Of a DNA stretch of 64,000 nucleotides, positions 1 to 64,000 are shown one piece after another. Source of the DNA: Streptomyces rubrogriseus (GTDB taxonomy: Bacteria; Actinomycetota; Actinomycetes; Streptomycetales; Streptomycetaceae); the NCBI RefSeq assembly GCF_027947575.1, contig NZ_CP116256.1, positions 4,712,001 through 4,776,000 of the forward strand, written 5' to 3'. Every line of letters begins with the position of its first letter. Position 1 is the first letter of the stretch. The notes beneath the pieces are model-generated. The model had not been told where the DNA came from and made no database searches. It saw only the letters and a list, made by a program, of their open reading frames with translations. The position numbers and the translations under genes were made by a program.

Positions 1-845
1 ATCGAGGACGGCGCCCTCCACATCGCCCTCAACCGTCGGCACGGCGGCGACGGCCACGTCGGACGCGGGGTCGGCCGCGGGCCCTGCCAGGGCGTCCGCG
101 CTCCGCAAGGGCGTGGCCGAGGCATCGGCGAGCAGCGCCATGTCCTTGGCCAGCGCGCCGATGGTGAAATCGGCCGTGTGCGGGGCCCGTTCACCGGTGA
201 GGAAGGGACGCTTGCGGGCGACGAGCCCGCCGAGCTGACCGAGTTCGAGGACGTCCAGCACCTGAGTACGCGGCAGGCCGAGCGCGTCCCCTTGCCGCAG
301 TGAGTCGCCCAGCGCCAGGAGGGCTCCGGCAAGGCTGCTGTTGGCGACGAGCTTGAGCGCCGCGGCGGTGCGGGCGTCGTCGACGCGTCGCACGGTGCCC
401 AGCGTTTCCAGGACCGGTCGGACGCCGTCGAGTGTGTCCTGCTCGGCGGCGGCGAGGATCCGGAGCGTTCCGGCGGCCACGGCCGGGACGGAGCCGATCA
501 CGGGCGCGTGGACGTAGGACCGGCCGAGGTGCCGCGCGAACCCCGCCGCCTCGGCGGGGGCGACGGTGCTGGTGTTCAGCACGACGGTGCCCGTGCGCAG
601 CGAGTCCCGGATGTCGCCGAGGACCTGGAGACAGGCGGGTCCGTCGAACAGCGACAGAAGCACCAGGTCCGCCTTCGCCACGGCGGTGCCCGGATCGGGG
701 GCCACCTCGACGGTGCCCGGGGCGCGGCCGGAGCGGGTCCAGCCGACGACGTCCCGGCCCTGGGCGGTGAGCCGGGCGGCGATCGCTTCTCCCATGCGTC
801 CCAGGCCGAGAACGGCGATGGTGCACGGCGCGTGTGGTGCGGTCA
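1..845 (-). CDS. NAD(P)-dependent dehydrogenase, HIBADH/imine reductase type (3' end outside window)
   Basis: The frame begins with ATG at 845 and stays open to the left edge, so the C-terminus is missing (281 codons visible). The N-terminus reads MTAPHAPCTIAVLGLGRMGE, a Rossmann glycine motif (GLGRMG) of the 6-phosphogluconate/3-hydroxyisobutyrate dehydrogenase superfamily. The conserved LVANSSLAGALLALGDSL stretch near residue 165 corresponds to the substrate helix, where this superfamily usually has a KxxxN motif (here KLVAN). The reaction is probably NAD(P)H-dependent reduction or oxidation of a small beta-hydroxy acid, carbonyl or imine; the substrate cannot be read. It is divergent from the LysR gene at 945, which suggests control by that regulator. 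Confidence 0.85.
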
Positions 846-944
846 TGACCGCCACAGTGGTGCACCCGGATGACTGCGACAAGCGCAGGTTTCGCAGGTC
901 TGCCCTGCGGTTCCCGCATGCCTGGGCGCGTGGATACTGGCGCG

Positions 945-1847
945 ATGGATCTCACCGTGTGGCGGACCTTCGTGACCGTGTGCCGTCTCGGGTCGCTGTC
1001 GGCGGCCGCCGACGAGCTGAACCACACCCAGTCGGCGGTTTCCCGCCAGATCGCCGGACTGGAGCGGCAGTTGGGCGTGCCGCTGGTCGAGCGCCATGCG
1101 CGGGGCGTGCGTCCCACGCCGGCCGGAGAGGTGTTCCGCCGGCACGCCCTGACCACGCTCACCGAGGCCGACCGCGCCGTCCGGGCCGCACGGGACGTCC
1201 GCGACGGGGGATCCGGCCGGCCGTTGGCCGTCGGCGCGGTCCCCTCGCTGGCCTCCGGGATCGTCCCGGAAGCGGTCCGCGGCCTGCTGGACAGGGCCGG
1301 ACACCTCCGGTGGAGCCTGGTGCCGGGCCTGACCGGGCAGCTGCACCGGCGTGTGATCGGCGGCGACATCGACCTGGCTCTCGTCACCGACGCACCACCC
1401 GGCCTGCCCCATGCCCCCCAGGTCGAACGGCGGTTCCTGGGACTCGACCGCATGGTCGTCGTCCTGCCCGTCGGCCATCCGCGGGCCGGGGCCGGCCCGG
1501 TGCACATCCGGACGCTGGCCGACGAGACCTGGGCCGAGGACAACGACGGCTCGGCGGCGCTCCTGCGCCGGCACGCCGCCCGAGCCGGAGTAGGTGTCCG
1601 CATCGACCTCGGTGCGGCCGACCTGCCCGGCAAGCTCGCTCTGGTCGCCACCGGTCACGCCGTCGCGCTGGTGCCCGGGGTGCTGAGGCGTGCGTTGCGG
1701 GCCGACGTCACCACGGTGGGCCTCGTCGACGCTCCGACGCGCGGCGTCTACACGATCACCCCGTACCGCGACCCCCACCCTTGTGCGGCCCTTCTCCACG
1801 ACGAGCTGACCACTGCGTTCGCCGCCAGGGAGAGTGCCGGGGCGTAA
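945..1847 (+). CDS. LysR-family transcriptional regulator
   Basis: A 300-residue protein of normal LysR length. The N-terminal winged helix-turn-helix (about residues 1-60) contains SLSAAADELNHTQSAVSRQI, the classic LysR recognition helix. An effector-binding fold follows (about 90-290). ATG 945 was chosen because it puts the HTH at the normal distance from the N-terminus; an in-frame ATG at 870 would add 25 residues that do not look like protein. The gene is divergent from the dehydrogenase ending upstream at 845, with about 100 bp between starts. That is the usual layout for a LysR protein controlling its neighbour; this control is inferred. Confidence 0.9.
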   Translation: MDLTVWRTFVTVCRLGSLSAAADELNHTQSAVSRQIAGLERQLGVPLVERHARGVRPTPAGEVFRRHALTTLTEADRAVRAARDVRDGGSGRPLAVGAVPSLASGIVPEAVRGLLDRAGHLRWSLVPGLTGQLHRRVIGGDIDLALVTDAPPGLPHAPQVERRFLGLDRMVVVLPVGHPRAGAGPVHIRTLADETWAEDNDGSAALLRRHAARAGVGVRIDLGAADLPGKLALVATGHAVALVPGVLRRALRADVTTVGLVDAPTRGVYTITPYRDPHPCAALLHDELTTAFAARESAGA

Positions 1848-1893
1848 CAAGCGCTGAGAAGACAGGGGCGTTGGCCCGGTCACCGAGACGGCG

Positions 1894-2316
1894 TCAGCGA
1901 GTGGCCAGCCGCTCGAGCAGGACGGCACTCTCCGCCAGCAACGCCCGCTCCCTGTCCGTGAGTTCGTCCTCGATGGCCTGCGCGAGCCAGCCCACCCGGC
2001 GACCGCGCTCCGCGTCCAGCGCCGCGCGGCCCGCATCGGACAGCTCGACCAGCGACTTGCGGCCGTCCGTGGGGTGCGCCCTTCGGGTGACCAGGTTCTG
2101 TTCCATGAGAAGGCCCACCGCCCGCGCCATCGACTGGGGCCGCACGCGCTGGTCGGCGGCGAGTTCGCTGGTGGTCATGGCACCGTCGCGGTCGAGTGCG
2201 CCGAGCACGGCGACCTGGCCCAACGGGATGCGGTCCTCGTGCTTGACGCGTCGGGTGAGCTTGCTCATCGCGGTGCGCAGTTCGGCGGCGATGGCGGCGG
2301 CTTCCGGGGTGGGCAT
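1894..2316 (-). CDS. MarR-family transcriptional regulator
   Basis: A 140-residue winged-helix protein. The DNA-binding segment reads TTSELAADQRVRPQSMARAV followed by a DGRKSLVEL wing, as in MarR proteins. ATG 2316 was preferred over an upstream in-frame extension because that extension (to 2451) is made of translated 13-bp repeats and is rich in Cys and Trp. The gene is divergent from the enolase at 2544, and the whole intergenic space carries a 13-bp tandem repeat array. MarR proteins normally bind palindromes in such regions, so it is the first candidate to bind the array; nothing in the sequence proves this. Confidence 0.88.
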   Translation of the reverse strand: MPTPEAAAIAAELRTAMSKLTRRVKHEDRIPLGQVAVLGALDRDGAMTTSELAADQRVRPQSMARAVGLLMEQNLVTRRAHPTDGRKSLVELSDAGRAALDAERGRRVGWLAQAIEDELTDRERALLAESAVLLERLATR

Positions 2317-2339
2317 GGGGCATCTTACCCCCGCTGACC

Positions 2340-2470
2340 AGCAAAGCTGTTCACCTGGCCTGCACAGCCAATCTGCGCAGCACCACTGCACAGGCAACCT
2401 GCACAGACAGCCTGCAACAGCAAAACTGTTCAGCAAAACTGAGCAGCACAACTGCTAAGCATTGCTGTAG
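2340..2470. repeat. Ten-copy 13-bp imperfect tandem repeat between MarR gene and enolase
   Basis: Units start at 2340, 2353, 2366, 2379, 2392, 2405, 2419, 2432, 2445 and 2458, with a single extra base at 2418. The consensus is AGCAAAACTGCAC. The core CTG at unit positions 8-10 is present in all ten units, and AG at positions 1-2 in nine. Several units form the short inverted motif CAG-N5-CTG. The array runs from 24 bp upstream of the MarR start to 73 bp upstream of the enolase start and covers where the enolase -35 region should lie. It resembles an iteron or multi-site operator. Confidence 0.9.
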
Positions 2471-2477
2471 AGTCTGA

Positions 2478-3848
<1,371 letters not shown>

Positions 3849-3855
3849 GCCGCGA

Positions 3856-3896
3856 CCGTCCCCTCGCGGGGCCGGCCCGGCGCGCCGAGGGGACGG
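3856..3896 (+). terminator. Stem-loop terminator after enolase
   Basis: Perfect 11-bp arms (3856-3866 CCGTCCCCTCG with 3886-3896) enclose a GC-rich 19-nt loop, starting 8 nt after the enolase stop. There is no U-tract, as is common in Streptomyces. Confidence 0.7.
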
Positions 3897-3935
3897 ACCG
3901 GCGCGCCGAGCGGGCAGACCGGCGCGCGGGGCGGG

Positions 3936-4073
3936 TCAGAGCACCTGGCGGGAGCTGGAGCCCGGCCGACGCAGGCCGAGGTCGGCGATGTCGTACGCCG
4001 CGACGTGGTCGTCGGCGGCCCCACCAGCCGTGCGCGCCGGTCGCCCCGCGCCACCCCGGTCGGGGCCCGGCAC
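3936..4073 (-). pseudogene. Possible gene remnant or 45-codon small ORF
   Basis: The 379-bp stretch between enolase and the cellulase (3849-4227) has no obvious complete gene. On the minus strand a frame ending with TGA at 3936-3938 reads as a plausible protein C-terminus, AADDHVAAYDIADLGLRR then AGSSSRQVL. It can be opened by GTG at 4073 (45 codons), but no good ribosome site precedes that codon and the N-terminal half is low complexity. It may be the tail of a decayed gene. No family is recognised. Confidence 0.3.
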
Positions 4074-4178
4074 CTGACGGCAACAGGGGCCAATTGCGCT
4101 TCACGGGCGAGGAGTTCGGCGTTCCGACACCCTGTCGCGCACCGGCGTGCGGGTGTACGGTCTCGGGCCGATGGGCTT

Positions 4179-4192
4179 TGGGAGCGCTCCCA
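4179..4192. promoter_or_regulatory. CebR operator
   Basis: TGGGAGCGCTCCCA is a perfect 14-bp palindrome identical to the known Streptomyces CebR-binding site. CebR is the cello-oligosaccharide-responsive LacI-type repressor of cellulose-use genes. It lies 35 bp upstream of the cellulase start, a position suited to block transcription. Confidence 0.95.
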
Positions 4193-4227
4193 TCGCGTTG
4201 TGTCCGCTTCGCACGAGGAGGAACGCT

Positions 4228-5613
4228 TTGAAACGCCTTTTGGCCCTGCTCGCGACCGGCGTGTCGATCGTCGGCCTGACGGCGCTCGCCGGCCCCCCGG
4301 CGCAGGCCGCCACCGGCTGCAAGGCCGAGTACACGATCACCAGCCAGTGGGAGGGCGGCTTCCAGGCCGGGGGGAAGATCACCAACCTGGGTGATCCGGT
4401 CAGCGGCTGGACGCTCGGGTTCACGATGCCGGACGCCGGACAGCGGGTCGTCCAGGGCTGGAACGCGACCTGGTCGCAGTCCGGCTCCGCGGTCACCGCA
4501 GGCGGCGTCGACTGGAACCGCACCCTGTCCACCGGCGCGTCGGCCGACCTGGGGTTCGTGGGTTCCTTCACGGGCGCCAATCCCGCGCCCACGTCCTTCA
4601 CGCTCAATGGCGCGACCTGCAGCGGGTCCGTCACCGATCCGCCGACGGACCCGCCGACCGATCCGCCCGCGACCGGGACACCGGCCGCCGTCAACGGCCA
4701 ACTGCACGTCTGCGGTGTGCATCTGTGCAACCAGTACGACCGCCCGATACAGCTGCGCGGCATGAGCACGCACGGCATCCAGTGGTTCGGTCCGTGCTAC
4801 GGCGACGCGTCCCTGGACGCCCTGGCGCAGGACTGGAAGTCGGACCTGCTCCGCGTCGCCATGTACGTCCAGGAGGACGGCTACGAAACCGACCCGGCGG
4901 GCTTCACCAGCCGGGTGAACGGCCTGGTCGACATGGCTGAGGCCCGCGGCATGTACGCGGTGATCGACTTCCACACACTGACGCCGGGCGACCCGAACTA
5001 CAACCTCGACCGCGCCAAGACGTTCTTCTCCTCCGTCGCCGCCCGCAACGCGGACAAGAAGAACGTGATCTACGAGATCGCCAACGAGCCCAACGGGGTC
5101 AGCTGGACTGCCGTGAAGAGCTACGCCGAGCAGGTGATCCCGGTGATCCGGGCCGCCGACCCGGACGCCGTCGTCATCGTCGGCACCCGCGGCTGGTCCT
5201 CGCTGGGCGTCTCGGACGGCGCGAACGAGAGCGAGGTGGTCAACAATCCGGTGAACGCGACCAACATCATGTACGCGTTCCACTTCTACGCCGCCAGCCA
5301 CAAGGACAACTACCGGGCGGCGGTGAGCCGAGCGGCCACCCGACTTCCCCTGTTCGTGTCGGAGTTCGGCACGGTGAGCGCCACCGGCGGTGGTGCGGTG
5401 GACCGGTCGAGCAGCGTCGCCTGGCTGGATCTGCTCGACCAGCTCAAGATCAGCTATGCGAACTGGACGTATTCCGACGCCGACGAGGGCAGCGCCGCGT
5501 TCAAGCCGGGCACCTGTGAGGGCACCGACTACAGCAGCAGCGGCGTGCTGACCGAGTCCGGCGCTCTGCTGAAGAGCCGCATCAGCACCACCGACGACTT
5601 CCCGACGAGCTGA
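4228..5613 (+). CDS. Secreted endoglucanase, CBM2 plus GH5
   Basis: Hydrolyses internal beta-1,4-glucosidic bonds of cellulose outside the cell. TTG 4228 was chosen because it follows AGGAGGAA at correct spacing and starts directly with the signal peptide LKRLLALLATGVSIVG...AQA; the in-frame ATG at 4147 would place the CebR box inside the coding region. After the signal comes a CBM2 module (about residues 28-130, with bounding cysteines and spaced Trp). A PPTDPPTDPP linker follows, then a GH5 catalytic domain. Catalytic residues are visible: the acid/base Glu in EIANEPNG and the nucleophile Glu in FVSEFGT. Total 461 residues. Expression is probably induced by cello-oligosaccharides through CebR. 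Confidence 0.95.
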   Translation: MKRLLALLATGVSIVGLTALAGPPAQAATGCKAEYTITSQWEGGFQAGGKITNLGDPVSGWTLGFTMPDAGQRVVQGWNATWSQSGSAVTAGGVDWNRTLSTGASADLGFVGSFTGANPAPTSFTLNGATCSGSVTDPPTDPPTDPPATGTPAAVNGQLHVCGVHLCNQYDRPIQLRGMSTHGIQWFGPCYGDASLDALAQDWKSDLLRVAMYVQEDGYETDPAGFTSRVNGLVDMAEARGMYAVIDFHTLTPGDPNYNLDRAKTFFSSVAARNADKKNVIYEIANEPNGVSWTAVKSYAEQVIPVIRAADPDAVVIVGTRGWSSLGVSDGANESEVVNNPVNATNIMYAFHFYAASHKDNYRAAVSRAATRLPLFVSEFGTVSATGGGAVDRSSSVAWLDLLDQLKISYANWTYSDADEGSAAFKPGTCEGTDYSSSGVLTESGALLKSRISTTDDFPTS

Positions 5614-5647
5614 CCCCGGCGAGACAGGAGGAGCAGACGCGCAACGA

Positions 5648-5679
5648 GGTGGGCCGCGGTTCCGGTTCCGCGGCTCACC
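5648..5679. terminator. Bidirectional stem-loop between convergent genes
   Basis: Twelve-base arms 5648-5659 and 5668-5679 (GGTGGGCCGCGG with its complement, one G-U pair) enclose an 8-nt loop. It lies between the cellulase stop at 5613 and the convergent small gene, overlapping the stop codon of the latter. Confidence 0.65.
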
Positions 5680-5965
5680 GACCGCCCCCGAAGTGGTCCC
5701 GGAGTTCCTCGTCGCAGTCGTCCGCGGCACCGCCCTCGACTCGCGAGAAGGTCAGCACCCCGTCGTCACCTTCCCGCCCGGCCCTGGCCAGTTGCTTCTC
5801 GATGTCCGCGATGCGCTCGGCGCACACGGCGCCGACGGGCTCCTCGGGCCGTGGGCCAGGAGTCGAGGAGGCGTCCAGCACCGCGGTGGCGACGAGGCCG
5901 ACCGCAGCCGTCACCGCCCACGCGGCAATCCACCTGCGGCGGCTCGTGCGCAACGGCTCGGACAT
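5675..5965 (-). CDS. Small single-pass membrane protein of unknown function
   Basis: A 96-residue protein. A short basic N-terminus (MSEPLRTSRRRW) is followed by one hydrophobic helix (IAAWAVTAAVGLVATAVL). An acidic, probably extracytoplasmic tail has two cysteines (GAVCAERI and ADDCDEEL) that could pair. It looks like a membrane-anchored small protein facing outside. ATG 5965 was chosen because coding character is lost upstream of it. It lies between the cellulase and snapalysin genes. No family is recognised. Confidence 0.6.
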   Translation of the reverse strand: MSEPLRTSRRRWIAAWAVTAAVGLVATAVLDASSTPGPRPEEPVGAVCAERIADIEKQLARAGREGDDGVLTFSRVEGGAADDCDEELRDHFGGGR

Positions 5966-6123
5966 CCGGGCATCGTACGTGCACGCCGTCCGGCGCCGCC
6001 CGGCCGCCTTGTCACGGACGGCCGGGAGCTGCCGATACGAATTGACTGATTGGCAGCGCCGTCCTCTGGGCAGGGAGGCAGATGTCATGAGCACGACTCC
6101 TCTCCCCCACAAGGAGGTCGAGC

Positions 6124-6675
6124 ATGCACGTCCGCACACTGACCGGATGTCTCGCGGCGGCGCTGCTGTCGCTGCCGCTGCTGAGCGGCCAGGCCGTGGC
6201 CGCGGGATCACCTGCCGCGGCCCGTGTACTCACCTACGACGCGAGCGGCTCCGCGGAGTTCCGGTCCGCGGTCGACCAGGGCGCGGCCATCTGGAACGAG
6301 AGCGTCGAGGGTGCCGAGCTGCGTCCGGTCCCGGCCGGACAGCGGGCCGACATCCGGATCCTGGCCGACGACGGCTGGCCGCGCGCCCTCCCCACGTCCT
6401 TGGGCAGGGGCACCGTCTGGATCGGACGTCAGGCGGTGGACGAGGGCTACAACACGGTACGCATCTCGTCCCACGAACTCGGTCACATCCTGGGGCTGCC
6501 GGACCGCAAACCCGGGCCGTGCTCCAGTCTGATGTCGGGATCGAGCGCGGGCGTCCCGTGCACCAACCCGTACCCGAACGCCGCGGAGAAGGCGGAGGTC
6601 GAGGACAACTTCGCCGGTGCGGCCGGTTCGCCGTCGGCGGTCGCGGGACCGGTGCCCGTCCTCGTCGAGGACTGA
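6124..6675 (+). CDS. snpA: Snapalysin, small extracellular neutral metalloprotease (family M7)
   Basis: A 183-residue secreted zinc protease. The signal peptide (MHVRTLTGCLAAALLSLPLL...AVA) is followed by a compact catalytic domain. The zinc site SSHELGHILGLPD fits the M7 form HExxHxxGxxD, where Asp is the third ligand; this Asp is diagnostic of snapalysin. CSSLMSGSSAG after the site is the met-turn region. GGAGG precedes the ATG. In several streptomycetes snpA is divergent from a LysR activator gene; here the upstream neighbour is the small membrane protein, so that linkage is absent. Confidence 0.93.
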   Translation: MHVRTLTGCLAAALLSLPLLSGQAVAAGSPAAARVLTYDASGSAEFRSAVDQGAAIWNESVEGAELRPVPAGQRADIRILADDGWPRALPTSLGRGTVWIGRQAVDEGYNTVRISSHELGHILGLPDRKPGPCSSLMSGSSAGVPCTNPYPNAAEKAEVEDNFAGAAGSPSAVAGPVPVLVED

Positions 6676-6688
6676 GCCTCGACCACGA

Positions 6689-8599
6689 TCAGCACGGTCG
6701 GCGCACGTGCACGCGGACTTCCAGATAGCCCTCCCCCTCCTTCGGGGGACGGGTCCAGGAGCGGCTGGTGCAGGTGTGCAGCCTCCCGTGCACGAGCGCC
6801 TGCCTGGGCAGGTGGACACCGAACTCCCGGCCCACCGCCGCCAGCAGCGCCCGTTCCGCGTCGTCGGCGCCGTCGCCCGGATCACCGAAGTACTGGTCCG
6901 GGCGCAGCGTCCTCGGTATCCGACCGCTCTCCCGGATCTTCCCCTCGTCGTACGTGAAGGCGTACTGCTCCACGCCGCCCCGGGCCACCGAGAGGTGGAA
7001 GAAGGGTTCTCCGTGCCGCGTTCTCAGCCCGCTCCACACCACCACCGCCCGAGCGCCCGCGCAGGCTGCGGCCGCGGGCGGGACGAACCGCTGCCGGTCG
7101 AAGGGGGCGGGGGCGCCGTCGAAGGCGAAACTCCAGCCGGCGCCCGCCCGGCCGACCGCGAGGAGCGGCCGGTCCTCGTAGGCCGGGAACTCCCCGCGGC
7201 CGTGCGACGAGCCGTGCCGCGCCTGCCAGGAGGTCATGGGGGCGTTGAGCTCGGTGCCGCCCCCGTCCGCGAGCCGCGCCGGCAACTCCTCGGGCTCGAC
7301 CCCTTCGACCAGTACGAACCGGTAGCACGTGCGGCTGCCGCCCGGGTCCGGCTCGGCGAGCCATGCCAGGCCGGGTGGGTCCAGCGGCGGCGTCGGCCCG
7401 GGTGCCGCACCGGCCCCGCCGCCCCTGGGCGTGGACAGCAGCTCGCGCCCCCGCTCCTCGGTCAGCAGCGACCCGAGCAGCGGGTCCGCGATCCAGCCCA
7501 CCGGTGCCAGGTGGTCCGGTCCCAGCGGCTCCCACGAGGGCAGCGCGCTCGTCAGCTCCCGCCAGGCCGCGTCCGTGTCTCCCCACCGGGCCAGCTCCCT
7601 CGCCCGCTCCACCGCCTCTCCGAACGCTCCGGGCGCCGTGTACGCGTACGTGCCCTTCCTCATCCCGTCGAGCATCGTCAGCGCCGGTCCCATCAGGTCC
7701 GCCTCGGCGCCCCGGAGGTGGAACGACAGCGTCCGATCGTCGCGGTAGGAGTGTGCCGCGTGCTCGGCGGTCAGCAGGGGCAACAACTCGGACGTGTACC
7801 GCGGGTCCGTGGCCAGACCGCCGAAGTCCACCATGTAGGTCCTGCCGAGCAGACGGCGTATCTGGTCGCCGAGTCCGGCGGCTCGCGGTCTGCCGTACGC
7901 CCCGGCCTCGTCCAGGAGTCGCAGGGCTCCTTCCCAGTCGCCCCGCAGCGCCTCCAGCCGGGCCTCCTCGACGAGCCGGTCGAGCCGGCGCGTCGTGTCA
8001 TTGACGAACTCCGGCTCTCCTTCCCCCGGGCGGGCGCGCAGGCGGTGGAACTCGCGGTGCATCTCCCGCATGAACGCACGGAAGCTCGCGTGCCGCTCGG
8101 GCGGTGCGGCCCGCCAACCCGCCCAGGTGTACACGGACCACTCACCGTCCTCGTCCACGTCCTCCGGGTCCATGAGGACGTAGGTGGCGTCGGATGCGAC
8201 GTCGAGTTGCAGTCCGCGCCGCCAGATGTCCGCCTCCCGCCGCTCCTGCGGCCCGGCGTCCTCGTCCAGGTCCTCCTCGAACGTGTCCGCCAGGCCCGAC
8301 GCGTCGTCGTGCCAGCGCGCGTCCGCGGTGCCCGCGAGCAGCCACACGAATCCGCCCGCGTGCCGCCACCCGTCACTGACCTTCAGGAACTCCCGGTACG
8401 ACGGGGGCAGGCGCCGGCCCAGGCGCGCCTCCGCCGCGGCGACCCGCGCCTCGTCGGCGGGCGGGAACCCCAGCCAACGAGACCGCCGGGCGGACGCGTC
8501 GTCCGCGCTGCGCGTCTCCCCCTCGGGCAGGCAGTCGGCCCACTCCCCGCTCCACTCGACGAGGAAGGGCCGCCAGTCGAACGCCGTCGTATCCGTCAT
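6689..8599 (-). CDS. SMI1/KNR4 (SUKH) domain protein
   Basis: A 636-residue cytoplasmic protein without signal or membrane segments. The N-terminal part (about residues 40-190) has the SUKH pattern: ARLGRRLPPSYREFLKVSDG followed by tryptophans and an acidic patch FEEDLDEDAG. SUKH domains occur in immunity proteins against contact-dependent toxins and in regulatory scaffolds. The rest (about 200-636) is not recognised; it holds short helical repeats and a region mentioning paired cysteines in place of a catalytic motif. Its stop lies 14 bp from the snapalysin stop (convergent). No toxin gene is adjacent, so an immunity role is only a possibility. Confidence 0.8.
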   Translation of the reverse strand: MTDTTAFDWRPFLVEWSGEWADCLPEGETRSADDASARRSRWLGFPPADEARVAAAEARLGRRLPPSYREFLKVSDGWRHAGGFVWLLAGTADARWHDDASGLADTFEEDLDEDAGPQERREADIWRRGLQLDVASDATYVLMDPEDVDEDGEWSVYTWAGWRAAPPERHASFRAFMREMHREFHRLRARPGEGEPEFVNDTTRRLDRLVEEARLEALRGDWEGALRLLDEAGAYGRPRAAGLGDQIRRLLGRTYMVDFGGLATDPRYTSELLPLLTAEHAAHSYRDDRTLSFHLRGAEADLMGPALTMLDGMRKGTYAYTAPGAFGEAVERARELARWGDTDAAWRELTSALPSWEPLGPDHLAPVGWIADPLLGSLLTEERGRELLSTPRGGGAGAAPGPTPPLDPPGLAWLAEPDPGGSRTCYRFVLVEGVEPEELPARLADGGGTELNAPMTSWQARHGSSHGRGEFPAYEDRPLLAVGRAGAGWSFAFDGAPAPFDRQRFVPPAAAACAGARAVVVWSGLRTRHGEPFFHLSVARGGVEQYAFTYDEGKIRESGRIPRTLRPDQYFGDPGDGADDAERALLAAVGREFGVHLPRQALVHGRLHTCTSRSWTRPPKEGEGYLEVRVHVRRPC

Positions 8600-8619
8600 G
8601 GGTCCAGGCTGCCATCACC

Positions 8620-8683
8620 CACTGACAGTGCCGTCCGGGTCGGGGAAGACTCGAAGGGCTTCACTCGGCGCCGGTCGACCGGC
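8620..8683. promoter_or_regulatory. Candidate operators between SUKH and GH18 genes
   Basis: Two perfect palindromes lie in the divergent intergenic region: CACTGACAGTG at 8620-8630 and GCCGGTCGACCGGC at 8670-8683. They could be regulator sites for the GH18 gene. No known consensus is matched, and the second is GC-rich enough to arise by chance. Confidence 0.35.
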
Positions 8684-8715
8684 CGGACGCCGGTCACGAG
8701 ATGGGAGAACGATCA

Positions 8716-9645
8716 ATGAAGTGCACTCCGGTACGGAGCAGGGCGCGCAGGGCCGCGCTCGCGCTCTCGGCGGTCGCGGCCCTCGCCTTCGGCACGACCG
8801 CGACGGCCACCACGACCGGCGCGGCGGCGGCCCCCGCTCCCGCGAAACAGGGACCGACCTCGGTGGCCTACATCGAGGCGAACAACAACAGCATGCTCAA
8901 CGCGGGCAAGTACACCCTCGCCGACGGCGGCGGCAACGTCTTCGACGTCGCCGTGATCTTCGCGGCGAACATCAACTACGACACGGGCACGAAGTCGGCG
9001 TACCTGCACTTCAACGAGAACGTGCAGCGCGTCCTCGACAACGCCGCCACACAGATACGGCCGTTGCAGCAGAAGGGCATCAAGGTCGTCCTGTCGGTGC
9101 TCGGCAACCACCAGGGGGCCGGTTTCGCCAACTTCCCGTCCCAGCAGGCCGCTTCGGCGTTCGCCAGGCAACTCTCGGACGCCGTCGCCGAGTACGGGCT
9201 CGACGGCATCGACTTCGACGACGAGTACGCCGAGTACGGCAACAACGGCACCGCGCAGCCCAACGACAGCTCGTTCGTCCACCTGGTGACGGCCCTGCGC
9301 GCGAACATGCCCGACAAGATCATCAGCCTGTACAACATCGGTCCGGCCGCCTCGCGCCTCTCCTACGGCGGCGTGGACGTCTCCACCGAATTCGACTACG
9401 CCTGGAACCCGTACTACGGCACCTGGCAGGTGCCTGGGATCGCGCTGCCCAAGTCGAAGCTGTCACCGGCGGCCGTGGAGATCGGCCGGACCTCGCAGAG
9501 CACGTCCGCCGACCTCGCCCGGCGCACCGTCGACGAGGGCTACGGCGTCTATCTGACGTACAACCTCGACGGCGGCGACCGCAGCTCCGACGTCTCCGCG
9601 TTCACCAGGGAGCTGTACGGCAGCGAGGCCGTCCACACGCCGTAG
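8716..9645 (+). CDS. Secreted endo-beta-N-acetylglucosaminidase, Endo H type (GH18)
   Basis: Cleaves the chitobiose core of high-mannose N-glycans outside the cell. The sequence from KQGPTSVAYIE onward closely follows the Streptomyces plicatus Endo H sequence as I remember it. It includes the catalytic motif DGIDFDDEYAEYG, whose last-but-one acidic residues are the catalytic Asp and Glu. Total 309 residues with a 40-45 residue signal region (RRAALALSAVAALAFGTTATA). ATG 8716 was chosen over ATG 8701 because GGGAGAA precedes it at good spacing and it matches the family N-terminus (MKCTPVRSRARR). Two palindromes lie upstream. Confidence 0.95.
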   Translation: MKCTPVRSRARRAALALSAVAALAFGTTATATTTGAAAAPAPAKQGPTSVAYIEANNNSMLNAGKYTLADGGGNVFDVAVIFAANINYDTGTKSAYLHFNENVQRVLDNAATQIRPLQQKGIKVVLSVLGNHQGAGFANFPSQQAASAFARQLSDAVAEYGLDGIDFDDEYAEYGNNGTAQPNDSSFVHLVTALRANMPDKIISLYNIGPAASRLSYGGVDVSTEFDYAWNPYYGTWQVPGIALPKSKLSPAAVEIGRTSQSTSADLARRTVDEGYGVYLTYNLDGGDRSSDVSAFTRELYGSEAVHTP

Positions 9646-9691
9646 GGCGACGCGCCGAGCCGCGACCGGACAACGATGTCATGGATGCCCT

Positions 9692-9717
9692 GCCCTGCGG
9701 CCCACGGGCCGCAGGGC
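9692..9717. terminator. Bidirectional terminator
   Basis: GCCCTGCGGCCC at 9692-9703 is perfectly complementary to 9706-9717. The stem sits between the convergent GH18 and deacetylase genes, 7 bp from the latter's stop. Confidence 0.8.
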
Positions 9718-9723
9718 GGCGGG

Positions 9724-10557
9724 TCAGCGCAGTCCGGCGAAGAGGTCGTTCTCCGGTACGGCCGCGCCGGTGGTGTCCCGGACGCGTACGAAGGTCTCCA
9801 CGCCCATCAGCTCGCCGAACCTCTCCTTGCCCATCCCGAGGAAGAAGATGTTCTCGCCCTGGCTGGCGTGGGCGGCCAGGGCGTCGAACTTCTGGCCGCT
9901 GAAGGCGGTGGTGTCCACCCAGGTGGTGATCTCTTCGTCGGGGAGGCCGATCTCGGCCATCGCCGCGGCCTCGGCGGGGTCGGGCTCCGGCATGTCCGGC
10001 TGGAACTCGCGCATGATCTCGCCGAACCGCCGCATCATCGAGCGGGGCGCCGTGGTCCAGTACACCTTCGGCGCCGGCGTCGTCATCTCCAGGGCCGCCA
10101 TGGTGATGCGGTGGGCCTGGATGTGGTCGGGGTGGCCGTAGAAGCCGTTCTCGTCGTAGGTGACGACCACGTCGGGCCGGTAGTGCCGCATGAGTTCCGC
10201 GAGGCGGGCGGCGCCTTCCTCCACCGGGGTACGCCAGAAGGAACCGGGGGCGTCGTTGCTCGGCCAGCCCATCATTCCGGAGTCGGCGTAGTCCAGCGTC
10301 TCCAGATCGCTGATCTTCAGGACGTCACGGCTCTCCTCGAGTTCCCGCCGGCGCATCAGGGCGACGGCCGCCGGATCGTGCCCGGGATCCCCCGGCTTGA
10401 CGCCTCCCGGTCCGTCACCGCAACCGCCGTCGGTACATGTCACGAGGACCGTGCGGATGCCCTCCGCCGCGTACCGCGCCAGGACCCCGCCGGTGCTCGT
10501 GGCCTCGTCGTCGGGGTGGGCGTGCACGGCCATGAGCGTCAAGGGTCGGTCGGTCAT
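9724..10557 (-). CDS. PIG-L/LmbE family zinc deacetylase, MshB/Mca type
   Basis: A 277-residue protein with the zinc motif AVHAHPDDEATSTGG (HPDD) near the N-terminus and the third ligand region FYGHPDHIQAH. These are the marks of N-acetylglucosamine-type deacetylases, including mycothiol enzymes MshB and Mca. Acting as an N-deacetylase or amidase on a GlcNAc-containing small molecule or thiol conjugate is the family expectation. Assigning MshB or Mca itself is not justified, because streptomycetes keep several paralogues. GGAGGA precedes ATG 10557. It converges with the Endo H gene. Confidence 0.85.
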   Translation of the reverse strand: MTDRPLTLMAVHAHPDDEATSTGGVLARYAAEGIRTVLVTCTDGGCGDGPGGVKPGDPGHDPAAVALMRRRELEESRDVLKISDLETLDYADSGMMGWPSNDAPGSFWRTPVEEGAARLAELMRHYRPDVVVTYDENGFYGHPDHIQAHRITMAALEMTTPAPKVYWTTAPRSMMRRFGEIMREFQPDMPEPDPAEAAAMAEIGLPDEEITTWVDTTAFSGQKFDALAAHASQGENIFFLGMGKERFGELMGVETFVRVRDTTGAAVPENDLFAGLR

Positions 10558-10800
10558 GAGAGGGTCCTCCTGCTGGGATACGTCATGCTCCGGACACGGC
10601 GGGCGCGGATGCGGCGCCGGTCCCTTGGCCGATGCAACAGCGTGTGACGGCTCACCTGTTCCCGGCCCGCCGCCGCAGGCTACCGCCACGGGCCGTCGTC
10701 GGCCGGGCGGGCGGTGTTCAGCTCGGCGCCATCGGACGGTCGGCGCGGGTGAGCAGCATGCGCACTGATCGCCATCCGTCACCCGGTCCGTGGAGCCCAG

Positions 10801-12690
10801 ATGAGCACAGAGGAACAGAGCAGTGGTCGCCGTCACCCGGACAGACGCGTGCTGTTGCGTGCGGCGGTGGCCGTACCGGCGGCCGGTGCCGCCGTCGCCG
10901 GTACGGCCGCCGTACCGGCACGGGCGGCGGACGCGGCCGGCTCGTCCGGCGGCCGCTTCGATGCCGACAGTCCGCGGTTCGCCCTGGCGGTGCTGCCCGA
11001 CACCCAGTACCTGTTCGACGCCGACAGCGCCGATCCGGCTCCGCTGCGGGCGACGTTCCGCCACCTCGTCACCGAGCGGGCCGCGGCCAACATCGCGTTC
11101 ATGACGCACCTCGGCGACGTCACCGAGCACGGCACCGAGGCCGAGATCGACCTCGCGGCCGACACCTTCCGCGTCCTGCACGGCCGCGTCCCGTACAGCG
11201 TTCTGGCGGGCAACCACGACATCCGCTCGTCCACGGACGACCAGCGGGGCGACTCCGCCTACCTCTCCGCCTTCGGGCCGGACCGCTACCGGTCCATGCC
11301 GACGTTCGGCGGAGCCTCGCCCGACGGCTACAACAGCTACCACGTCCTGCGGGCCGGCGGGCGGCAGTGGCTCGTCCTCGCCCTGGACTGGCGGGTCTCC
11401 GACCAGGGGCTGGCGTGGGCGCAGGGGGTGCTCGACCGGCACCCGACCCTGCCGGCGGTGCTGACCACGCACGACATCGCCTGGTCCGGGGACGACGGCG
11501 AGGCCCGGCTGTCCGACCACGGCCAACGCCTGTGGGACGGCCTGATCAAGGGGAACGACCAGGTCTTCCTGGCGCTGGGCGGGCACTACTGGCCGCCCGG
11601 CCGCACCGTACTGACCAACGACGCCGGGCACGACGTCCACGTCCACATCACCAACTACCAGGACCGCTACTACGGCGGCGCGGGCATGATCCGCACCTAC
11701 GGCTTCGACCTGGTGCGCGGTGTCGTCGACGTGGAGACGTTCTCGCCCTGGTTCCTCGCCCGGGACCCCGCGGCGCGCTCCCCGCTGGCGGCCGAGACGC
11801 TGGAGCTCACCGGCCCCGCCGACCGGTTCACGCTCGACATCGACTTCGACGAGCGGTTCGCCGGTTTCGCCCCCGTGCCCGCGCCGAAGCCCCGGCCGGC
11901 CCGGGCCGTGATGCCCCGCGGCACCCTCGCCTACTGGCGCTTCGACGCCTCGGGAACCGGCGCGGCCCAGCGGCCGGGTGCGCCCCTGCCCGACGGCACG
12001 GTGGTCAAGGACCTCACCGGCCGGGGGAACGACCTGACGGTGCGCCGGCTGCACGCCTCCGGCGCCGAGGCGCTCACCTGGTCGCGGGAGCACCACCGCG
12101 GCCAGCCCGCGCACGCCAGCCTCCGCTTCGACGGCGGTCAGGGCCCCGACCGCGGTGCCGTCCTCACCACCGCGGACGGGGCGGCCCTGAACAGCGAGAA
12201 GTTCCCGCGCGGATACACCATCGAGACCTTCGTCCGGCTGCCCGAGCCGTTCGAGGGCAACCACGACTGGATGGGCATCCTCAGCTGGGAGGGCCGCAAC
12301 GGCGACGCGGGCAAGACGACCGGCTGGTCCCCGCTGGAGCCGACGTGCAGCCTCAACCTCTCCCCCGAGCGGTTCCTCCAGTTCGTGGTCTACCCGCACC
12401 GCCAGGACGCCGACCCCACCTCCTGGAGCCATGCGGTGCCGGTCGGGCGCTGGATGCACATCGCCGTCGTCAACGACGGCCGCCGCACGGTGATGTACGT
12501 GGACGGCTCGAGGATCGCGCGCAATCCGACGCAGCCGTCGACCGGCATAGCGACCCTCGGCAAGCCCTTCGTCCTGGGCGGCACGCAGTTCGACGAGCGG
12601 TTCGGGCAGGGCTTCTACGGCTGGATGGGCGACACGCGGATCGTGGGGCGGCCGCTGCCGGTGCGGGAGTTCCTCACTCCCCCCGGCTGA
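10801..12690 (+). CDS. Secreted metallophosphoesterase with C-terminal LamG-like domain
   Basis: A 629-residue protein. The N-terminus has paired arginines (HPDRRVLLRAAVAVPAAG) and a hydrophobic stretch ending in PARAADA, consistent with Tat export. The calcineurin-like phosphoesterase domain (about 55-350) shows VLPDTQY, MTHLGDVTEHG, VLAGNHDIRS, TTHDIAW and GGHYWPPGR, the metal-ligand series. The last motif is GHYW where GHxH is usual, so one ligand may be replaced. The C-terminal third (about 375-625) has jelly-roll features of laminin-G-like carbohydrate binding (SLRFDGG, YTIETFVRL, WMHIAVVNDG). Substrate unknown. Its last 17 bp overlap the convergent phosphatase gene. Confidence 0.88.
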   Translation: MSTEEQSSGRRHPDRRVLLRAAVAVPAAGAAVAGTAAVPARAADAAGSSGGRFDADSPRFALAVLPDTQYLFDADSADPAPLRATFRHLVTERAAANIAFMTHLGDVTEHGTEAEIDLAADTFRVLHGRVPYSVLAGNHDIRSSTDDQRGDSAYLSAFGPDRYRSMPTFGGASPDGYNSYHVLRAGGRQWLVLALDWRVSDQGLAWAQGVLDRHPTLPAVLTTHDIAWSGDDGEARLSDHGQRLWDGLIKGNDQVFLALGGHYWPPGRTVLTNDAGHDVHVHITNYQDRYYGGAGMIRTYGFDLVRGVVDVETFSPWFLARDPAARSPLAAETLELTGPADRFTLDIDFDERFAGFAPVPAPKPRPARAVMPRGTLAYWRFDASGTGAAQRPGAPLPDGTVVKDLTGRGNDLTVRRLHASGAEALTWSREHHRGQPAHASLRFDGGQGPDRGAVLTTADGAALNSEKFPRGYTIETFVRLPEPFEGNHDWMGILSWEGRNGDAGKTTGWSPLEPTCSLNLSPERFLQFVVYPHRQDADPTSWSHAVPVGRWMHIAVVNDGRRTVMYVDGSRIARNPTQPSTGIATLGKPFVLGGTQFDERFGQGFYGWMGDTRIVGRPLPVREFLTPPG

Positions 12691-13348
12691 GCTGCTCCAC
12701 GGCGGCTCCGGTGGGGTCGTCCGGGCCCGGCGTGAGGGGCACGGGTCCCAGGGACTCGCCCTCCCAGAGCAGCGCCCGCCAGCCCTGCTCGGGCGAGCCG
12801 GAGAGGATGACGATCCCGGTGTTCGCCAAGGGGTGCTGCTTGGCGTAGTCGACGTCCACGTTGTCGGCGCGCGCCGCCACCCACATGCGGATCGCGGCGC
12901 CGTGGCTGACCAGTGCCACGGTGTCCGCACCGGTCGCGTGGGCCTCGGCCACCACGGCGTCGAAACGGGCGAGTGCCTCCACCCCGTTCTCGCCCCCGGG
13001 CATGCGCGCCCGGACGTCCCCCGCGGACCAGGCGAACGCGGTGTGCATGTAGGTGCGCGCCGCGTCGTCGTCGCCGCGCATCTCCAGATCGCCGGCGGTC
13101 AGCTCCCGGATCCCGGCCCGGACCCGGACCTCCAGTCCGGTCGCCGAGGCCAGCGGGGCGGCGGTCAGCTGCGTGCGGACCAGCGTCGACGCGTACAGTG
13201 CGCCGATCTTCTCCGACGCCAGGGCCTCGGGCAGCGCCGCCGCCTGTTCCTGGCCGAGGGCGGTCAGACCGGGGCCCGGCTCGGCCGTGTCCAGGAGGTG
13301 CTTGAGGTTGGACGGGGTCTGGCCGTGCCTGATGAGCAGGAGACGCAT
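12674..13348 (-). CDS. Histidine phosphatase family protein
   Basis: A 224-residue phosphoglycerate-mutase-like protein. The phosphohistidine motif LLLIRHGQTPSN is at the N-terminus and the second catalytic histidine is in ALVSHGAAIR near residue 165. The intermediate acidic region IRELTAGDLE is also typical. ATG 13348 was chosen because the RHG motif then lies at residues 6-8, as in the family; the upstream extension is not conserved-looking. It probably dephosphorylates a small phosphorylated metabolite in the cytoplasm; the substrate is unknown. It overlaps the 3' end of the metallophosphoesterase gene tail to tail. Confidence 0.88.
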   Translation of the reverse strand: MRLLLIRHGQTPSNLKHLLDTAEPGPGLTALGQEQAAALPEALASEKIGALYASTLVRTQLTAAPLASATGLEVRVRAGIRELTAGDLEMRGDDDAARTYMHTAFAWSAGDVRARMPGGENGVEALARFDAVVAEAHATGADTVALVSHGAAIRMWVAARADNVDVDYAKQHPLANTGIVILSGSPEQGWRALLWEGESLGPVPLTPGPDDPTGAAVEQLSRGE

Positions 13349-13423
13349 GCGACGGGGACTTTCTGCGGGACGACGGAACGACGGGCATCTCCACTCTGCC
13401 ACGCGCCACGGATGTCCCGGGTC

Positions 13424-14665
13424 TCACCAGTCGTGCACCGTGCCGTCCGCGAGACGGTTCACGGGCAGGTAGGCGGGCTCGTAGGGGAAACGGGCCGCGG
13501 CCCCGTCGTCGAGTTCGACGCCGAGGCCGGGGGCCTCGCCGGGATGCAGGAGGCCGTCCTCGAAGCGGTAGGAGGTGCGGAACACCTCGAGGGTGGCCGG
13601 GGCGTGGCGCATGTACTCCTGGATGCCGAAGTTGTGCACGGCGAGGTCGAGGTGGAGGGCGGCCGCCATGCCCACGGGCGAGATGTCGGTCGGACCGTGC
13701 ATGCCGGACTTGATGCCGTACACGGCGGCCATGTCGAGCAGTTTGCGTACGGCGGTGATGCCGCCGGCGTGGGTCACCGCCGAGCGGACGTAGTCGATCA
13801 GCCGTTCCTGGAGCAGCGTGGTGTAGTCGTGGACGGAGTTGAAGACCTCCCCGATCGCCAGCGGCGTGGTGGTGTGCTGCCGGATCAGCCGCAGTGCCCC
13901 CTGGTCCTCTCCCGGGGTCGCGTCCTCCAGCCAGAAGAGGTCGTAGGGTTCGAGTTCCTTGCCGAGCCGCGCCGCCTGGATGGGCGTCATGCGGTGGTGG
14001 CCGTCGTGCAGCAGTGGGAGTTCGGGGCCGAAGGTGTGCCGTACGGCTTCGAAGACCGTGGGCATGTGGCGCAGGTAGGCGCGGGTGTCCCAGGTCTCCT
14101 CGGTGGGGCGCGGGTGCGTGGCGCCGGTGCGGCGGGCTGGTTCGTAGTCGTAGCGGTCCCCGTCGCCGGCGGCGGAGGCGGCGACGCCGTACACGGAGTC
14201 CAGACCGGGGATGCCGCTCTGGATGCGGACGGCCCGGAAGCCGTCCGCCAGGTGTTCGCGCACCGAGTCGAGCAGTTCGGGTATGTCCCGGCCCGAGGCG
14301 TGACCGTAGGCCAGGGCGCCCGTGCGGCAGGCGCCGCCGAGGAGTTGGTACACCGGCATGCCCGCCGCCTTGCCCTTGATGTCCCACAGCGCCATGTCCA
14401 CCGCGGCGACGGCCGCCATGGTGACCGGGCCGCGGCGCCAGTAGGCGCCCCGGTACAGGTACTGCCAGGTGTCCTCGACGGCGTGCGCGTCCCGCCCGAG
14501 CAGCAGCGGGGCCACGTGCTCGCGCAGGTAGGCCTCGACGGCCAGTTCGCGCCCGTTGAGGGTGGCGTCGCCGAGGCCGGTGAGCCCGTCCTCGGTGGTG
14601 ATGCGCAGGGTGACGAAGTTGCGTCCCGGGCTGGTGACGACGACGTCGGCGGCGGTGATCTTCAC
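13424..14665 (-). CDS. D-mannonate dehydratase-type enolase-superfamily enzyme (ManD)
   Basis: A 413-residue protein of the mandelate racemase/muconate lactonizing group. The N-terminal capping domain reads [23 protein letters not shown]. The barrel domain shows [41 protein letters not shown] and HNFGIQEYM, which match ManD enzymes that dehydrate D-mannonate to 2-keto-3-deoxygluconate. Activity across this subgroup ranges from efficient ManD to weak gluconate dehydratases, so the substrate is probable rather than certain. It lies 52 bp downstream of the sugar dehydrogenase on the same strand, so the two may be co-transcribed. Confidence 0.88.
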
Positions 14666-14717
14666 AGGGTCGTTCCTCCTCGGCGACGCGCGCCCGGTGG
14701 TCAGGCCGGTGCCGGGG

Positions 14718-15857
14718 TCACGCCGGGTCGACGCGGGAAACCGTACCCCCGATGGCGAGGACGTACAGCTCCCCGTCTCCGTCCTGGGCGAAGGACACGA
14801 CCTCGCCGCCGTTCACCCCGAGGTCGTGCTCGCCGGTCACCCGGCCGTCCTCGATCTCCAGGGAGCGCAGTGTGCCGTCGCAGTAGTCGCTGTAGACGTA
14901 CTGTCCCGCGAGGCCGGGAATGGCCCCGCCCCGGTACACGTAGCCGCCGGTGACGGAGCAGCCGAGGCCGGTGCGGTCGTACTCGTGGATCGGCGGGACG
15001 TGGTTCGCGGGCTCGGTGCCGCCGCGGAAGGGGTGCGTGCCCTCCATCTGCGACCAGCCGTAGTTCTCGCCGCCCGGGCTGCTCGCGGGCGCCCAGTCGA
15101 TCTCCTCCCAGTCGCTCTGGCCGACATCGCCGATGAGCAGGTCGCCCGAGGCGGCGTCGAAGGAGAACCGCCAGGGGTTGCGCAGCCCGTACGACCAGAT
15201 CTCGCCCCTGGCGTCCGGGTCGCCGACGAAGGGGTTGTCCTCCGGGATCGCGTACGGGTCGCCGCCCTGCGGGTCGATCCGCAGCAGCTTGCCCAGCAGG
15301 GTGTCGAGCTTCTGGCCGTTGCCCTGGGGGTCGCCGCCGCCCCCTCCGTCGCCGAGCGCGATGTAGAGGTGGCCGTCGGGGCCGAACGCGATGGCGCCGC
15401 CGTTGTGGTTGGACTCGGGCTGCTCCTGGGTCAGCACGGTGCGCCGGGTGTTCTCCAGGACCGCACCGTCCTGGACGGTGAACTCGTCGACGGTGCTGGT
15501 GCCCTCGAGGTCGGTGTAGGAGACGTAGAGGTGCGCGAACTGCTCGTCGAAGGCCAGGCCGAGCAGGCCGCGTTCGCCGTCGGTGGTGGTCTCGTCGGAG
15601 ATGTCGAGCACGGGTTCGCCGAGTCCGTCGTCGCCGAGGACCCGGACGGTGCCGGCGCGTTCGGCGATCCAGACCGTGTCCTGCGGGCCCGCGGCACCGG
15701 CCGTCGGGTTCTGGGCCCGGGCCACCTCGGTCAGCGAGACCTGCGCCGCGGATCCGGGTGCGCGGGACTCGTCGGCGGACGCCGTGGCCAGGGCCAGGGA
15801 TCCGGCGAGACCCAGTGTTGCGACGATCGCCGACATTCTGGTGCGCGTGTTCACCAT
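14718..15857 (-). CDS. Secreted PQQ-type glucose/sorbosone dehydrogenase family protein
   Basis: A 379-residue beta-propeller protein with an N-terminal signal ([21 protein letters not shown]). Signature segments include [45 protein letters not shown] and [16 protein letters not shown], typical of soluble aldose dehydrogenases. The ESNHNGG histidine corresponds to the proposed general base. It probably oxidises sugars outside the membrane. ATG 15857 and GTG 15854 overlap; GGGAGG spacing favours the GTG. A DasR-like site lies about 135 bp upstream, and the ManD gene follows on the same strand. Confidence 0.88.
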
Positions 15858-15989
15858 GGCCTCCCGGAGGCGGTGAGTGGGGGGAGTGCACCTGACTGCC
15901 CGGTCCGGACCTGGGGTCGTCCGGGCCGGCCGACGACTGGGGTGGGGGGTGTCGCCGGCCACCGCCGAGAATAGGGGGTCGGGCGTTTC

Positions 15990-16001
15990 AGGCCTAGACC
16001 A
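15990..16001. promoter_or_regulatory. Possible DasR-responsive element
   Basis: AGGCCTAGACCA matches 10 of 12 positions of the core dre consensus TGGTCTAGACCA bound by the GlcNAc-6-P-responsive regulator DasR. It lies about 135 bp upstream of the sugar dehydrogenase start, just past the DHFR-fold gene's stop. The mismatches make it a weak candidate. Confidence 0.35.
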
Positions 16002-16008
16002 ATACGCG

Positions 16009-16590
16009 CTACTTCTGGCCGACTCCCGGCGGTCCGTCCAGGACCGTGGGGACGTACTCCAGCAGCTGGAGCCGGCCGTCGAAGGTGCGGCTCCCGACGA
16101 GGTCGAGGGTGACGTCCGGGTACTGGTCGAAGATCCTTTCCCTGCCCGTCGCCCCGGTGATGACCGGGAAGACGACCACCCGGAAGCGGTCGACCAGACC
16201 GGCCCGGAGCAGTGAGCGGCACAGGGTGAGGCTCCCCAGGGTGCGCAGGGGCCGCGTCCCGTGCCGTTTCATGTCCCGCACGGCCGGGACCGGGTCCCCC
16301 TGGACCAGTTCCGTGTTGTCCCAGGACAGCGGGGTCCGGAGGGTCGAGGAGAACACCACCTTGGGCATCGCGGTGATCCCCTCGAAGCCGGGATCGTCGG
16401 GCATCTCGCGGGCGAAGCCGGACATCAACCGGTACGTCGTGGCCCCCATGAGGCTCGTGTGCTGCTTCTCGGCGTCCCCGTCGAGCCAGGCCAGGTACTC
16501 GGGGCCCTCCATGCCCCAGAAGCCGGGCCAGCCGTCCGCGGCCGCGTATCCGTCGAGCGAGATGATGAAGTCGACCATGAGACTTGCCAT
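16009..16590 (-). CDS. Dihydrofolate reductase-fold (RibD C-terminal) family protein
   Basis: A 193-residue protein starting MASLMVDFIISLDGYAAADG, the typical first strand of this family. LMGATTYRLM and VVFSSTLRTPL are the pyridine nucleotide-binding segments, and TLGSLTLCRSLLRAGLVDRF the C-terminal conserved block. It probably is a cytoplasmic NADPH-dependent reductase; the substrate cannot be predicted. ATG 16590 is preceded by AGGGAGGAA about ten bases upstream. It is divergent from the rifampin-monooxygenase-like gene, sharing a 263-bp intergenic region. Confidence 0.85.
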   Translation of the reverse strand: MASLMVDFIISLDGYAAADGWPGFWGMEGPEYLAWLDGDAEKQHTSLMGATTYRLMSGFAREMPDDPGFEGITAMPKVVFSSTLRTPLSWDNTELVQGDPVPAVRDMKRHGTRPLRTLGSLTLCRSLLRAGLVDRFRVVVFPVITGATGRERIFDQYPDVTLDLVGSRTFDGRLQLLEYVPTVLDGPPGVGQK

Positions 16591-16744
16591 CGGTCCGTTC
16601 CTCCCTGCGGTGGGTCTGCCGGGTCTGCCTACCGGATACGACCGCCGTCCGGCCCGAAAGTCATCGCCGAAAAGGATTGGACGGGCCGAGCGCCGCACTT
16701 GTAGCCTGCAGCCGACCGTGACACCGCCCGAGGAGGTGAGACCC

Positions 16745-18332
<1,588 letters not shown>

Positions 18333-18393
18333 CCCGGCGGCCGACCCGACGGCTGCCCCGGCGGCCGACCCGACGGCTGCCCCGGCGGCCGAC
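18333..18393. repeat. 24-bp tandem repeat, about 2.5 copies
   Basis: Units at 18333-18356 and 18357-18380 are identical (they begin CCCGGCGGCCGACCCGACGG); a third, partial unit runs to 18393. The block fills the gap between the convergent Rox-like and TetX-like genes. It may act as a terminator or be a replication slippage product. Confidence 0.8.
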
Positions 18394-18404
18394 GGGCCGG
18401 CCGC

Positions 18405-19526
18405 TCAACGCGACGGCTGGACCTGGTCGAAGACGGCGAGGGCCGCGGCGGGATCCGGGCTCACGAGGCGTTCCAGACCCGCCGCCGTGATCTTCGCCCA
18501 CCGTCCGGCCCGTGCCCACATCCGTTCCTCGAAGGCGCGGACGGCGTCGTCCGGATCCGCGCGGCCGTCGGCGAGGGACTCGGCGAGTTCGGCGCCATCC
18601 AGCAGCGCGAGGTTGGCGCCCGCCCCCAGGGGAGGCATCAGATGCGCGGCGTCGCCCAGGAGCGTCACTCCGGGAACGTGGGTCCAGGTGTGGGACACGG
18701 GCAGGACGTGCAGGGGTCGGTGGACGAACGCGGTGCCGCGGCGGAGGAGGTCGAGGACGGGAGCGGTCCAGCCGTCGAACAGCGTCAGCAGACGCGACCG
18801 CACGGCCTCCGCGTCCCCGAGGTCGAGGTGCGCGTGCCAGTCCAGTGGCGCGCGGAACTGGGCGTGCACCTTGACGTGGCCGCCGCTGTTGCGCTGGGCG
18901 ACGACGGCCCGGTTCACGCCGTACACGGCCACCGAGCCGTCGCCGACCAGGGTGGCGAGGTCGGGGTGCCGGGTGTCGACGTCGTCCAGTGAGGTCTCGA
19001 CCGAGGTGACGCCGGTGTAGTGCGGAGTCACCGGGGAGACCGCCGGGCGGGTGCGGGACCAGGCGCCGTCCGCGCCGATCACCAGGTCGAACGCCTCCTG
19101 GCGCCCGTCCTCGAAATGGACCAGTACACCGTCCCTGGCCCCCGGCACCACCTTCGTCACACCTCGGCCCCACCGGATGTCGAGCGGGCCGAGCAGCAGG
19201 TCACGGAGTTGCCCGCGGTCGATCTCCGGATTGGCCCGTTCCGCCGGATCCGGTCGCCAGTCGCGCAGTACGGCCCCGTCCGGGTCCAGGATGCGCATGG
19301 CCTGGCCCTCGGGCCGGGACAACGCCTGGAACTCGGCCAGCAGCCCCGCCTTGTCCATGGCGAGCTGGCCCAGCCCTTCGTGCAGGTCCAGGGCGCCGCC
19401 CGGGGGACGGGCGTCGGGGGCGGGGTCGCGTTCGAGGACGGCGACGTGACGGCCGTGGCGGTGCATGACACGGGCGAAGGCAAGTCCTGCGGGGCCGCCG
19501 CCGACCACCGCGATACGTTGTCTCAT
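18405..19526 (-). CDS. FAD-dependent monooxygenase, TetX-like
   Basis: A 373-residue class A flavoprotein: IAVVGGGPAGLAFARVM at the N-terminus, LVIGADGAWSRTR (DG motif) and LLGDAAHLMPPLGAGANLAL (GD motif). The run RPEGQAMRILDPDG followed by NPEIDRGQLRDLLL resembles TetX-type tetracycline-inactivating enzymes and their many relatives. Substrate specificity cannot be claimed from this; most relatives have unknown substrates. It is divergent from a TetR regulator across a 53-bp gap that holds two perfect palindromes, so induction by a small molecule through that regulator is likely. Confidence 0.87.
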   Translation of the reverse strand: MRQRIAVVGGGPAGLAFARVMHRHGRHVAVLERDPAPDARPPGGALDLHEGLGQLAMDKAGLLAEFQALSRPEGQAMRILDPDGAVLRDWRPDPAERANPEIDRGQLRDLLLGPLDIRWGRGVTKVVPGARDGVLVHFEDGRQEAFDLVIGADGAWSRTRPAVSPVTPHYTGVTSVETSLDDVDTRHPDLATLVGDGSVAVYGVNRAVVAQRNSGGHVKVHAQFRAPLDWHAHLDLGDAEAVRSRLLTLFDGWTAPVLDLLRRGTAFVHRPLHVLPVSHTWTHVPGVTLLGDAAHLMPPLGAGANLALLDGAELAESLADGRADPDDAVRAFEERMWARAGRWAKITAAGLERLVSPDPAAALAVFDQVQPSR

Positions 19527-19530
19527 GTCG

Positions 19531-19559
19531 ATACACTGTATTTTCCGTCTACGACGTAG
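19531..19559. promoter_or_regulatory. Two palindromic operator candidates in the TetX-like/TetR intergenic region
   Basis: ATACACTGTAT (19531-19541) and CTACGACGTAG (19549-19559) are each perfect 11-bp palindromes with a single central base. Their centres are 18 bp apart. Both lie within the 53 bp separating the two divergent starts, so one bound repressor could block both genes. Confidence 0.6.
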
Positions 19560-19579
19560 CGCAACAGAACGGTGGGAGC

Positions 19580-20275
19580 ATGACTGTCTGGGACCGGCCG
19601 GAGCCGCCGCACCGCCCCGTACCGCTCGACCGCGAGCGGATCGTCGCCGCCGCGGTCGCGCTCGCCGACGAGGGCGGCCTGACGGCGGTGTCGGTGCGCA
19701 AGGTGGCGGCCCGGCTGGACGCCGGGCCGATGCGGCTGTACGGATTCATCTCCACCAAGGACGAGTTGTTCGACCTCATGGTGGACGCGGTGTACGCCGA
19801 GATCCTCCCCGAGGAACGGGCCGGTGACTGGCGGGAGGCACTGCGCGTCCTGGCCCACCGGACCCGGCAGGCCGCGCTGCGCCACCCGTGGCTGGCCGAC
19901 CTGCTCGGCGGCCGCCCGGCCCTGGGGCCCAACGGTCTCGCCGTGGCCGAGGCGACCCTGGCCGCGCTCGACGGCCTGGCCGACGTCGACACCGCCATGC
20001 GCGCCGTGGAGACGGTCAGTTCCTACTTCACCGGAGCCGTCCGGCGCGAGATCGCGGACCTGCGGGCGGAGCGCGCCACGGGCCTGTCCAAGCCCGAGTG
20101 GCAGCGCGCCCACGGCCCGCACCTGACCCGGATGCTGGCCACCGGCCGCTACCCGGCGCTGGCCAGGGCCGTGCACGACGGCACGCACGTGGATGCCGAG
20201 GAGTCCTTCGCGACCGGCCTGGACTGGGTCCTCGACGCCGTCGCCGTCAGACTCGCCCGGCCACCGGGGAGTTGA
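19580..20275 (+). CDS. TetR-family transcriptional regulator
   Basis: A 231-residue regulator. The N-terminal HTH (about residues 18-65) reads RERIVAAAVALADEGGLTAVSVRKVAARLD and then MRLYGFISTKDELFDLM, the TetR pattern. The C-terminal ligand domain is of the TetR_C type found in regulators beside drug-modifying genes. It is divergent from the TetX-like monooxygenase with two palindromes between, so autorepression and control of the monooxygenase are expected. A clear stem-loop follows its 3' end. Confidence 0.9.
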   Translation: MTVWDRPEPPHRPVPLDRERIVAAAVALADEGGLTAVSVRKVAARLDAGPMRLYGFISTKDELFDLMVDAVYAEILPEERAGDWREALRVLAHRTRQAALRHPWLADLLGGRPALGPNGLAVAEATLAALDGLADVDTAMRAVETVSSYFTGAVRREIADLRAERATGLSKPEWQRAHGPHLTRMLATGRYPALARAVHDGTHVDAEESFATGLDWVLDAVAVRLARPPGS

Positions 20276-20321
20276 GGTCCGCGCCTGCTCACCGAGGGTG
20301 GCGGGCGCCGCGGGATTCCGC

Positions 20322-20342
20322 CACCCGGTCCCTGACCGGGTG
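20322..20342 (+). terminator. Terminator after TetR gene
   Basis: CACCCGGTC (20322-20330) pairs perfectly with 20334-20342 around a 3-nt loop, 47 bp past the TetR stop. A second symmetric segment (CCGAGA at 20346 with TCTCGG ending at 20369) follows and may belong to the pntA promoter region. Confidence 0.7.
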
Positions 20343-20430
20343 CGTCCGAGAACGACGGCCGTCTCTCGGTGCCGCGTCGCCCTCCCGTGGGTACGGAACC
20401 GGTCAACAACGCCTCGACGAGAGACTGGAC

Positions 20431-22005
20431 ATGACTGGACACCAACCCGCTCACCGCCCGCCTCGGCGCGTCGGCGTCGTCGCCGAGTCCCTGCCCGGGG
20501 AGACGCGCGTCGCCGCGACACCTTCGACGGTTCGTCTGCTCCTCGGCCTCGGTTACGAGGTCGTCGTCGAGTCGGGAGCCGGCGCGGCCTCCGGCTTCGG
20601 CGACGAGGCCTACGCCGAGGCGGGGGCGAGCGTCGGCGAGGCCTGGGCCGCGGACGTCGTACTCAAGGTCAACGCGCCGACCGCCGACGAGACCGCCGCA
20701 CTGCGCGAAGGTACGACGCTGGTGGCCCTTCTGGCACCGGCGCAGCGGCCCGAGCTGCTCGAGGCGCTCTCCGCGCGGGGCGTCACGGCGCTCGCCCTGG
20801 ACGCGGTGCCGCGCATGTCGCGGGCGCAGTCGATGGACGTGCTCAGCTCCATGGCGAACATCGCCGGGTACCGGGCGGTGATCGAGGCGGCGCACGTCTT
20901 CGGCCGCTTCTTCACCGGGCAGGTCACCGCGGCGGGCAAGGTGCCGCCGGCGAAGGTCCTCGTCGCCGGGGCCGGGGTCGCGGGGCTCGCCGCCGTCGGG
21001 GCCGCCTCCAGCCTCGGTGCGATCGTCCGCGCCACCGACCCCCGGCCGGAAGTCGCGGACCAGGTGCGGTCCCTGGGCGGCGAGTACCTCGCGGTGGACG
21101 TGGCCCAGGAGGAGAGCGCCGACGGCTACGCGAAGGCGACGTCGGCCGACTACGACCGTGCCGCGGCCCGGCTCTACCACGAACAGGCCCGTGACGTGGA
21201 CGTCGTCATCACCACCGCGCTGATCCCCGGACGGCCCGCCCCGCGCCTGCTGACCGCCGCCGACGTGGCGGCGATGCGGCCCGGCAGTGTCGTCGTCGAC
21301 ATGGCCGCCGCCCAGGGCGGCAACGTCGAGGGGACCGTCGCGGGCCGGACCGTGGTGACCGGCAACGGTGTGACCCTCATCGGCTACACGGACCTGGCGG
21401 CCCGGCTGCCCGCCCAGGCGTCGCAGCTGTTCGGCACCAACCTGGTCAACCTGCTCCGGCTGCTCACCCCGGGCAAGGACGGCCGGATCGTCATCGACTT
21501 CGACGACGTGGTGCAGCGGACCGTGACCGTGGTCCGCGCGGGCACGGTCACCTGGCCTCCGCCACCGGTCGCCGTGTCGGCGGCCCCGCCCGCCACCGCG
21601 CCCCCGGCGGCGGCGCCCGCCGCGCCGGTGGGCGGGAGACCGCGCCGGCTCACCCCGGCCGGGCGCTTCGGCCTGATCGGCCTCGGCATGCTGGCGACCT
21701 TCCTGCTGGTCGCCTTCGCACCGGCCCAACTGGCCCAGAACTTCACGGTGTTCGCGCTGGCGGTGGTCATCGGCTACTACGTGATCGGCAAGGTCCACCA
21801 CTCCCTGCACACCCCGCTGATGTCGGTGACCAACGCCATCTCGGGGATCGTGGTGATCGGCGCCCTCGTGCAGATCGGGCACGAGAGCACGCTCGTCACC
21901 GTGCTGTCCTTCGTGGCGATCCTGCTGACGAGCGTGAACATATTCGGAGGTTTCGCCGTCACCCGCCGCATGCTGTCCATGTTCTCGAGAGGCGAGTCCC
22001 GATGA
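20431..22005 (+). CDS. pntA: NAD(P) transhydrogenase, alpha subunit
   Basis: Proton-translocating transhydrogenase subunit: transfers hydride between NADH and NADP+ coupled to proton entry at the membrane. The soluble NAD(H)-binding domain I (about residues 1-380) has [31 protein letters not shown] (Rossmann) and [17 protein letters not shown] Pro/Ala linker is followed by several membrane helices ([18 protein letters not shown] onward), giving an E. coli PntA-like fused subunit of 524 residues. ATG 20431 was chosen because the long upstream open frame overlaps the TetR gene. Its stop overlaps the pntB start (ATGA), indicating translational coupling. Confidence 0.95.
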
Positions 22006-23462
22006 CGTCCATGACCGCTTCCCGCGCCGCCGACCTGGTGGCGGCCCTGCTGTTCGTCCTGAGCCTCGCCGGTCTGTCCCAGCACCGCACGTCACGCGCC
22101 GGTGTCGTGTACGGCATCGCGGGGATGGCCCTCGCCCTCGCGGCCACCGTCGCGGTCTCGGCGCGGAGCGTGTCCGCCGGGCCCGTCGCGCTGATCCTGC
22201 TCGCCATGGTGATCGGCGCCGCGATCGGCCTGTGGCGGGCGCGGCGCGTGGAGATGACGCAGATGCCCGAGCTGATCGCGGTGCTGCACAGCTTCGTCGG
22301 TCTGGCGGCCGTCCTGGTCGGCTGGAACAGCTATCTCGAGGTCGAGGCGCACGGCTCGCGGGGCCGGATCGCCGCCGACCTGATCGGCATCCACCACGCC
22401 GAGGTGTTCATCGGCGTCTTCATCGGCGCGGTCACCTTCACCGGCTCCGTGGTCGCGTACCTGAAGCTGTCCGCGCGGATCAAGTCCCGGCCGCTGGCGC
22501 TGCCCGGCAAGAACGCCCTCAATCTGGGTGCGCTGGCCCTGTTCGCGGTGCTGACCGTCTGGTTCACCGTCAGCCCGGGCCTGCCCCTGATGGTGGCCGT
22601 CACGGTCCTGGCGCTCGCCCTGGGGTGGCACCTGGTGGCCTCCATCGGCGGCGGCGACATGCCCGTCGTCGTCTCGATGCTCAACAGCTACTCCGGCTGG
22701 GCCGCGGCGGCGGCCGGCTTCCTGCTCGACAACAACCTGCTCATCGTCACCGGTGCGCTGGTCGGATCCTCGGGTGCGTATCTGAGCTACATCATGTGCC
22801 AGGCGATGAACCGTTCCTTCCTCTCCGTCATCGCGGGCGGCTTCGGCATCGAGGCTCCTGCCGGCGGTGCGCAGGAGCAGGGCGAGCACCGTGAGGTACG
22901 GGCGCCCGAGGCGGCGGAACTGCTCGCACGGGCGCGGTCCGTGGTGATCACCCCCGGTTACGGCATGGCCGTGGCGCAGGCCCAGCACCCGGTCGCGGAG
23001 CTGACCCGGCGGCTGCGCGAGCGCGGCGTCGAGGTGCGCTTCGGCGTCCACCCCGTCGCGGGGCGACTGCCCGGGCACATGAACGTGCTGCTGGCCGAGG
23101 CCAAGGTGCCGTACGACATCGTCCTGGAGATGGACGAGATCAACGACGACTTCGCGGACACCTCGGTCGTGCTGGTCATCGGCGCGAACGACACGGTCAA
23201 TCCCTCGGCGACCGACGACCCCGCCAGTCCGATCGCGGGCATGCCCGTGCTGCGGGTCTGGGAGGCGGAGCAGGTCGTCGTGTTCAAGCGCTCGATGGCC
23301 TCCGGCTACGCGGGCGTGCAGAACCCGCTCTTCTTCCGGGACAACACCAGCATGCTCTTCGGCGACGCCAAACAGAGCGTCGAGGCGATCCTGGAGGCCC
23401 TCGGAACCGGGACCGGACGAGACACTCGGGCCGCCGCGCAGGGGGCGACGGCGGTGCGGTGA
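22002..23462 (+). CDS. pntB: NAD(P) transhydrogenase, beta subunit
   Basis: The membrane and NADP(H)-binding subunit that partners PntA. The N-terminal half holds about eight to nine helices with the proton-channel residues in the stretch [20 protein letters not shown] and [13 protein letters not shown]. The C-terminal domain III binds NADP(H): [18 protein letters not shown] and [20 protein letters not shown], then [14 protein letters not shown]. The length (486 residues) is normal. The start overlaps the pntA stop by 4 bp. Together the pair would supply NADPH for reductive or oxidative-stress metabolism. Confidence 0.96.
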
Positions 23463-23607
23463 CGGCGGTGCCGGGCCCGTGGGCGCCGAGCGGAGTCCTC
23501 GCTCCTGGTCCGTCTCGAAGTCCGTCTCGAACGCCTGGGCGACGGCGAGGCTGTCAGTAGGGGGCGTGCTCGGCCTCCGGCCAGTCGAGCCGCGGGCGGG
23601 GACTCCC

Positions 23608-23967
23608 TCAGGACCCGTCCAGCCACTGGGCGAGCGCGGCCGCCTCGCTGTGGTCCACGTCCTTGGTGGCCGTGAGCAGGGTCACCTTGTCCCGGGCCGC
23701 CAGGTCGCGCAGGCGCTCCAGCGCGGCCTCGTGGTCGGAATCCTCGAGTTCGGCGAAGTAGCGGCGCCGGAACTCGTCGTAGCGCTGTGGATCGTGGTGG
23801 TACCAGCGCCGCAGATCGGCCGACGGTGCGACGTCGCGCAGCCACGCGTCCAGACCGGCCTTCTCCTTGCTCACACCGCGGGGCCACAGCCGGTCGACGA
23901 GGACTCGCTTGCCGTCCCGGGGCGTGGGACTTTCGTAGATTCTGCGGTATCCGACCCGTGCCGTCAT
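23608..23967 (-). CDS. DUF488 family protein
   Basis: A 119-residue cytoplasmic protein. The conserved blocks RVLVDRLWPRGVSKEKAGLDAWLRDVAPS and RRWYHHDPQRYDEFRRRYFAEL are diagnostic of DUF488 (YeaO-like) proteins. The function of the family is not established. ATG 23967 follows GGAAGGTGG at good spacing; the longer upstream frame is not protein-like. In the 145 bp between pntB and this gene only a 12-bp tandem duplication (23508-23531) was noticed. Confidence 0.9.
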   Translation of the reverse strand: MTARVGYRRIYESPTPRDGKRVLVDRLWPRGVSKEKAGLDAWLRDVAPSADLRRWYHHDPQRYDEFRRRYFAELEDSDHEAALERLRDLAARDKVTLLTATKDVDHSEAAALAQWLDGS

Positions 23968-24062
23968 GATCCACCTTCCGGGGAGGACGCGGGGCAGCGA
24001 CTTCCGTTCAAGTGAACCGCCGCGGGCGGGCCCAAACACGGGGGCGTGCGGTGACGGCGGCG

Positions 24063-24467
24063 TCAGTCGTGCACGTACGGCCAGCCGGCCAGTCCCTCGG
24101 CCCCGGGAGGCTGCGCGACGGCCTTGTCCACGGAGTCGTGGAAGGAGTAGACCGCGCCCAGCCCGCCGAGCGCGAAGACGTGCAGGAGCCGCCGGTCCGG
24201 ACAGGCGATCCGCATCGACCCGTGATGGGTCCGGATGAGCTTGGTCACGGCCACGATCATGCCGAGGCCCATGGAGTCGATGAAGGGCGTGTCGCACAGG
24301 TCCAGTACGAAGTGCCGGTGGCCCTCGGCGAGACGCCGGCCCACCTCGGCCCGGACGAGCGGCGCGAAGGCGATGTCGATCTCGTCGTCCGCCCGGACGA
24401 CCGTCCAGCCGTTCGCCACATGACAGCCGACCTGCCCGTACGGCCCTGCGACGCCCTGCTCACTCAC
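24063..24467 (-). CDS. STAS-domain anti-anti-sigma factor
   Basis: A 134-residue protein of the SpoIIAA/BldG type. The core FVLDLCDTPFIDSMGLGMIV carries the Ser (DS-MGLG) that anti-sigma kinases phosphorylate. Unphosphorylated, such proteins bind an anti-sigma factor and free the sigma factor. The start is GTG 24467, with GGAG upstream. An anti-sigma-type ATPase is encoded 3 kb away (27478), but nothing shows that they are partners; streptomycetes have dozens of each. Confidence 0.88.
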   Translation of the reverse strand: MSEQGVAGPYGQVGCHVANGWTVVRADDEIDIAFAPLVRAEVGRRLAEGHRHFVLDLCDTPFIDSMGLGMIVAVTKLIRTHHGSMRIACPDRRLLHVFALGGLGAVYSFHDSVDKAVAQPPGAEGLAGWPYVHD

Positions 24468-24553
24468 GTTCCGGTTCTCCCTGCGACCATGCCCGATTTG
24501 CCCGTCTCATCCAGGAAACGCGGTGGGGCCTCGATGCCGCAAGAGCCCGGTTT

Positions 24554-25312
24554 TCAGATGGTGAGCGAGAGCCCCTGGGACACCCGTTCCGCGGTGGCGA
24601 GCAGCGTCGTCACGGCGTCGTCGAGGCAGGCCGTGCGGTTGATGTCCACCGAGATGCCGAGCGATCCGATGGTGTCGCCCCGGCGGACGGGGACCGCGAC
24701 ACAGGCGGTGCCCAGGCGGTACTCCTCCAGGTCGGTCACGGCCGGGCCGCGCGGGGCGGCGTCGAGGCTCCGCAGCAGCTGGGCGCGGTAGGTGATGGTG
24801 CGCGGGGTGAGGTCGTTCAGCGCGTGGCGGGACAGGTAGTCGGCGCGGGCCTCGGCGTCCAGCTCGCGCAGCACGCTCTTGCCGAGCGCCGTGGCGTGTC
24901 CCGCGTCCTCGAAACCGACCCAGAGATCCACCCGGGGCGCCTTCGGGCCGTCCACGATCTCCGCGACCCTGATCTCACCCTCCTCGTAGAGGGTCAGGTA
25001 CGCCGCGGCCGACAGGCCGTCCCGCAGCTCGGTGAGCGTGGGGCGGACCCTGCTGAGCGCCGTCTGGTCGCGGCTTCCCGCGTGCAGCGCGCCCAGCCTC
25101 TCCCCCAGGACGAACGTGCCGTCCTCGAGTTTGCGCACATAACCGTCGTGGACCATGGTGCGCAGCAGGTGGTAGGTGGTGCCCAGGGCCAGACCCGTCT
25201 CGCGCGCCAGCTGCTTGGCCGGTACGCCGCTCTCGTGGGCGCCCACCGCTTCCATCAGGCGAAAGGCTCGCTGCACCGAGGAGATGAGCGTGGGGCCCTC
25301 CTGACCGCTCAC
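24554..25312 (-). CDS. IclR-family transcriptional regulator
   Basis: A 252-residue regulator. The N-terminal winged helix (about residues 10-75) reads SSVQRAFRLMEAVGAHESGVPAKQLARETGLALGTTYHLLRTM, characteristic of IclR. The ligand domain includes DAGHATALGKSVL and GSLGISVDIN, also typical. The start is taken as GTG 25312, just after a GGTGGAGGA stretch with short spacing; a longer form from 25381 is less likely. No catabolic operon adjoins it, so its target genes are not evident. Confidence 0.88.
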   Translation of the reverse strand: MSGQEGPTLISSVQRAFRLMEAVGAHESGVPAKQLARETGLALGTTYHLLRTMVHDGYVRKLEDGTFVLGERLGALHAGSRDQTALSRVRPTLTELRDGLSAAAYLTLYEEGEIRVAEIVDGPKAPRVDLWVGFEDAGHATALGKSVLRELDAEARADYLSRHALNDLTPRTITYRAQLLRSLDAAPRGPAVTDLEEYRLGTACVAVPVRRGDTIGSLGISVDINRTACLDDAVTTLLATAERVSQGLSLTI

Positions 25313-25353
25313 TCCTCCACCCTGCGCCCCACCGGAGGGGTCCGGCAACCGGG

Positions 25354-26169
25354 CTACGCCTTGATGCCGACCCCGGCCCACAGGCTGACCTGGGCGTCGG
25401 TGGGGGCGTCGGGACCGGCGGGGAGGTCCGGTCGCCAGCGGTGACCGACGGTGACGCCGGGGGCGAGGAGGTCGAGCCCGTCGAAGAAGCGGGCGACGTC
25501 CTTCTGCGAGCGGAACCGCACCGGCGTGCCCCCGCCGGTGTAGATGTCGGTGACCTTCTCCCAGGTGGGCGGGTCGAAGTCGGGCGTGCAGTGGCTCAGC
25601 GCGAGCGCGCTGCCCGCCGGGAGGGCCGCCATCAGCCGCTCGACGATGCCGTACGGGTCGGCGGCGTCGGTGATGAAGTGCATCAGCGCGTTCAGCGACA
25701 GGGCGACCGGCCGGGACAGGTCCAGCACCTCGGCCAGTTCGGGCGCGTTCAGCAGGGCGTCGGGGTCGTTGACGTCGGCCTCGATGTAGGTGGTGCGGCC
25801 CTGCGGGGTGCTGCGCATGAGGCGCTCGGCGTACTTCAGGACGAGCGGGTCGTTGTCAGCGTAGACCACCCGGGCCTCGGGGACCACGGACTGTGCCACC
25901 TGGTGCACGTTCGGCTCGGTGGGGATGCCCGTGCCGATGTCCAGCCACTGCCGGATGCCGTGCTCCTGTGCCAGTACCCGAGTGGCGCGGTGCATGAAGG
26001 CGCGGTTCTCGCGGGCACAGGTGAAGATGCCCGGGTAGGCCTCGGCGACCGCTTCGGCCGCCTGCTTGTCGACCGGGAAGTGGTCCTTGCCGCCGAGGTA
26101 GAAGTCGTACATGCGGGCCGAGTGCGGCCTGCTGGTGTCCAGGCCCCGCGCGCCCTGGGTGCTGCTCAT
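25354..26169 (-). CDS. SAM-dependent methyltransferase, actinobacterial DUF574 type
   Basis: A 271-residue protein beginning ARGLDTSRPHSARMYDFYLGGKDHFPVD, the hallmark of this actinobacterial family. The SAM-binding segments are QWLDIGTGIPTEPN and VVYADNDPLVL. The substrate is unknown. ATG 26169 overlaps the DUF397 stop by 4 bp, so it is the third gene of a coupled XRE-DUF397-methyltransferase operon. This protein family often neighbours such regulator pairs in Streptomyces. Confidence 0.9.
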   Translation of the reverse strand: MSSTQGARGLDTSRPHSARMYDFYLGGKDHFPVDKQAAEAVAEAYPGIFTCARENRAFMHRATRVLAQEHGIRQWLDIGTGIPTEPNVHQVAQSVVPEARVVYADNDPLVLKYAERLMRSTPQGRTTYIEADVNDPDALLNAPELAEVLDLSRPVALSLNALMHFITDAADPYGIVERLMAALPAGSALALSHCTPDFDPPTWEKVTDIYTGGGTPVRFRSQKDVARFFDGLDLLAPGVTVGHRWRPDLPAGPDAPTDAQVSLWAGVGIKA

Positions 26170-26435
26170 TCCGTTCCCTTCCTGCGGCCGGCCGTCAGGT
26201 GGTCGGCCATGCCCTGCTTGACTCCTCGGACGAACGCGCCGATCTCCTCGCGCGTGTAGATGAGTGCGGGGCCGGCCGGGTCCGTCGACTGACGCACGGC
26301 GATGCGTCCGTCGGCGAGTTGCTTGGTCTCCACGCACTGGCCTCCGTTGGGGCCGCTCCACGGGCGCTCCCAGCCGCTTTCGCCGAGGTCGCGGGCGGGC
26401 ATCCCGTTGTAGACGGGGACGTCGGTGGTGCTCAT
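26166..26435 (-). CDS. DUF397 domain protein
   Basis: An 89-residue protein. The motif GWERPWSGPNGGQCVETKQLADGRIAVRQSTDP and PALIYTREEIGAFVRGVK is the DUF397 pattern. In Streptomyces, DUF397 proteins pair with an XRE regulator encoded immediately upstream (for example the Scr1/Scr2 pair) and are thought to bind it and change its activity, in a manner resembling toxin-antitoxin pairs. Start and stop both overlap their neighbours by 4 bp, a tightly coupled arrangement. Confidence 0.92.
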   Translation of the reverse strand: MSTTDVPVYNGMPARDLGESGWERPWSGPNGGQCVETKQLADGRIAVRQSTDPAGPALIYTREEIGAFVRGVKQGMADHLTAGRRKGTE

Positions 26436-27304
26436 GAGTACTCCTTGCGCATACGGTTCAGGAGTGCCGTGCTGGCCCGGGTGGAGGTGAGCAGCGACAT
26501 CCTGTTGTGCGCCTCCAGGTGCGCGACGACGTCGGCCCGTTCGTCCAGGTACATCGACGCGGAGAGGATCTCGCTGTAGACGACGTCGGGCAGCTCCGGC
26601 TCCTCGAACCGGAAGTAGGTGAAGGGGGCGCAGGCCCCGACGTGGGCGCCGACGGCGAAGGGCAGGATGTCGATGCTGACGTGCTCCAGCTCGGACGCCT
26701 CCAGGAGCCGGTCGATCTGCTCGCGCATCACTTCCGGACCGCCGACGACCCGGTGCAGGACCGCTTCCTCCATGACCACCCAGAGGGTGGGCGCGTTCTC
26801 CCGCTCCAGCAGGCTCTGCCGGCGCAGCCGCAGGCCGACGCGGCGCTCCAACTCCTCGTCGGAGCCGTTCGGAAAGCCCCCGCCCAGGACGCCGCGGGCG
26901 TAGGCGGGGGTCTGGAGCAGCCCGGTGACGTAGTGGGGTTCGTAGGTGCGCAGCGTGCCGGCGCCGGTCTCCAGACTCACGTACGCGGTGAACCAGTTGG
27001 GCAGCACGTCGCGGTAGGCGTGCCACCAGCCCGGTTTGTTGGCCTGCTCGGCGAGCGCGACGAACTCGTCGATCTCCTGCTGTCCGGTGCCGTAGGTCTG
27101 CAGGAGCTTCTCGACGTACAGGGGTTTGAGGGCGACTTCGGCCTTCTCCAGCCGGCGGATCGTCAGGGGTGTCACCCGCAGTGCCTTGGCGGCGTCGGCC
27201 AGTGAGGCACCCGCGCTCTGCCGCATGTCATGGAGCCGGCGCCCCAGGATCATGCGCAGCACCGTCGGGGCGCTGGTGCCCGCGCCGGACCGAGCTTCAC
27301 TCAC
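26432..27304 (-). CDS. XRE-family regulator with DUF5753 domain
   Basis: A 290-residue regulator. The N-terminal helix-turn-helix (about 18-75) reads RRLHDMRQSAGASLADAAKALRVTPLTIRRLEKAE. The remainder is the actinobacterial DUF5753 ligand/partner domain, with GAGTLRTYEPHYVTGLLQTPAYARGVL and EEAVLHRVVGG. The start is GTG 27304 with GGAGGTGGGG just upstream. It heads an operon with DUF397 and methyltransferase genes and is divergent from an ATPase gene, the standard layout for these developmental or antibiotic-linked modules. Inverted repeats lie in the shared promoter region. Confidence 0.92.
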   Translation of the reverse strand: MSEARSGAGTSAPTVLRMILGRRLHDMRQSAGASLADAAKALRVTPLTIRRLEKAEVALKPLYVEKLLQTYGTGQQEIDEFVALAEQANKPGWWHAYRDVLPNWFTAYVSLETGAGTLRTYEPHYVTGLLQTPAYARGVLGGGFPNGSDEELERRVGLRLRRQSLLERENAPTLWVVMEEAVLHRVVGGPEVMREQIDRLLEASELEHVSIDILPFAVGAHVGACAPFTYFRFEEPELPDVVYSEILSASMYLDERADVVAHLEAHNRMSLLTSTRASTALLNRMRKEYS

Positions 27305-27322
27305 GCCCCACCTCCTGATGGG

Positions 27323-27395
27323 CTGTCACCGGCGCCATTGTGACAGCGACTTGATGACGACACCAGACTGAACGGGTCTTCCTGAAATTATCAGG
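27323..27395. promoter_or_regulatory. Inverted repeats in the XRE/ATPase divergent promoter region
   Basis: CTGTCAC (27323-27329) and GTGACAG (27340-27346) form perfect 7-bp arms with a 10-bp spacer, centred about 30 bp upstream of the XRE start. CCTGAAATTATCAGG (27381-27395) has perfect 5-bp arms in an unusually AT-rich patch. The first suits autoregulation by the XRE protein. Confidence 0.5.
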
Positions 27396-27477
27396 GATCC
27401 GGTTGCAGGCTGAACTCGTCGGCGAGCATAGTTGCGGTCGTGAGCATCGCGCCCGTCCTCACTGGAAGGCGATCACC

Positions 27478-27924
27478 GTGACCCCCCACACGAGCCCTTC
27501 ACCCGGACTGTTACCACCGGCGCGCCCCGACCTGGAACACTGGTTCGACCTTCCCTCGCTCCGAATCAGCGTGCGGACGGCGCGCGACACGGTCCGCCGG
27601 CAGCTTCGCGCCTGGCGGCTTCCCGGCGACGTGTGCACCGACGCGGTACTGCTCGTCTCGGAACTGGCGACCAACGCCGTGCTCCACTCCGGCAGCGACC
27701 GCATGCTGTGCGGCCTGTCGCTGACCTCGCACGAGCAGCTGCGGATCGAGATGCACGACGACGGGCGGACCTCGGCCGGCCCGGCCGGTTGCGGCTCCGG
27801 CCCGCAGGACGAGAGCGGCCGGGGGCTGTTGATCGTGCAGCAGCTGGCCGACTCGTGGGGGACGGCCCGTTCCGACCGCACCGGGGGCCACATCGTCTGG
27901 GCGGTTCTGCGGGTCGGACTCTGA
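27478..27924 (+). CDS. Anti-sigma-type ATP-binding protein (HATPase_c)
   Basis: A 148-residue protein of the RsbW/SpoIIAB-like GHKL fold. The N box LLVSELATNAVLHSG holds the Glu and Asn that bind Mg-ATP; HDDGR and SGRGLLIVQQLADSWG are the G1 and G2 boxes. Such proteins phosphorylate anti-anti-sigma partners or act as ATP-dependent switches. GTG 27478 is preceded by GGAAGG eight bases upstream. It is divergent from the XRE regulator, as in many Streptomyces XRE/DUF397/ATPase clusters, and probably works with them. Confidence 0.88.
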   Translation: MTPHTSPSPGLLPPARPDLEHWFDLPSLRISVRTARDTVRRQLRAWRLPGDVCTDAVLLVSELATNAVLHSGSDRMLCGLSLTSHEQLRIEMHDDGRTSAGPAGCGSGPQDESGRGLLIVQQLADSWGTARSDRTGGHIVWAVLRVGL

Positions 27925-28008
27925 CCCCGCCGGGGCACCCCGCCTCTGAGTACGAGCTGAGTATGCGCGCTCATGTCCCGGCGCGTGGCGAGGACCACAC
28001 TCCGAGGC

Positions 28009-30420
28009 ATGACGAACCTTCCGCCCCCGGCCGAGGAGCTGCGGTTCCTGGACGCCGAGTTGCGGCAACTCGACCTGCGCCGCGCCGCCCTGCTGCGGCG
28101 CCGTGCGTGGCTGGTCCACACGCTGCAGGCGGCCGCCGCGCGGCAGCCCGCCCCCGGCCCCGGGACCGCGCCGGCGGGACCGCCCGCCGGCACCGGTGCC
28201 GGCGCACGCCGCCCGGAGGCGACCGCGCCCGGCGTGCAGAACGTGCTGCTGGTGCTCGGTGGCGTACTGCTGACGATCGCGGCGATCGCGTTCACCCTCG
28301 TCAGCTGGGGTCACCTGGGGATCGCGGGACGCGCTCTGGTGCTCGGTGCGCTGACCGTGGGGGCACTCGGTGTGCCGGTGGCCCTGCTGCGACGCGGGCT
28401 GAGGTCGACGGCCGAGGCCGTGGCGGCTCTCGGGACCGCCCTGACCGTCCTCGACGCCTACGCGCTCCACGAGGTGACGTTCCCCGGCACGGACGGTGTC
28501 GGGTACACGGCCACCGCGTCCGCCGTCCTCGCGGCGCTGTGGGCCGTGTACGGCGTTCGCCTCCGGCTCCGGCACCCCCTCCCGCTCGCCGTGGCGACCG
28601 CCCATCTGCCCCTGCTGCTGTGGGCGATCGCCGTCGGAGCGGGTCCGTACACGCTCACGGCGGTGGCGCTGGCGACCGCCGCCGGCGGCACCGCTGTCGC
28701 GCTGCGCGCCGCGCCGCTGCCGGTGCGGATCGTCGCCGTCACCGGCGCACTGGGTACGGGCGCCGCCGGTGTGCTGTCGGCGGGGTGGCTCTGCTGGAGC
28801 GCGTCCGGCCCGGGCCCGGCCGCTCGGGCGGCGGCGCTCCTGCTCGTGGCGGCGGCGCTCGCGCTGGTGGCCGGCCGCTTCGTTCCCCGGCCGGAGATCT
28901 CCATGGGCGCCGCCTTCGCGGCCGGCCTGTGCGTGGTCGCCGGGGCCGGTGGGGTGCTGCGGGTGACGGTGCCCGGCGACTGGACGGTGCCGGGGTGCCT
29001 GGGCTGCGCGATCGCCCTGCTGGCGGCGGAGCTGACGCCGCTCCACCGGCCCTTGCGGCAGGGGCTGGTGCGCGCCTCGGTGGCGGTTCAGGGCTTCGCG
29101 GTGCTGTGGACGCTCCCCCTGGTCGCCGGGTGCGTCCTCGGTCCGGCGGTCCGGGGTGCGCGGCCCTGGTCCGGTACGCCGCAGGATTTCCGGGACGCCG
29201 TGTTCGCGGGCCTGCCCCGGCCGCCGTACGCGGGCACCGCGCCGCTGGTCCTCGCCGTGGTGGCCGCGGTGCTGGTGGTGGCCGGACGCCGCACGGCACG
29301 GCGCCCGGCGGTCACGGTGGTGGCGATGGTCCTCGGCTGGGCGGCCGTCCTCGTCCTCCCGGTGGTGCTGCGACTGCCCTACGCGGCCGGTCTGGTGGCG
29401 CATGCGGTCGTGGTCGCGGCGGCCCTGTTCTTCGCGGCGTGGTCCGGCCGCGCGGACAAGCGGCTGTCGCCGCCGTCCCTGACGGCCCTCCTGCTGGCGC
29501 TCGTCACCTCGGTCGGCCTCGCCCTCGTCTCGCTGGCCTCCGAGCCCGCGACGATCGCCGTACTCGTGACGCTGACGGTCCTGTTCGCCGCCGCCGGGCT
29601 CCGCCCGGGGCCCGCGCCCTTCACGGCGCCCGCCGCCCTCTGCCACGCCACGGCCCTCGCCTGCGCGATCGGTGCGTCCGCGGGCTGGCCGCCGCACCAC
29701 ACGGCGCTGCTGGTCCTCGCCGTGCCCGCCGTCGCCGCCCTGATCGCGTCGCGGACGGGTGGGGCGCGCGTCACCGTACCGGTCGAGGCGGCGGGTGCGG
29801 CCGCGGGGCTGCTGGCGCTCGCGCTCGCCGCGCCGGAGCCGCCGATGCTGGCCCTGGTGCTCTCCCTCTGCGGTGCCGTCGCGGCGGCCACCGCGCTGCG
29901 CCCGGAGCGGCGGGCGGCCGGTTGGGCGGCGGCAGCGCTGTTCCTGCTGGCCACCTGGGTGCGCCTGGCGGCCTGGGACGTCGCCGCTCCGGAGGCCTAC
30001 ACCCTGCCGGTGACCGGACCCGTGCTGGTCGTCGGGCTTCTGCGCAGACGTCGTGATGCCGCGGTGTCGTCGTGGACGGCGTACGGCTCCGGGCTGGCCG
30101 TCACCCTGGTGCCGAGTCTGCTCGCCGCCTGGGACGACCGGCACTGGCTGCGTCCGCTGGCACTCGGCGTCGCCGCGCTCGTGGTGACGCTGGCGGGCGC
30201 CCGGCACCGGCTCCAGGCGCCACTGGTCCTCGGCCCGGCCGTGCTCGCGCTGGTGGCGCTGCACGAACTGGCCCCGTACCTCACCCAGGTCGTCGGCGCG
30301 CTCCCCCGCTGGGCTCCTCCCGCCCTCGCCGGTCTCGTGCTGCTGGTCCTCGGCGCCACCTACGAGCAACGGCTGCGGGACGCCCGGCGCCTGAGGGAGG
30401 CACTGGGGCGGCTCGGCTAG
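28009..30420 (+). CDS. Large polytopic membrane protein of unknown function
   Basis: An 803-residue protein. A hydrophilic N-terminus (LPPPAEELRFLDAELRQLDLRRAALLRRRAWL) looks like a short coiled coil. A proline-rich linker follows, then some twenty hydrophobic segments starting VQNVLLVLGGVLLTIAAIAFTLVSW. No catalytic motif is visible. Such proteins occur across actinobacteria (the SCO-type DUF2157-like group is a possible home). ATG 28009 is preferred to ATG 27973 because the coiled-coil region begins there; ribosome sites are weak for both. It follows the ATPase gene on the same strand by 84 bp. Confidence 0.75.
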   Translation: MTNLPPPAEELRFLDAELRQLDLRRAALLRRRAWLVHTLQAAAARQPAPGPGTAPAGPPAGTGAGARRPEATAPGVQNVLLVLGGVLLTIAAIAFTLVSWGHLGIAGRALVLGALTVGALGVPVALLRRGLRSTAEAVAALGTALTVLDAYALHEVTFPGTDGVGYTATASAVLAALWAVYGVRLRLRHPLPLAVATAHLPLLLWAIAVGAGPYTLTAVALATAAGGTAVALRAAPLPVRIVAVTGALGTGAAGVLSAGWLCWSASGPGPAARAAALLLVAAALALVAGRFVPRPEISMGAAFAAGLCVVAGAGGVLRVTVPGDWTVPGCLGCAIALLAAELTPLHRPLRQGLVRASVAVQGFAVLWTLPLVAGCVLGPAVRGARPWSGTPQDFRDAVFAGLPRPPYAGTAPLVLAVVAAVLVVAGRRTARRPAVTVVAMVLGWAAVLVLPVVLRLPYAAGLVAHAVVVAAALFFAAWSGRADKRLSPPSLTALLLALVTSVGLALVSLASEPATIAVLVTLTVLFAAAGLRPGPAPFTAPAALCHATALACAIGASAGWPPHHTALLVLAVPAVAALIASRTGGARVTVPVEAAGAAAGLLALALAAPEPPMLALVLSLCGAVAAATALRPERRAAGWAAAALFLLATWVRLAAWDVAAPEAYTLPVTGPVLVVGLLRRRRDAAVSSWTAYGSGLAVTLVPSLLAAWDDRHWLRPLALGVAALVVTLAGARHRLQAPLVLGPAVLALVALHELAPYLTQVVGALPRWAPPALAGLVLLVLGATYEQRLRDARRLREALGRLG

Positions 30421-30555
30421 GGCCTGTTGGGCGGATCAGGTCGCAGGGCCGCCATGTGCACGAGCGAGGGGGCCTGGTGTCCAACCCGTGCAGCTTTGCG
30501 GTCGGGGTCATGGAACCCGGACGAGGCCACCCATCTTGCCGTGGGCCGCTGATCG

Positions 30556-30575
30556 ACTTCGTGGTAACACGAAGT
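30556..30575. promoter_or_regulatory. 20-bp palindrome upstream of YceI gene
   Basis: ACTTCGTGGTAACACGAAGT has perfect 8-bp arms and a GTAA centre, and is flanked by GATC on both sides (30551-30554 and 30576-30579). It lies 25 bp before the YceI start. It is probably a repressor site, since YceI genes are often under MarR- or TetR-type control; no dedicated regulator adjoins it. Confidence 0.65.
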
Positions 30576-30599
30576 GATCCATTTCGAAAGGGCCGACTC

Positions 30600-31250
30600 A
30601 TGGGTATCTTCAGCCGCCGCCAGACCGCCACCGTCGAGCAGCCGTCGGCCGCCGGGCAGGACCCGTTCGCCGCGCGGTCCGCGACGGCGGTCGCCACGCC
30701 CGACCCGGCCCTTCGCGCGCTGACGGGGCGATGGACCATCGACCGCCCGCACAGCCGGATCGGATTCTCCGTGCGGCACGCGATGGTCACCACGGTCCGC
30801 GGGGCGTTCACCGACTACGACAGCACGCTCCACTTCGACGGAGCCCGCCCCTCCGAGTCCCGGGCCGACCTCGTCATCCGGGTGGCCAGCGTCGACACCG
30901 GCGTGGAACAACGGGACGCCCACCTCGTCGGCAAGGACTTCTTCGACGCGCGGCGCCACCCGGAGATGATCTTCCGCTCCACCTCCACCACCCAGGAGTC
31001 CGCGGAGAGCTTCCGCATGACGGGGGACCTGACCATCCGGGGCACGACCCGCCCCGTCGAGCTCCAACTGGACTACCTCGGCTCGGTCGTGGACCCGTTC
31101 GGCTACGAGCGGGCGGGTTTCGACGGCACCACCACCATCGACCGCAGGGACTGGGGCCTGGTCTACAACCAGCGGCTCGAGGCGGGCGGCAGCATGGTGA
31201 GCGAGAAGGTCCGCCTGCAGTTCGACATCTCCGCGATCCGCTCCTCCTGA
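30600..31250 (+). CDS. YceI family lipid-binding protein
   Basis: A 216-residue protein. From TGRWTIDRPHSRIGFSVRHAMVTTVRGAFTDYD onward it follows the YceI lipocalin-like fold, with RDAHLVGKDFFDARRHPEMIFRS and DRRDWGLVYNQRLEAGGSMVSEKV as conserved blocks. The family binds polyisoprenoids or other long lipids and is linked to envelope stress. There is no signal peptide; the first 40 residues are polar, so a cytoplasmic role is likely, as in many Streptomyces members. AAAGGG precedes ATG 30600, and a 20-bp palindrome lies just upstream. Confidence 0.9.
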   Translation: MGIFSRRQTATVEQPSAAGQDPFAARSATAVATPDPALRALTGRWTIDRPHSRIGFSVRHAMVTTVRGAFTDYDSTLHFDGARPSESRADLVIRVASVDTGVEQRDAHLVGKDFFDARRHPEMIFRSTSTTQESAESFRMTGDLTIRGTTRPVELQLDYLGSVVDPFGYERAGFDGTTTIDRRDWGLVYNQRLEAGGSMVSEKVRLQFDISAIRSS

Positions 31251-31253
31251 ACC

Positions 31254-31946
31254 CTACGGCCGGGGCACGGCGCACGGGCGCAGGACCATGAGCGAGTCCT
31301 CCGGAGCCGCGACCATGGCGAAGGGGAACCGGTCGAGTTCGAGGCAGAGGGCGACATCGTCGGGGTGGACGCCCTGACGCACGCCCTGCGCCAGCTCGGT
31401 GGCGGCGCGCGACTCGGCGGCACGGCCGAGGAACCCGGCGGCGTCCGCACCGTGCCCGGTGGCCCGGCGCGCGATGTACTGGGCACACGCCAGGTCCTCG
31501 TCGGCCCGGCCGTCCTCGCCGGTGACCACGAACGTGACGCGCTCGGCGGCGCGTGCCCGCAGCACCCGGGCCGTCGCCTCCGCGACCACGAAACCGGCGC
31601 ACAGCACCAGCGACGCGTCCCTGACCGCCAGGGCACCGACGGTCCCCGCCGTGGTCTTCTGCACGACGGTCCGTCCCGCGAGGTCGGCGGAGCGCAACAG
31701 GCCCGGCGAGTTGACCAGGTCGAAACCGGGCGTGAGCGGCCCGTCCTTGAGCGCGACCCGGTCCGGGTCGCGCTCCTTGAGGGCCAGGGCCTCGTCCAGA
31801 GACTCGGCGAGAACGATCTTTTCCGCCCCTCGGGCGAAAGCCCACGCGGCCACGGTGAACGCGCGCATGACGTCGACGACGACCGCCACGGCCGGGGCCT
31901 CGACCACCTCGGGTATGCCAACGAAACGAGTGTCCATTCCGGTCAT
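31254..31946 (-). CDS. 2-phosphosulfolactate phosphatase-like protein (ComB family)
   Basis: A 230-residue protein. [33 protein letters not shown] and the downstream [38 protein letters not shown] are ComB landmarks. ComB hydrolyses 2-phosphosulfolactate in coenzyme M synthesis, a pathway not expected in Streptomyces, so the true substrate is probably another phosphate ester. ATG 31946 or ATG 31937 may be the start. Its stop is 3 bp from the YceI stop (convergent). Confidence 0.82.
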
Positions 31947-31970
31947 GATCGCGCATGCCCGGCAGCACTG

Positions 31971-32951
31971 TCACCGGGTACGGCTCGCCGGGTCGTGGTC
32001 CGTCACCGCCGCGGTGAACCGCTCCGCGAGGGCGGCGGCAGCGGCACGCAGTTCCTTTCCGCCCTCGATGCGGAAGGCGAAGGGCACCCCCGCCAGCCAC
32101 TCCTGCGCGTACATGTCCGGGTTGCGGGTGCTGCCGAGAAGGACGCAGCCGTCTCCCAGCGGTTCGAGCCGTCCCATGGGCGGGCGGATCCAGGGGGCGA
32201 CCTCGGCCGGCGGGACGTCGAAGACCACACGGGTGGCGAACTCCCATCCGGTGCCCAGGTTCTCCTCCAGCACCGCCACCGGGTCGAAGTCCACCGGCGC
32301 GTCGAATCCGCGGCCGGTGCCGTGGACCTCGCCGATCCGGTCGACCCGGTAGGTGCGGACGGCGTCGGCGCGGTGGGAGTGGCACAGCAGGTACCAGCGC
32401 CCGTGGCGGACGACGAGGGACCAGGGATCCGCCTCCTCCTCCCAAGCGTTGCCGGCCTCGCTGCGGTAGGCGAGCCGCACGCGGCGCCGGTGCGCGACGG
32501 CCTCGACGAGGGAACTGGTCACGGCCGGATCGGGGTGGGCCGCCAACGGGTCGGGGGCGGCGGCCGCGTACTCCCGCAGCAGTGCCGCCTGCCGGCCGAC
32601 GCTCTCCGGCAGCGCCTTGACGACCTTGCCCAGTGCGGTTCCGACGAGGTCGTCGGCGTCGGCCACGGCAGGCCGGCCGCCGAGTGCCGCCATGACCAGG
32701 CCGAGGGCCTCGGCCTGCGTGAAGTGCACGGGCGGCAGTCTCGTCCCGCGTCCCAGTCGGTATCCGCCGTGCGGTCCGCGGGCCGACTCCACGGGGATGC
32801 CCGCCTCCTTGAGGATCCCCACGTACCGGCGCGCCGCTCGCTCGGTCACGCCCAGCCGCACGGCGAGTTCGTCGGCCGTCGTGGTGGGGCGGGTCCGGAG
32901 GATCTCCAGGGCGCGCAGCGCTCGCGCGGTGGGGCCGGGGTCGTTGGGCAC
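31971..32951 (-). CDS. WYL-domain transcriptional regulator (YafY-like)
   Basis: A 326-residue regulator. The N-terminal HTH_11 (about residues 8-60) reads ARALRALEILRTRPTTTADELAVRLGVTERAARRYVG. A WYL domain (about 140-215) contains RRRVRLAYRSEAGNAWEEEADPWSLVVRHGRWYLLCHSHRADAVRTYRVDRI. WYL proteins sense nucleic acids or small ligands. The start is GTG 32951; no clear ribosome site is seen, so the mRNA may be leaderless. It is divergent from the alpha/beta hydrolase with a repeat block between. Confidence 0.88.
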   Translation of the reverse strand: MPNDPGPTARALRALEILRTRPTTTADELAVRLGVTERAARRYVGILKEAGIPVESARGPHGGYRLGRGTRLPPVHFTQAEALGLVMAALGGRPAVADADDLVGTALGKVVKALPESVGRQAALLREYAAAAPDPLAAHPDPAVTSSLVEAVAHRRRVRLAYRSEAGNAWEEEADPWSLVVRHGRWYLLCHSHRADAVRTYRVDRIGEVHGTGRGFDAPVDFDPVAVLEENLGTGWEFATRVVFDVPPAEVAPWIRPPMGRLEPLGDGCVLLGSTRNPDMYAQEWLAGVPFAFRIEGGKELRAAAAALAERFTAAVTDHDPASRTR

Positions 32952-33007
32952 GGGAGCAGGGTAGTCGGCGCGGCGCGGGCGCGGCGGTGGTCCGGCGACG
33001 GTGGTGG

Positions 33008-33133
33008 GTGGCCCGTAGCCGGTGGCGGTGGCCCGTAGCCGGTGGCGGTGGCCCGTAGGCGGTGGCCGGTCGTCGGTGGCCGGTCGTCGGTGGCCGGTGG
33101 TCGGTGGTCGGTGGTCGGTGGTCGGTGGTCGGT
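33008..33133. repeat. Compound minisatellite: 20-bp and 7-bp tandem repeats
   Basis: Two exact copies of a 20-bp unit (GTGGCCCGTAGCCGGTGGCG at 33008 and 33028) are followed by a partial third. Exactly ten heptamers follow (33064-33133): alternating GGCCGGT and CGTCGGT, one more GGCCGGT, then five copies of GGTCGGT. The block lies in the divergent WYL/hydrolase intergenic region. Its G-rich strand could form unusual structures. Copy number probably varies between strains. Confidence 0.9.
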
Positions 33134-33203
33134 GAAGCAAACCGGCAGTGGATCGTCCGGATCTCCTCCTACCGTGGGGCCACGCAGACGAAGGGAACCG
33201 ATC

Positions 33204-33890
33204 ATGGACATCGTGCTCATCGGCGGCCTGTGGCTGAACGGATCCGTGTGGGAGGGCGTCGCGTCCACACTGGAGTCGCTCGGCCACCGTCCGGTGCCGC
33301 TCACGCTCCCGGGGCAGGGAGACGGCGCGGCGACCGCCACGCTGGACGATCAGGTGACCGCGGTGCTGGCCGCGGTGGACGCCGCGCCCGGCAGGCCCAT
33401 GGTGGTGGGGCACTCCGCGGCCTGCGCGCTGGCCTGGCTGGCGGCCGACCGGCGGCCGGAGCGGCTGGCCAAGGTCGCGCTCATCGGAGGCATCCCGACC
33501 CCCGACGGCCGGGCTTACGCGGACTTCTTCGAGATCAGGGACGGCGTGATGCCCTTTCCGGGCTGGGAGCCCTTCCAGGGGCCCGATGCCGCCGACCTCG
33601 ACGAGACGGCGCGGCACGAGTTGGCGGCGGGCGCGATCCCGGTGCCCGAGGCCGTGGCCCGGGGCGTGGTGCGACTGTCCGACGAGCGCCGCTACGAAGT
33701 GCCGGTCGTGGTCGTGTGCCCCGAGTTCACGCCCGCGCAGGCGCGGGAGTGGATCGGCGCGGGCGACGTTCCGGAACTCGCCCGGGCCAAGCACGTCGAC
33801 TTCGCGGACATCGACTCGGGCCACTGGCCCATGATCACCAAGCCTGCCGAGCTGGCCCGGATCCTGGCCGCGGCGGCCGAGGAGAACTGA
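33204..33890 (+). CDS. Alpha/beta hydrolase
   Basis: A 228-residue cytoplasmic hydrolase. The oxyanion region LIGGLWLNGSVWEGV is at the N-terminus. The nucleophile elbow is VVGHSAACALAW (GHSAA), and the catalytic His lies in DIDSGHWPMIT near the C-terminus. An acidic residue after VVVVCPEFTP probably completes the triad. The substrate is unknown. AAGGGAACC precedes ATG 33204. It is divergent from the WYL regulator, which may control it. Confidence 0.87.
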   Translation: MDIVLIGGLWLNGSVWEGVASTLESLGHRPVPLTLPGQGDGAATATLDDQVTAVLAAVDAAPGRPMVVGHSAACALAWLAADRRPERLAKVALIGGIPTPDGRAYADFFEIRDGVMPFPGWEPFQGPDAADLDETARHELAAGAIPVPEAVARGVVRLSDERRYEVPVVVVCPEFTPAQAREWIGAGDVPELARAKHVDFADIDSGHWPMITKPAELARILAAAAEEN

Positions 33891-33924
33891 CGGTCGCCAC
33901 GCCCCGGTGGGCCAGGGTCCGGGC

Positions 33925-34299
33925 TCAGTGGAGGCAGAGGCAGAACGGATGACCGGCCGGGTCCGCGTAGACCCGCCAGTTGGCGCCCGGGCGGAGCTGG
34001 TCGGTCCGCTCCAGGACGGTCGCACCGAGTGCGAGGGCCCGCTTCTCCTCGCCTTCGAGGTCGTCGACGTCGAAGTCCAGATGGAGCTGCTGGGGGTGGT
34101 CCTGACCGGGCCATTCGGGCGCCCGGTAGCCGTCCACCCGCTGGAAGGCCAGCGGCGTCCCCTCGAAGCCGTGCACCTCCAGCCAGTCGGAGTCGTCCGG
34201 ATCCGCGACCACCCGCCCGCCGAGCAGCTCCGCGTAGAACGACGCGAGCCGTACCGGGTCCGCGCAGTCCAGCGCGACCGCCTGCAGCTTTCGAATCAC
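33925..34299 (-). CDS. VOC superfamily (glyoxalase-like) protein
   Basis: A 124-residue protein with two beta-alpha-beta-beta-beta modules: IRKLQAVALDCADPVRLASFYAELLGG and, after a linker, LHLDFDVDDLEGEEKRALALGA with the closing YADPAGHPFCLCLH. The pattern fits the family that includes glyoxalases and antibiotic-binding proteins; metal ligands are incomplete, as in many members. GTG 34299 was preferred to GTG 34308 because the GAGGA ribosome site is then nine bases away. It converges with the hydrolase gene. Confidence 0.88.
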   Translation of the reverse strand: MIRKLQAVALDCADPVRLASFYAELLGGRVVADPDDSDWLEVHGFEGTPLAFQRVDGYRAPEWPGQDHPQQLHLDFDVDDLEGEEKRALALGATVLERTDQLRPGANWRVYADPAGHPFCLCLH

Positions 34300-34424
34300 G
34301 TCCGACACTCCTCGCTCTTCGGGCCCTCTCGTTACGCCCTTGTACCGGAACGTCCTACCCGGGGCGGCGGCGGGCATGCGCGACGCCGGGCCGCACCGGA
34401 TCCTTCTTCTCCCCCTTCATGCAC

Positions 34425-34452
34425 TTGGTGTTGCACGCACTGCGTGCATAAT
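34425..34452 (+). promoter_or_regulatory. Promoter with overlapping 17-bp palindrome
   Basis: TTGGTG (34425-34430) and CATAAT (34447-34452) are separated by 16 bp, a plausible housekeeping promoter. The perfect palindrome TGCACGCACTGCGTGCA (34432-34448) fills the spacer. A protein bound there would block RNA polymerase. It serves the serine hydrolase at 34507. Confidence 0.65.
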
Positions 34453-34506
34453 GGGTGCAAGGGCATGTCGAGGAGCCGTCGAAGAACCGGGGAGAGGACA
34501 CCTGCC

Positions 34507-35625
34507 GTGAGTGACGCACTGGATCCCGAGGTACTGGACGCAGCCGTCGAGAACGTCCACCGCGCCGGAATGCCGGGCCTGTTCGCCGAGGTGCGGGACG
34601 GCGACCAGGTCTGGCGGGGCGCCGCCGGGGTCGCCGACGTCGACACCGGCCGCCCGGTCACCGCCGACCTGCGCCACCGGGTCGGCAGCATCACGAAGAC
34701 CTTCACCGCCGCCGCGGTCCTGCAGCAGGTCGAGCAGGGGCGGATCGGTCTCGACGCGCCGATCGGCCGCTACCTTCCGGGGCTTCTTCCCGACGGACGC
34801 GGCGAGGCCGTCACGGTCCGCATGCTGATGAACCACACCAGTGGTCTCGCCGAGTACCTGCCCCACGCCTACTCGTCCCTCGAGGCGTTCCCCGCCCTCG
34901 CGGACACCAGGCCGCAGAGCCTGGACGACCACCGCTTCACCCGGTTCGACCCCGCCGAGCTGATCGCACTCGGCGTCGCCGCACCCGCCGTCGGCCCCCC
35001 GGGCGGCACTCCGGGCCTGTACTCGAACACCAACTACCTGATCCTGGGCAAGCTCCTGGAAGAGGTGACCGGCACCAGCGCCGAGCGCTGCATCACCCGG
35101 AACGTCATCGAGCGCGCCGGACTCCGGGACACCGAGCTGCCCACCGGGCCCTACCTGGGCGAGCCGCACTCGCGCCTCTACGAGTCCTGGTTCGGCATGA
35201 TCGACCCACCGCGCGACTACAGCGTGTACGACATGTCGTGGGTGGGGCCGTCGGCGTCGCTGATCTCCACCGTCTCGGACCTCAACCGCTTCTTCGGGAT
35301 GCTGCTGGCCGGCGAGATCGTGAGCCCGTCGTCGCTGGCGCAGATGCGGCGTACCGTGCCGGTGGTCTCCCAGGAAGGGCGGACCATCGAGTACGGCCTC
35401 GGCCTGCACCCGACACATGCACCCGGTCAGGACACCTTCTGGGGCCACGGCGGCACGGCCTGGGGCGCCGGGGCGCTGGCCGCGATCAGCGCCGACGGCA
35501 GGCGCCGCGTGGCCGTCGCGGTGAACCTCCAGAGGTGGAACGCGCTCGACTCGGCGGGCAGGCCGCGGCCCCATCCCATCGACGACGCGCTCGCGGACTT
35601 CCACCGCGTGGCGATGTACGGCTGA
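34507..35625 (+). CDS. Serine hydrolase, class C beta-lactamase/DD-peptidase fold
   Basis: A 372-residue protein of the penicillin-binding fold. The nucleophile motif is GSITKTF (SxxK). The second motif is LYSNTNYLILG (YxN), and the third is WGHGGTAWG (HGG in place of KTG). No signal peptide is visible, so a cytoplasmic esterase or D-aminopeptidase role is more likely than beta-lactam defence. GTG 34507 follows GGAGAGGA at good spacing. A promoter with an embedded palindrome lies 55 bp upstream. Confidence 0.88.
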   Translation: MSDALDPEVLDAAVENVHRAGMPGLFAEVRDGDQVWRGAAGVADVDTGRPVTADLRHRVGSITKTFTAAAVLQQVEQGRIGLDAPIGRYLPGLLPDGRGEAVTVRMLMNHTSGLAEYLPHAYSSLEAFPALADTRPQSLDDHRFTRFDPAELIALGVAAPAVGPPGGTPGLYSNTNYLILGKLLEEVTGTSAERCITRNVIERAGLRDTELPTGPYLGEPHSRLYESWFGMIDPPRDYSVYDMSWVGPSASLISTVSDLNRFFGMLLAGEIVSPSSLAQMRRTVPVVSQEGRTIEYGLGLHPTHAPGQDTFWGHGGTAWGAGALAAISADGRRRVAVAVNLQRWNALDSAGRPRPHPIDDALADFHRVAMYG

Positions 35626-35648
35626 CCAAGGCGCGCCGACCCGAGGCG

Positions 35649-36770
35649 TCAGCCCGTGCGCAGGACCCGCAGGCGGCCGGGGTCAGCCGGATCCCGGTCC
35701 ACGACCTGCACCGGCGCCCAGGCCCACTGCCACACGCCGATGTCGGGCGTCCGGGAGAACCGGATCCGCCCCCGGGTGCCCTCCACCGAGACGCTCGCCC
35801 AGGATTCGGGGGTCCACGCCCGGTCCGGGCCGTGCGAGCGCAGCATGTCGGCGAGGACCGTCACCGTGTCGTATCCCTCGAAGGCGACGAAGGAGGGCGC
35901 TTCGGCCAGCCGCTCGCGCAGCGCCGTTGCGACCCGTTCACCGAGCGGGCCCAGGCGTTCGGGCAGGTAGCGCAGGAAGGGAACCGCGGCGCCGTCCGTG
36001 CCCAGCGCCGTCGCCCATCCGGTGAACTCCGGCTGCCCGGCCGGGGCACCGATCGTGATCCCGGCCAGGCGCCGGTCCCGGCGCACGGAGCGGACGATCG
36101 ACACGGCCGGCTCGGGGTGACCGACCAGGAGGAGGAGGGCGGTCGCGTGCAGGTCGGCGAGCGTGTCGCACACCGACGCGGCGGTCGAGCCGCGCACGTC
36201 GACGTCGAGGACGGTGCCGTCGTGCGGCGCGAGGTGGTCCCGCAGGATGCGGGCGCCGCACGCCCAGTAGACGCTGCTCGGGTCGATGGCCACGGCGATG
36301 CGGCGGGGGCCCGCGGCGAGGAGGTGGTCCGCGTAGATCCGCCAGCCGTGGGACTGCGCCGGGGCGAGCCGTGCGACCCACGGCGTCGGCTGTTCGGTGA
36401 GCGCGTCGAGCACGGCCGAGGCGCACAGGAACGGCACGCCCAGGGCATCGGCCCTGGCGGCGGCGGCACGCGCGACGACGCTGTGGTACTCCCCCGCCAC
36501 GGCGGCCACGCCCAGCCCGGCGAGTTCCTCCACGGCCGCCGCGGCCCGGTGGGGATCGGCCGCGGTGTCCCGCACCACCAGCGCCACTGGCCTGCCCATG
36601 ATGCCACCGGCCTCATTGACTTCGCGTACGGCCAGTTCCATCCCGGCGAGCAGGTGCCGGCCCGCCTCGTCCCAGCCCGGCCGGGTCAGCGGCACGAGCG
36701 CACCGATCCGGACGTGCCCGTTCGTCTCGTCCCGCCCCGGCAGAGTCTCTTGGGTGACCATGCCGGCCAT
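35649..36770 (-). CDS. Branched-chain amino acid ABC transporter-type binding protein without signal peptide
   Basis: A 373-residue protein of the type-1 periplasmic binding fold (Peripla_BP_6): VRIGALVPLTRPGWDEAGRHLLAGMELAVREVNEAGGIMGRPVALVVRD, then VAAVAGEYHSVVARAAAARADALGVPFLCASAV. Transport partners are absent and no lipobox or signal sequence exists at any start. ATG 36770 has the best ribosome site (GGGGGTGG). A cytoplasmic sensor or a secreted-lipoprotein relic are both possible; free-standing members of this type are found near regulators in Streptomyces. Confidence 0.8.
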   Translation of the reverse strand: MAGMVTQETLPGRDETNGHVRIGALVPLTRPGWDEAGRHLLAGMELAVREVNEAGGIMGRPVALVVRDTAADPHRAAAAVEELAGLGVAAVAGEYHSVVARAAAARADALGVPFLCASAVLDALTEQPTPWVARLAPAQSHGWRIYADHLLAAGPRRIAVAIDPSSVYWACGARILRDHLAPHDGTVLDVDVRGSTAASVCDTLADLHATALLLLVGHPEPAVSIVRSVRRDRRLAGITIGAPAGQPEFTGWATALGTDGAAVPFLRYLPERLGPLGERVATALRERLAEAPSFVAFEGYDTVTVLADMLRSHGPDRAWTPESWASVSVEGTRGRIRFSRTPDIGVWQWAWAPVQVVDRDPADPGRLRVLRTG

Positions 36771-36918
36771 TGCATCCACCCCCGCCGCCGCCGGCAACCG
36801 ATTATGCGTTCCGCGAGCCCCTGATCAGGTTGCCGCTACGCCGCTGCTTCCGGAGGTCCACCGGAGGCTTCGGCGAAGTCGGTTCGGTCGGCGGGGAGTT
36901 GTGGCAGTATCCGCTGTC

Positions 36919-38322
36919 ATGTCGCCGCTTGGCACGTCCCTGCCCGCCCCGTGGTCGCACCGGGCCGGTCGTCGTCTGTTCGTGGTGTTGCTCGTGCTGC
37001 TCCTGGCGGTGGGCATGCCGGCGGGTGAGTCCGGTGCGGCAGCCGGGGCCGGCGGGTCCGCGGCGACGCCCGATCGCGCCCGCTACGACGTGGACCTGCG
37101 CTCCGACACCGACGGCGGCCACTGGACGGGGCGGCAGCGAGTCTCCTTCCGCAACGCGTCCGAACGGCCGCTGCGCGAGGTGTACCTGCGCCTGTGGGGC
37201 AACGGCGAGGACGGGTGCGGCACACCCGGTGCGCCCTCGCCCGTCGTCGTGTCGGGGCTGCGCGGCGGGACGGCGGACCCGCTCACGGTGAACTGCACGG
37301 CTCTGCGCATCGCCCTGCCGAAGCCCCTCGCGCACGGGGAGCGGGCGTCCGTGGCCTTCGACGTCTCCATCACGGTGCCCGACCGCAACGCCCGCTTCGG
37401 CCGCGAGGGCGCCTTCCGCTTCCTCGGCAACGCCCTGCCGGTGCTCGCCGTGCACGACGCCGAGGGGTGGCACCTCGACCCGTACGTGGCCGTCGGCGAG
37501 AGCTTCTACGCCCTCGCCGGTGACTTCAGGGTCCGCCTCGACCACCCGTCGGACATGGCGGTGCCCGCGACGGGCCGCACCAGGACCCGCCCGGGGGCCC
37601 CGGGACGTTCGGTGACCCTCAGCCTCGCGGAGCGCGTGCGGGACTTCGCCTGGGCCGCGGGACCGTTCCGCACGGCGGCCCGGACCACGCCCGGGGGTGT
37701 GCGCGTGAAGTCGTTCTGGGCGCCCGGCACACCCGCCGCGGGCGTCCGCCTCGCCCGCGCGGAAGCCGTCGCCGCCGTCGACCGGTTCGGCCGCGAGTTC
37801 GGCCGCTATCCGTACGGCGAGGTCGATCTCGTGATGACCAGCGGGTTCGGTGGCGGTATGGAGTATCCCGGCCTCGTCCTGCTCGGCACCACCGAGGAGG
37901 GCAACGCCGTCGTCCACGAGCTGGCGCACCAGTGGTGGTACGGCATCGTCGGCAACGACGAGTACGCCTCGCCGTGGCTGGACGAGAGCTTCGCCCAGTA
38001 CGCCAACTTCCGCTTCTACGGCCTGGAGACCCGCGACTGCTGGTCGGACGTCTACTGGCCCGACGACGGCACCGAGCTGACCGCCTCCATGGACTACTGG
38101 TCGCGGCACCGCGGCGAGTACCACCTCGTCTACACGGCCGGGCCCTGCGCCCTGGCCGACCTGGAACGCACCCTCGGCGCCGACGCCATGGCCCGGCTCC
38201 TCAAGCGCTACGCCCGGGACCACTGGTACGGCGTCTCCACCACCGAGGACTTCAAGCGGGCGGCCCAGTCCATGACGGACGAGGACCTCGGCCCCTTCTG
38301 GGAGAGCCACCGCATCCGGTGA
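36919..38322 (+). CDS. Secreted M1-family aminopeptidase
   Basis: A 467-residue zinc aminopeptidase. The signal or anchor segment (RRLFVVLLVLLLAVGMPAGESGA) is followed by an N-terminal beta domain (about 45-270) and the catalytic domain. The exopeptidase motif is GFGGGMEYPG (GxMEN variant), and the zinc site is VVHELAHQWWYGIVGN with the third ligand Glu in PWLDESFAQY. The C-terminal helical domain is short. It probably trims peptides outside the cell. It is divergent from the binding-protein-like gene and converges with the phosphodiesterase-fold gene. Confidence 0.92.
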   Translation: MSPLGTSLPAPWSHRAGRRLFVVLLVLLLAVGMPAGESGAAAGAGGSAATPDRARYDVDLRSDTDGGHWTGRQRVSFRNASERPLREVYLRLWGNGEDGCGTPGAPSPVVVSGLRGGTADPLTVNCTALRIALPKPLAHGERASVAFDVSITVPDRNARFGREGAFRFLGNALPVLAVHDAEGWHLDPYVAVGESFYALAGDFRVRLDHPSDMAVPATGRTRTRPGAPGRSVTLSLAERVRDFAWAAGPFRTAARTTPGGVRVKSFWAPGTPAAGVRLARAEAVAAVDRFGREFGRYPYGEVDLVMTSGFGGGMEYPGLVLLGTTEEGNAVVHELAHQWWYGIVGNDEYASPWLDESFAQYANFRFYGLETRDCWSDVYWPDDGTELTASMDYWSRHRGEYHLVYTAGPCALADLERTLGADAMARLLKRYARDHWYGVSTTEDFKRAAQSMTDEDLGPFWESHRIR

Positions 38323-38329
38323 CGGGGCC

Positions 38330-39196
38330 TCAGGTGACGTCCAGGTCGGCGTACAGCATGTCGTGGTCCGAGTGCGCCGTACGGACCACGCGGTGCTCGC
38401 GCGGGGCGATGCCGCGCAGGAAGACGTAGTCGAACTTGCTCTGCCAGTCCGTGGTCGGCTCGCAGGTTCCGCCGGGCGCGGGGTGGCACTGCGGGTCGGT
38501 GTCGGTGGCCAGGGACCACATGGGGTCGAGCTCGGAGGCTTCCGGTACGGCGTTGAAGTCGCCGACGACTATGGCGTGTTGGTGCCGGGCGACTTCCCTG
38601 GCGAGTACGCGGACCTGGTCCGTCCTGAACTCCTCCTGACGGCGCTGGGCGAGGTGTGTGTTGAACACGCGGACGGACCGGCCGCCCACCTCGGTGGTGA
38701 CCGCGAGGTATCCGCGGTCCTCGGAGCCGCCGTCGGGGTACTCGACGTTGACCGCGTCCGTGATCGGCGCCGCCGAGAGGATGGCCTGGCCGAAGCCCCC
38801 GGGGTTCCACGGCGCTCCCCCGCAACGGCCCCAGTTCTGCAGGACCGATCCGTGTGCGACGTGGTAGACGAGCCCGTGGAAGGCCTCCAGGTAGTCCCGG
38901 ATCCGGTCGACGTCACGTGCGCAGGCTTCCTGCATGCCGATGACCTGGGGCGCGTGCGCGGCTATCTCCGCGGCCCGGTCGAGGTTGCTCGCGTCGCAGG
39001 GGTTGCACAGGTTCCACGTCATGACCCGGTCGGGTACGACGTCCTTGACGGCTTCGGCGGGCAGCGACCTGCCGGACAGGGCACCGCCGGGGGCACTGGG
39101 CCCCACCAGTGCCACGCAGGCCAGCGCCACCGCGCAGACCAGCAATCGCGAGCCGCCCCATTTGAGCACCGCCGCCTCCTCGGTGTGGACACACAT
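38330..39196 (-). CDS. Secreted endonuclease/exonuclease/phosphatase-family protein
   Basis: A 288-residue protein. A hydrophobic leader (SRLLVCAVALACVALVG) is followed by the EEP fold: VMTWNLCNPCDAS, VIGMQEACARDVD (metal Glu), VFNTHLAQ, HAIVVGDFNAVPEASEL (catalytic Asp-Asn) and AHSDHDMLYADL (catalytic Asp-His). It could cleave nucleic acid or a phospholipid/phosphoester outside the cell. Several cysteines (for instance CNPCD, CGGAPW, CEPTTD) suggest disulphides, fitting export. ATG 39196 or a GTG eight codons later may start it. Confidence 0.87.
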   Translation of the reverse strand: MCVHTEEAAVLKWGGSRLLVCAVALACVALVGPSAPGGALSGRSLPAEAVKDVVPDRVMTWNLCNPCDASNLDRAAEIAAHAPQVIGMQEACARDVDRIRDYLEAFHGLVYHVAHGSVLQNWGRCGGAPWNPGGFGQAILSAAPITDAVNVEYPDGGSEDRGYLAVTTEVGGRSVRVFNTHLAQRRQEEFRTDQVRVLAREVARHQHAIVVGDFNAVPEASELDPMWSLATDTDPQCHPAPGGTCEPTTDWQSKFDYVFLRGIAPREHRVVRTAHSDHDMLYADLDVT

Positions 39197-39349
39197 GGCA
39201 ACCGCCGTTCCCACGGACGAGGTTATGGCACCGCGGGACAGGCCCCGGCACCGCCCGGCGCCCGCCTCGTCCGGAGCCCCGGGAGCGGCCGACACCACGC
39301 CCGAGCCCTGAGCCACAACCACGGGTTGGGCAGCCCTATGCTCGCCCCC

Positions 39350-40288
39350 ATGGATACCGAGGCGGTGCGATCGTTCGTCCGCGCGGCCGAGCTGGGGCAG
39401 CTGCGGCACGCGGCCGACGAACTCGGCGTGACGCAGCAGGCCGTCTCGAAACGGATCACGGCCCTGGAGCGCTCACTGGACGTCCGGTTGTTCACCCGCA
39501 CCCCCCGAGGGGTCGAGCTGACGCTGGACGGGCAGGCCTTCCTGCCGCACGCCCGGAACATCGTCGCGAACGTCGACCGCGCCGTCACCGCGATCCGGCG
39601 AGGGTCGCGGGCGCTGCGGATCGACGTCCTCGGCCTGCGGTCCGCGCAGGCCGTCGTCCTGCACGACTACTGGCGCTCACATCCCGGAACCGCACTCGAC
39701 GTGGTGACGCTCAAGGTCGACGACCCGCGTCTCGCGGTGGCCGCCGTGCGGGCGGGCGACGTCGACGCCTCGTTCCGCTCGGTCACCGACCCGGCCGCGC
39801 TGCCGCCCGAGGTGCGGATGATCCACGCGTTCCACTCCCCGCTGGAACTCGTCGTCGGTCCGAGACACCCGCTCGCCTCCGCGCGCACCGTGACACCGGC
39901 CCGGCTGCGCGGGCACCGGATCTGGGTGCCCGGTATCGCGCCGGGCAGCGAATGGGCGGAGTTCTACGAGCAGCTCACCGCCGAGTTCGGCCTCCGGGTG
40001 GACGCCGCGGGCCCCAACTTCGGCAACGAGGTACTCCTCGACATCCTCGCCGACTCCGACGACGTGGCCACCCTCGTGGGCTCGCGCGACCGGTACGTCT
40101 GGCCGACCGGCCACGATCTGCGCCGCATCCCGATCGCGGGTCCGACGCTCGCCTACCCGCTCTCGCTCCTCCTCCCCCGGGACAATCCGCACCCGGGGCT
40201 CCGGGCGGTCGTCAACCACTTCGCGAACCTGGCTCCGCTGCCCGAGGACACCTGGCTGCCCTCCTGGGCGACGGACCGGCCGGAGTAG
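39350..40288 (+). CDS. LysR-family transcriptional regulator
   Basis: A 312-residue regulator. The HTH is AELGQLRHAADELGVTQQAVSKRITALE. The effector domain begins LRIDVLGLRSAQAVVL and contains HSPLELVVGPRHPLA. ATG 39350 places the HTH as usual; ATG 39338 would add four residues. It is divergent from the secreted phosphodiesterase-fold gene (about 150 bp apart), the most likely target. Confidence 0.9.
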   Translation: MDTEAVRSFVRAAELGQLRHAADELGVTQQAVSKRITALERSLDVRLFTRTPRGVELTLDGQAFLPHARNIVANVDRAVTAIRRGSRALRIDVLGLRSAQAVVLHDYWRSHPGTALDVVTLKVDDPRLAVAAVRAGDVDASFRSVTDPAALPPEVRMIHAFHSPLELVVGPRHPLASARTVTPARLRGHRIWVPGIAPGSEWAEFYEQLTAEFGLRVDAAGPNFGNEVLLDILADSDDVATLVGSRDRYVWPTGHDLRRIPIAGPTLAYPLSLLLPRDNPHPGLRAVVNHFANLAPLPEDTWLPSWATDRPE

Positions 40289-40347
40289 AGCCCGCCGGCC
40301 CACCGGCCGAAGGCCCGCGGCACCGGCACGATCCGGCCGGGCCCGTG

Positions 40348-40935
40348 CTACTGGCCCACGATCGCCTCGACGATGCGCATCAGCCGCTCCCCGGCCCGGT
40401 CGATGCTTCCGTTCTGCGTGCTGACCTGCGCCCCTTCGAGGACGAAGGTGATCTGGGCCGCGACCTGTTCGGGGTCGGACATCCCCGCCTCGGCACACAT
40501 GCCGACCAGCCTGCGGGTCTGGCGGGCCTTGTGCTCCTCGACCACCCTTCGCGCGGGGTGGGAGCGGTCGGGCAGCTCGGCGAGGGAGTTGATGAAGGGG
40601 CAGCCCCGGTGCGAGAGCCCCGGCAGCCCGTCGGCGATGAAGCGGGCGAGGCCCAGGATCTGCTCCCGGGGCCGGCCGGGATGTTCGGCCTCGACGCGGT
40701 CGAAGGCCGCCTGGTACTCGGCGGCCAGGATCCGCAGCCATTCGGCGACCAGTGCGTCCTTGGTCTCGAAGTGCCGGTAGATCGCCATCTTGGTGGTCTC
40801 GGCCCGCTTGGCGATCGCCTGGACCCCCACGCGCCGGATGCCCTCGCTCTGGAAGAGCTCCTCGGCCGCGTCGAGGATGCGCTCGCGGGGCGGCAGCTTC
40901 GCCACTCTGCCCGGCCTGGCGGCGGTCGATGTCAT
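40348..40935 (-). CDS. TetR-family transcriptional regulator
   Basis: A 195-residue repressor. The HTH is RERILDAAEELFQSEGIRRVGVQAIAKRAETTKMAIYRHFETKDALVAEWL. The C-terminal domain (HPGRPREQILGLARFIAD, then LSHRGCPFINSLAELPD) matches the type of TetR with a conserved RGCPF segment. GGAGCAGGC precedes ATG 40935. It is divergent from an amidase gene across a 136-bp region that holds a perfect 34-bp palindrome, strongly suggesting that it represses itself and the amidase. Confidence 0.92.
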   Translation of the reverse strand: MTSTAARPGRVAKLPPRERILDAAEELFQSEGIRRVGVQAIAKRAETTKMAIYRHFETKDALVAEWLRILAAEYQAAFDRVEAEHPGRPREQILGLARFIADGLPGLSHRGCPFINSLAELPDRSHPARRVVEEHKARQTRRLVGMCAEAGMSDPEQVAAQITFVLEGAQVSTQNGSIDRAGERLMRIVEAIVGQ

Positions 40936-41003
40936 GCCTGCTCCGTGGTGTCCGGTGTTCCGGTCGATGGGGGCCCTTCGCTCCTCTGTTACGGTACCAG
41001 CCT

Positions 41004-41037
41004 GTCCCACTCGATACCGATCGGTATCGAGTGGGAC
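41004..41037. promoter_or_regulatory. Perfect 34-bp palindromic operator
   Basis: The 17 bases from 41004 to 41020 are the exact reverse complement of 41021-41037, with no spacer. The core is CGATACCGATCGGTATCG, flanked by GTCCCACT on the left. It sits 35 bp before the amidase start and 69 bp from the TetR start. TetR dimers usually contact 15-20 bp; this length would suit two dimers. Confidence 0.92.
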
Positions 41038-41071
41038 TCAGAGGTATCTTCCGACGTCCCTAGGAGTGACA

Positions 41072-42544
41072 GTGAAAGTGTCCGAGTACGTGCGCCACGA
41101 CGCGGTGGGGCTCGCGGAACTGGTGGCCAAGGGCGAGGTGACCGCCGCCGAGGTGGAGGCCGCCGCACACGAGGCGGTGCGGCGGGTCAACCCGCGGATC
41201 AACGCCGTCGTGGAGACCTGGCCGGCCGACGACCGGCCCGCCCCGGGCAGCACGCCGCTGGCCGGCGCGCCCTTCCTGATCAAGGACTTCGGGGTCGCCA
41301 TGGCGGGCCGGCGCACGGAGTTGGGCAGCCGACTCGCGGCCGGGCACGTCTCCCGTTCCGACTCCTTCCTGATGCGCCGCTTCCGCCGCGCGGGCCTCGT
41401 GACCCTCGGGCGCACCGCGACACCGGAGCTGGCCTACAGCATCACCACGGAGCCGGTGCTGTACGGCCCGACCCGCAATCCGTGGGACCCCCGGCGCGGC
41501 GCCGGGGGATCCAGCGGTGGCGCGGCCGCGGCCGTGGCGGCCGGAGCGGTCCCCCTCGCCCACGCGACCGATGCCGCCGGATCGCTGCGCATCCCCGCCG
41601 CGTACAACGGCCTCTTCGGGCTGAAGCCCACCCGCGGCCGGGTCTCCATGGGCCCCGCTCTCGACGAGGGATTCAACGGCCTGGCCGTCCAGGGCGGTGT
41701 CAGCCGCACCGTACGGGACAGCGCGGCGCTGCTCGACCTGATACGCGGCCCGGAGCCGGGCGACCCCTACTTCGCCGAGCAGCCGTCCCGCTCCTACGCG
41801 GAGGAAGTCACGCGCCCGCCGGGCTCGCTGCGGATCGGGGTCCTGGCGCGGGCCTGGGGCGGGCGCCCCACCGCCGCCCCGGTGGCCGAGGCGCTGGAGC
41901 GCACCGTGCGGCTGCTCGAATCCCTCGGGCACCGCACGGAGGAGGTCGCGGTCGGCCTCGGCGCCGACTGGGAGGAGTTCGTGCTGGCCAACGCCCGTCT
42001 GTCGACCGCGAACATCGCGGCCTCGGTCGACGACCTGTCGGCGGCGCTGGGCCGGCCCGTCGACTCCTCGTCCCTCGAACCGGCGACGCTGGCCGCCCAC
42101 CGCTACGGGCAACGGGTCAGCGGCCCGCAGTTCGTCACCGCCCTCGCGATCCGCAACCGCGTCGCCCGGAGCCTGGCGCGGTACTTCGGCACCTACGACC
42201 TGCTGCTCACCCCCACCCTGCCGGAGCCGCCCCCGCAGCTGGGCGCCTACGGCGCGGGCGCGGAGGCGCTCGACGGGCTCGGCTGGATCGAACGGCTCAA
42301 CGACCACTCCCCGTTCACCATGGCGTTCAACGTGGCGGGCACACCCGCCATGTCCGTGCCGGTGACGGCCGACACCGGCACCGGACTCCCGGTCGGAATG
42401 CAGTTCGCCGCCGGTTACGGCCTCGAAGGTCTCCTCTTCCGCCTGGCCGGCCAGCTCGAACAGGCACAGCCGTGGTCGGACCGCATCCCCGCCGTGTGGG
42501 CGGGAGACTCTCCCGTTCCGCCGAGCCATCCGCTGGGGGGATAG
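41072..42544 (+). CDS. Amidase signature-family enzyme
   Basis: A 490-residue Ser-cisSer-Lys amidase. The catalytic Lys lies in [14 protein letters not shown]. The Gly/Ser-rich motif is [17 protein letters not shown], and the nucleophile segment is [22 protein letters not shown]. The length and the [11 protein letters not shown] and GMQFAAG blocks resemble amide hydrolases such as 6-aminohexanoate-cyclic-dimer hydrolases; the natural substrate is unknown. GTG 41072 has TAGGAG five bases upstream. The large palindrome at 41004 and the divergent TetR gene indicate substrate-induced expression. Confidence 0.9.
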
Positions 42545-42631
42545 GAGTCGGGCAGGCAGTGCGGCGCGGGTGCGGGTGCGGGTGCGGAAAATCGGGGTGC
42601 CCGCCCGCGCCCGGGGCGTTATCTTCGAGGC

Positions 42632-42700
42632 ATGAACGTCATCGGCAGGAACATCTTCGCGACCGCGCGAGCGACCAGCTCGCCGGTTGCCGCCGCCTGA
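42632..42700 (+). CDS. 22-codon alanine-rich leader peptide ORF
   Basis: MNVIGRNIFATARATSSPVA ending AA-stop (the last three codons are GCC GCC GCC before TGA). Six of 22 residues are Ala. It lies 138 bp upstream of the alanyl-tRNA synthetase-like gene, which is the gene such a leader should sense. TATCTT at 42620-42625 lies seven bases before the ATG, so the transcript may be leaderless, as for known Streptomyces cysteine leader peptides. Only GAGG directly at the ATG could act as a ribosome site. Confidence 0.55.
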   Translation: MNVIGRNIFATARATSSPVAAA

Positions 42701-42739
42701 CCTTCCCCCTTTCCCACCGGCGACCGGAAACGGTTCGTC

Positions 42740-42807
42740 GGTGGTTCACGTGGCGCTCCGCCACCTTCGCCCAGGTGCGAGGACCGCACGGTTCCGTTCT
42801 CCGGTCC
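42740..42807 (+). promoter_or_regulatory. Competing hairpins between leader ORF and AlaRS-like gene
   Basis: GTGGCG (42750-42755) pairs with CGCCAC (42759-42764); GGTGG (42740-42744) can pair with the same right arm (CCACC 42761-42765). A further stem joins GGACCG (42781-42786) with CGGTCC (42802-42807) around an inner ACGG/CCGT hairpin. Mutually exclusive stems after an Ala-ending leader are what attenuation needs. No T-box motif is present. Confidence 0.5.
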
Positions 42808-42838
42808 CCCTCCCGCCTCGAAGCGAAGGAGTCACCCC

Positions 42839-44053
42839 ATGGACACCGAGCGCGTCCTGAGCACGTTCGTCGAGTACTACGAGGATCAGGGCCATCGCCG
42901 GATCACCGGCTCGACACTGCTGCCCGAGCCGGGCGATCCCGTGCTGTTCACCAGCGCCGGCATGCATCCGCTCACCCCGTACCTGGAGGGCCGCCCCCAC
43001 CCGCTGGGCCGGCGGCTGGTCAACGTACAGCGCTGTCTGCGCACCACGGACCTGGACGAGGTCGGGGACGGCACGCATCTGACGGTCTTCGAGATGCTCG
43101 GCACGTGGTCGCTGGGCGACTACGAGGGCTCGCGAAGCCTCGACTGGGCCCACCGGCTGCTCACCGAGGGCCTCGGGGTCGACCCGGGCCTGCTGCACGC
43201 CACCGTGTACGGGGGCGGTGAGCAGGTCGGACCGGACGACGAGTCGCTGCGGCTGTGGCGGGAGCGCGGCGTTCCCGTGGAGCCGACGGTGGACGACAAC
43301 TGGTGGTCCAACGGGCCGGTGGGCCCCTGCGGGCCCGACTCGGAGATCTTCCTGTGGAGCGGTGACACCCCGCCCCGGTCCACGCCCACCGGCGACGACC
43401 GCTGGGTGGAGGTGTGGAACCACGTGATGATGCGCCACCGCCGACTGGACGACGGCCGCCTCGTGCCGCTTGGGCAGCGCAACGTCGACACCGGCCTGGG
43501 CCTGGAGCGCCTGGCCATGCTCCTGCAGGGCAAGTCCTCGGTGTTCGAGTGCGACGTCTTCGAGCCGTGGCGACGGCTGCTGCCCACCCTGTGGCCGCTG
43601 GACGAACCGTCGTTCCGGGTGGTCTGCGACCACCTCCGGTCGGCCGTCGTGGTCGTCGGCGACGGCGTCCGCCCGTCCAACACCGGCCAGGGTTACGTGC
43701 TGCGGCGCCTGGTGCGGCGGCTGCTCACCGTGCTGTGGCGGGAGGATCCCTCGCGCGGGCTCGGTGACCTGCCGGACGAGTTGGTCACGCACACCCTGGA
43801 CCACTTCCGGCAGGACGGCGACCCCGGCCTCCCCGGCCTCGTGCGGCGCCTGCTGGTGGAGGAGGAGCGCCGGTTCCGGCGGCTCCTGGAACGCGGCCGG
43901 AACGTGCTCGCCCGGCCCCGCTTCCGGGGCCCGCTGGGAGAGGAGGACTTCCACTACCTCCATGACACCCACGGTCTGCCGCGCGAGCTGGTGACGAGCC
44001 TGCGCGAGGGCGAGTGTCCGCGATCGGGAGGCGTGGGCGCCGTTCGGCCGTGA
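42839..44053 (+). CDS. Short alanyl-tRNA synthetase paralogue, catalytic core only
   Basis: 404 residues against about 880 for full AlaRS. Class II motifs are intact: motif 1 LFTSAGMHPLTPYLEG, motif 2 NVQRCLRTTDLDEVG followed by VFEMLGTWSLGDY, and motif 3 QRNVDTGLGLERLAMLLQG. It continues through part of the tRNA-recognition helices (RRLVRRLLTVL, HDTHGLPRELV). The editing domain, its zinc site and the C-Ala domain are missing. So it could charge Ala but not edit. The HPLGRRLVNVQRCLRT wording resembles AlaRS of distant bacterial lineages more than the usual streptomycete form, hinting at transfer. It sits behind an Ala-rich leader ORF. Confidence 0.9.
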   Translation: MDTERVLSTFVEYYEDQGHRRITGSTLLPEPGDPVLFTSAGMHPLTPYLEGRPHPLGRRLVNVQRCLRTTDLDEVGDGTHLTVFEMLGTWSLGDYEGSRSLDWAHRLLTEGLGVDPGLLHATVYGGGEQVGPDDESLRLWRERGVPVEPTVDDNWWSNGPVGPCGPDSEIFLWSGDTPPRSTPTGDDRWVEVWNHVMMRHRRLDDGRLVPLGQRNVDTGLGLERLAMLLQGKSSVFECDVFEPWRRLLPTLWPLDEPSFRVVCDHLRSAVVVVGDGVRPSNTGQGYVLRRLVRRLLTVLWREDPSRGLGDLPDELVTHTLDHFRQDGDPGLPGLVRRLLVEEERRFRRLLERGRNVLARPRFRGPLGEEDFHYLHDTHGLPRELVTSLREGECPRSGGVGAVRP

Positions 44054-44060
44054 CGCGCCG

Positions 44061-44996
44061 TCACCCGGTGCGGCGCGTGGGGCGCCGGTGGCGCTGGACG
44101 GCTCCGTAGGTCTCTTCGAGGGCGGTCGTCGCCGCGTCGTAGGAGCGCTGGGCGACGCCGACGAAGAGACAGTCGATGACGGCCAGTTGGGCGATGCGGC
44201 TGACGGTCGCTCCGGAACGGAACGGCGTTTCCCGGGCACAGGTCGTCAGCACCAGGTCGGCGCCGGTCGCGAGCGTGGAGCCCGGGTCGTTGGTCAGGGC
44301 GATGGTGGTGGCTCCGCGTTCGGCCGCGGCCTGGAGGGGCTCGGTGGTGTCCTCGGTCTCCCCGGAGTGGGAGACGGCGAGGGCCACGTCGCCGGGCCCC
44401 AGCAGGGCGGTCGCGGTGAGCGCCGCGTGCCGGTCGCTCCAGATGAAGGCCATCCGGCCTATGCGGTGCAGCTTCTGGTGCAGGTCCTGGCCGACGAACG
44501 CGCTGGCCCCCACGCCGAAGATGTCGACCCTGCGGGCCTTGGCGACCGCGTCCACCGCCCGGCCAAGGGCGTCGACGTCGAGTGCGGCGCCCGAGTCCTC
44601 CAGGGCCCGCACCTCGTTGTAGATGATCTTGCTGACTATCCGGTCCAGCGAGTCCGTCGGACTGATGTCGGTGCCGCCCTGCGCCGCCCGCTCGCCGCCC
44701 AGCGCGTGCTCCCGCGCGGCGGCGGCCGCCAGCGCCAGGCGCAGCTGGGGGTAGTTGCCCGTGCCGATCGTGCGGCAGAACCTCATCACGGTGGCCGCCG
44801 AGGTGCTCGCCCGCTCCGCCAGCGCGTGGATGGACAGTTCCGCGACCTGACCCGGGTCGGCGAGGACCGCGTCGGCCACCCGCCGCTCCGAGGGTGCCAG
44901 GGAGGGCCGGGCGGCGCGGACGCGCGTGAGGATGTCGGCGAGCGGGGCGTCCTGGGCGGACGGCTCCGGCACGCGGGACGAGGACTGGCGGACCAT
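44061..44996 (-). CDS. MurR/RpiR-family transcriptional regulator
   Basis: A 311-residue regulator. The HTH_6 domain (about 25-100) includes SERRVADAVLADPGQVAELSIHALAERASTSAATVMRFCRTIG. The SIS sugar-phosphate domain (about 145-285) reads RVDIFGVGASAFVGQDLHQKLHRIG and [25 protein letters not shown]. It should sense a phosphorylated amino sugar. AGGAGGGG precedes ATG 44996. It is divergent from the kinase-symporter-AnmK operon, whose likely signal molecules (GlcNAc-6-P or MurNAc-6-P) fit this regulator type. It converges with the AlaRS-like gene (7-bp gap). Confidence 0.93.
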   Translation of the reverse strand: MVRQSSSRVPEPSAQDAPLADILTRVRAARPSLAPSERRVADAVLADPGQVAELSIHALAERASTSAATVMRFCRTIGTGNYPQLRLALAAAAAREHALGGERAAQGGTDISPTDSLDRIVSKIIYNEVRALEDSGAALDVDALGRAVDAVAKARRVDIFGVGASAFVGQDLHQKLHRIGRMAFIWSDRHAALTATALLGPGDVALAVSHSGETEDTTEPLQAAAERGATTIALTNDPGSTLATGADLVLTTCARETPFRSGATVSRIAQLAVIDCLFVGVAQRSYDAATTALEETYGAVQRHRRPTRRTG

Positions 44997-45003
44997 GGCC
45001 CCT

Positions 45004-45045
45004 CCTGGAAGTGGTGAGCACAGGCCTGGAAGTGGTGAGCACAGG
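45004..45045. repeat. Perfect 21-bp tandem duplication in the RpiR leader
   Basis: Two identical adjacent copies (45004-45024 and 45025-45045), each containing CCTGGAAGTGGTGAGCACAG, lie directly upstream of the RpiR gene's ribosome site. The unit is seven codons long, so an upstream in-frame start is not excluded, though poor. Confidence 0.85.
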
Positions 45046-45054
45046 GTAATGGGG

Positions 45055-45134
45055 TGACCCGAGGGGGTCAAAAAGTTACGCACCGACCAACACGACGTTA
45101 CTTATTGACATCCGGAGGGCGGCGTTCCCATACT
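45055..45134 (+). promoter_or_regulatory. Promoter and RpiR-type operator sites of the amino-sugar operon
   Basis: TTGACA (45105-45110) and CATACT (45129-45134) with an 18-bp spacer form a near-consensus promoter reading toward the kinase gene. Upstream lie a perfect palindrome TGACCC-GAGG-GGGTCA (45055-45070) and two GTTAC copies 22 bp apart (45075 and 45097), two helical turns. These are candidate sites for the divergent RpiR protein. Confidence 0.65.
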
Positions 45135-45212
45135 CGGACGGCGATCCGCACCGGTCACCGACGACCTGGTGGCTCTCGACGTGCCGGGTCACTCGGGCAA
45201 AGGGCGAGCCGT

Positions 45213-46214
45213 ATGACTTCAGTAGTGGCGGTAGATCTCGGGAAGACCGGTTGCCGCGCCATGCTGTGGAACAGCGCCGACCCGTCACGGGCCGTCAGCT
45301 CCGTGGCCGGTGCTCCCGGTCTGGCGGCGCCCGACGGCGTGGCCGCGGCGCGTGCGGCCGTGCGCGCCGCCGTCGAGCCGCTCCTTCGGGAACCGGGCGG
45401 TGACCGGCCCGAGTCCGTCCTCGTGGGCGCCGCCGGAGCGGCTTCGGCGCCCGCGGCCGCCCGGTCCCTGGTGGATGCCCTTCTGGAGGATCTGCCCGTC
45501 CGGGAGGCGGCTGTCACCAGCGACGCCGTCACCGCACACGCCGGCGCGCTCGGCGGCCGGGCCGGGGTGGTGCTCGCGATCGGCACCGGGTCGGTCGCCG
45601 TCGGCATCGGCGCCGACGGGACGTACGCACGCGTCGACGGCTGGGGCCCGCTGCTCGGTGACGACGGCGGCGGTGCCCGGATCGGCACGGCCGGGTTGCG
45701 CGCGGCCCTGCGGGCCCACGACGGGCGGGGCCCGGACACCGTGCTGCTGGACGCCGCCGCCGGCCTCTTCGGTGACCTCGAACGGCTGCCGGTGACCGTC
45801 GGACGGGACGGCAATCCCGCCCGTACGGCCGCCACGTTCGCCCCCGAGGTGGCCCGCGCCGCCGAGGCCGGGGACTCCGTCGCCTCGGCGATCGTCCGGG
45901 ACGCGGCCGCCGCCCTGGCCGAGACCGCGCTCGCGGCGGCCGGCCGGATCGCCGCGGGCGGCGAGCCGCTGCCGACGGCCGTCACCGGTGGGCTGACCGG
46001 TCTCGGCCCGGCCCTGATGGCTCCGCTGACCGCCGCCCTCGCCGGTTCCGGACTCCCCGTGCGGCTCACGTCCGCGCTCGGCGATCCCCTGGACGGGGCC
46101 CGCCTGCTGGCGCTGGACCACGCGACCCCTCACACCGCCCTCGTCGTCCGCGTCCGCCGGACGGCCGCCAACCCCCCTCTCCCCGCGCCGGCGACCCCAC
46201 CGGCCAGTGTCTAG
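45213..46214 (+). CDS. N-acetylglucosamine kinase-type BadF/BadG ATPase-fold kinase
   Basis: A 333-residue ASKHA kinase. The first phosphate loop is VVAVDLGKTGCRAMLW; the second is GVVLAIGTGSVAVGI followed by DGWGPLLGDDGGGARIG, the signature of eukaryote-type GlcNAc kinases. The adenosine segment TAVTGGLTGLGP is near the C-terminus. It probably phosphorylates GlcNAc or a related amino sugar taken up by the next gene's transporter. ATG 45213 lies behind CAAAGGGCG. It is first in a three-gene operon with the symporter and AnmK, divergent from RpiR. Confidence 0.88.
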   Translation: MTSVVAVDLGKTGCRAMLWNSADPSRAVSSVAGAPGLAAPDGVAAARAAVRAAVEPLLREPGGDRPESVLVGAAGAASAPAAARSLVDALLEDLPVREAAVTSDAVTAHAGALGGRAGVVLAIGTGSVAVGIGADGTYARVDGWGPLLGDDGGGARIGTAGLRAALRAHDGRGPDTVLLDAAAGLFGDLERLPVTVGRDGNPARTAATFAPEVARAAEAGDSVASAIVRDAAAALAETALAAAGRIAAGGEPLPTAVTGGLTGLGPALMAPLTAALAGSGLPVRLTSALGDPLDGARLLALDHATPHTALVVRVRRTAANPPLPAPATPPASV

Positions 46215-46222
46215 GAGCAAGC

Positions 46223-47794
46223 GTGCGCCAGCTCGACCTCGTGGTGATCGTGGTCTATCTGATCGGGATCGCCTGGATCGGCCTGCGGAAGGCAGGCCGG
46301 CAGAAGTCGGCGAAGGACTACTTCGTCGGTGAAGGCCACATGCCGTGGTGGACGGTCTCCTTCTCCGTCGTCGCCACGGAGACCAGTGTGCTGACGGTGA
46401 TCAGCGTCCCCGGCGGCGCCTACAGCGGCCAGGGGTTCGGCAACGTCGAACTCGCCCTGGGCTACGTCGTCGGACGCGTCGTCGTGGCCACGGTGCTGAT
46501 CCCCCTCTACAAGCGCGGCGGCTTCGTCAGCGCCTACCAGTACCTGGGCGACCGGTTCGGGCTGAAGCTGCAGGGGCTCGCCTCGGTGACCTTCGTGTTC
46601 ACCCGGCTCCTGGCCGAGGGCGTGCGGCTGTTCGCCTCCGCCATCCCGATCAAGCTGCTGCTCGACGAGTTCGGTGTGCACGCGAGCTACCGCGCGATCA
46701 TCATCGTGATCACCCTCATCACCGTGGTCTACACGTACCTGGGCGGCATCAAGGCGGTCATCTGGACCGACGCCATCCAGATGGTCCTCTACCTCGGCGG
46801 CGCGGTCCTCGCCGTGGCCGTGCTCTCCGCCCACGTCGGCGGTGACGGCTACGCGCGCGCCCTGGACGCCGGGAAGTTCGCGCTCTTCGACACCGACTTC
46901 GACCTCGCCCACATCCTCACCAGTCCGTTCGCCCTGCCCACGGCCATCGTCGGCGGCGCCATCTTCGCCATGGCCTCGCACGGCTCCGACCAGCTGATCG
47001 TCCAGCGCGTGCTGGCGACGCGGACGCTGCGCGAGGGCCAGAAGGCCATGATCGCCTCGGGTGTCTTCGTCACCGTCCAGTTCGCCGCGTTCTCCCTCGT
47101 CGGCGCGCTGCTGTGGTCGTACAACGAGGGCAGGTCCTTCGCGGAGCTGGGCCTGTCCAGCTCGGACAACCTCTACCCCGAGTTCATCCTGCACGGTCTG
47201 CCCGTGGTGGTCTCGGGACTGCTGGTGGCCGGCATCCTGGGCGCCGCGATGGGCTCGCTGTCCTCGGCGCTGAACTCCATGTCGAACTCGACGGTCGCCG
47301 ACATCATCCACAGCTTCTTCCGCAGTACACCGTCCGAGGAGGCGCTGCTCAGGCTCGCCCGCTGGATGACGCTGGTGTGGGCGACGCTCATGGCCGTCTT
47401 CGCCTGCGCCTTCAGCGCGAGCACGGGCAACGTGTACCTGACCGGTCTGACCATCGCCGGCTACACCTACGGCGCGCTGCTCGGCGCCTTCCTGCTGGGG
47501 CGGCTCGTCAAACGGGCCAACGAGGTCGACTCCGTCGTGGCCTTCCTGGTCACCATCGGGGTGATGACGTACATCGTGCGCGGGGTGAAGATCGACGTCA
47601 CCACCGGCGGGACCACGGTGTCCCAGGCGATCGCGGCCCAGTGGCTGGTGCCGATCGGCGTACTGATCACCTTGCTCGTCGGCGGTGTGCTGAGCCTGTT
47701 CCACCGGGCGCCGGAGCCCTCGGCGGCCCCGGCGCTCGACGACGAGCCCGGCGCCGGACCCGACCAGCTGACCACGACGGCCGGCCGGAACTGA
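46223..47794 (+). CDS. Sodium:solute symporter (SSS family)
   Basis: A 523-residue permease with about 13 membrane helices. Typical segments are LDLVVIVVYLIGIAWIGLRKAGRQKSAKDYFVGEGHMPWWTVSFS, ATETSVLTVISVPG and SSALNSMSNSTVADII, the last containing the Ser/Asn sodium-site pattern. Its place between an amino-sugar kinase and AnmK suggests that it imports a cell-wall-derived sugar such as anhydro-MurNAc, MurNAc or GlcNAc; SSS members for sialic acid and other sugars are known. The start GTG 46223 is 8 bp after the kinase stop, whose codon is part of the TAGGAG ribosome site. Confidence 0.92.
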   Translation: MRQLDLVVIVVYLIGIAWIGLRKAGRQKSAKDYFVGEGHMPWWTVSFSVVATETSVLTVISVPGGAYSGQGFGNVELALGYVVGRVVVATVLIPLYKRGGFVSAYQYLGDRFGLKLQGLASVTFVFTRLLAEGVRLFASAIPIKLLLDEFGVHASYRAIIIVITLITVVYTYLGGIKAVIWTDAIQMVLYLGGAVLAVAVLSAHVGGDGYARALDAGKFALFDTDFDLAHILTSPFALPTAIVGGAIFAMASHGSDQLIVQRVLATRTLREGQKAMIASGVFVTVQFAAFSLVGALLWSYNEGRSFAELGLSSSDNLYPEFILHGLPVVVSGLLVAGILGAAMGSLSSALNSMSNSTVADIIHSFFRSTPSEEALLRLARWMTLVWATLMAVFACAFSASTGNVYLTGLTIAGYTYGALLGAFLLGRLVKRANEVDSVVAFLVTIGVMTYIVRGVKIDVTTGGTTVSQAIAAQWLVPIGVLITLLVGGVLSLFHRAPEPSAAPALDDEPGAGPDQLTTTAGRN

Positions 47795-47831
47795 CCGCGT
47801 CCGGCCCGCTCAACCCTCGCAGGAGTACATC

Positions 47832-49007
47832 GTGCGTGTGATCGGCCTGATGTCAGGCACGTCCTACGACGCCATCGAGGCGGCCGCCGCGGACCTCGAA
47901 CTGCGGGGCGAGGCCCTGGTGATGCGCCCGCTCGGCCATCTCTCCGCCCCCTACCCGGACGGGCTGCGGGACCTGATCGCGGGCAGCCTGCCACCGGCGG
48001 CGGCGACGGTCGGGACCGTGGCCCGGCTCGACACCGGCATCGGGCAGGCTTTTGCCGACGTGGCCGTACGGGCGGTGCGCGAGCTGTGCGGGGGCGCCGC
48101 CGATCTGGTGGTCTCGCACGGGCAGACCGTGTACCACTGGGTGGAGGACGGTGCCGTGCGCGGCACCCTCCAGCTCGGCCAGCCCGCCTGGATCGCCGAG
48201 GCGACCGGTCTGCCCGTCGTGTCCGACCTGCGCGGCAGGGACGTCGCGGCCGGCGGTCAGGGGGCGCCGCTGGTGGCCATGACCGACGTGCTGGCCATGG
48301 CGGCACTGCCCGGCGTCCCCGCCGCCCTCAACCTCGGGGGGATCGCCAACGTCACCGTCGTCGCCCCGGGCGCCGAGCCGCTGGCCTTCGACACCGGCCC
48401 GGCCAACGCGCTGATGGACGCCGCCGTACGGCACTTCACCGGCGGTGCGGCCGCCTACGACGAGGACGGGCGCCGGGCCGGGGCCGGCCGGGTGGATCCG
48501 GGGCTGTTGCGGGTGCTGCTGGACGACCCGTACTACGGCAGGCCGGCTCCGAAGAGCACCGGCAAGGAGCAGTTCCACCTGCCCTATCTGCAGGCTGCGC
48601 TCGCCGTGGCGCCCGTGGCGGAACCCGACGACGTCCTGGCCACCCTGGCCCGGCTCACCGCCGTCACGGTGGCCGACGCCTGCCGGGCGCACGGCGTGAC
48701 GCGGCTCGTCGTGTCCGGCGGTGGCGCGCGCAACCCCGTGCTGATGGGCATGATCGCCGAGGAGCTGCCGGGGGTGGCCCTCGGTTCCAGCGACGCGCTC
48801 GGGCTGCCGTCCGACGCCAAGGAGGCACTTGCCTTCGCCCTCCTGGGCTTCCTGACCGTCAACGGCCTGCCCGGGGCGATCCCCTCGGGGACGGGTGCTC
48901 GCCGGGCGTCACTGCTCGGCAGCATCACGCCCGGGCGGGAGCCCCTGCGGCTGCCCGAGCCGGCCGGTGAGCCGCCCCGGGTGCTGCGCGTCGTCGGCGG
49001 GCCCTGA
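47832..49007 (+). CDS. anmK: Anhydro-N-acetylmuramic acid kinase
   Basis: Converts 1,6-anhydro-MurNAc and ATP to MurNAc-6-phosphate in murein recycling. Family motifs are intact: IGLMSGTSYDAIEAA at the N-terminus, VVSHGQTVYHW, LNLGGIANVTVV, LAFDTGPANALMD and the C-terminal VVSGGGARNPVLM. The length of 391 residues is typical. The start is GTG 47832 with GCAGGAG upstream. Being the third gene after the kinase and symporter, it completes a salvage module; the MurQ etherase needed next is not in this window. Confidence 0.95.
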   Translation: MRVIGLMSGTSYDAIEAAAADLELRGEALVMRPLGHLSAPYPDGLRDLIAGSLPPAAATVGTVARLDTGIGQAFADVAVRAVRELCGGAADLVVSHGQTVYHWVEDGAVRGTLQLGQPAWIAEATGLPVVSDLRGRDVAAGGQGAPLVAMTDVLAMAALPGVPAALNLGGIANVTVVAPGAEPLAFDTGPANALMDAAVRHFTGGAAAYDEDGRRAGAGRVDPGLLRVLLDDPYYGRPAPKSTGKEQFHLPYLQAALAVAPVAEPDDVLATLARLTAVTVADACRAHGVTRLVVSGGGARNPVLMGMIAEELPGVALGSSDALGLPSDAKEALAFALLGFLTVNGLPGAIPSGTGARRASLLGSITPGREPLRLPEPAGEPPRVLRVVGGP

Positions 49008-49031
49008 GCACTTCTGGGGGCGGGGGACGCC

Positions 49032-50078
49032 TCAGCCGAGGTCGCCGGTGCGGGCCCGCCGCCACAGGTCGACGTCACCGTCGACGACCGCGTACTCGTC
49101 GATCTCGGCCAGTTCGTCGTCGCCGAAGGACAGGTTGGCCAGGGCGGCGACGTTCTCCTCCAGCTGCTCGGGCCGGGAGGCACCGATCACCAGCGAGGTG
49201 ACGCGCGGGTCGCGCAGCGCCCAGGCGAGCGACATCTGCGCCAGGCTCTGGCCCCGGCGGGCGGCGATGTCGTTCAGGGCGCGCAGCCGCCGGACGGTGT
49301 CCTCGGTGAGCCAGCCGGTCGCGAAGGACTTGCCCTGGGTGGCGCGGGACCCCTCGGGCACACCGTCGAGATAGCGGCCGGTGAGCAGCCCCTGGGCCAG
49401 CGCGGTGAACCCGATGACGCCGAAGCCCTCGTCGGCGGCCGCGTCGAGCAGGCCCTCGGTCTCGATCCACCGGTTGAGCATGTTGTACGACGGCTGGTGG
49501 ATCAGCAGCGGTGTGCCCAGGTCGCGGAGGATCGCCGCGGCCTGCCGGGAGCGCTCGGCGTCGTAGGAGGAGATGCCGACGTAGAGCGCCTTGCCCTGCC
49601 GCACCGCCGTGTCCAGCGCCGTCATGGTCTCCTCCAGTGGGGTGGAGGCGTCCAGGCGGTGGGAGTAGAAGATGTCGACGTAGTCGAGACCGGTCCGCTT
49701 CAGTGACTGGTCGAGCGAGGCGAGCACGTATTTGCGGGAGCCGCCGCCCTGGCCGTACGGGCCGGGCCACATGTCCCACCCGGCCTTGGTGGAGACCACC
49801 AGCTCGTCGCGGTACGGCGCCAGGTCCTGCCGCATGATCCGGCCGAAGTTGATCTCGGCCGACCCGTAGGGCGGACCGTAGTTGTTGGCGAGGTCGTGGT
49901 GGGTGATACCTAGGTCGAAGGCGCGCAGGGCGATCCGCCGCTGGGCCTCGAACGGCTTGTCGTCGCCGAAGTTGTGCCAGTAGCCCAGGGAGAGCGCGGG
50001 CAGGTCGAGCCCGGAGCGTCCGGTGCGGCGGTAGAGCATGCTGCCGTCGTAGCGGCTGGGGTCCGCGATGTGGTTCAT
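49032..50078 (-). CDS. Aldo/keto reductase, YghZ type
   Basis: A 348-residue TIM-barrel oxidoreductase. It matches the L-glyceraldehyde 3-phosphate reductase group: LYRRTGRSGLDLPALSLGYWHNFGDDKPFE, ITHHDLANNYGPPYGSAE (catalytic Asp and Tyr), VVSTKAGWDMWPGPYGQGGGSRKY (catalytic Lys) and VDIFYSHRLD (His). It reduces aldehydes with NADPH and may detoxify methylglyoxal or L-glyceraldehyde 3-phosphate. It converges with anmK (24-bp gap). The start ATG 50078 has GGAG nearby. Confidence 0.92.
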   Translation of the reverse strand: MNHIADPSRYDGSMLYRRTGRSGLDLPALSLGYWHNFGDDKPFEAQRRIALRAFDLGITHHDLANNYGPPYGSAEINFGRIMRQDLAPYRDELVVSTKAGWDMWPGPYGQGGGSRKYVLASLDQSLKRTGLDYVDIFYSHRLDASTPLEETMTALDTAVRQGKALYVGISSYDAERSRQAAAILRDLGTPLLIHQPSYNMLNRWIETEGLLDAAADEGFGVIGFTALAQGLLTGRYLDGVPEGSRATQGKSFATGWLTEDTVRRLRALNDIAARRGQSLAQMSLAWALRDPRVTSLVIGASRPEQLEENVAALANLSFGDDELAEIDEYAVVDGDVDLWRRARTGDLG

Positions 50079-50242
50079 GGGGGTTCTCCGGCGGGGAAGC
50101 GGGTCGGGCGGCCCGCGCCGCGTGACCGTCCGGCCACGGCGGCATCGCGGGCGCCGTCAGTTTCTCACCGTCGTCGGCGGGGTGATCCACCTGGTCGCAC
50201 TCGTCCCGTCCGGCGTCGCGGTCCCCGGCGGACCGCCGGCGG

Positions 50243-50608
50243 TCAGGTGGAGATGGTGGTGACCGCTTCGACTCCGTAGGTGCGCGCGTAACCGTTTTCC
50301 GTGCCCACCAGGAGGTCGACGACCTCGAAGTACCGGTCCCAGAAGGGCGTCTCGCGCAGGGCGTCGACGAGGAGCTGATAGGCGTGGTGGTCGTCGGCCT
50401 CCCAGACCCACACGTCGGTGACGCGGGCGGAGTAGAACTCCGTGTCGTAGAAGCGTGACCGGACGCCGGTGGTCCTGGCCCTGACGACGGGGACGACCTC
50501 CGTGGTGAAGGCGTGCACCCGCTCCTCGACGGTCAGGGCGAGCCACTCGGGTGTGGTCTTGACGAGCATGAACGCGGTGACCGGGGTGTGGGCCGTCTCT
50601 TCGGGCAT
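50243..50608 (-). CDS. Darcynin-like protein
   Basis: A 121-residue protein. [34 protein letters not shown] and [58 protein letters not shown] follow the darcynin family, which has a dimeric alpha/beta-barrel fold and no assigned role. It is on the same strand as the NmrA-type reductase (64-bp gap), so the two may be co-transcribed and serve the same pathway. Confidence 0.85.
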
Positions 50609-50672
50609 GGTTGCTCCTTGTTTCGGGGCGAGAGTGGGTGTGCGGGGATGGCCGGAGTGCGGGGGTGAGGAG

Positions 50673-51566
50673 TCAGGACAGGACCACGGGCGCGAGGGTC
50701 CGGGCGACCCAGTCCTCGAAGGTGGTCGGGGTGGCCGTGTCCGGGGTGCGGGCGACGCCCGCGTCGAGGCCGTCGTCCTTGGCCCGCTTCATGTCGACGA
50801 CGCCGTCCACGAACTCCCGGTCGAGGCCGTGGCCGACGAGGGTGGTGCGCAGGTCGTCGAACGCCTGGCGTTCGTAGCGGACGGGGCGGCCGAGCTGTTC
50901 GGTCATGATGCGGGCCATGTCGTTGGGCGACAGGTCCCGCGGCCCGAGCACCGGGACGCTGCCGGTGCCGGTCCAGGACCGGTCGAGCAGGAGGCCGGCG
51001 GCCACGGCGGCGATGTCGGCGACGGCCACGAGGGGGGCCTTGCGCTCGGCGTCGACGACGTCGGTGAAGCAGCCGCGCTCCCGGATCGAAGCGGCCTCCT
51101 CCAGCAGGTTCTCGAAGAACGACGGGCTCGCCAGGGCCCGGTGGGCGACGCCGGTTTCCGCGATGAGGTCGTCCACGGCGAGGGACGCGGTGACGAGCCC
51201 CGCCCGGGCCGCGACCGGGGTGCCGCGGCCGAGTGCGGAGACGCCGACGACATGGCCGACACGGTGTGCGGCGAGCGCGTTCGCCGCGGGCCGGGTGAAG
51301 CCCCGGTAGGCGTCGTCCGGGGCGCGGGAGGCGTCCGGCGGGACGAGCCAGAAGACGGCATCGGCGCCGTCGAAGGCACGGTCGACGACTGCGGGGTCAC
51401 CGTGCGAGCCGGTGACCACCTCGACGCGCTCACGCACCGGGTCGGCCAGGCGTGCGGGGTCGCGCACGATCACGCGCAGTTCCTCGCCCCGGGCGGGGGC
51501 GGACTCCAGGAGCAGGGGCAGCAGCCGGCGCCCGATGTTCCCGGTGGGGGCAGTGATGACGATCAT
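50673..51566 (-). CDS. NAD(P)-binding NmrA-type oxidoreductase
   Basis: A 297-residue atypical short-chain dehydrogenase. The dinucleotide motif is [20 protein letters not shown] (variant of GxxGxxG). VFWLVPPD and [11 protein letters not shown] occupy the usual active-site edge; the catalytic Tyr is absent, as in NmrA sensors and NAD(P)H-quinone oxidoreductases. It may act as a redox sensor or reductase. ATG 51566 was chosen because it starts at the Rossmann strand. It is divergent from a LysR gene. Confidence 0.88.
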
Positions 51567-51669
51567 GAAAACCTCGTGGGTCGTTCCGTTCGGGTACGCC
51601 CACATCCTGCGGAGCCGCGCGGTGTTGCCACAATGGGAACTTCAGCAAGGGATTGTTGCCCAGAACGGA

Positions 51670-52638
51670 ATGACACTGGTGAACAGCACAGATCGGATCG
51701 CGCCGGTCATCGACGCCAACCTCGCCGTGGCGCTCGACGCCCTGCTGGCCGAGCAGAGCGTCACCCGCGCCGCCGCCCGCATGCGCACCTCCCCCGCCGC
51801 CATGAGCCGCACCCTCGGCCGCCTCCGCCGTCTCCTCCAGGACCCCCTGCTGGTCCGGGCGGGGCAGACCATGGTGCCGACCCCGAGGGCGCTGGCCCTG
51901 CGGGACGAGGCCGCCACCGTCGTACGCCGGCTCGGCGCGCTGCTGACCCCGGCCACCGGCGTCGACCCGGCCACCCTGCGCAGCACCTTCAGCATCCAGG
52001 CCGCCGACCTGGTCGGCGCGGCCCTCGCCACCGGGCTGCTGACGCTGGCCGGACGGGAGGCGCCGGGGATCTCGCTGCGGTTTCGGGCCGAGGAACTGGA
52101 GGCCGGACCGGCCCTGCGCGACGGCCGGGTGGACCTGGAGGTCGGGGCGATCGACCACGTGGACCCCGAGACGCAGGTCGAGGAGCTGGTCACCCTGCGG
52201 ATGACGGCGGCCGTCCGGCCCGGTCACCCGCTCACCGAAGGGCCTCTGACCGCGGCGCGGTTCGCCGCCGCCGAGCACGTCGGAGTCAGCCGCCGCGGCC
52301 GGTTCGACGGTCCGGTCGACGCCGCCCTCGCCGAGCACGGCCTCAGCCGCCGGGTCGCCGTCGTCCTGCCGGGGCATCTGGCCGCCCTGTCCCTCGCCGC
52401 CCGCACCGACGTCGTCGCGCTGGTGCCCGCCGCGCCGGACGGCGACTCCTCACCCGGCCCGCTCACCGAACAGGCCTCGGTCCTCGGACTGCGCCTCCTC
52501 GACATCCCGCTGCCACTGCCGCCGGTGACCATCGGCATGGCCTGGCATCCCCGGCACACGGCCGACGGCGCGCACCACTGGCTGCGCGCCGCGGTCCGCC
52601 GGGTGCTGTGCGCCGAGCCGTCCGGCGGGCGCGGGTAG
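51670..52638 (+). CDS. LysR-family transcriptional regulator
   Basis: A 322-residue regulator. The HTH is LLAEQSVTRAAARMRTSPAAMSRTLGRLRRLL. The effector domain has DPATLRSTFSIQAADLVGAALATGLL and LRMTAAVRPGHPL, typical of the NodD/PcpR-like LysR subgroup. It is divergent from the NmrA-type reductase across about 100 bp that includes ACAAT...ATTGT half-sites (near 51632 and 51653), so it probably regulates that gene and the darcynin. Confidence 0.9.
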   Translation: MTLVNSTDRIAPVIDANLAVALDALLAEQSVTRAAARMRTSPAAMSRTLGRLRRLLQDPLLVRAGQTMVPTPRALALRDEAATVVRRLGALLTPATGVDPATLRSTFSIQAADLVGAALATGLLTLAGREAPGISLRFRAEELEAGPALRDGRVDLEVGAIDHVDPETQVEELVTLRMTAAVRPGHPLTEGPLTAARFAAAEHVGVSRRGRFDGPVDAALAEHGLSRRVAVVLPGHLAALSLAARTDVVALVPAAPDGDSSPGPLTEQASVLGLRLLDIPLPLPPVTIGMAWHPRHTADGAHHWLRAAVRRVLCAEPSGGRG

Positions 52639-53079
52639 CCGGGGCGCGGGCGGGACAGGGCGCCGATCCGTCTTCCCCACGGCCGCAGCAACCGCCGCAT
52701 CCGCCGCCCCGCCGCGCCCGCTCCGCTTGCGGGGCCGGGCGGCGGCGGAGACTGATACGGACGACGGCACTCCGGAAGGCCTGGACGGATGGGCGAGCAC
52801 GCGGTGCGTCCCGGCGCCGGGACGCGGCACGGCCGACGAGCCGACGCGCCGACGGGATCCGCCCCTCCCCCTCCTGCCCGGCCCGCGCCGGCACCCGCTC
52901 CCGATTGGCGCGGCCGCTCCTGGGCACACGTGCCGCGGGAACCACGCGGGCCGGGGCACCGGGCACGGCCCGGGCGTCGGCGGGACCGCTCTGCCAGGCA
53001 GGGCGGAGGGGGTCCCGCACCCCGTGTTCGAGTCGCGCGGCTCCTGGGCGTCAGCCACTCCCCGACGAAAGGCAGTCTC
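52639..53079. other. 441-bp stretch without a convincing gene, upstream of catalase
   Basis: No frame here has a ribosome site, family motif or natural composition; the longest open frames are Arg/Pro/Ala-rich shadows. The region probably holds the catalase promoter. A GTT-N16-GGGCGT arrangement at about 53022-53048 loosely resembles a stress sigma-B-type promoter, but the match is poor. Confidence 0.4.
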
Positions 53080-54600
53080 ATGACGGACACCCCGCCCGCC
53101 ACCACCACGGACTCCGGCGCACCGGCGGAGAGCGACGAACACTCGCTCACCGCGGGCCCGGCGGGTCCGGTCCTCCTCCAGGACGCCTACCTCATCGAGC
53201 AGATGGCGCAGTTCAACCGGGAGCGCATCCCGGAACGCCAGCCGCACGCCAAGGGCAGCGGCGCCTTCGGCCACTTCGAGGTGACGCACGACGTGAGCGC
53301 CTACACCAAGGCGGCCGTCTTCCAGCCGGGCACGCGGACCGACCTGGTCGCCCGGTTCTCGACCGTCGCCGGCGAACGCGGCAGCCCGGACACCTGGCGC
53401 GACCCGCGGGGCTTCGCGGTGAAGTTCTACACCAGCCAGGGCAACTACGACATGGTCGGCAACAACACGCCGGTCTTCTTCGTCAAGGACCCGATGAAGT
53501 TCCAGCACTTCATCCGGTCGCAGAAGCGCCGGGCGGACAGCAACCTGCGCGACCACGACATGCAGTGGGACTTCTGGACGCTCTCGCCGGAATCCGCGCA
53601 CCAGGTCACCTGGCTCATGGGAGACCGCGGCATCCCGCGCACCTGGCGGCACATGAACGGCTACACCTCCCACACCTACATGTGGATCAACGCCTCGGGC
53701 GAGCGCTTCTGGGTGAAGTACCACTTCAAGACGGACCAGGGCATCGAGTTCTTCACCCAGCACGAGGCCGACCAGATGGCCGCGGCCGACACCGACTACC
53801 ACATGCGGGACCTCTTCGAGCACATCCGCGACGGCGACTTCCCGAGCTGGACGCTGCACGTGCAGGTCATGCCGTACGAGGAGGCCGCGGGCTACCGGTT
53901 CAACCCCTTCGACCTGACGAAGGTGTGGCCGCACGGCGACTACCCGCTGATCCCGGTCGGCCGCATGACGCTGGACCGGAACCCGACGGACAACCACGCC
54001 GAGATCGAGCAGGCGGCCTTCCAGCCCAACAACCTGGTCCCCGGCATCGGCCCGAGCCCGGACCGCATGCTGCTGGCCCGGCTGTTCTCGTACGCCGACG
54101 CCCACCGCTACCGGATCGGCGCGAACTACCAGCAGCTTCCCGTGAACGCCCCGGTCGTCGATGTCCGCACCTACTCCAAGGACGGTGCGATGGCCTACCG
54201 CAAGACGACCGATCCGGTCTACGCGCCGAACTCCAAGGGGGGTCCGGCCGCCGACACCGAGCACTTCGGCACGCCGCCCAGCTGGGAGACGGACGGGTCC
54301 ATCACGCGCACGGCCTACGTCAGCCACGCCGAGGACGACGACTGGGGGCAGCCGGGCACCCTGGTCCGCGAGGTGCTGGACGACGCGGCCCGGGACCGGC
54401 TGGTCGACAACGTGGTGGACCACCTCCTCAACGAGGTGACCGAGCCCGTGCTGCAGCGGGCGTTCGAGTACTGGTCGAACATCGACAGGACCATCGGCGA
54501 CCGCATCGCCAAGGGGGTGCGGGCGAAGGCGGGCGAGAAGGACTTCAAGGCCGCCGAGCAGCGCAATCCGGCCCGGCAGTCCATGCAGGACAAGGCCTGA
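53080..54600 (+). CDS. Monofunctional haem catalase
   Basis: A 506-residue catalase that dismutates hydrogen peroxide. The active-site His is in [23 protein letters not shown], the Asn in [15 protein letters not shown], and the haem-ligand Tyr in [15 protein letters not shown]. The N-terminal [18 protein letters not shown] and core [10 protein letters not shown] are also conserved. It belongs with clade 3 small-subunit enzymes by length. GAAAGG precedes ATG 53080. No regulator such as CatR or FurA is adjacent. A strong terminator follows it. Confidence 0.95.
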
Positions 54601-54622
54601 GTCCTCCCGCGGTTCTCCGCTC

Positions 54623-54658
54623 CGACGGGGCGTGCGCCGACCGGCGCACGCCCCGTCG
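54623..54658 (+). terminator. Strong catalase terminator
   Basis: A perfect 16-bp stem (54623-54638 with 54643-54658; left arm CGACGGGGCGTGCGCC) with a 4-nt GACC loop starts 22 bp after the catalase stop. No U-tract. Confidence 0.88.
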
Positions 54659-54863
54659 CGCATGACCGGCGGGACTCCGTCGCAGGCGGTTGCGCCGAGG
54701 TCGCGGCATGGGCTCGTCGGAGTGCGGGCTGTTAGCATCCGGGCGTGCGTTGATCTGCGGTGCGGTGGCCTCGGCCGCCGCGGACGGAGTGACCGCCCTC
54801 TCGTCGACCGGACGTCGAGGGCGGCTCGGCATGTCTCCCGTCAAGCAGTCCGGAGGTCCGCAC

Positions 54864-55625
54864 GTGTCCGCACCGCATCCGATGACCTATGAGGCGTTCC
54901 TCGCGCACGCCACCGCCGACCCCGACGTCGTCGGTCTGGTCCTCAAGGGTTCCCACGCCCACGACGGCATGCCCACCCGGCACTCCGACCACGACGTGTA
55001 CGTCGTGGTCACCGACGAGGCGCGGACCGGCCTGCGGGGACTCGACGGTTTCCGCTCCGCCCGGCTGGACCTGGTCGTCGTGACGGTGGCGGAGTTCGAC
55101 CGGCTCGGCGGCTGGGAGCGCTACGCGATCGCGCGGGCCCGGGTCCTGCTCGACCGGCTCGGCGGGCGCATCGCGAGGATGGTGACCGCCAAGGGGCGGC
55201 TCGGCGCCGCGGAGGCCTCGCGGGTCGCGGCCGCCCGGCTGGACGCCTACGCCAACTCTCACTACCGGTCGCTCAAGAACGCCCGGGACGGGCATCCGCT
55301 CGCCGCGCGGCTCGACGCGGCGGACAGCCTCGGCTTCCTGCTGGAGCTGCTGTTCGCCCTCGACCGCCGTCCGCGCCCCTACAACAAGTACCTGGAGTGG
55401 GAACTGGACCGGTTCCCGCTCCCGGGGTGGGACGGGCACGAACTCCTGGCCACGCTCGGACGGATCACCGGGGCCGGTGGCACGGACGTGCAGCGAGAGC
55501 TGTTCGGCAGGGTCGAGGCCGCGGCGCGCGGGGCGGGACACGCGGCGACGCTGGACGCCTGGGGCGACGACCTCGCGCTGATGCGTCCGCGGCACCGCGG
55601 CGCGTTCGCTGACGGCCAGCCATGA
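54864..55625 (+). CDS. Nucleotidyltransferase-fold protein
   Basis: A 253-residue protein. The polymerase-beta-like motif is VLKGSHAHDGMPTRHSDHDVYVVV, in which GS and the D-x-D pair (DHD) are the nucleotide- and metal-binding residues. A further acid lies in LDLVVVTVAEFD. The C-terminal helical part carries KNARDGHPLAARLDAADSLGFLLELLFALDRRPRPYNKYLEWEL, as in stand-alone nucleotidyltransferases related to aminoglycoside modifiers. The substrate is unknown. GTG 54864 has GGAGG seven bases upstream. Its stop overlaps the first part of the epimerase operator region. Confidence 0.85.
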   Translation: MSAPHPMTYEAFLAHATADPDVVGLVLKGSHAHDGMPTRHSDHDVYVVVTDEARTGLRGLDGFRSARLDLVVVTVAEFDRLGGWERYAIARARVLLDRLGGRIARMVTAKGRLGAAEASRVAAARLDAYANSHYRSLKNARDGHPLAARLDAADSLGFLLELLFALDRRPRPYNKYLEWELDRFPLPGWDGHELLATLGRITGAGGTDVQRELFGRVEAAARGAGHAATLDAWGDDLALMRPRHRGAFADGQP

Positions 55626-55677
55626 CAGTCACTGACATCGCATGTTACCTTCGATGACAGCGGCTGTCATCGAAGGT
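55622..55677. promoter_or_regulatory. Long palindromic operator plus second half-copy upstream of epimerase
   Basis: Perfect 14-bp arms (55647-55660, ACCTTCGATGACAG, and 55664-55677) surround a 3-bp CGG centre. A degenerate copy, ATGACAG-TCA-CTGACAT (one mismatch), lies at 55622-55638. The sites are about 100 bp upstream of the epimerase start. No regulator gene adjoins, so the protein is encoded elsewhere. Confidence 0.85.
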
Positions 55678-55759
55678 CTCGGTGCCGCGCCCGTCACCCG
55701 TACCCGCACCCGGTCCCGGACGGGCAGCCGCCGTACACCGACATACCTGGAGGAATCTC

Positions 55760-56680
55760 ATGCGTGTTTTCGTCACCGGCGCCTCCGGCTGGATCGGCTC
55801 AGCCGTCGTTCCCGAGCTCATCGGGGCCGGACATCAGGTCGTGGGACTCGCCCGTTCGGACGCCTCGGCCGAGGCGCTCACCGCGGCCGGGGCCGGCGTG
55901 GTCCGGGGCACCCTGGACGACCTCGACGTCCTGCGGCGGGCCGCCGCCGACTCGGACGGGGTCGTCCACCTGGCCTTCAAGCACGACATCGCGTTCTCCG
56001 GCGACTTCAAGGGCGCCGGCGAGGCCGACCGGCGGGCCGTCGAGGTGATCGGCGAGGCGCTCGCCGGGTCCGACCGGCCGTTCACGATCGCGTCCGGTAC
56101 GCCCGCGATCCCCGGGCACGTGGCTACCGAGCGCGACGGCCACGACGCGGACCGGGCCGCGGCCGCCCGGGGCGACGCCCAGCACATCCGGGCCGTCACC
56201 GCCGAGCTGACCCTCTCCCTGTCCGCCCGCGGTGTCCGCTCCTCGGTGGTACGGCTGGCGCCGACCAATCACGGCGAGGGGGACAACGGGTTCGTACCGG
56301 CCCTCATCGGGATCGCCCGCGGCAAGGGCGTCTCCGGGTACATCGGCGACGGCGCCAACCGCTGGTCGGCCGCGCACCGTCTCGACTCCGCGCGCCTGTT
56401 CCGCCTCGCGCTGGAGAAGGCCCCGGCGGGCTCGACGCTGCACGCCGTCGCGGAGGAGGGCCTGCCGGTGCGGGACCTCGCCGAGGTGGTGGGCCGGCAG
56501 CTGGGCCTGCCGGTGGTGTCGGTCCCGGCCGCGGACGCGGAGGCCCACTTCGGCTGGCTGGCGGGGCCCCTCGCGGCCAACCGCGCGGCCTCCAGCGTCC
56601 TGACCCGCGAGCTGCTGGGATGGGAGCCCGTCCAGCCCGGGCTCGTCGAGGACCTGGAGCAGGGCCACTACTTCAAGTAG
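55760..56680 (+). CDS. NAD-dependent epimerase/dehydratase-family (atypical SDR) protein
   Basis: A 306-residue reductase. The Rossmann motif is MRVFVTGASGWIGSAVV (GxxGxxG) and the NAD-contact region VVHLAFKHDIAF. The usual YxxxK is not evident; TIASGTPAIPG replaces the catalytic Ser/Tyr region, as in atypical SDRs. Close relatives are annotated as 3-beta-hydroxysteroid dehydrogenase-like or NAD-dependent epimerase of unknown substrate. GGAGGAA precedes ATG 55760. The large palindrome upstream indicates inducible expression. Confidence 0.88.
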   Translation: MRVFVTGASGWIGSAVVPELIGAGHQVVGLARSDASAEALTAAGAGVVRGTLDDLDVLRRAAADSDGVVHLAFKHDIAFSGDFKGAGEADRRAVEVIGEALAGSDRPFTIASGTPAIPGHVATERDGHDADRAAAARGDAQHIRAVTAELTLSLSARGVRSSVVRLAPTNHGEGDNGFVPALIGIARGKGVSGYIGDGANRWSAAHRLDSARLFRLALEKAPAGSTLHAVAEEGLPVRDLAEVVGRQLGLPVVSVPAADAEAHFGWLAGPLAANRAASSVLTRELLGWEPVQPGLVEDLEQGHYFK

Positions 56681-56731
56681 CCCGGTGGCCTCCCGCGGCC
56701 CCGGCTGCCGCGAGGGGCCCCGGGCCGGGCC

Positions 56732-58099
56732 TCAGACCAGCTCGGGCTGAGGCTCCGCGGGGCGCGGCGGTTCCGGCTGCCGCGCCGGCACGGCCTTCGC
56801 CTCCCACCGCCGGGTGGTGCGCAGGTACCCGAGGACCACGGAGGCCGTCACGAGCAGAAGCAGCGGCCCGGCGGCCCACGGGTACTCGGCCATCTCCCCC
56901 GGCAGGTACCGGTAGGACACCAGCAGCACCGCGAACACCGTCGTGCCGTACGCGACCAGCCGGACGGCCGCACCGTCCCAGCCCCGCGCGGACGCCCGCA
57001 TCGCGGCCTCGACCGTGAGCGCGAAGACCACCCCGGCGAGGAGGTCGGCGCCGTAGTGGTAGCCGAAGCCCAGGGTCGCGGTGAGGGTGGCGACCAGCCA
57101 GAACGCGCCCGCGAAGCGCATGCCCCGGGAACCCCTGCGGGAGTGGACGAACAGCGTCGTGGCCCACGCCGTGTGCAGGCTGGGCATGCAGTTGCGCGGG
57201 GTGATGTCGTCGAACGGGATCGGGTGCGGCGCACCGGCCGGCGGCAGGGTGCCCGGCCACAGGTTGGCCACCGCCCACTGACCGCCTTCGGCGCCGTAGG
57301 CGAAGACCGGTCCGACGACCGGGAAGACCATGTAGACGGCGGGCCCGAGCAGGCCGATGACGAGGAAGGTGCGCACGAGGTGGTGGCTCGGGAACCGGCG
57401 CTCGGCCGCCACGTGGCGCAGCTGGTACAGCCCGACGAGGGCGGCGGCCAGGGGCAGCTGGCCGTAGACGAGGTGGAGTACGTGGCCGCCGACCGGCTCG
57501 GTGGCCTCGACGAACCGGCCGACCAGCCACGAGGGGTTGCCCAGTGCCTGGTCGGCGGTGGCCACGTACGGGTCGAGCACCGTCTTGCGGGTCTCCGAGG
57601 TGATGAGCAGCCAGGTGTCGCCCGTCTTGTGCCCGGCCACAAGGAGCAGGCCCAGCCCGGCGCCTTTGAGCAGCAGGGCCCGTTCGCTGCCCGTGCGGCG
57701 CGTCACGGCGACGACCGCGCAGCCGAGGACCACCCACAGCGCGCCGTTGCCGAAGTTCGGGTCAGCGCCGACCGCCCAGCGCGCCAGCAGGAAGACGACG
57801 TCGATGCCGATCGCCGCGCCGGCCGCGACGAGGCGCTGGCGCCAGGTGAGCACCACCATCGTCAGGGCGAGACCGGCGTACAGCAGGGGCCCGGAGCGCG
57901 GGGAGAAGACCACCTCCCGCGCCTGGTTGGTGATCGGGCCCCGCACGCCGTAGTGGCGCGCGACGATCTCCAGCGCGATGAGGAAACCGAGGGTCACCAC
58001 ACCGGCCGCGGTCCACAGCACGGCCCGCGGCCGGCGCCACGCGGCGAACAGGGTGCCGAGGTCTCTTCGCGAGAGTATTCGTGTCGGTGTGGTCTTCAC
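56732..58099 (-). CDS. PAP2-family membrane phosphatase/phosphotransferase
   Basis: A 455-residue polytopic protein with about 11 helices. The PAP2 C-terminal motifs are visible as RNCMPSLHTAWATT (the SxH motif) and GYHYGADLLAGVVFAL (the HxxxD motif); the first PAP2 motif (KxxxxxxRP) is unclear. Such actinobacterial proteins act on lipid-linked phosphates or as inositolphosphotransferases. The start is GTG 58099. It converges with the epimerase gene. Confidence 0.87.
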   Translation of the reverse strand: MKTTPTRILSRRDLGTLFAAWRRPRAVLWTAAGVVTLGFLIALEIVARHYGVRGPITNQAREVVFSPRSGPLLYAGLALTMVVLTWRQRLVAAGAAIGIDVVFLLARWAVGADPNFGNGALWVVLGCAVVAVTRRTGSERALLLKGAGLGLLLVAGHKTGDTWLLITSETRKTVLDPYVATADQALGNPSWLVGRFVEATEPVGGHVLHLVYGQLPLAAALVGLYQLRHVAAERRFPSHHLVRTFLVIGLLGPAVYMVFPVVGPVFAYGAEGGQWAVANLWPGTLPPAGAPHPIPFDDITPRNCMPSLHTAWATTLFVHSRRGSRGMRFAGAFWLVATLTATLGFGYHYGADLLAGVVFALTVEAAMRASARGWDGAAVRLVAYGTTVFAVLLVSYRYLPGEMAEYPWAAGPLLLLVTASVVLGYLRTTRRWEAKAVPARQPEPPRPAEPQPELV

Positions 58100-58203
58100 T
58101 TGTTGGCCCGTTTGCTAGGGGTCGGACGAATCGGTAGCTCGTACGGATCGTCACGAGCTCGAACATGCTAACGGCACCGCTTCGCCGACCCCCGGGCCCG
58201 CCG

Positions 58204-59277
58204 TCAGGCCGTGTGCTGGTATGCCGGGTAGGTCAGGTAGCCCGCGTCACCGCCCTGGTAGTACGTGGACTCGTCCACCGGTGCCACCGGCAGGCTCGTG
58301 CGCAGCCGCTCGACCAGGTCCGGGTTGGCGATGAAGCCGCGGCCGAAGCTGATGAGGTCGGCCCCGAGCCCGAGCCAGTGGTCGGCGTCCTCACGACCGG
58401 TCTGCTTGGGTCCCATCGGCAGCACCGGGTTCATGACGAGCGTGCCCGGCCACACGCGGCGCAGGGCGACCAGCAGGTCCTCGTCGGCGGTGGCCTCAAG
58501 GTGGACGTAGGCGATGCCGAGGCGCGACAGCTCGGTCAGCAGCTCGGTGTAGAGGTCGAGCACGTCGGTCTCCTCGACGCCCCAGAACGTGCCCGCCGGG
58601 GAGAGGCGGATACCGGTCCGGTCGGCGCCGACGGCCTCGACGGTCGCGGACACGGCCTCGACGGCGAAGCGGATCCGGTGGGCCACCGGGCCACCGTAGC
58701 GGTCGGTGCGCAGGTTCGCGTTCGAGGAGAGGAACTGCGAGATGAGGTAGCCGTTGGCGCCGTGCAGCTCGACGCCGTCGAATCCGGCGTCGACGGCGCG
58801 GCGGGCCGCTTCGGCGTAGGACCGGGCCTGTTCCGGCACTTCGGCGGTCTCCAGCGCGCGCGGCGTCGGCACGGGCTGCGGCCCGGTCGGCGTGAACACC
58901 TCCCCGACGGCCGGGACGGCCGAGGGGCCGACCGGCAGCATGCCCGTGGTGTCGGGGTGCGAGACGCGACCACCGTGCATGATCTGGGCGAAGATCCGTC
59001 CGCCGTTGGTGTGCACGGCGGCGGTGACGGGGCGCCACGCGGCCACCTGCTCGTCGGTGTGCAGCCCGGGGGTCCCCGGGTTGGACTGGCCGACCTCGTT
59101 CGGATGCACTCCCTCGGAGACGATCAGTCCGGCGGTGGCGCGCTGGGCGTAGTACGTGGCCATCGACGGCGTGGCCAGGCCGCCCCCGGCGGCGCGCACC
59201 CGCGACATCGGGGCCATGACCATCCGGTTGGGCAGCGTCAGGCCGCCGAGCCGGTAACTGTCGAAGAGGGACGTCAT
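58204..59277 (-). CDS. Old yellow enzyme family alkene reductase
   Basis: A 357-residue FMN ene-reductase that reduces activated C=C bonds with NADPH. Landmarks are LPNRMVMAPMSRVRA, IFAQIMHGGRVSHPD, the catalytic pair in VELHGANGYLISQFLSSNANLRTDRYGG (His, Asn) and ISFGRGFIANPDLVERL. The Tyr donor lies in the region after NANLRT. It probably detoxifies enals, quinones or nitro compounds. It is divergent from a MerR regulator, with a MerR-type long-spacer promoter between. Confidence 0.93.
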   Translation of the reverse strand: MTSLFDSYRLGGLTLPNRMVMAPMSRVRAAGGGLATPSMATYYAQRATAGLIVSEGVHPNEVGQSNPGTPGLHTDEQVAAWRPVTAAVHTNGGRIFAQIMHGGRVSHPDTTGMLPVGPSAVPAVGEVFTPTGPQPVPTPRALETAEVPEQARSYAEAARRAVDAGFDGVELHGANGYLISQFLSSNANLRTDRYGGPVAHRIRFAVEAVSATVEAVGADRTGIRLSPAGTFWGVEETDVLDLYTELLTELSRLGIAYVHLEATADEDLLVALRRVWPGTLVMNPVLPMGPKQTGREDADHWLGLGADLISFGRGFIANPDLVERLRTSLPVAPVDESTYYQGGDAGYLTYPAYQHTA

Positions 59278-59324
59278 GTCAGGACTCCTTCGGTCCGCGG
59301 GCCCGGATCTCGGGCACGACGGCT

Positions 59325-59356
59325 ACGCTAGAACCTGACACTGACGTCAGAGGCAA
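59325..59356 (-). promoter_or_regulatory. MerR-type promoter of the alkene reductase
   Basis: On the minus strand TTGCCT (59351-59356) and TAGCGT (59325-59330) are 20 bp apart, longer than the normal 17. The spacer holds CTGAC-N6-GTCAG (59335-59350). Long spacers with a central dyad are the mark of promoters remodelled by MerR activators; the divergent MerR gene starts at 59392. Confidence 0.65.
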
Positions 59357-59391
59357 GTAAGTGTGCCGCGGATCACAGCAGGGAGCAGGAC

Positions 59392-59757
59392 ATGCGGATC
59401 GGGGAAGTGGCCTCGCGGGCCGGGGTCAGCGTCCGGTCGGTGCGCTACTACGAGGACCAGGGGCTGCTGGCCAGCACGCGCAGCGCCGGCGGCCAGCGCC
59501 AGTACACGGAGCACGAGGTCGAGCGGGTCCAGTTCCTCCAGCGGCTGTACACCGCGGGCCTGTCCAGCCGGACCATCGCCGAACTGCTGCCCTGCGTGGA
59601 CGCGCCCAGCGAGGCCCATTCCGACGCCGCGCTGGAGCGCATGGCGCAGGAGCGGGACCGGCTGACCGAGCACATCGCCGACCTCGTCCGTACCAGGGAC
59701 GCGCTCAACGCCCTGATGACGGCCGCCCGTGAGTACCGGGACGCCCAGTTTGCCTAA
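59392..59757 (+). CDS. MerR-family transcriptional regulator
   Basis: A 121-residue regulator. The N-terminal HTH reads MRIGEVASRAGVSVRSVRYYEDQGLLASTRSAGGQRQYTEHEVERVQFLQRLYTAGLSS, and a dimerisation coiled coil follows (MAQERDRLTEHIADLVRTRDALNALM). The single Cys (LLPCVDAP) could be a thiol sensor. It probably activates the divergent alkene reductase from the long-spacer promoter. It is upstream of a TetR gene whose operator overlaps its stop codon. Confidence 0.92.
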   Translation: MRIGEVASRAGVSVRSVRYYEDQGLLASTRSAGGQRQYTEHEVERVQFLQRLYTAGLSSRTIAELLPCVDAPSEAHSDAALERMAQERDRLTEHIADLVRTRDALNALMTAAREYRDAQFA

Positions 59758-59779
59758 TCACGTTAGGCAAGCTCATAAT
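59750..59779 (+). promoter_or_regulatory. Promoter and autoregulatory operator of the TetR gene
   Basis: TTGCCTAA (59750-59757) and TTAGGCAA (59763-59770) form a perfect inverted repeat with a 5-bp spacer. The same TTGCCT acts as -35 for CATAAT (59774-59779) at 18-bp spacing. The repeat spans the MerR stop codon and lies 39 bp before the TetR start, a classic self-repression layout. Confidence 0.75.
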
Positions 59780-59817
59780 CTTGCCCGGCTGCCGGGTGAG
59801 CGATGCGGAGGACGGGT

Positions 59818-60390
59818 GTGGCTCGGGTAGGACTGACGACCGAGGGTCTGATCAGGGCTGGGGCCGAGACGGCCGACGAGATCGGCTTCGAGCGCACCAC
59901 GCCGACGGAGCTGGCCCGGCGGTTCGGCGTCCGCACGGCGAGTCTGTACTCGCATGTGAAGAACGCCCACGAGCTCAAGACCGGGATCGCGCTGTTCGCC
60001 CTCGAGGAGCTGGCCGACCTGGCCTCCGAGGCGGTGGCCGGGCGGGCCGGCAAGGACGCGCTGACCGCGTTCGCGAACGTCTACCGCGACTACGCCCGTG
60101 AACACCCGGGCCGCTTCGCCGCCACGCAGTTCCCGCTCGACGCCCAGGCGGCGGCCGCCAGTGCCGGGGGGCGGCACTCCCAGATGTCACGGGCGATCCT
60201 GCGCGGGTACCGCCTGGCGGAACCGCACCAGACCCATGCCGTGCGGCTGCTGGGCAGCGTCTTCAGCGGCTTCGTCGGGCTGGAGGCCTCGGGCGGGTTC
60301 AGCCACAGCGCCCCCGACTCGCAGGAGAGCTGGACGGAGATCCTCGACGCGCTGGACGTCCTGCTGCGGACCTGGCCGACCACGTCCTGA
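59818..60390 (+). CDS. TetR-family transcriptional regulator
   Basis: A 190-residue regulator. The HTH region reads LTTEGLIRAGAETADEIGFERTTPTELARRFGVRTASLYSHVKNAHELKTGIALFAL. The C-terminal domain has RTASLYSH then AVRLLGSVFSGFVGLEASGGF, the TetR_C WHG-like type. GTG 59818 was chosen because GGAGG sits six bases upstream; ATG 59803 would overlap that ribosome site. The palindrome upstream indicates autoregulation. The GH9 gene converges with it. Confidence 0.9.
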   Translation: MARVGLTTEGLIRAGAETADEIGFERTTPTELARRFGVRTASLYSHVKNAHELKTGIALFALEELADLASEAVAGRAGKDALTAFANVYRDYAREHPGRFAATQFPLDAQAAAASAGGRHSQMSRAILRGYRLAEPHQTHAVRLLGSVFSGFVGLEASGGFSHSAPDSQESWTEILDALDVLLRTWPTTS

Positions 60391-60424
60391 CCCGGCGCCG
60401 GGCAGGTGCGGCGTCCCCTTCGCG

Positions 60425-62299
60425 TCAGGACCGCGCGGCGGTGAGGGAGAGTGCGTACAGCGCCGTCGAGGTGAAGTCGTCCGCCGGTTCCACCGTCTGC
60501 CAGGCCCGCACGTCGTCGACGTAGCCGGCGCCGTGACCGTCGTACCGCGACCACGGCCCGCCCTCCGGCGCGAAGGAGCAGGGACGGCTCCCGTCGAAGG
60601 CGTCCTGCTCCTTCAGCAGGTCCGCGTCGTTGGGCCCGTTGACGACGGCGCCGCGCAGGATGTCGCCGCGGCCGGTGCGGCTCATCGCCAGGTTGGCGAC
60701 CTGGTGCTGGAGGCAGTGCGGGTAGAGGTCGCCCGCGCCCACGACGAAGCTGGTGCCCCAGGCGTTGGCCCCGAAGACCCAGGCCCGCTGCTGGGCGGCG
60801 AAGTCGTCGTACCGGTGGTCGCCGGTGACGCGCGCGTACAGCTCGGCGGTCGCGAGCAGCCCGAAGGTGTTCGGCACCGCGTCGAAGTCGGTGGGTATGA
60901 CGCCCGAGCGGAAGGGATCCTCGGCCGCGCGCTTTCGCCCCGCCTCCACCTGCCGCCGCAGTTCCGCCTCCAGGGCGGCCGCGAGGTCGGCGTCGGGGTC
61001 CGCCGAGGTGAGCACGTCGGCGTGGGCGAGGGCGCTGACGTCGGCGGGGCCCAGGGTGCCGCCGCGCTCCTCGCGCAGGGCCGCGCGGGCCCAGTCGACC
61101 GCCGCGCCGCGCCACCGCGAGGCGCGTGCGTCGCCCAGGGCGTGGGCGCCTCGGGAGAGTTCGACGGCCGCCCACTCCATGTCGTCGCGCCAGGAGTGCT
61201 CCTGGTAGTAGTCCGCGGGCACGGTGGTGACCAGGTTCCCCGCGTCCGGCCGGGTGTCCGCCCGCGCGTAGACGGCGGCGGCCTTGTCCAGCCACTCGCG
61301 GGCCTGTGCCGGATCGTCCTCGGCCCCGGTCTGCGCGGCGAGGGCGAAGGCCGCGGCCACCCGGCCCGCGAGGTTGGGGCTCAGGGGCTCCCCCGGTTCG
61401 TTGGCGCGGAAGACGGGCCGGTACTTGAGGAGGTAGTCCGGGTCGCCCGGTCGCACGGTGCGCCGGTCGTCCTGTTCGGGCAGCCGCCACACGTCGTGGT
61501 CGCCGCGGACCTCCTGGCCGCCCGACCCCAGCCCCACCTGGGCGTAGAGCGTGCCCGTCTCCCCGTCCCACATCCTGTCCAGCCAGCTCAGACCGTGCCG
61601 TGCCTCCTCCCGCAGTCCGGGCACCGCCGGTGTGTCGCGGACGGTGCTCAGCATCTGTGCCACCACGTAGGACGTCGTGTGCGTGAACTTCAGGAAGTCG
61701 CCCGCGTCGAACCAGCCGCCCGACACGTCCACGGGCCCGCCGACCTCGGCCGGCGGGCCGGTGCCCGCCGGCTCGTAGACGCGCGCCCGCTCGTCGGTCA
61801 GGTGCGAGGGCTCCCGCCCGGTCGCGTCGGCCAGTACGTCCCCGCCGTCCCGCTGGGTGCCGAAGAAGCGCACGCCGTCCGCGCGCAGCGGGTCCAGCAA
61901 CTGCCCCGCCGGCGCCACCCGGAAGCGGACCTCGGGCTCGCCGCCCGCGCCGACCAGGCGCAGCCGGTAGGTGCCGGTGCGGTGCAGCGAGGAGAGGTCG
62001 ATGGTGCGCACCGCCGTGTACGTGTCGTTCCAGCCGCCGAGGGAGGGCCCGAGGTCGCCCTGCCCGGCCGTGTCGCCGCGCTCGTCCAGGACCTCGAACC
62101 CGGCGTCCGCCAAGGTGTCCCGGTCGCCCATGACATAGGCGAGCTTCTTCTCACCGGCCAGGTAACCGGCCTGGTTGACGCGGATGGCCGCCGGCGCCTC
62201 GCCGCCGTCCCCGGAGCACGCGGTGAGGCAGCAGGCCGCCAGGACGGAAGCGGTCACGGCCGACACGGAGCGGGCCGACGATGAGAGGAAGCGGTTCAT
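60425..62299 (-). CDS. GH9 cellulase-type lipoprotein
   Basis: A 624-residue surface lipoprotein: the N-terminus MNRFLSSSARSVSAVTASVL and then AACCLTACSG carries a lipobox (LTAC). An Ig-like cellulase N-domain (about 35-130, IRVNQAGYLAGEKKLAYVM) precedes the GH9 barrel. Catalytic groups are the Asp pair in GGWFDAGDFLKF and the C-terminal Glu in QTVEPADDFTSTALYAL; the aspect differs from secreted cellulases in being membrane-anchored. It may attack cellulose, xyloglucan or mixed glucans at the cell surface. It has no CebR box upstream, unlike the GH5 gene. ATG 62299 has no good ribosome site. Confidence 0.9.
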   Translation of the reverse strand: MNRFLSSSARSVSAVTASVLAACCLTACSGDGGEAPAAIRVNQAGYLAGEKKLAYVMGDRDTLADAGFEVLDERGDTAGQGDLGPSLGGWNDTYTAVRTIDLSSLHRTGTYRLRLVGAGGEPEVRFRVAPAGQLLDPLRADGVRFFGTQRDGGDVLADATGREPSHLTDERARVYEPAGTGPPAEVGGPVDVSGGWFDAGDFLKFTHTTSYVVAQMLSTVRDTPAVPGLREEARHGLSWLDRMWDGETGTLYAQVGLGSGGQEVRGDHDVWRLPEQDDRRTVRPGDPDYLLKYRPVFRANEPGEPLSPNLAGRVAAAFALAAQTGAEDDPAQAREWLDKAAAVYARADTRPDAGNLVTTVPADYYQEHSWRDDMEWAAVELSRGAHALGDARASRWRGAAVDWARAALREERGGTLGPADVSALAHADVLTSADPDADLAAALEAELRRQVEAGRKRAAEDPFRSGVIPTDFDAVPNTFGLLATAELYARVTGDHRYDDFAAQQRAWVFGANAWGTSFVVGAGDLYPHCLQHQVANLAMSRTGRGDILRGAVVNGPNDADLLKEQDAFDGSRPCSFAPEGGPWSRYDGHGAGYVDDVRAWQTVEPADDFTSTALYALSLTAARS

Positions 62300-62435
62300 G
62301 GCGGACAGTCTGGTCGATGGCACCACCGCGGCGGGGGCCGAGGTGGTGACCGGGGGCGGGGCGGGGAAGTGGACGTTTGTGCGGGATAGGCTCTGATCCG
62401 CCAGCCCACCCGGACCGCCACAGGAGGAGTCGGCC

Positions 62436-63653
62436 ATGGGCCAGAAGGATCCGCGGGAGGCACCGGCCGCCCAGGACACGGCCGAGCGACTCCGGGCGAT
62501 CGGCGACGAGTTGTCGGACCGCTTCTACGAACGGGCCGACGTCGTACGGACGCTGCTGGTGACGCTGCTGGCCGGTCGGCACTCGCTGATCCTCGGCCCG
62601 CCGGGAACCGCGAAGTCCGAGCTGGCCAGGGAACTCACGGGCCGGATCGTGGGGGCGTCCTACTGGGAGATCCTGCTCTCCAAGTTCACCGCGCCGACGA
62701 GGATGTTCGGGCCGGTCGACGTCGCCGCGCTCGCTCGCGGCGAGTACCGCCAGGTCTACGAGGGGCGCGCCACCACCGCGCACGTCGCGTTCATCGACGA
62801 GATCTTCAAGTGCTCCACGGCGGCGCTGAACGAGACGCTGGGCTACCTCAACGAGCGGATCTACCACCCCGAGAGCGGCGGTGAGCCCGTCCGCTGCCCG
62901 CTCATCGGCGCCATCACGGCGAGCAACGAGCTGCCCGACGGCGAGGACTCGGCCGCGATCTACGACCGGCTCCTGGTGCGGATCGAGGTCACGTACCTGG
63001 AGGACCCCTCGAACTTCGCCGCTCTGGTCCGCTCCGCCGTCAGCCGCCCGGCCACGCCGAAGCGGACCACCGTGGACCTGGCCGCGCTGCGGCACGCCGT
63101 GGCCGAGGCCGTTCCCGCCGTGGAGGTGCCCGACGGGATCGTGGACGCCGTGTGCACGCTGCGGGCCGCCCTGCGCCGCAAGGAGCTGATCGCCTCCGAC
63201 CGCCGCTGGCGGCAGGCGGTGGGCCTGCTCCAGGCGTCCGCGTACCTCGACGGACGTCCCTCGGTCGCGGAGAGCGACCTGTCGGTGCTGACCCACGTGC
63301 TGTGGAACTCCCCCGCCGAACGGCCGACGGTCGAGCGCGAAGTACTGCACCTGGTCAATCCGGACGCCAAGGAGGCGCTCGACCTCGCCGACACCATCGA
63401 GGAGCTGGAGACCCAGCTCGACGCCATGGCCGGGCAGTCCCGCGAGGCGCTGAGCGAGTGGGTCATCAAGAAGGCCCACAACCAGCTGGCCATGGCGGGC
63501 AAGCGGCTGGAGCGACTGCGCGCGGAGGCGGTGGGCGCGGGCCGCTCCACCACCGCCATCGACCGGGTCACCGGCCGCCAGCGCGCCGTCCGCGCCCGGG
63601 TGCTCACCGAGGCCCTCGGGGTGGACGCGAGCACGGTCCAGGCCCAGCTCTGA
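62436..63653 (+). CDS. MoxR-family AAA+ ATPase, RavA-like
   Basis: A 405-residue ATPase. Walker A is LILGPPGTAKSELARE, Walker B AFIDEIFKCSTAALNETL, and sensor 1 follows as IGAITASNELPDGED. The C-terminal helical part (EELETQLDAM onward) matches RavA-type members. MoxR ATPases work with a von Willebrand factor A partner to remodel protein complexes. GGAGGAG precedes ATG 62436. The next gene, starting 21 bp downstream, is the likely partner. Confidence 0.93.
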   Translation: MGQKDPREAPAAQDTAERLRAIGDELSDRFYERADVVRTLLVTLLAGRHSLILGPPGTAKSELARELTGRIVGASYWEILLSKFTAPTRMFGPVDVAALARGEYRQVYEGRATTAHVAFIDEIFKCSTAALNETLGYLNERIYHPESGGEPVRCPLIGAITASNELPDGEDSAAIYDRLLVRIEVTYLEDPSNFAALVRSAVSRPATPKRTTVDLAALRHAVAEAVPAVEVPDGIVDAVCTLRAALRRKELIASDRRWRQAVGLLQASAYLDGRPSVAESDLSVLTHVLWNSPAERPTVEREVLHLVNPDAKEALDLADTIEELETQLDAMAGQSREALSEWVIKKAHNQLAMAGKRLERLRAEAVGAGRSTTAIDRVTGRQRAVRARVLTEALGVDASTVQAQL

Positions 63654-63673
63654 GCACCGCGGCGGACGGCACC

Positions 63674-64000
63674 ATGGACGAGGACACGGCCACGGGCACG
63701 GGCACCGACACGGGCACGGCCACGGACACGGGCACGGCGAGGGACGCGGACACGCACGGGGGCGGAACAGCGAGCCGGCTCGACGTGCTGGCGGACCGCG
63801 CCGGAACGTGGCTGGCCCGGTCGGGCGCCGCCCCCGCGCGGCACACCGGGGCCGTGGCCGCGGACCGTTTCGACCGCATGGCCTGGCGCGACACCTACGA
63901 GCAGTCGCCCGCGCTGCGCGAGCTGGCGGGTGACCTGGGCGAGCACCACGCGCACACGGCCGACCTGCTCACCGACGTCTTCCTGGCCGCCTACAAGACC
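63674..64000 (+). CDS. Start of MoxR partner protein (VWA/ViaA-like), truncated by window edge
   Basis: Only the first 109 codons are present. The N-terminus MDEDTATGTGTDTGTATDTG is a low-complexity Thr/Gly stretch made by a hexanucleotide repeat (ACGGGC type). Then SRLDVLADRAGTWLARSGAA begins structured sequence, with FDRMAWRDTYEQSPALRELAGDLGE next. No VWA metal-site motif is visible yet; the assignment rests on place after the RavA-like ATPase. The ATG lacks a strong ribosome site and may be translationally coupled. Confidence 0.6.
   Translation, partial: MDEDTATGTGTDTGTATDTGTARDADTHGGGTASRLDVLADRAGTWLARSGAAPARHTGAVAADRFDRMAWRDTYEQSPALRELAGDLGEHHAHTADLLTDVFLAAYKT

Follow-up and report, generated by a model that had tools for sequence, protein, structure and literature searches.

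The 22-codon ORF alaL, which precedes alaS2 in the analyzed window (the whole 64-kb stretch of Streptomyces rubrogriseus DNA), is probably a trp/his-type attenuator operated by the translating ribosome, acting on a gene for a minimal alanyl-tRNA synthetase (AlaRS) paralogue that would serve as a stress-induced standby enzyme. We observed a close linkage between alaL and alaS2 across genomes, as well as conservation of the ORF, the promoter elements, the hairpins P1 and P2 and the alternative helix formed by segments 2 and 3 (2:3). In the enterobacterial trp and his attenuators, the control codons are located in segment 1 and the alternative helices are 1:2, 2:3, and 3:4. The alaL leader differs from these in that no U-tract terminator was found and in that its leader ORF is of the leaderless type.

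The leader itself is already known. In S. lividans TK24, alaL (SLIV_01313) is located 5' of ‘alaS’ (SLIV_01315), encodes an identical 22-residue peptide and is termed an alanine-dependent leader in the attenuator table of PMC8079986, a precedent of which the initial annotation was unaware. In the excerpts of PMC8079986 considered here, this entry is accompanied by neither a cross-species comparison nor an alaL structure, and the truncated nature of the paralogue is not mentioned. Open-licence papers, supplements excepted, yielded no study on how alaL works or how widely it is conserved, and no data on expression under alanine limitation were found in the open-licence literature. The present analysis adds comparative and structural evidence, a correction as to which codons are concerned, and the nature of the enzyme.

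The alaL leader, its promoter, and its surroundings

The features of the region are collected in table 1. The initial annotation had described a 22-codon ORF with six Ala and a threefold GCC ending, 138 bp upstream of an AlaRS-like gene. The ORF proved exact to the base, with six Ala in MNVIGRNIFATARATSSPVAAA and GCC GCC GCC as the final three codons of alaL, and re-reading of the coordinates bore out the spacing, the gap from the alaL stop to the alaS2 ATG being 138 nt. A census of short ORFs in the 64-kb window (both strands, ATG or GTG starts, 14–30 codons) returned 427 ORFs, 22 of which contain at least six Ala; alaL was the only AAA-ending member of these 22, and none of the other 426 ORFs has a TANNNT hexamer at leaderless spacing as alaL does. 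This hexamer, TATCTT, stands 6 nt 5' of the A of the ATG, a leaderless-type spacing that agrees with the earlier suggestion of a possibly leaderless ORF.

Table 1. Positions of the promoter, leader, helix, and gene features around alaL and alaS2 (numbering of the window).
Feature	Position	Strand	Description
GAAAAT	42587..42592	+	Fits WblC/WhiB7 box GAAAWY; 4 nt 5' of the -35-like hexamer
-35-like hexamer GTGCCC	42597..42602	+	Register chosen by the analyst; 17-nt spacer to the -10
-10 hexamer TATCTT	42620..42625	+	Leaderless-type promoter; the ATG follows after 6 nt
alaL leader peptide ORF	42632..42700	+	22 codons, start ATG at 42632, stop TGA at 42698-42700; peptide MNVIGRNIFATARATSSPVAAA
Segment 1 (5' arm of P1)	42659..42672	+	Carries Ala codons 10, 12, and 14 (GCG)
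Segment 2 (3' arm of P1)	42678..42690	+	Codons 16–20
Part of the segment 2 region pairing with segment 3	42683..42692	+	Alternative 2:3 helix
Hairpin P2	42715..42743	+	Local, GAAA loop; competes with 2:3
Segment 3, CGGCGACCGG	42718..42727	+	Partner of segment 2; all except the last base in the P2 5' arm
Segment 4, CCGTTCTCCGG	42794..42804	+	Possible distal helix with CCGGAAACGG (42724-42733); conserved except for the bulged base
Shine-Dalgarno of alaS2, GAAGGAG	42825..42831	+	Sequence
alaS2	42839..44053	+	Minimal alanyl-tRNA synthetase paralogue, 404 aa, without editing or C-Ala domain

A GAAAWY motif immediately 5' of the -35 element constitutes the WblC box (PMC7157823), and the window displays both features of a WblC/WhiB7 promoter, namely the exact motif just 5' of the -35-like hexamer and a TANNNT -10. 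Among 92 distinct upstream regions of relatives, drawn from 106 of 109 loci, the TANNNT -10 was present in 91, and a strict GAAAWY at -55 to -38 in 36, against 0.19 expected from mononucleotide shuffles. In S. coelicolor, alaS2 (SCO7600) is a second gene beside the housekeeping alaS (SCO1501), exhibits a WblC box and a -10 as in the window, and depends on WblC and tetracycline, whereas alaS does not (PMC7157823); the excerpts of that paper considered here mention neither a leader peptide nor attenuation for SCO7600. The window alaS2 is presumably the orthologue of SCO7600.

Directly 5' of the leader region, an amidase gene (PF01425; 41060-42541) is encoded on the same strand, and a related ORF is found near alaS2 in 5 of 61 loci. 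The region 3' of alaS2 (44061-49004), which harbors genes for an RpiR/MurR-type regulator, a BadF-type kinase with weak NagK likeness, a sodium/solute symporter, and AnmK, resembles a cluster for recycling amino sugars or cell wall and is not conserved with alaS2. Every flanking gene family was confined to eight or fewer of the 61 loci, as counted with a crude ORF filter that recovered alaS2 itself in only 55 loci, and the leader and alaS2 therefore appear to act as a unit. In the genome of the window (G000, 4712001-4776000), alaS2 is mid-contig, at 4.75 of 8.41 Mb; the corresponding coordinates are 0.22 Mb for alaS2 in the closely related G245 and 0.27 Mb for alaL as listed for S. lividans. 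This discrepancy reflects either a permuted contig or a different location of alaS2 in closely related genomes.

alaL and alaS2 are closely linked

In a draw of 392 genomes of the genus, alaS2 (called at E <= 1e-70) was detected in 75, and the leader was present upstream of it in all 75. The coordinates of a core pattern (30 bases, up to 3 mismatches), situated about 110–210 nt 5' of alaS2, located 66 of these leaders, and the other nine, which have diverged and include one GTG start, were recognized by reading the sequence. The core pattern occurred in 68 of the 392 genomes, that is, in the 66 before alaS2, in one with a decayed alaS2 (G012), and in one without alaS2 (G194), where the match has 3 mismatches. 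In G012, an intact-looking leader is preserved 5' of the decayed gene (L148:2936-4000), from which it follows that the leader can outlast alaS2. A protein search retrieved 116 loci, and 115 of them likewise have the leader ORF; the remaining locus (L074) is cut by a contig end, and only the end of its leader is visible. Since the overall collection of 160 alaS2 loci comprises 30 fetched by the leader pattern and some species twice, we set this total aside and report the proportions of 115/116 and 75/75.

A class-wide draw of 296 genomes revealed alaS2 in nine, seven belonging to the genus and two to other families. These two (L146 and L147) carry both alaS2 and the leader, at 61–64% identity. 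A scan of GTDB contigs returned 175 alaS2-encoding stretches, and the titles among the best 80 of the 175 named Streptomyces, Kitasatospora, and Streptacidiphilus. A covariance model of the leader found the nine alaS2 genomes among the 296 of the class; as the leaders used to build it include those of these nine genomes or their close kin, its matches speak only to absence elsewhere. On the genome of the window, the model produced one strong match, the next best having an E-value of 1.23. Two other matches, in G629 (L172, E 8.4e-4) and at a second site in G335 (L173, E 0.0075), lack a leader-like core, resemble coding sequence, and are probably due to chance.

Alanine codons and competing helices

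The ORF, the Ala codons, and the stems singled out by the initial annotation are all kept in the relatives. Across 118 distinct leaders aligned from the stop, 14 of which are known solely from pattern-fetched loci, Ala was retained at codon -13 in 111, at -11 in 116, at -9 in 117, and at -3 (the first GCC) in all 118. The terminal GCC run is the weakest-conserved part, since Ala drops to 101 leaders at codon -2 and to 76 at codon -1, where Val is present in 41. This runs counter to the emphasis that the initial annotation placed on that run, and a modelled pause at the first GCC resembles termination. Of the ribosome-mediated attenuation proposed at that time, the logic of competing hairpins fits the data, and the weight given to the terminal Ala run is not supported. 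Judged by sequence, the leader ORF appears rich in cognate codons in 115 of 116 loci, with 4–9 Ala per peptide (mean 5.9 over the 118 leaders). A second alaS2 clade (support 97) comprises L120, L121, L124, L128, L130, L131, L133, L143, L145, L150, L152, L153, and L154; its leaders mostly exhibit GCAGCC opposite GGCTGC in P1, and its peptides mostly end in SPAADA or TAADA-like sequences, not SPVAAA.

The leader might alternatively be a general sensor of ribosome slowing by antibiotics, comparable to the whiB7/wblC or ARE-ABCF leaders, in which any drug halting the ribosome in segment 1 would induce alaS2 and the Ala codons would be present mainly as the GCG/GCC triplets that a GC-rich stem needs. 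The dependence of alaS2 on WblC and tetracycline (PMC7157823) and the stalling of Streptomyces ARE5 leaders by drugs (PMC12421871) are in line with such a sensor, as is the observation that the Arg CGA, Thr, and Ser codons of segment 1 are nearly as constant as the Ala codons; the conservation of the Ala codons is confounded with P1 pairing. We nevertheless consider this explanation improbable. Ala at codon -13 is specified by four different codons (GCG 82, GCA 21, GCC 5, and GCT 3), and 8 of the 118 leaders keep it even though the third base of GCC or GCT breaks a P1 pair. The Thr at -12 is replaced by Ala in 23 of 118 leaders, including the second clade and two relatives outside the genus, which, like the 4–9 Ala per peptide, argues against a purely structural need for these triplets. 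Furthermore, P1 could still form if a drug stalled the ribosome at the start codon, the site reported for ARE5 leaders.

It is very unlikely that the region is a structured 5' element only, with an untranslated or irrelevant ORF. Such an element would be consistent with a stem conserved at the nucleotide level, yet none of the 66 aligned ORFs loses its reading frame through an indel, 91 of the 92 upstream regions have the -10 at a spacing suited to a leaderless ATG, and Ala is kept through synonymous codons.

The helices that underlie the proposed attenuator were examined on the same leaders. The initial annotation had placed the stems after the ORF, which is correct for P2 (42715-42743) and not for P1 (42659-42690, 13 pairs), located inside it, where it makes up the constant half of the ORF. 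Its description of the stems as mutually exclusive was substantiated: P1 and the 2:3 helix (10 pairs) share 42683-42690, and 2:3 and P2 share 42718-42726. Folding of the region 42632-42745 resulted in -59.1 kcal/mol, whereas shuffled versions averaged -40.5 and none of 200 reached so low an energy (z -5.25). Over the 118 leaders, 97.4% of the cells were paired in P1, 98.7% in 2:3, and 86.4% in P2, against 11–53% in slid versions of the helices. Cells with two-sided changes (16 in P1, 14 in 2:3, and 25 in P2) exceeded any of 500 shuffles for each helix; counted as pairs showing such changes (1, 1, and 3, respectively), they were not above shuffles. The 2:3 covariation score was 0.063, hardly above the 0.061 of the version slid by -3, and covariation in the helices comes from few pairs. 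The structure that RNAalifold derived from a 66-leader alignment was mixed, with two-sided changes at one of its 35 pairs, and the counts on the named helices were used instead. The duplex energy of segment 2 with the downstream sequence was little better than that of shuffles (mean z -0.93).

At one position, the bases of segments 1, 2, and 3 vary in concert, reading A-U-A in 89 of the 118 leaders, G-C-G in 14, A-C-A in 7, G-U-A in 6, and G-C-A in 2; the seven A-C-A leaders break both P1 and 2:3 at that pair. In a phylogeny of the 116 AlaS2 proteins and the housekeeping AlaS, in which 13 of the 14 G-C-G leaders have a row, the G-C-G leaders form one group that implies one change (support 97). 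The triple change is clean but arose just once. In 109 of 118 leaders, the base that segment 3 contributes to the triple is paired in 2:3. The idea that 2:3 alone constrains this base was scaled back: its P2 partner in column 99 is missing in 96 of 118 leaders, but in 49 of these it could pair with column 97, leaving 47 of 118 with neither possible P2 partner.

Modelled ribosome positions, readout, and the AlaS2 enzyme

In the attenuator that we favor, transcription driven by WblC/WhiB7 would begin at the alaL ATG and yield a leaderless mRNA. With ample Ala-tRNA, the ribosome would reach the stop and cover segment 2, allowing P2 to form (off), and without translation P1 and P2 would form together (also off). 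A pause at Ala codon 10, 12, or 14 would mask segment 1 and free segment 2 for segment 3, and the resulting 2:3 pairing would prevent P2, leading to alaS2 expression. Alanine would be the signal of the leader.

We modelled pausing at equilibrium in 112 of the 118 leaders, in which codons -13, -11, and -9 correspond to the first three GCG-type Ala codons. The mean 2:3 probability was 0.42, 0.44, and 0.34 for pauses at these codons, compared with 0.06 in the ribosome-free state and 0.00 with the ribosome at codon -3 or at the stop; the mean P2 probability was 0.37, 0.36, and 0.38, versus 0.57 free, 0.54 at codon -3, and 0.52 at the stop. In the model, pausing at the first three GCG codons favors the antiterminator-like 2:3 helix, an effect that is absent when the ribosome pauses at the first GCC or at the stop. 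At equilibrium, 2:3 exceeded 0.5 in only 38–43% of the 112 leaders. In the window's own leader, 2:3 remained at 0.00 in every state, and, because P2 dominates throughout, this leader would need a kinetic (co-transcriptional) bias. When the helices were enforced, a calculation that covered 92 of the 118 leaders, 2:3 surpassed P2 in stability by a mean of 0.6 kcal/mol.

The suggestion that transcription, not translation, is the controlled step rests on analogy, since no U tract follows P2 (the only match of the terminator scan was upstream of the transcript) and access to the Shine-Dalgarno barely moves. The same sensor might instead have a translational readout, with structures 3' of P2 hiding or freeing the alaS2 ribosome binding site, a version that overlaps with the favored explanation, differs from it in the readout only, and appears possible but somewhat doubtful. 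Along with the missing U tract, it could draw on a putative distal 3:4 helix, in which CCGGAAACGG around the P2 loop would pair with conserved bases 5' of the Shine-Dalgarno (CCGTTNTCCGG). This helix is suggested by variation of its bulged base, which is C in 45 leaders, G in 17, A in 3, and T in 1 (66 leaders). Its mean z relative to mononucleotide shuffles is -2.58, and in 19 of 21 variants the leader's own pairing surpassed that with the consensus segment; two of the 21 (L012 and L110) were cut at a point past the Shine-Dalgarno, and a permutation of leaders gave p 0.06. With the distal helix enforced, mean Shine-Dalgarno access was 0.34, versus 0.25 with P2, and it was more than 0.1 higher in 36% of the 92 leaders and that much lower in none. 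Conversely, mean access stayed between 0.27 and 0.30 over the modelled ribosome positions and was 0.28 with 2:3 enforced; given this near constancy, Shine-Dalgarno sequestration was rejected as the switch and retained as a rival only.

As for the product of alaS2, the short AlaRS paralogue named in the initial annotation matches PF01411 (residues 7–388, 268 bits), that is, the class II catalytic core, and falls far below the cut-offs of two curated full-length AlaS models (290 of 529 and 281 of 457 bits); a longer alaS, an open frame of 893 aa that is 39% identical to AlaS2, is present elsewhere in the genome. The 116 intact AlaS2 proteins range from 386 to 404 aa, with 388 as the commonest length, in a set that omits L140 (293 aa) and the decayed L148. 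The L140 gene reaches just 293 aa from its start, reflecting a frameshift or a sequencing error. The window AlaS2 aligns to the catalytic fragments of solved AlaRS structures, and 19 of 21 selected motif positions are constant across the 116 proteins. At the equivalents of E. coli AlaRS N303 and D400, the residues reading G3:U70, Asn is present in 82 and Asp in 111 of the 116. On these sequence grounds, amino-acid activation looks intact and tRNA reading may be relaxed. No assay of an AlaS2-type minimal AlaRS was found in the open-licence literature. The role of alaS2 would be to keep Ala-tRNA up. A more elaborate proposal, to which we give rather less than even credence, is an AND gate in which the WblC promoter would report translation stress and the leader would pass the transcript only if the Ala codons are slow, driving a minimal, editing-free AlaRS whose relaxed G3:U70 reading would make Ala-tRNA, or another alanylated product, unlike the housekeeping enzyme.

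Two known systems invite comparison with alaL-alaS2. In the Ala T-box of Firmicutes, Ala-tRNA charging controls the AlaRS gene through an element that binds tRNA directly and needs no ORF; an Rfam scan of the window produced 0 matches to any of 4227 families, T-box included, at the gathering threshold. For trpL2-trpS of Streptomyces, experimental attenuation work exists. Like alaL-alaS2, this pair combines an aminoacyl-tRNA synthetase gene with a leader for the cognate residue (SLIV_21110, PMC8079986); unlike it, the residue is Trp, which has one cognate codon. The trpS gene SCO3334 is WblC-dependent (PMC7157823) and is probably orthologous to the trpS linked to SLIV_21110.

Together, these observations turn the leader into a testable module in model Streptomyces, with named codons and helices, and alaS2 indicates that a minimal AlaRS lacking both the editing and the C-Ala domain is widespread. 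If the proposed attenuation is true, a WblC promoter and a cognate-codon leader would place two layers of control on one gene.
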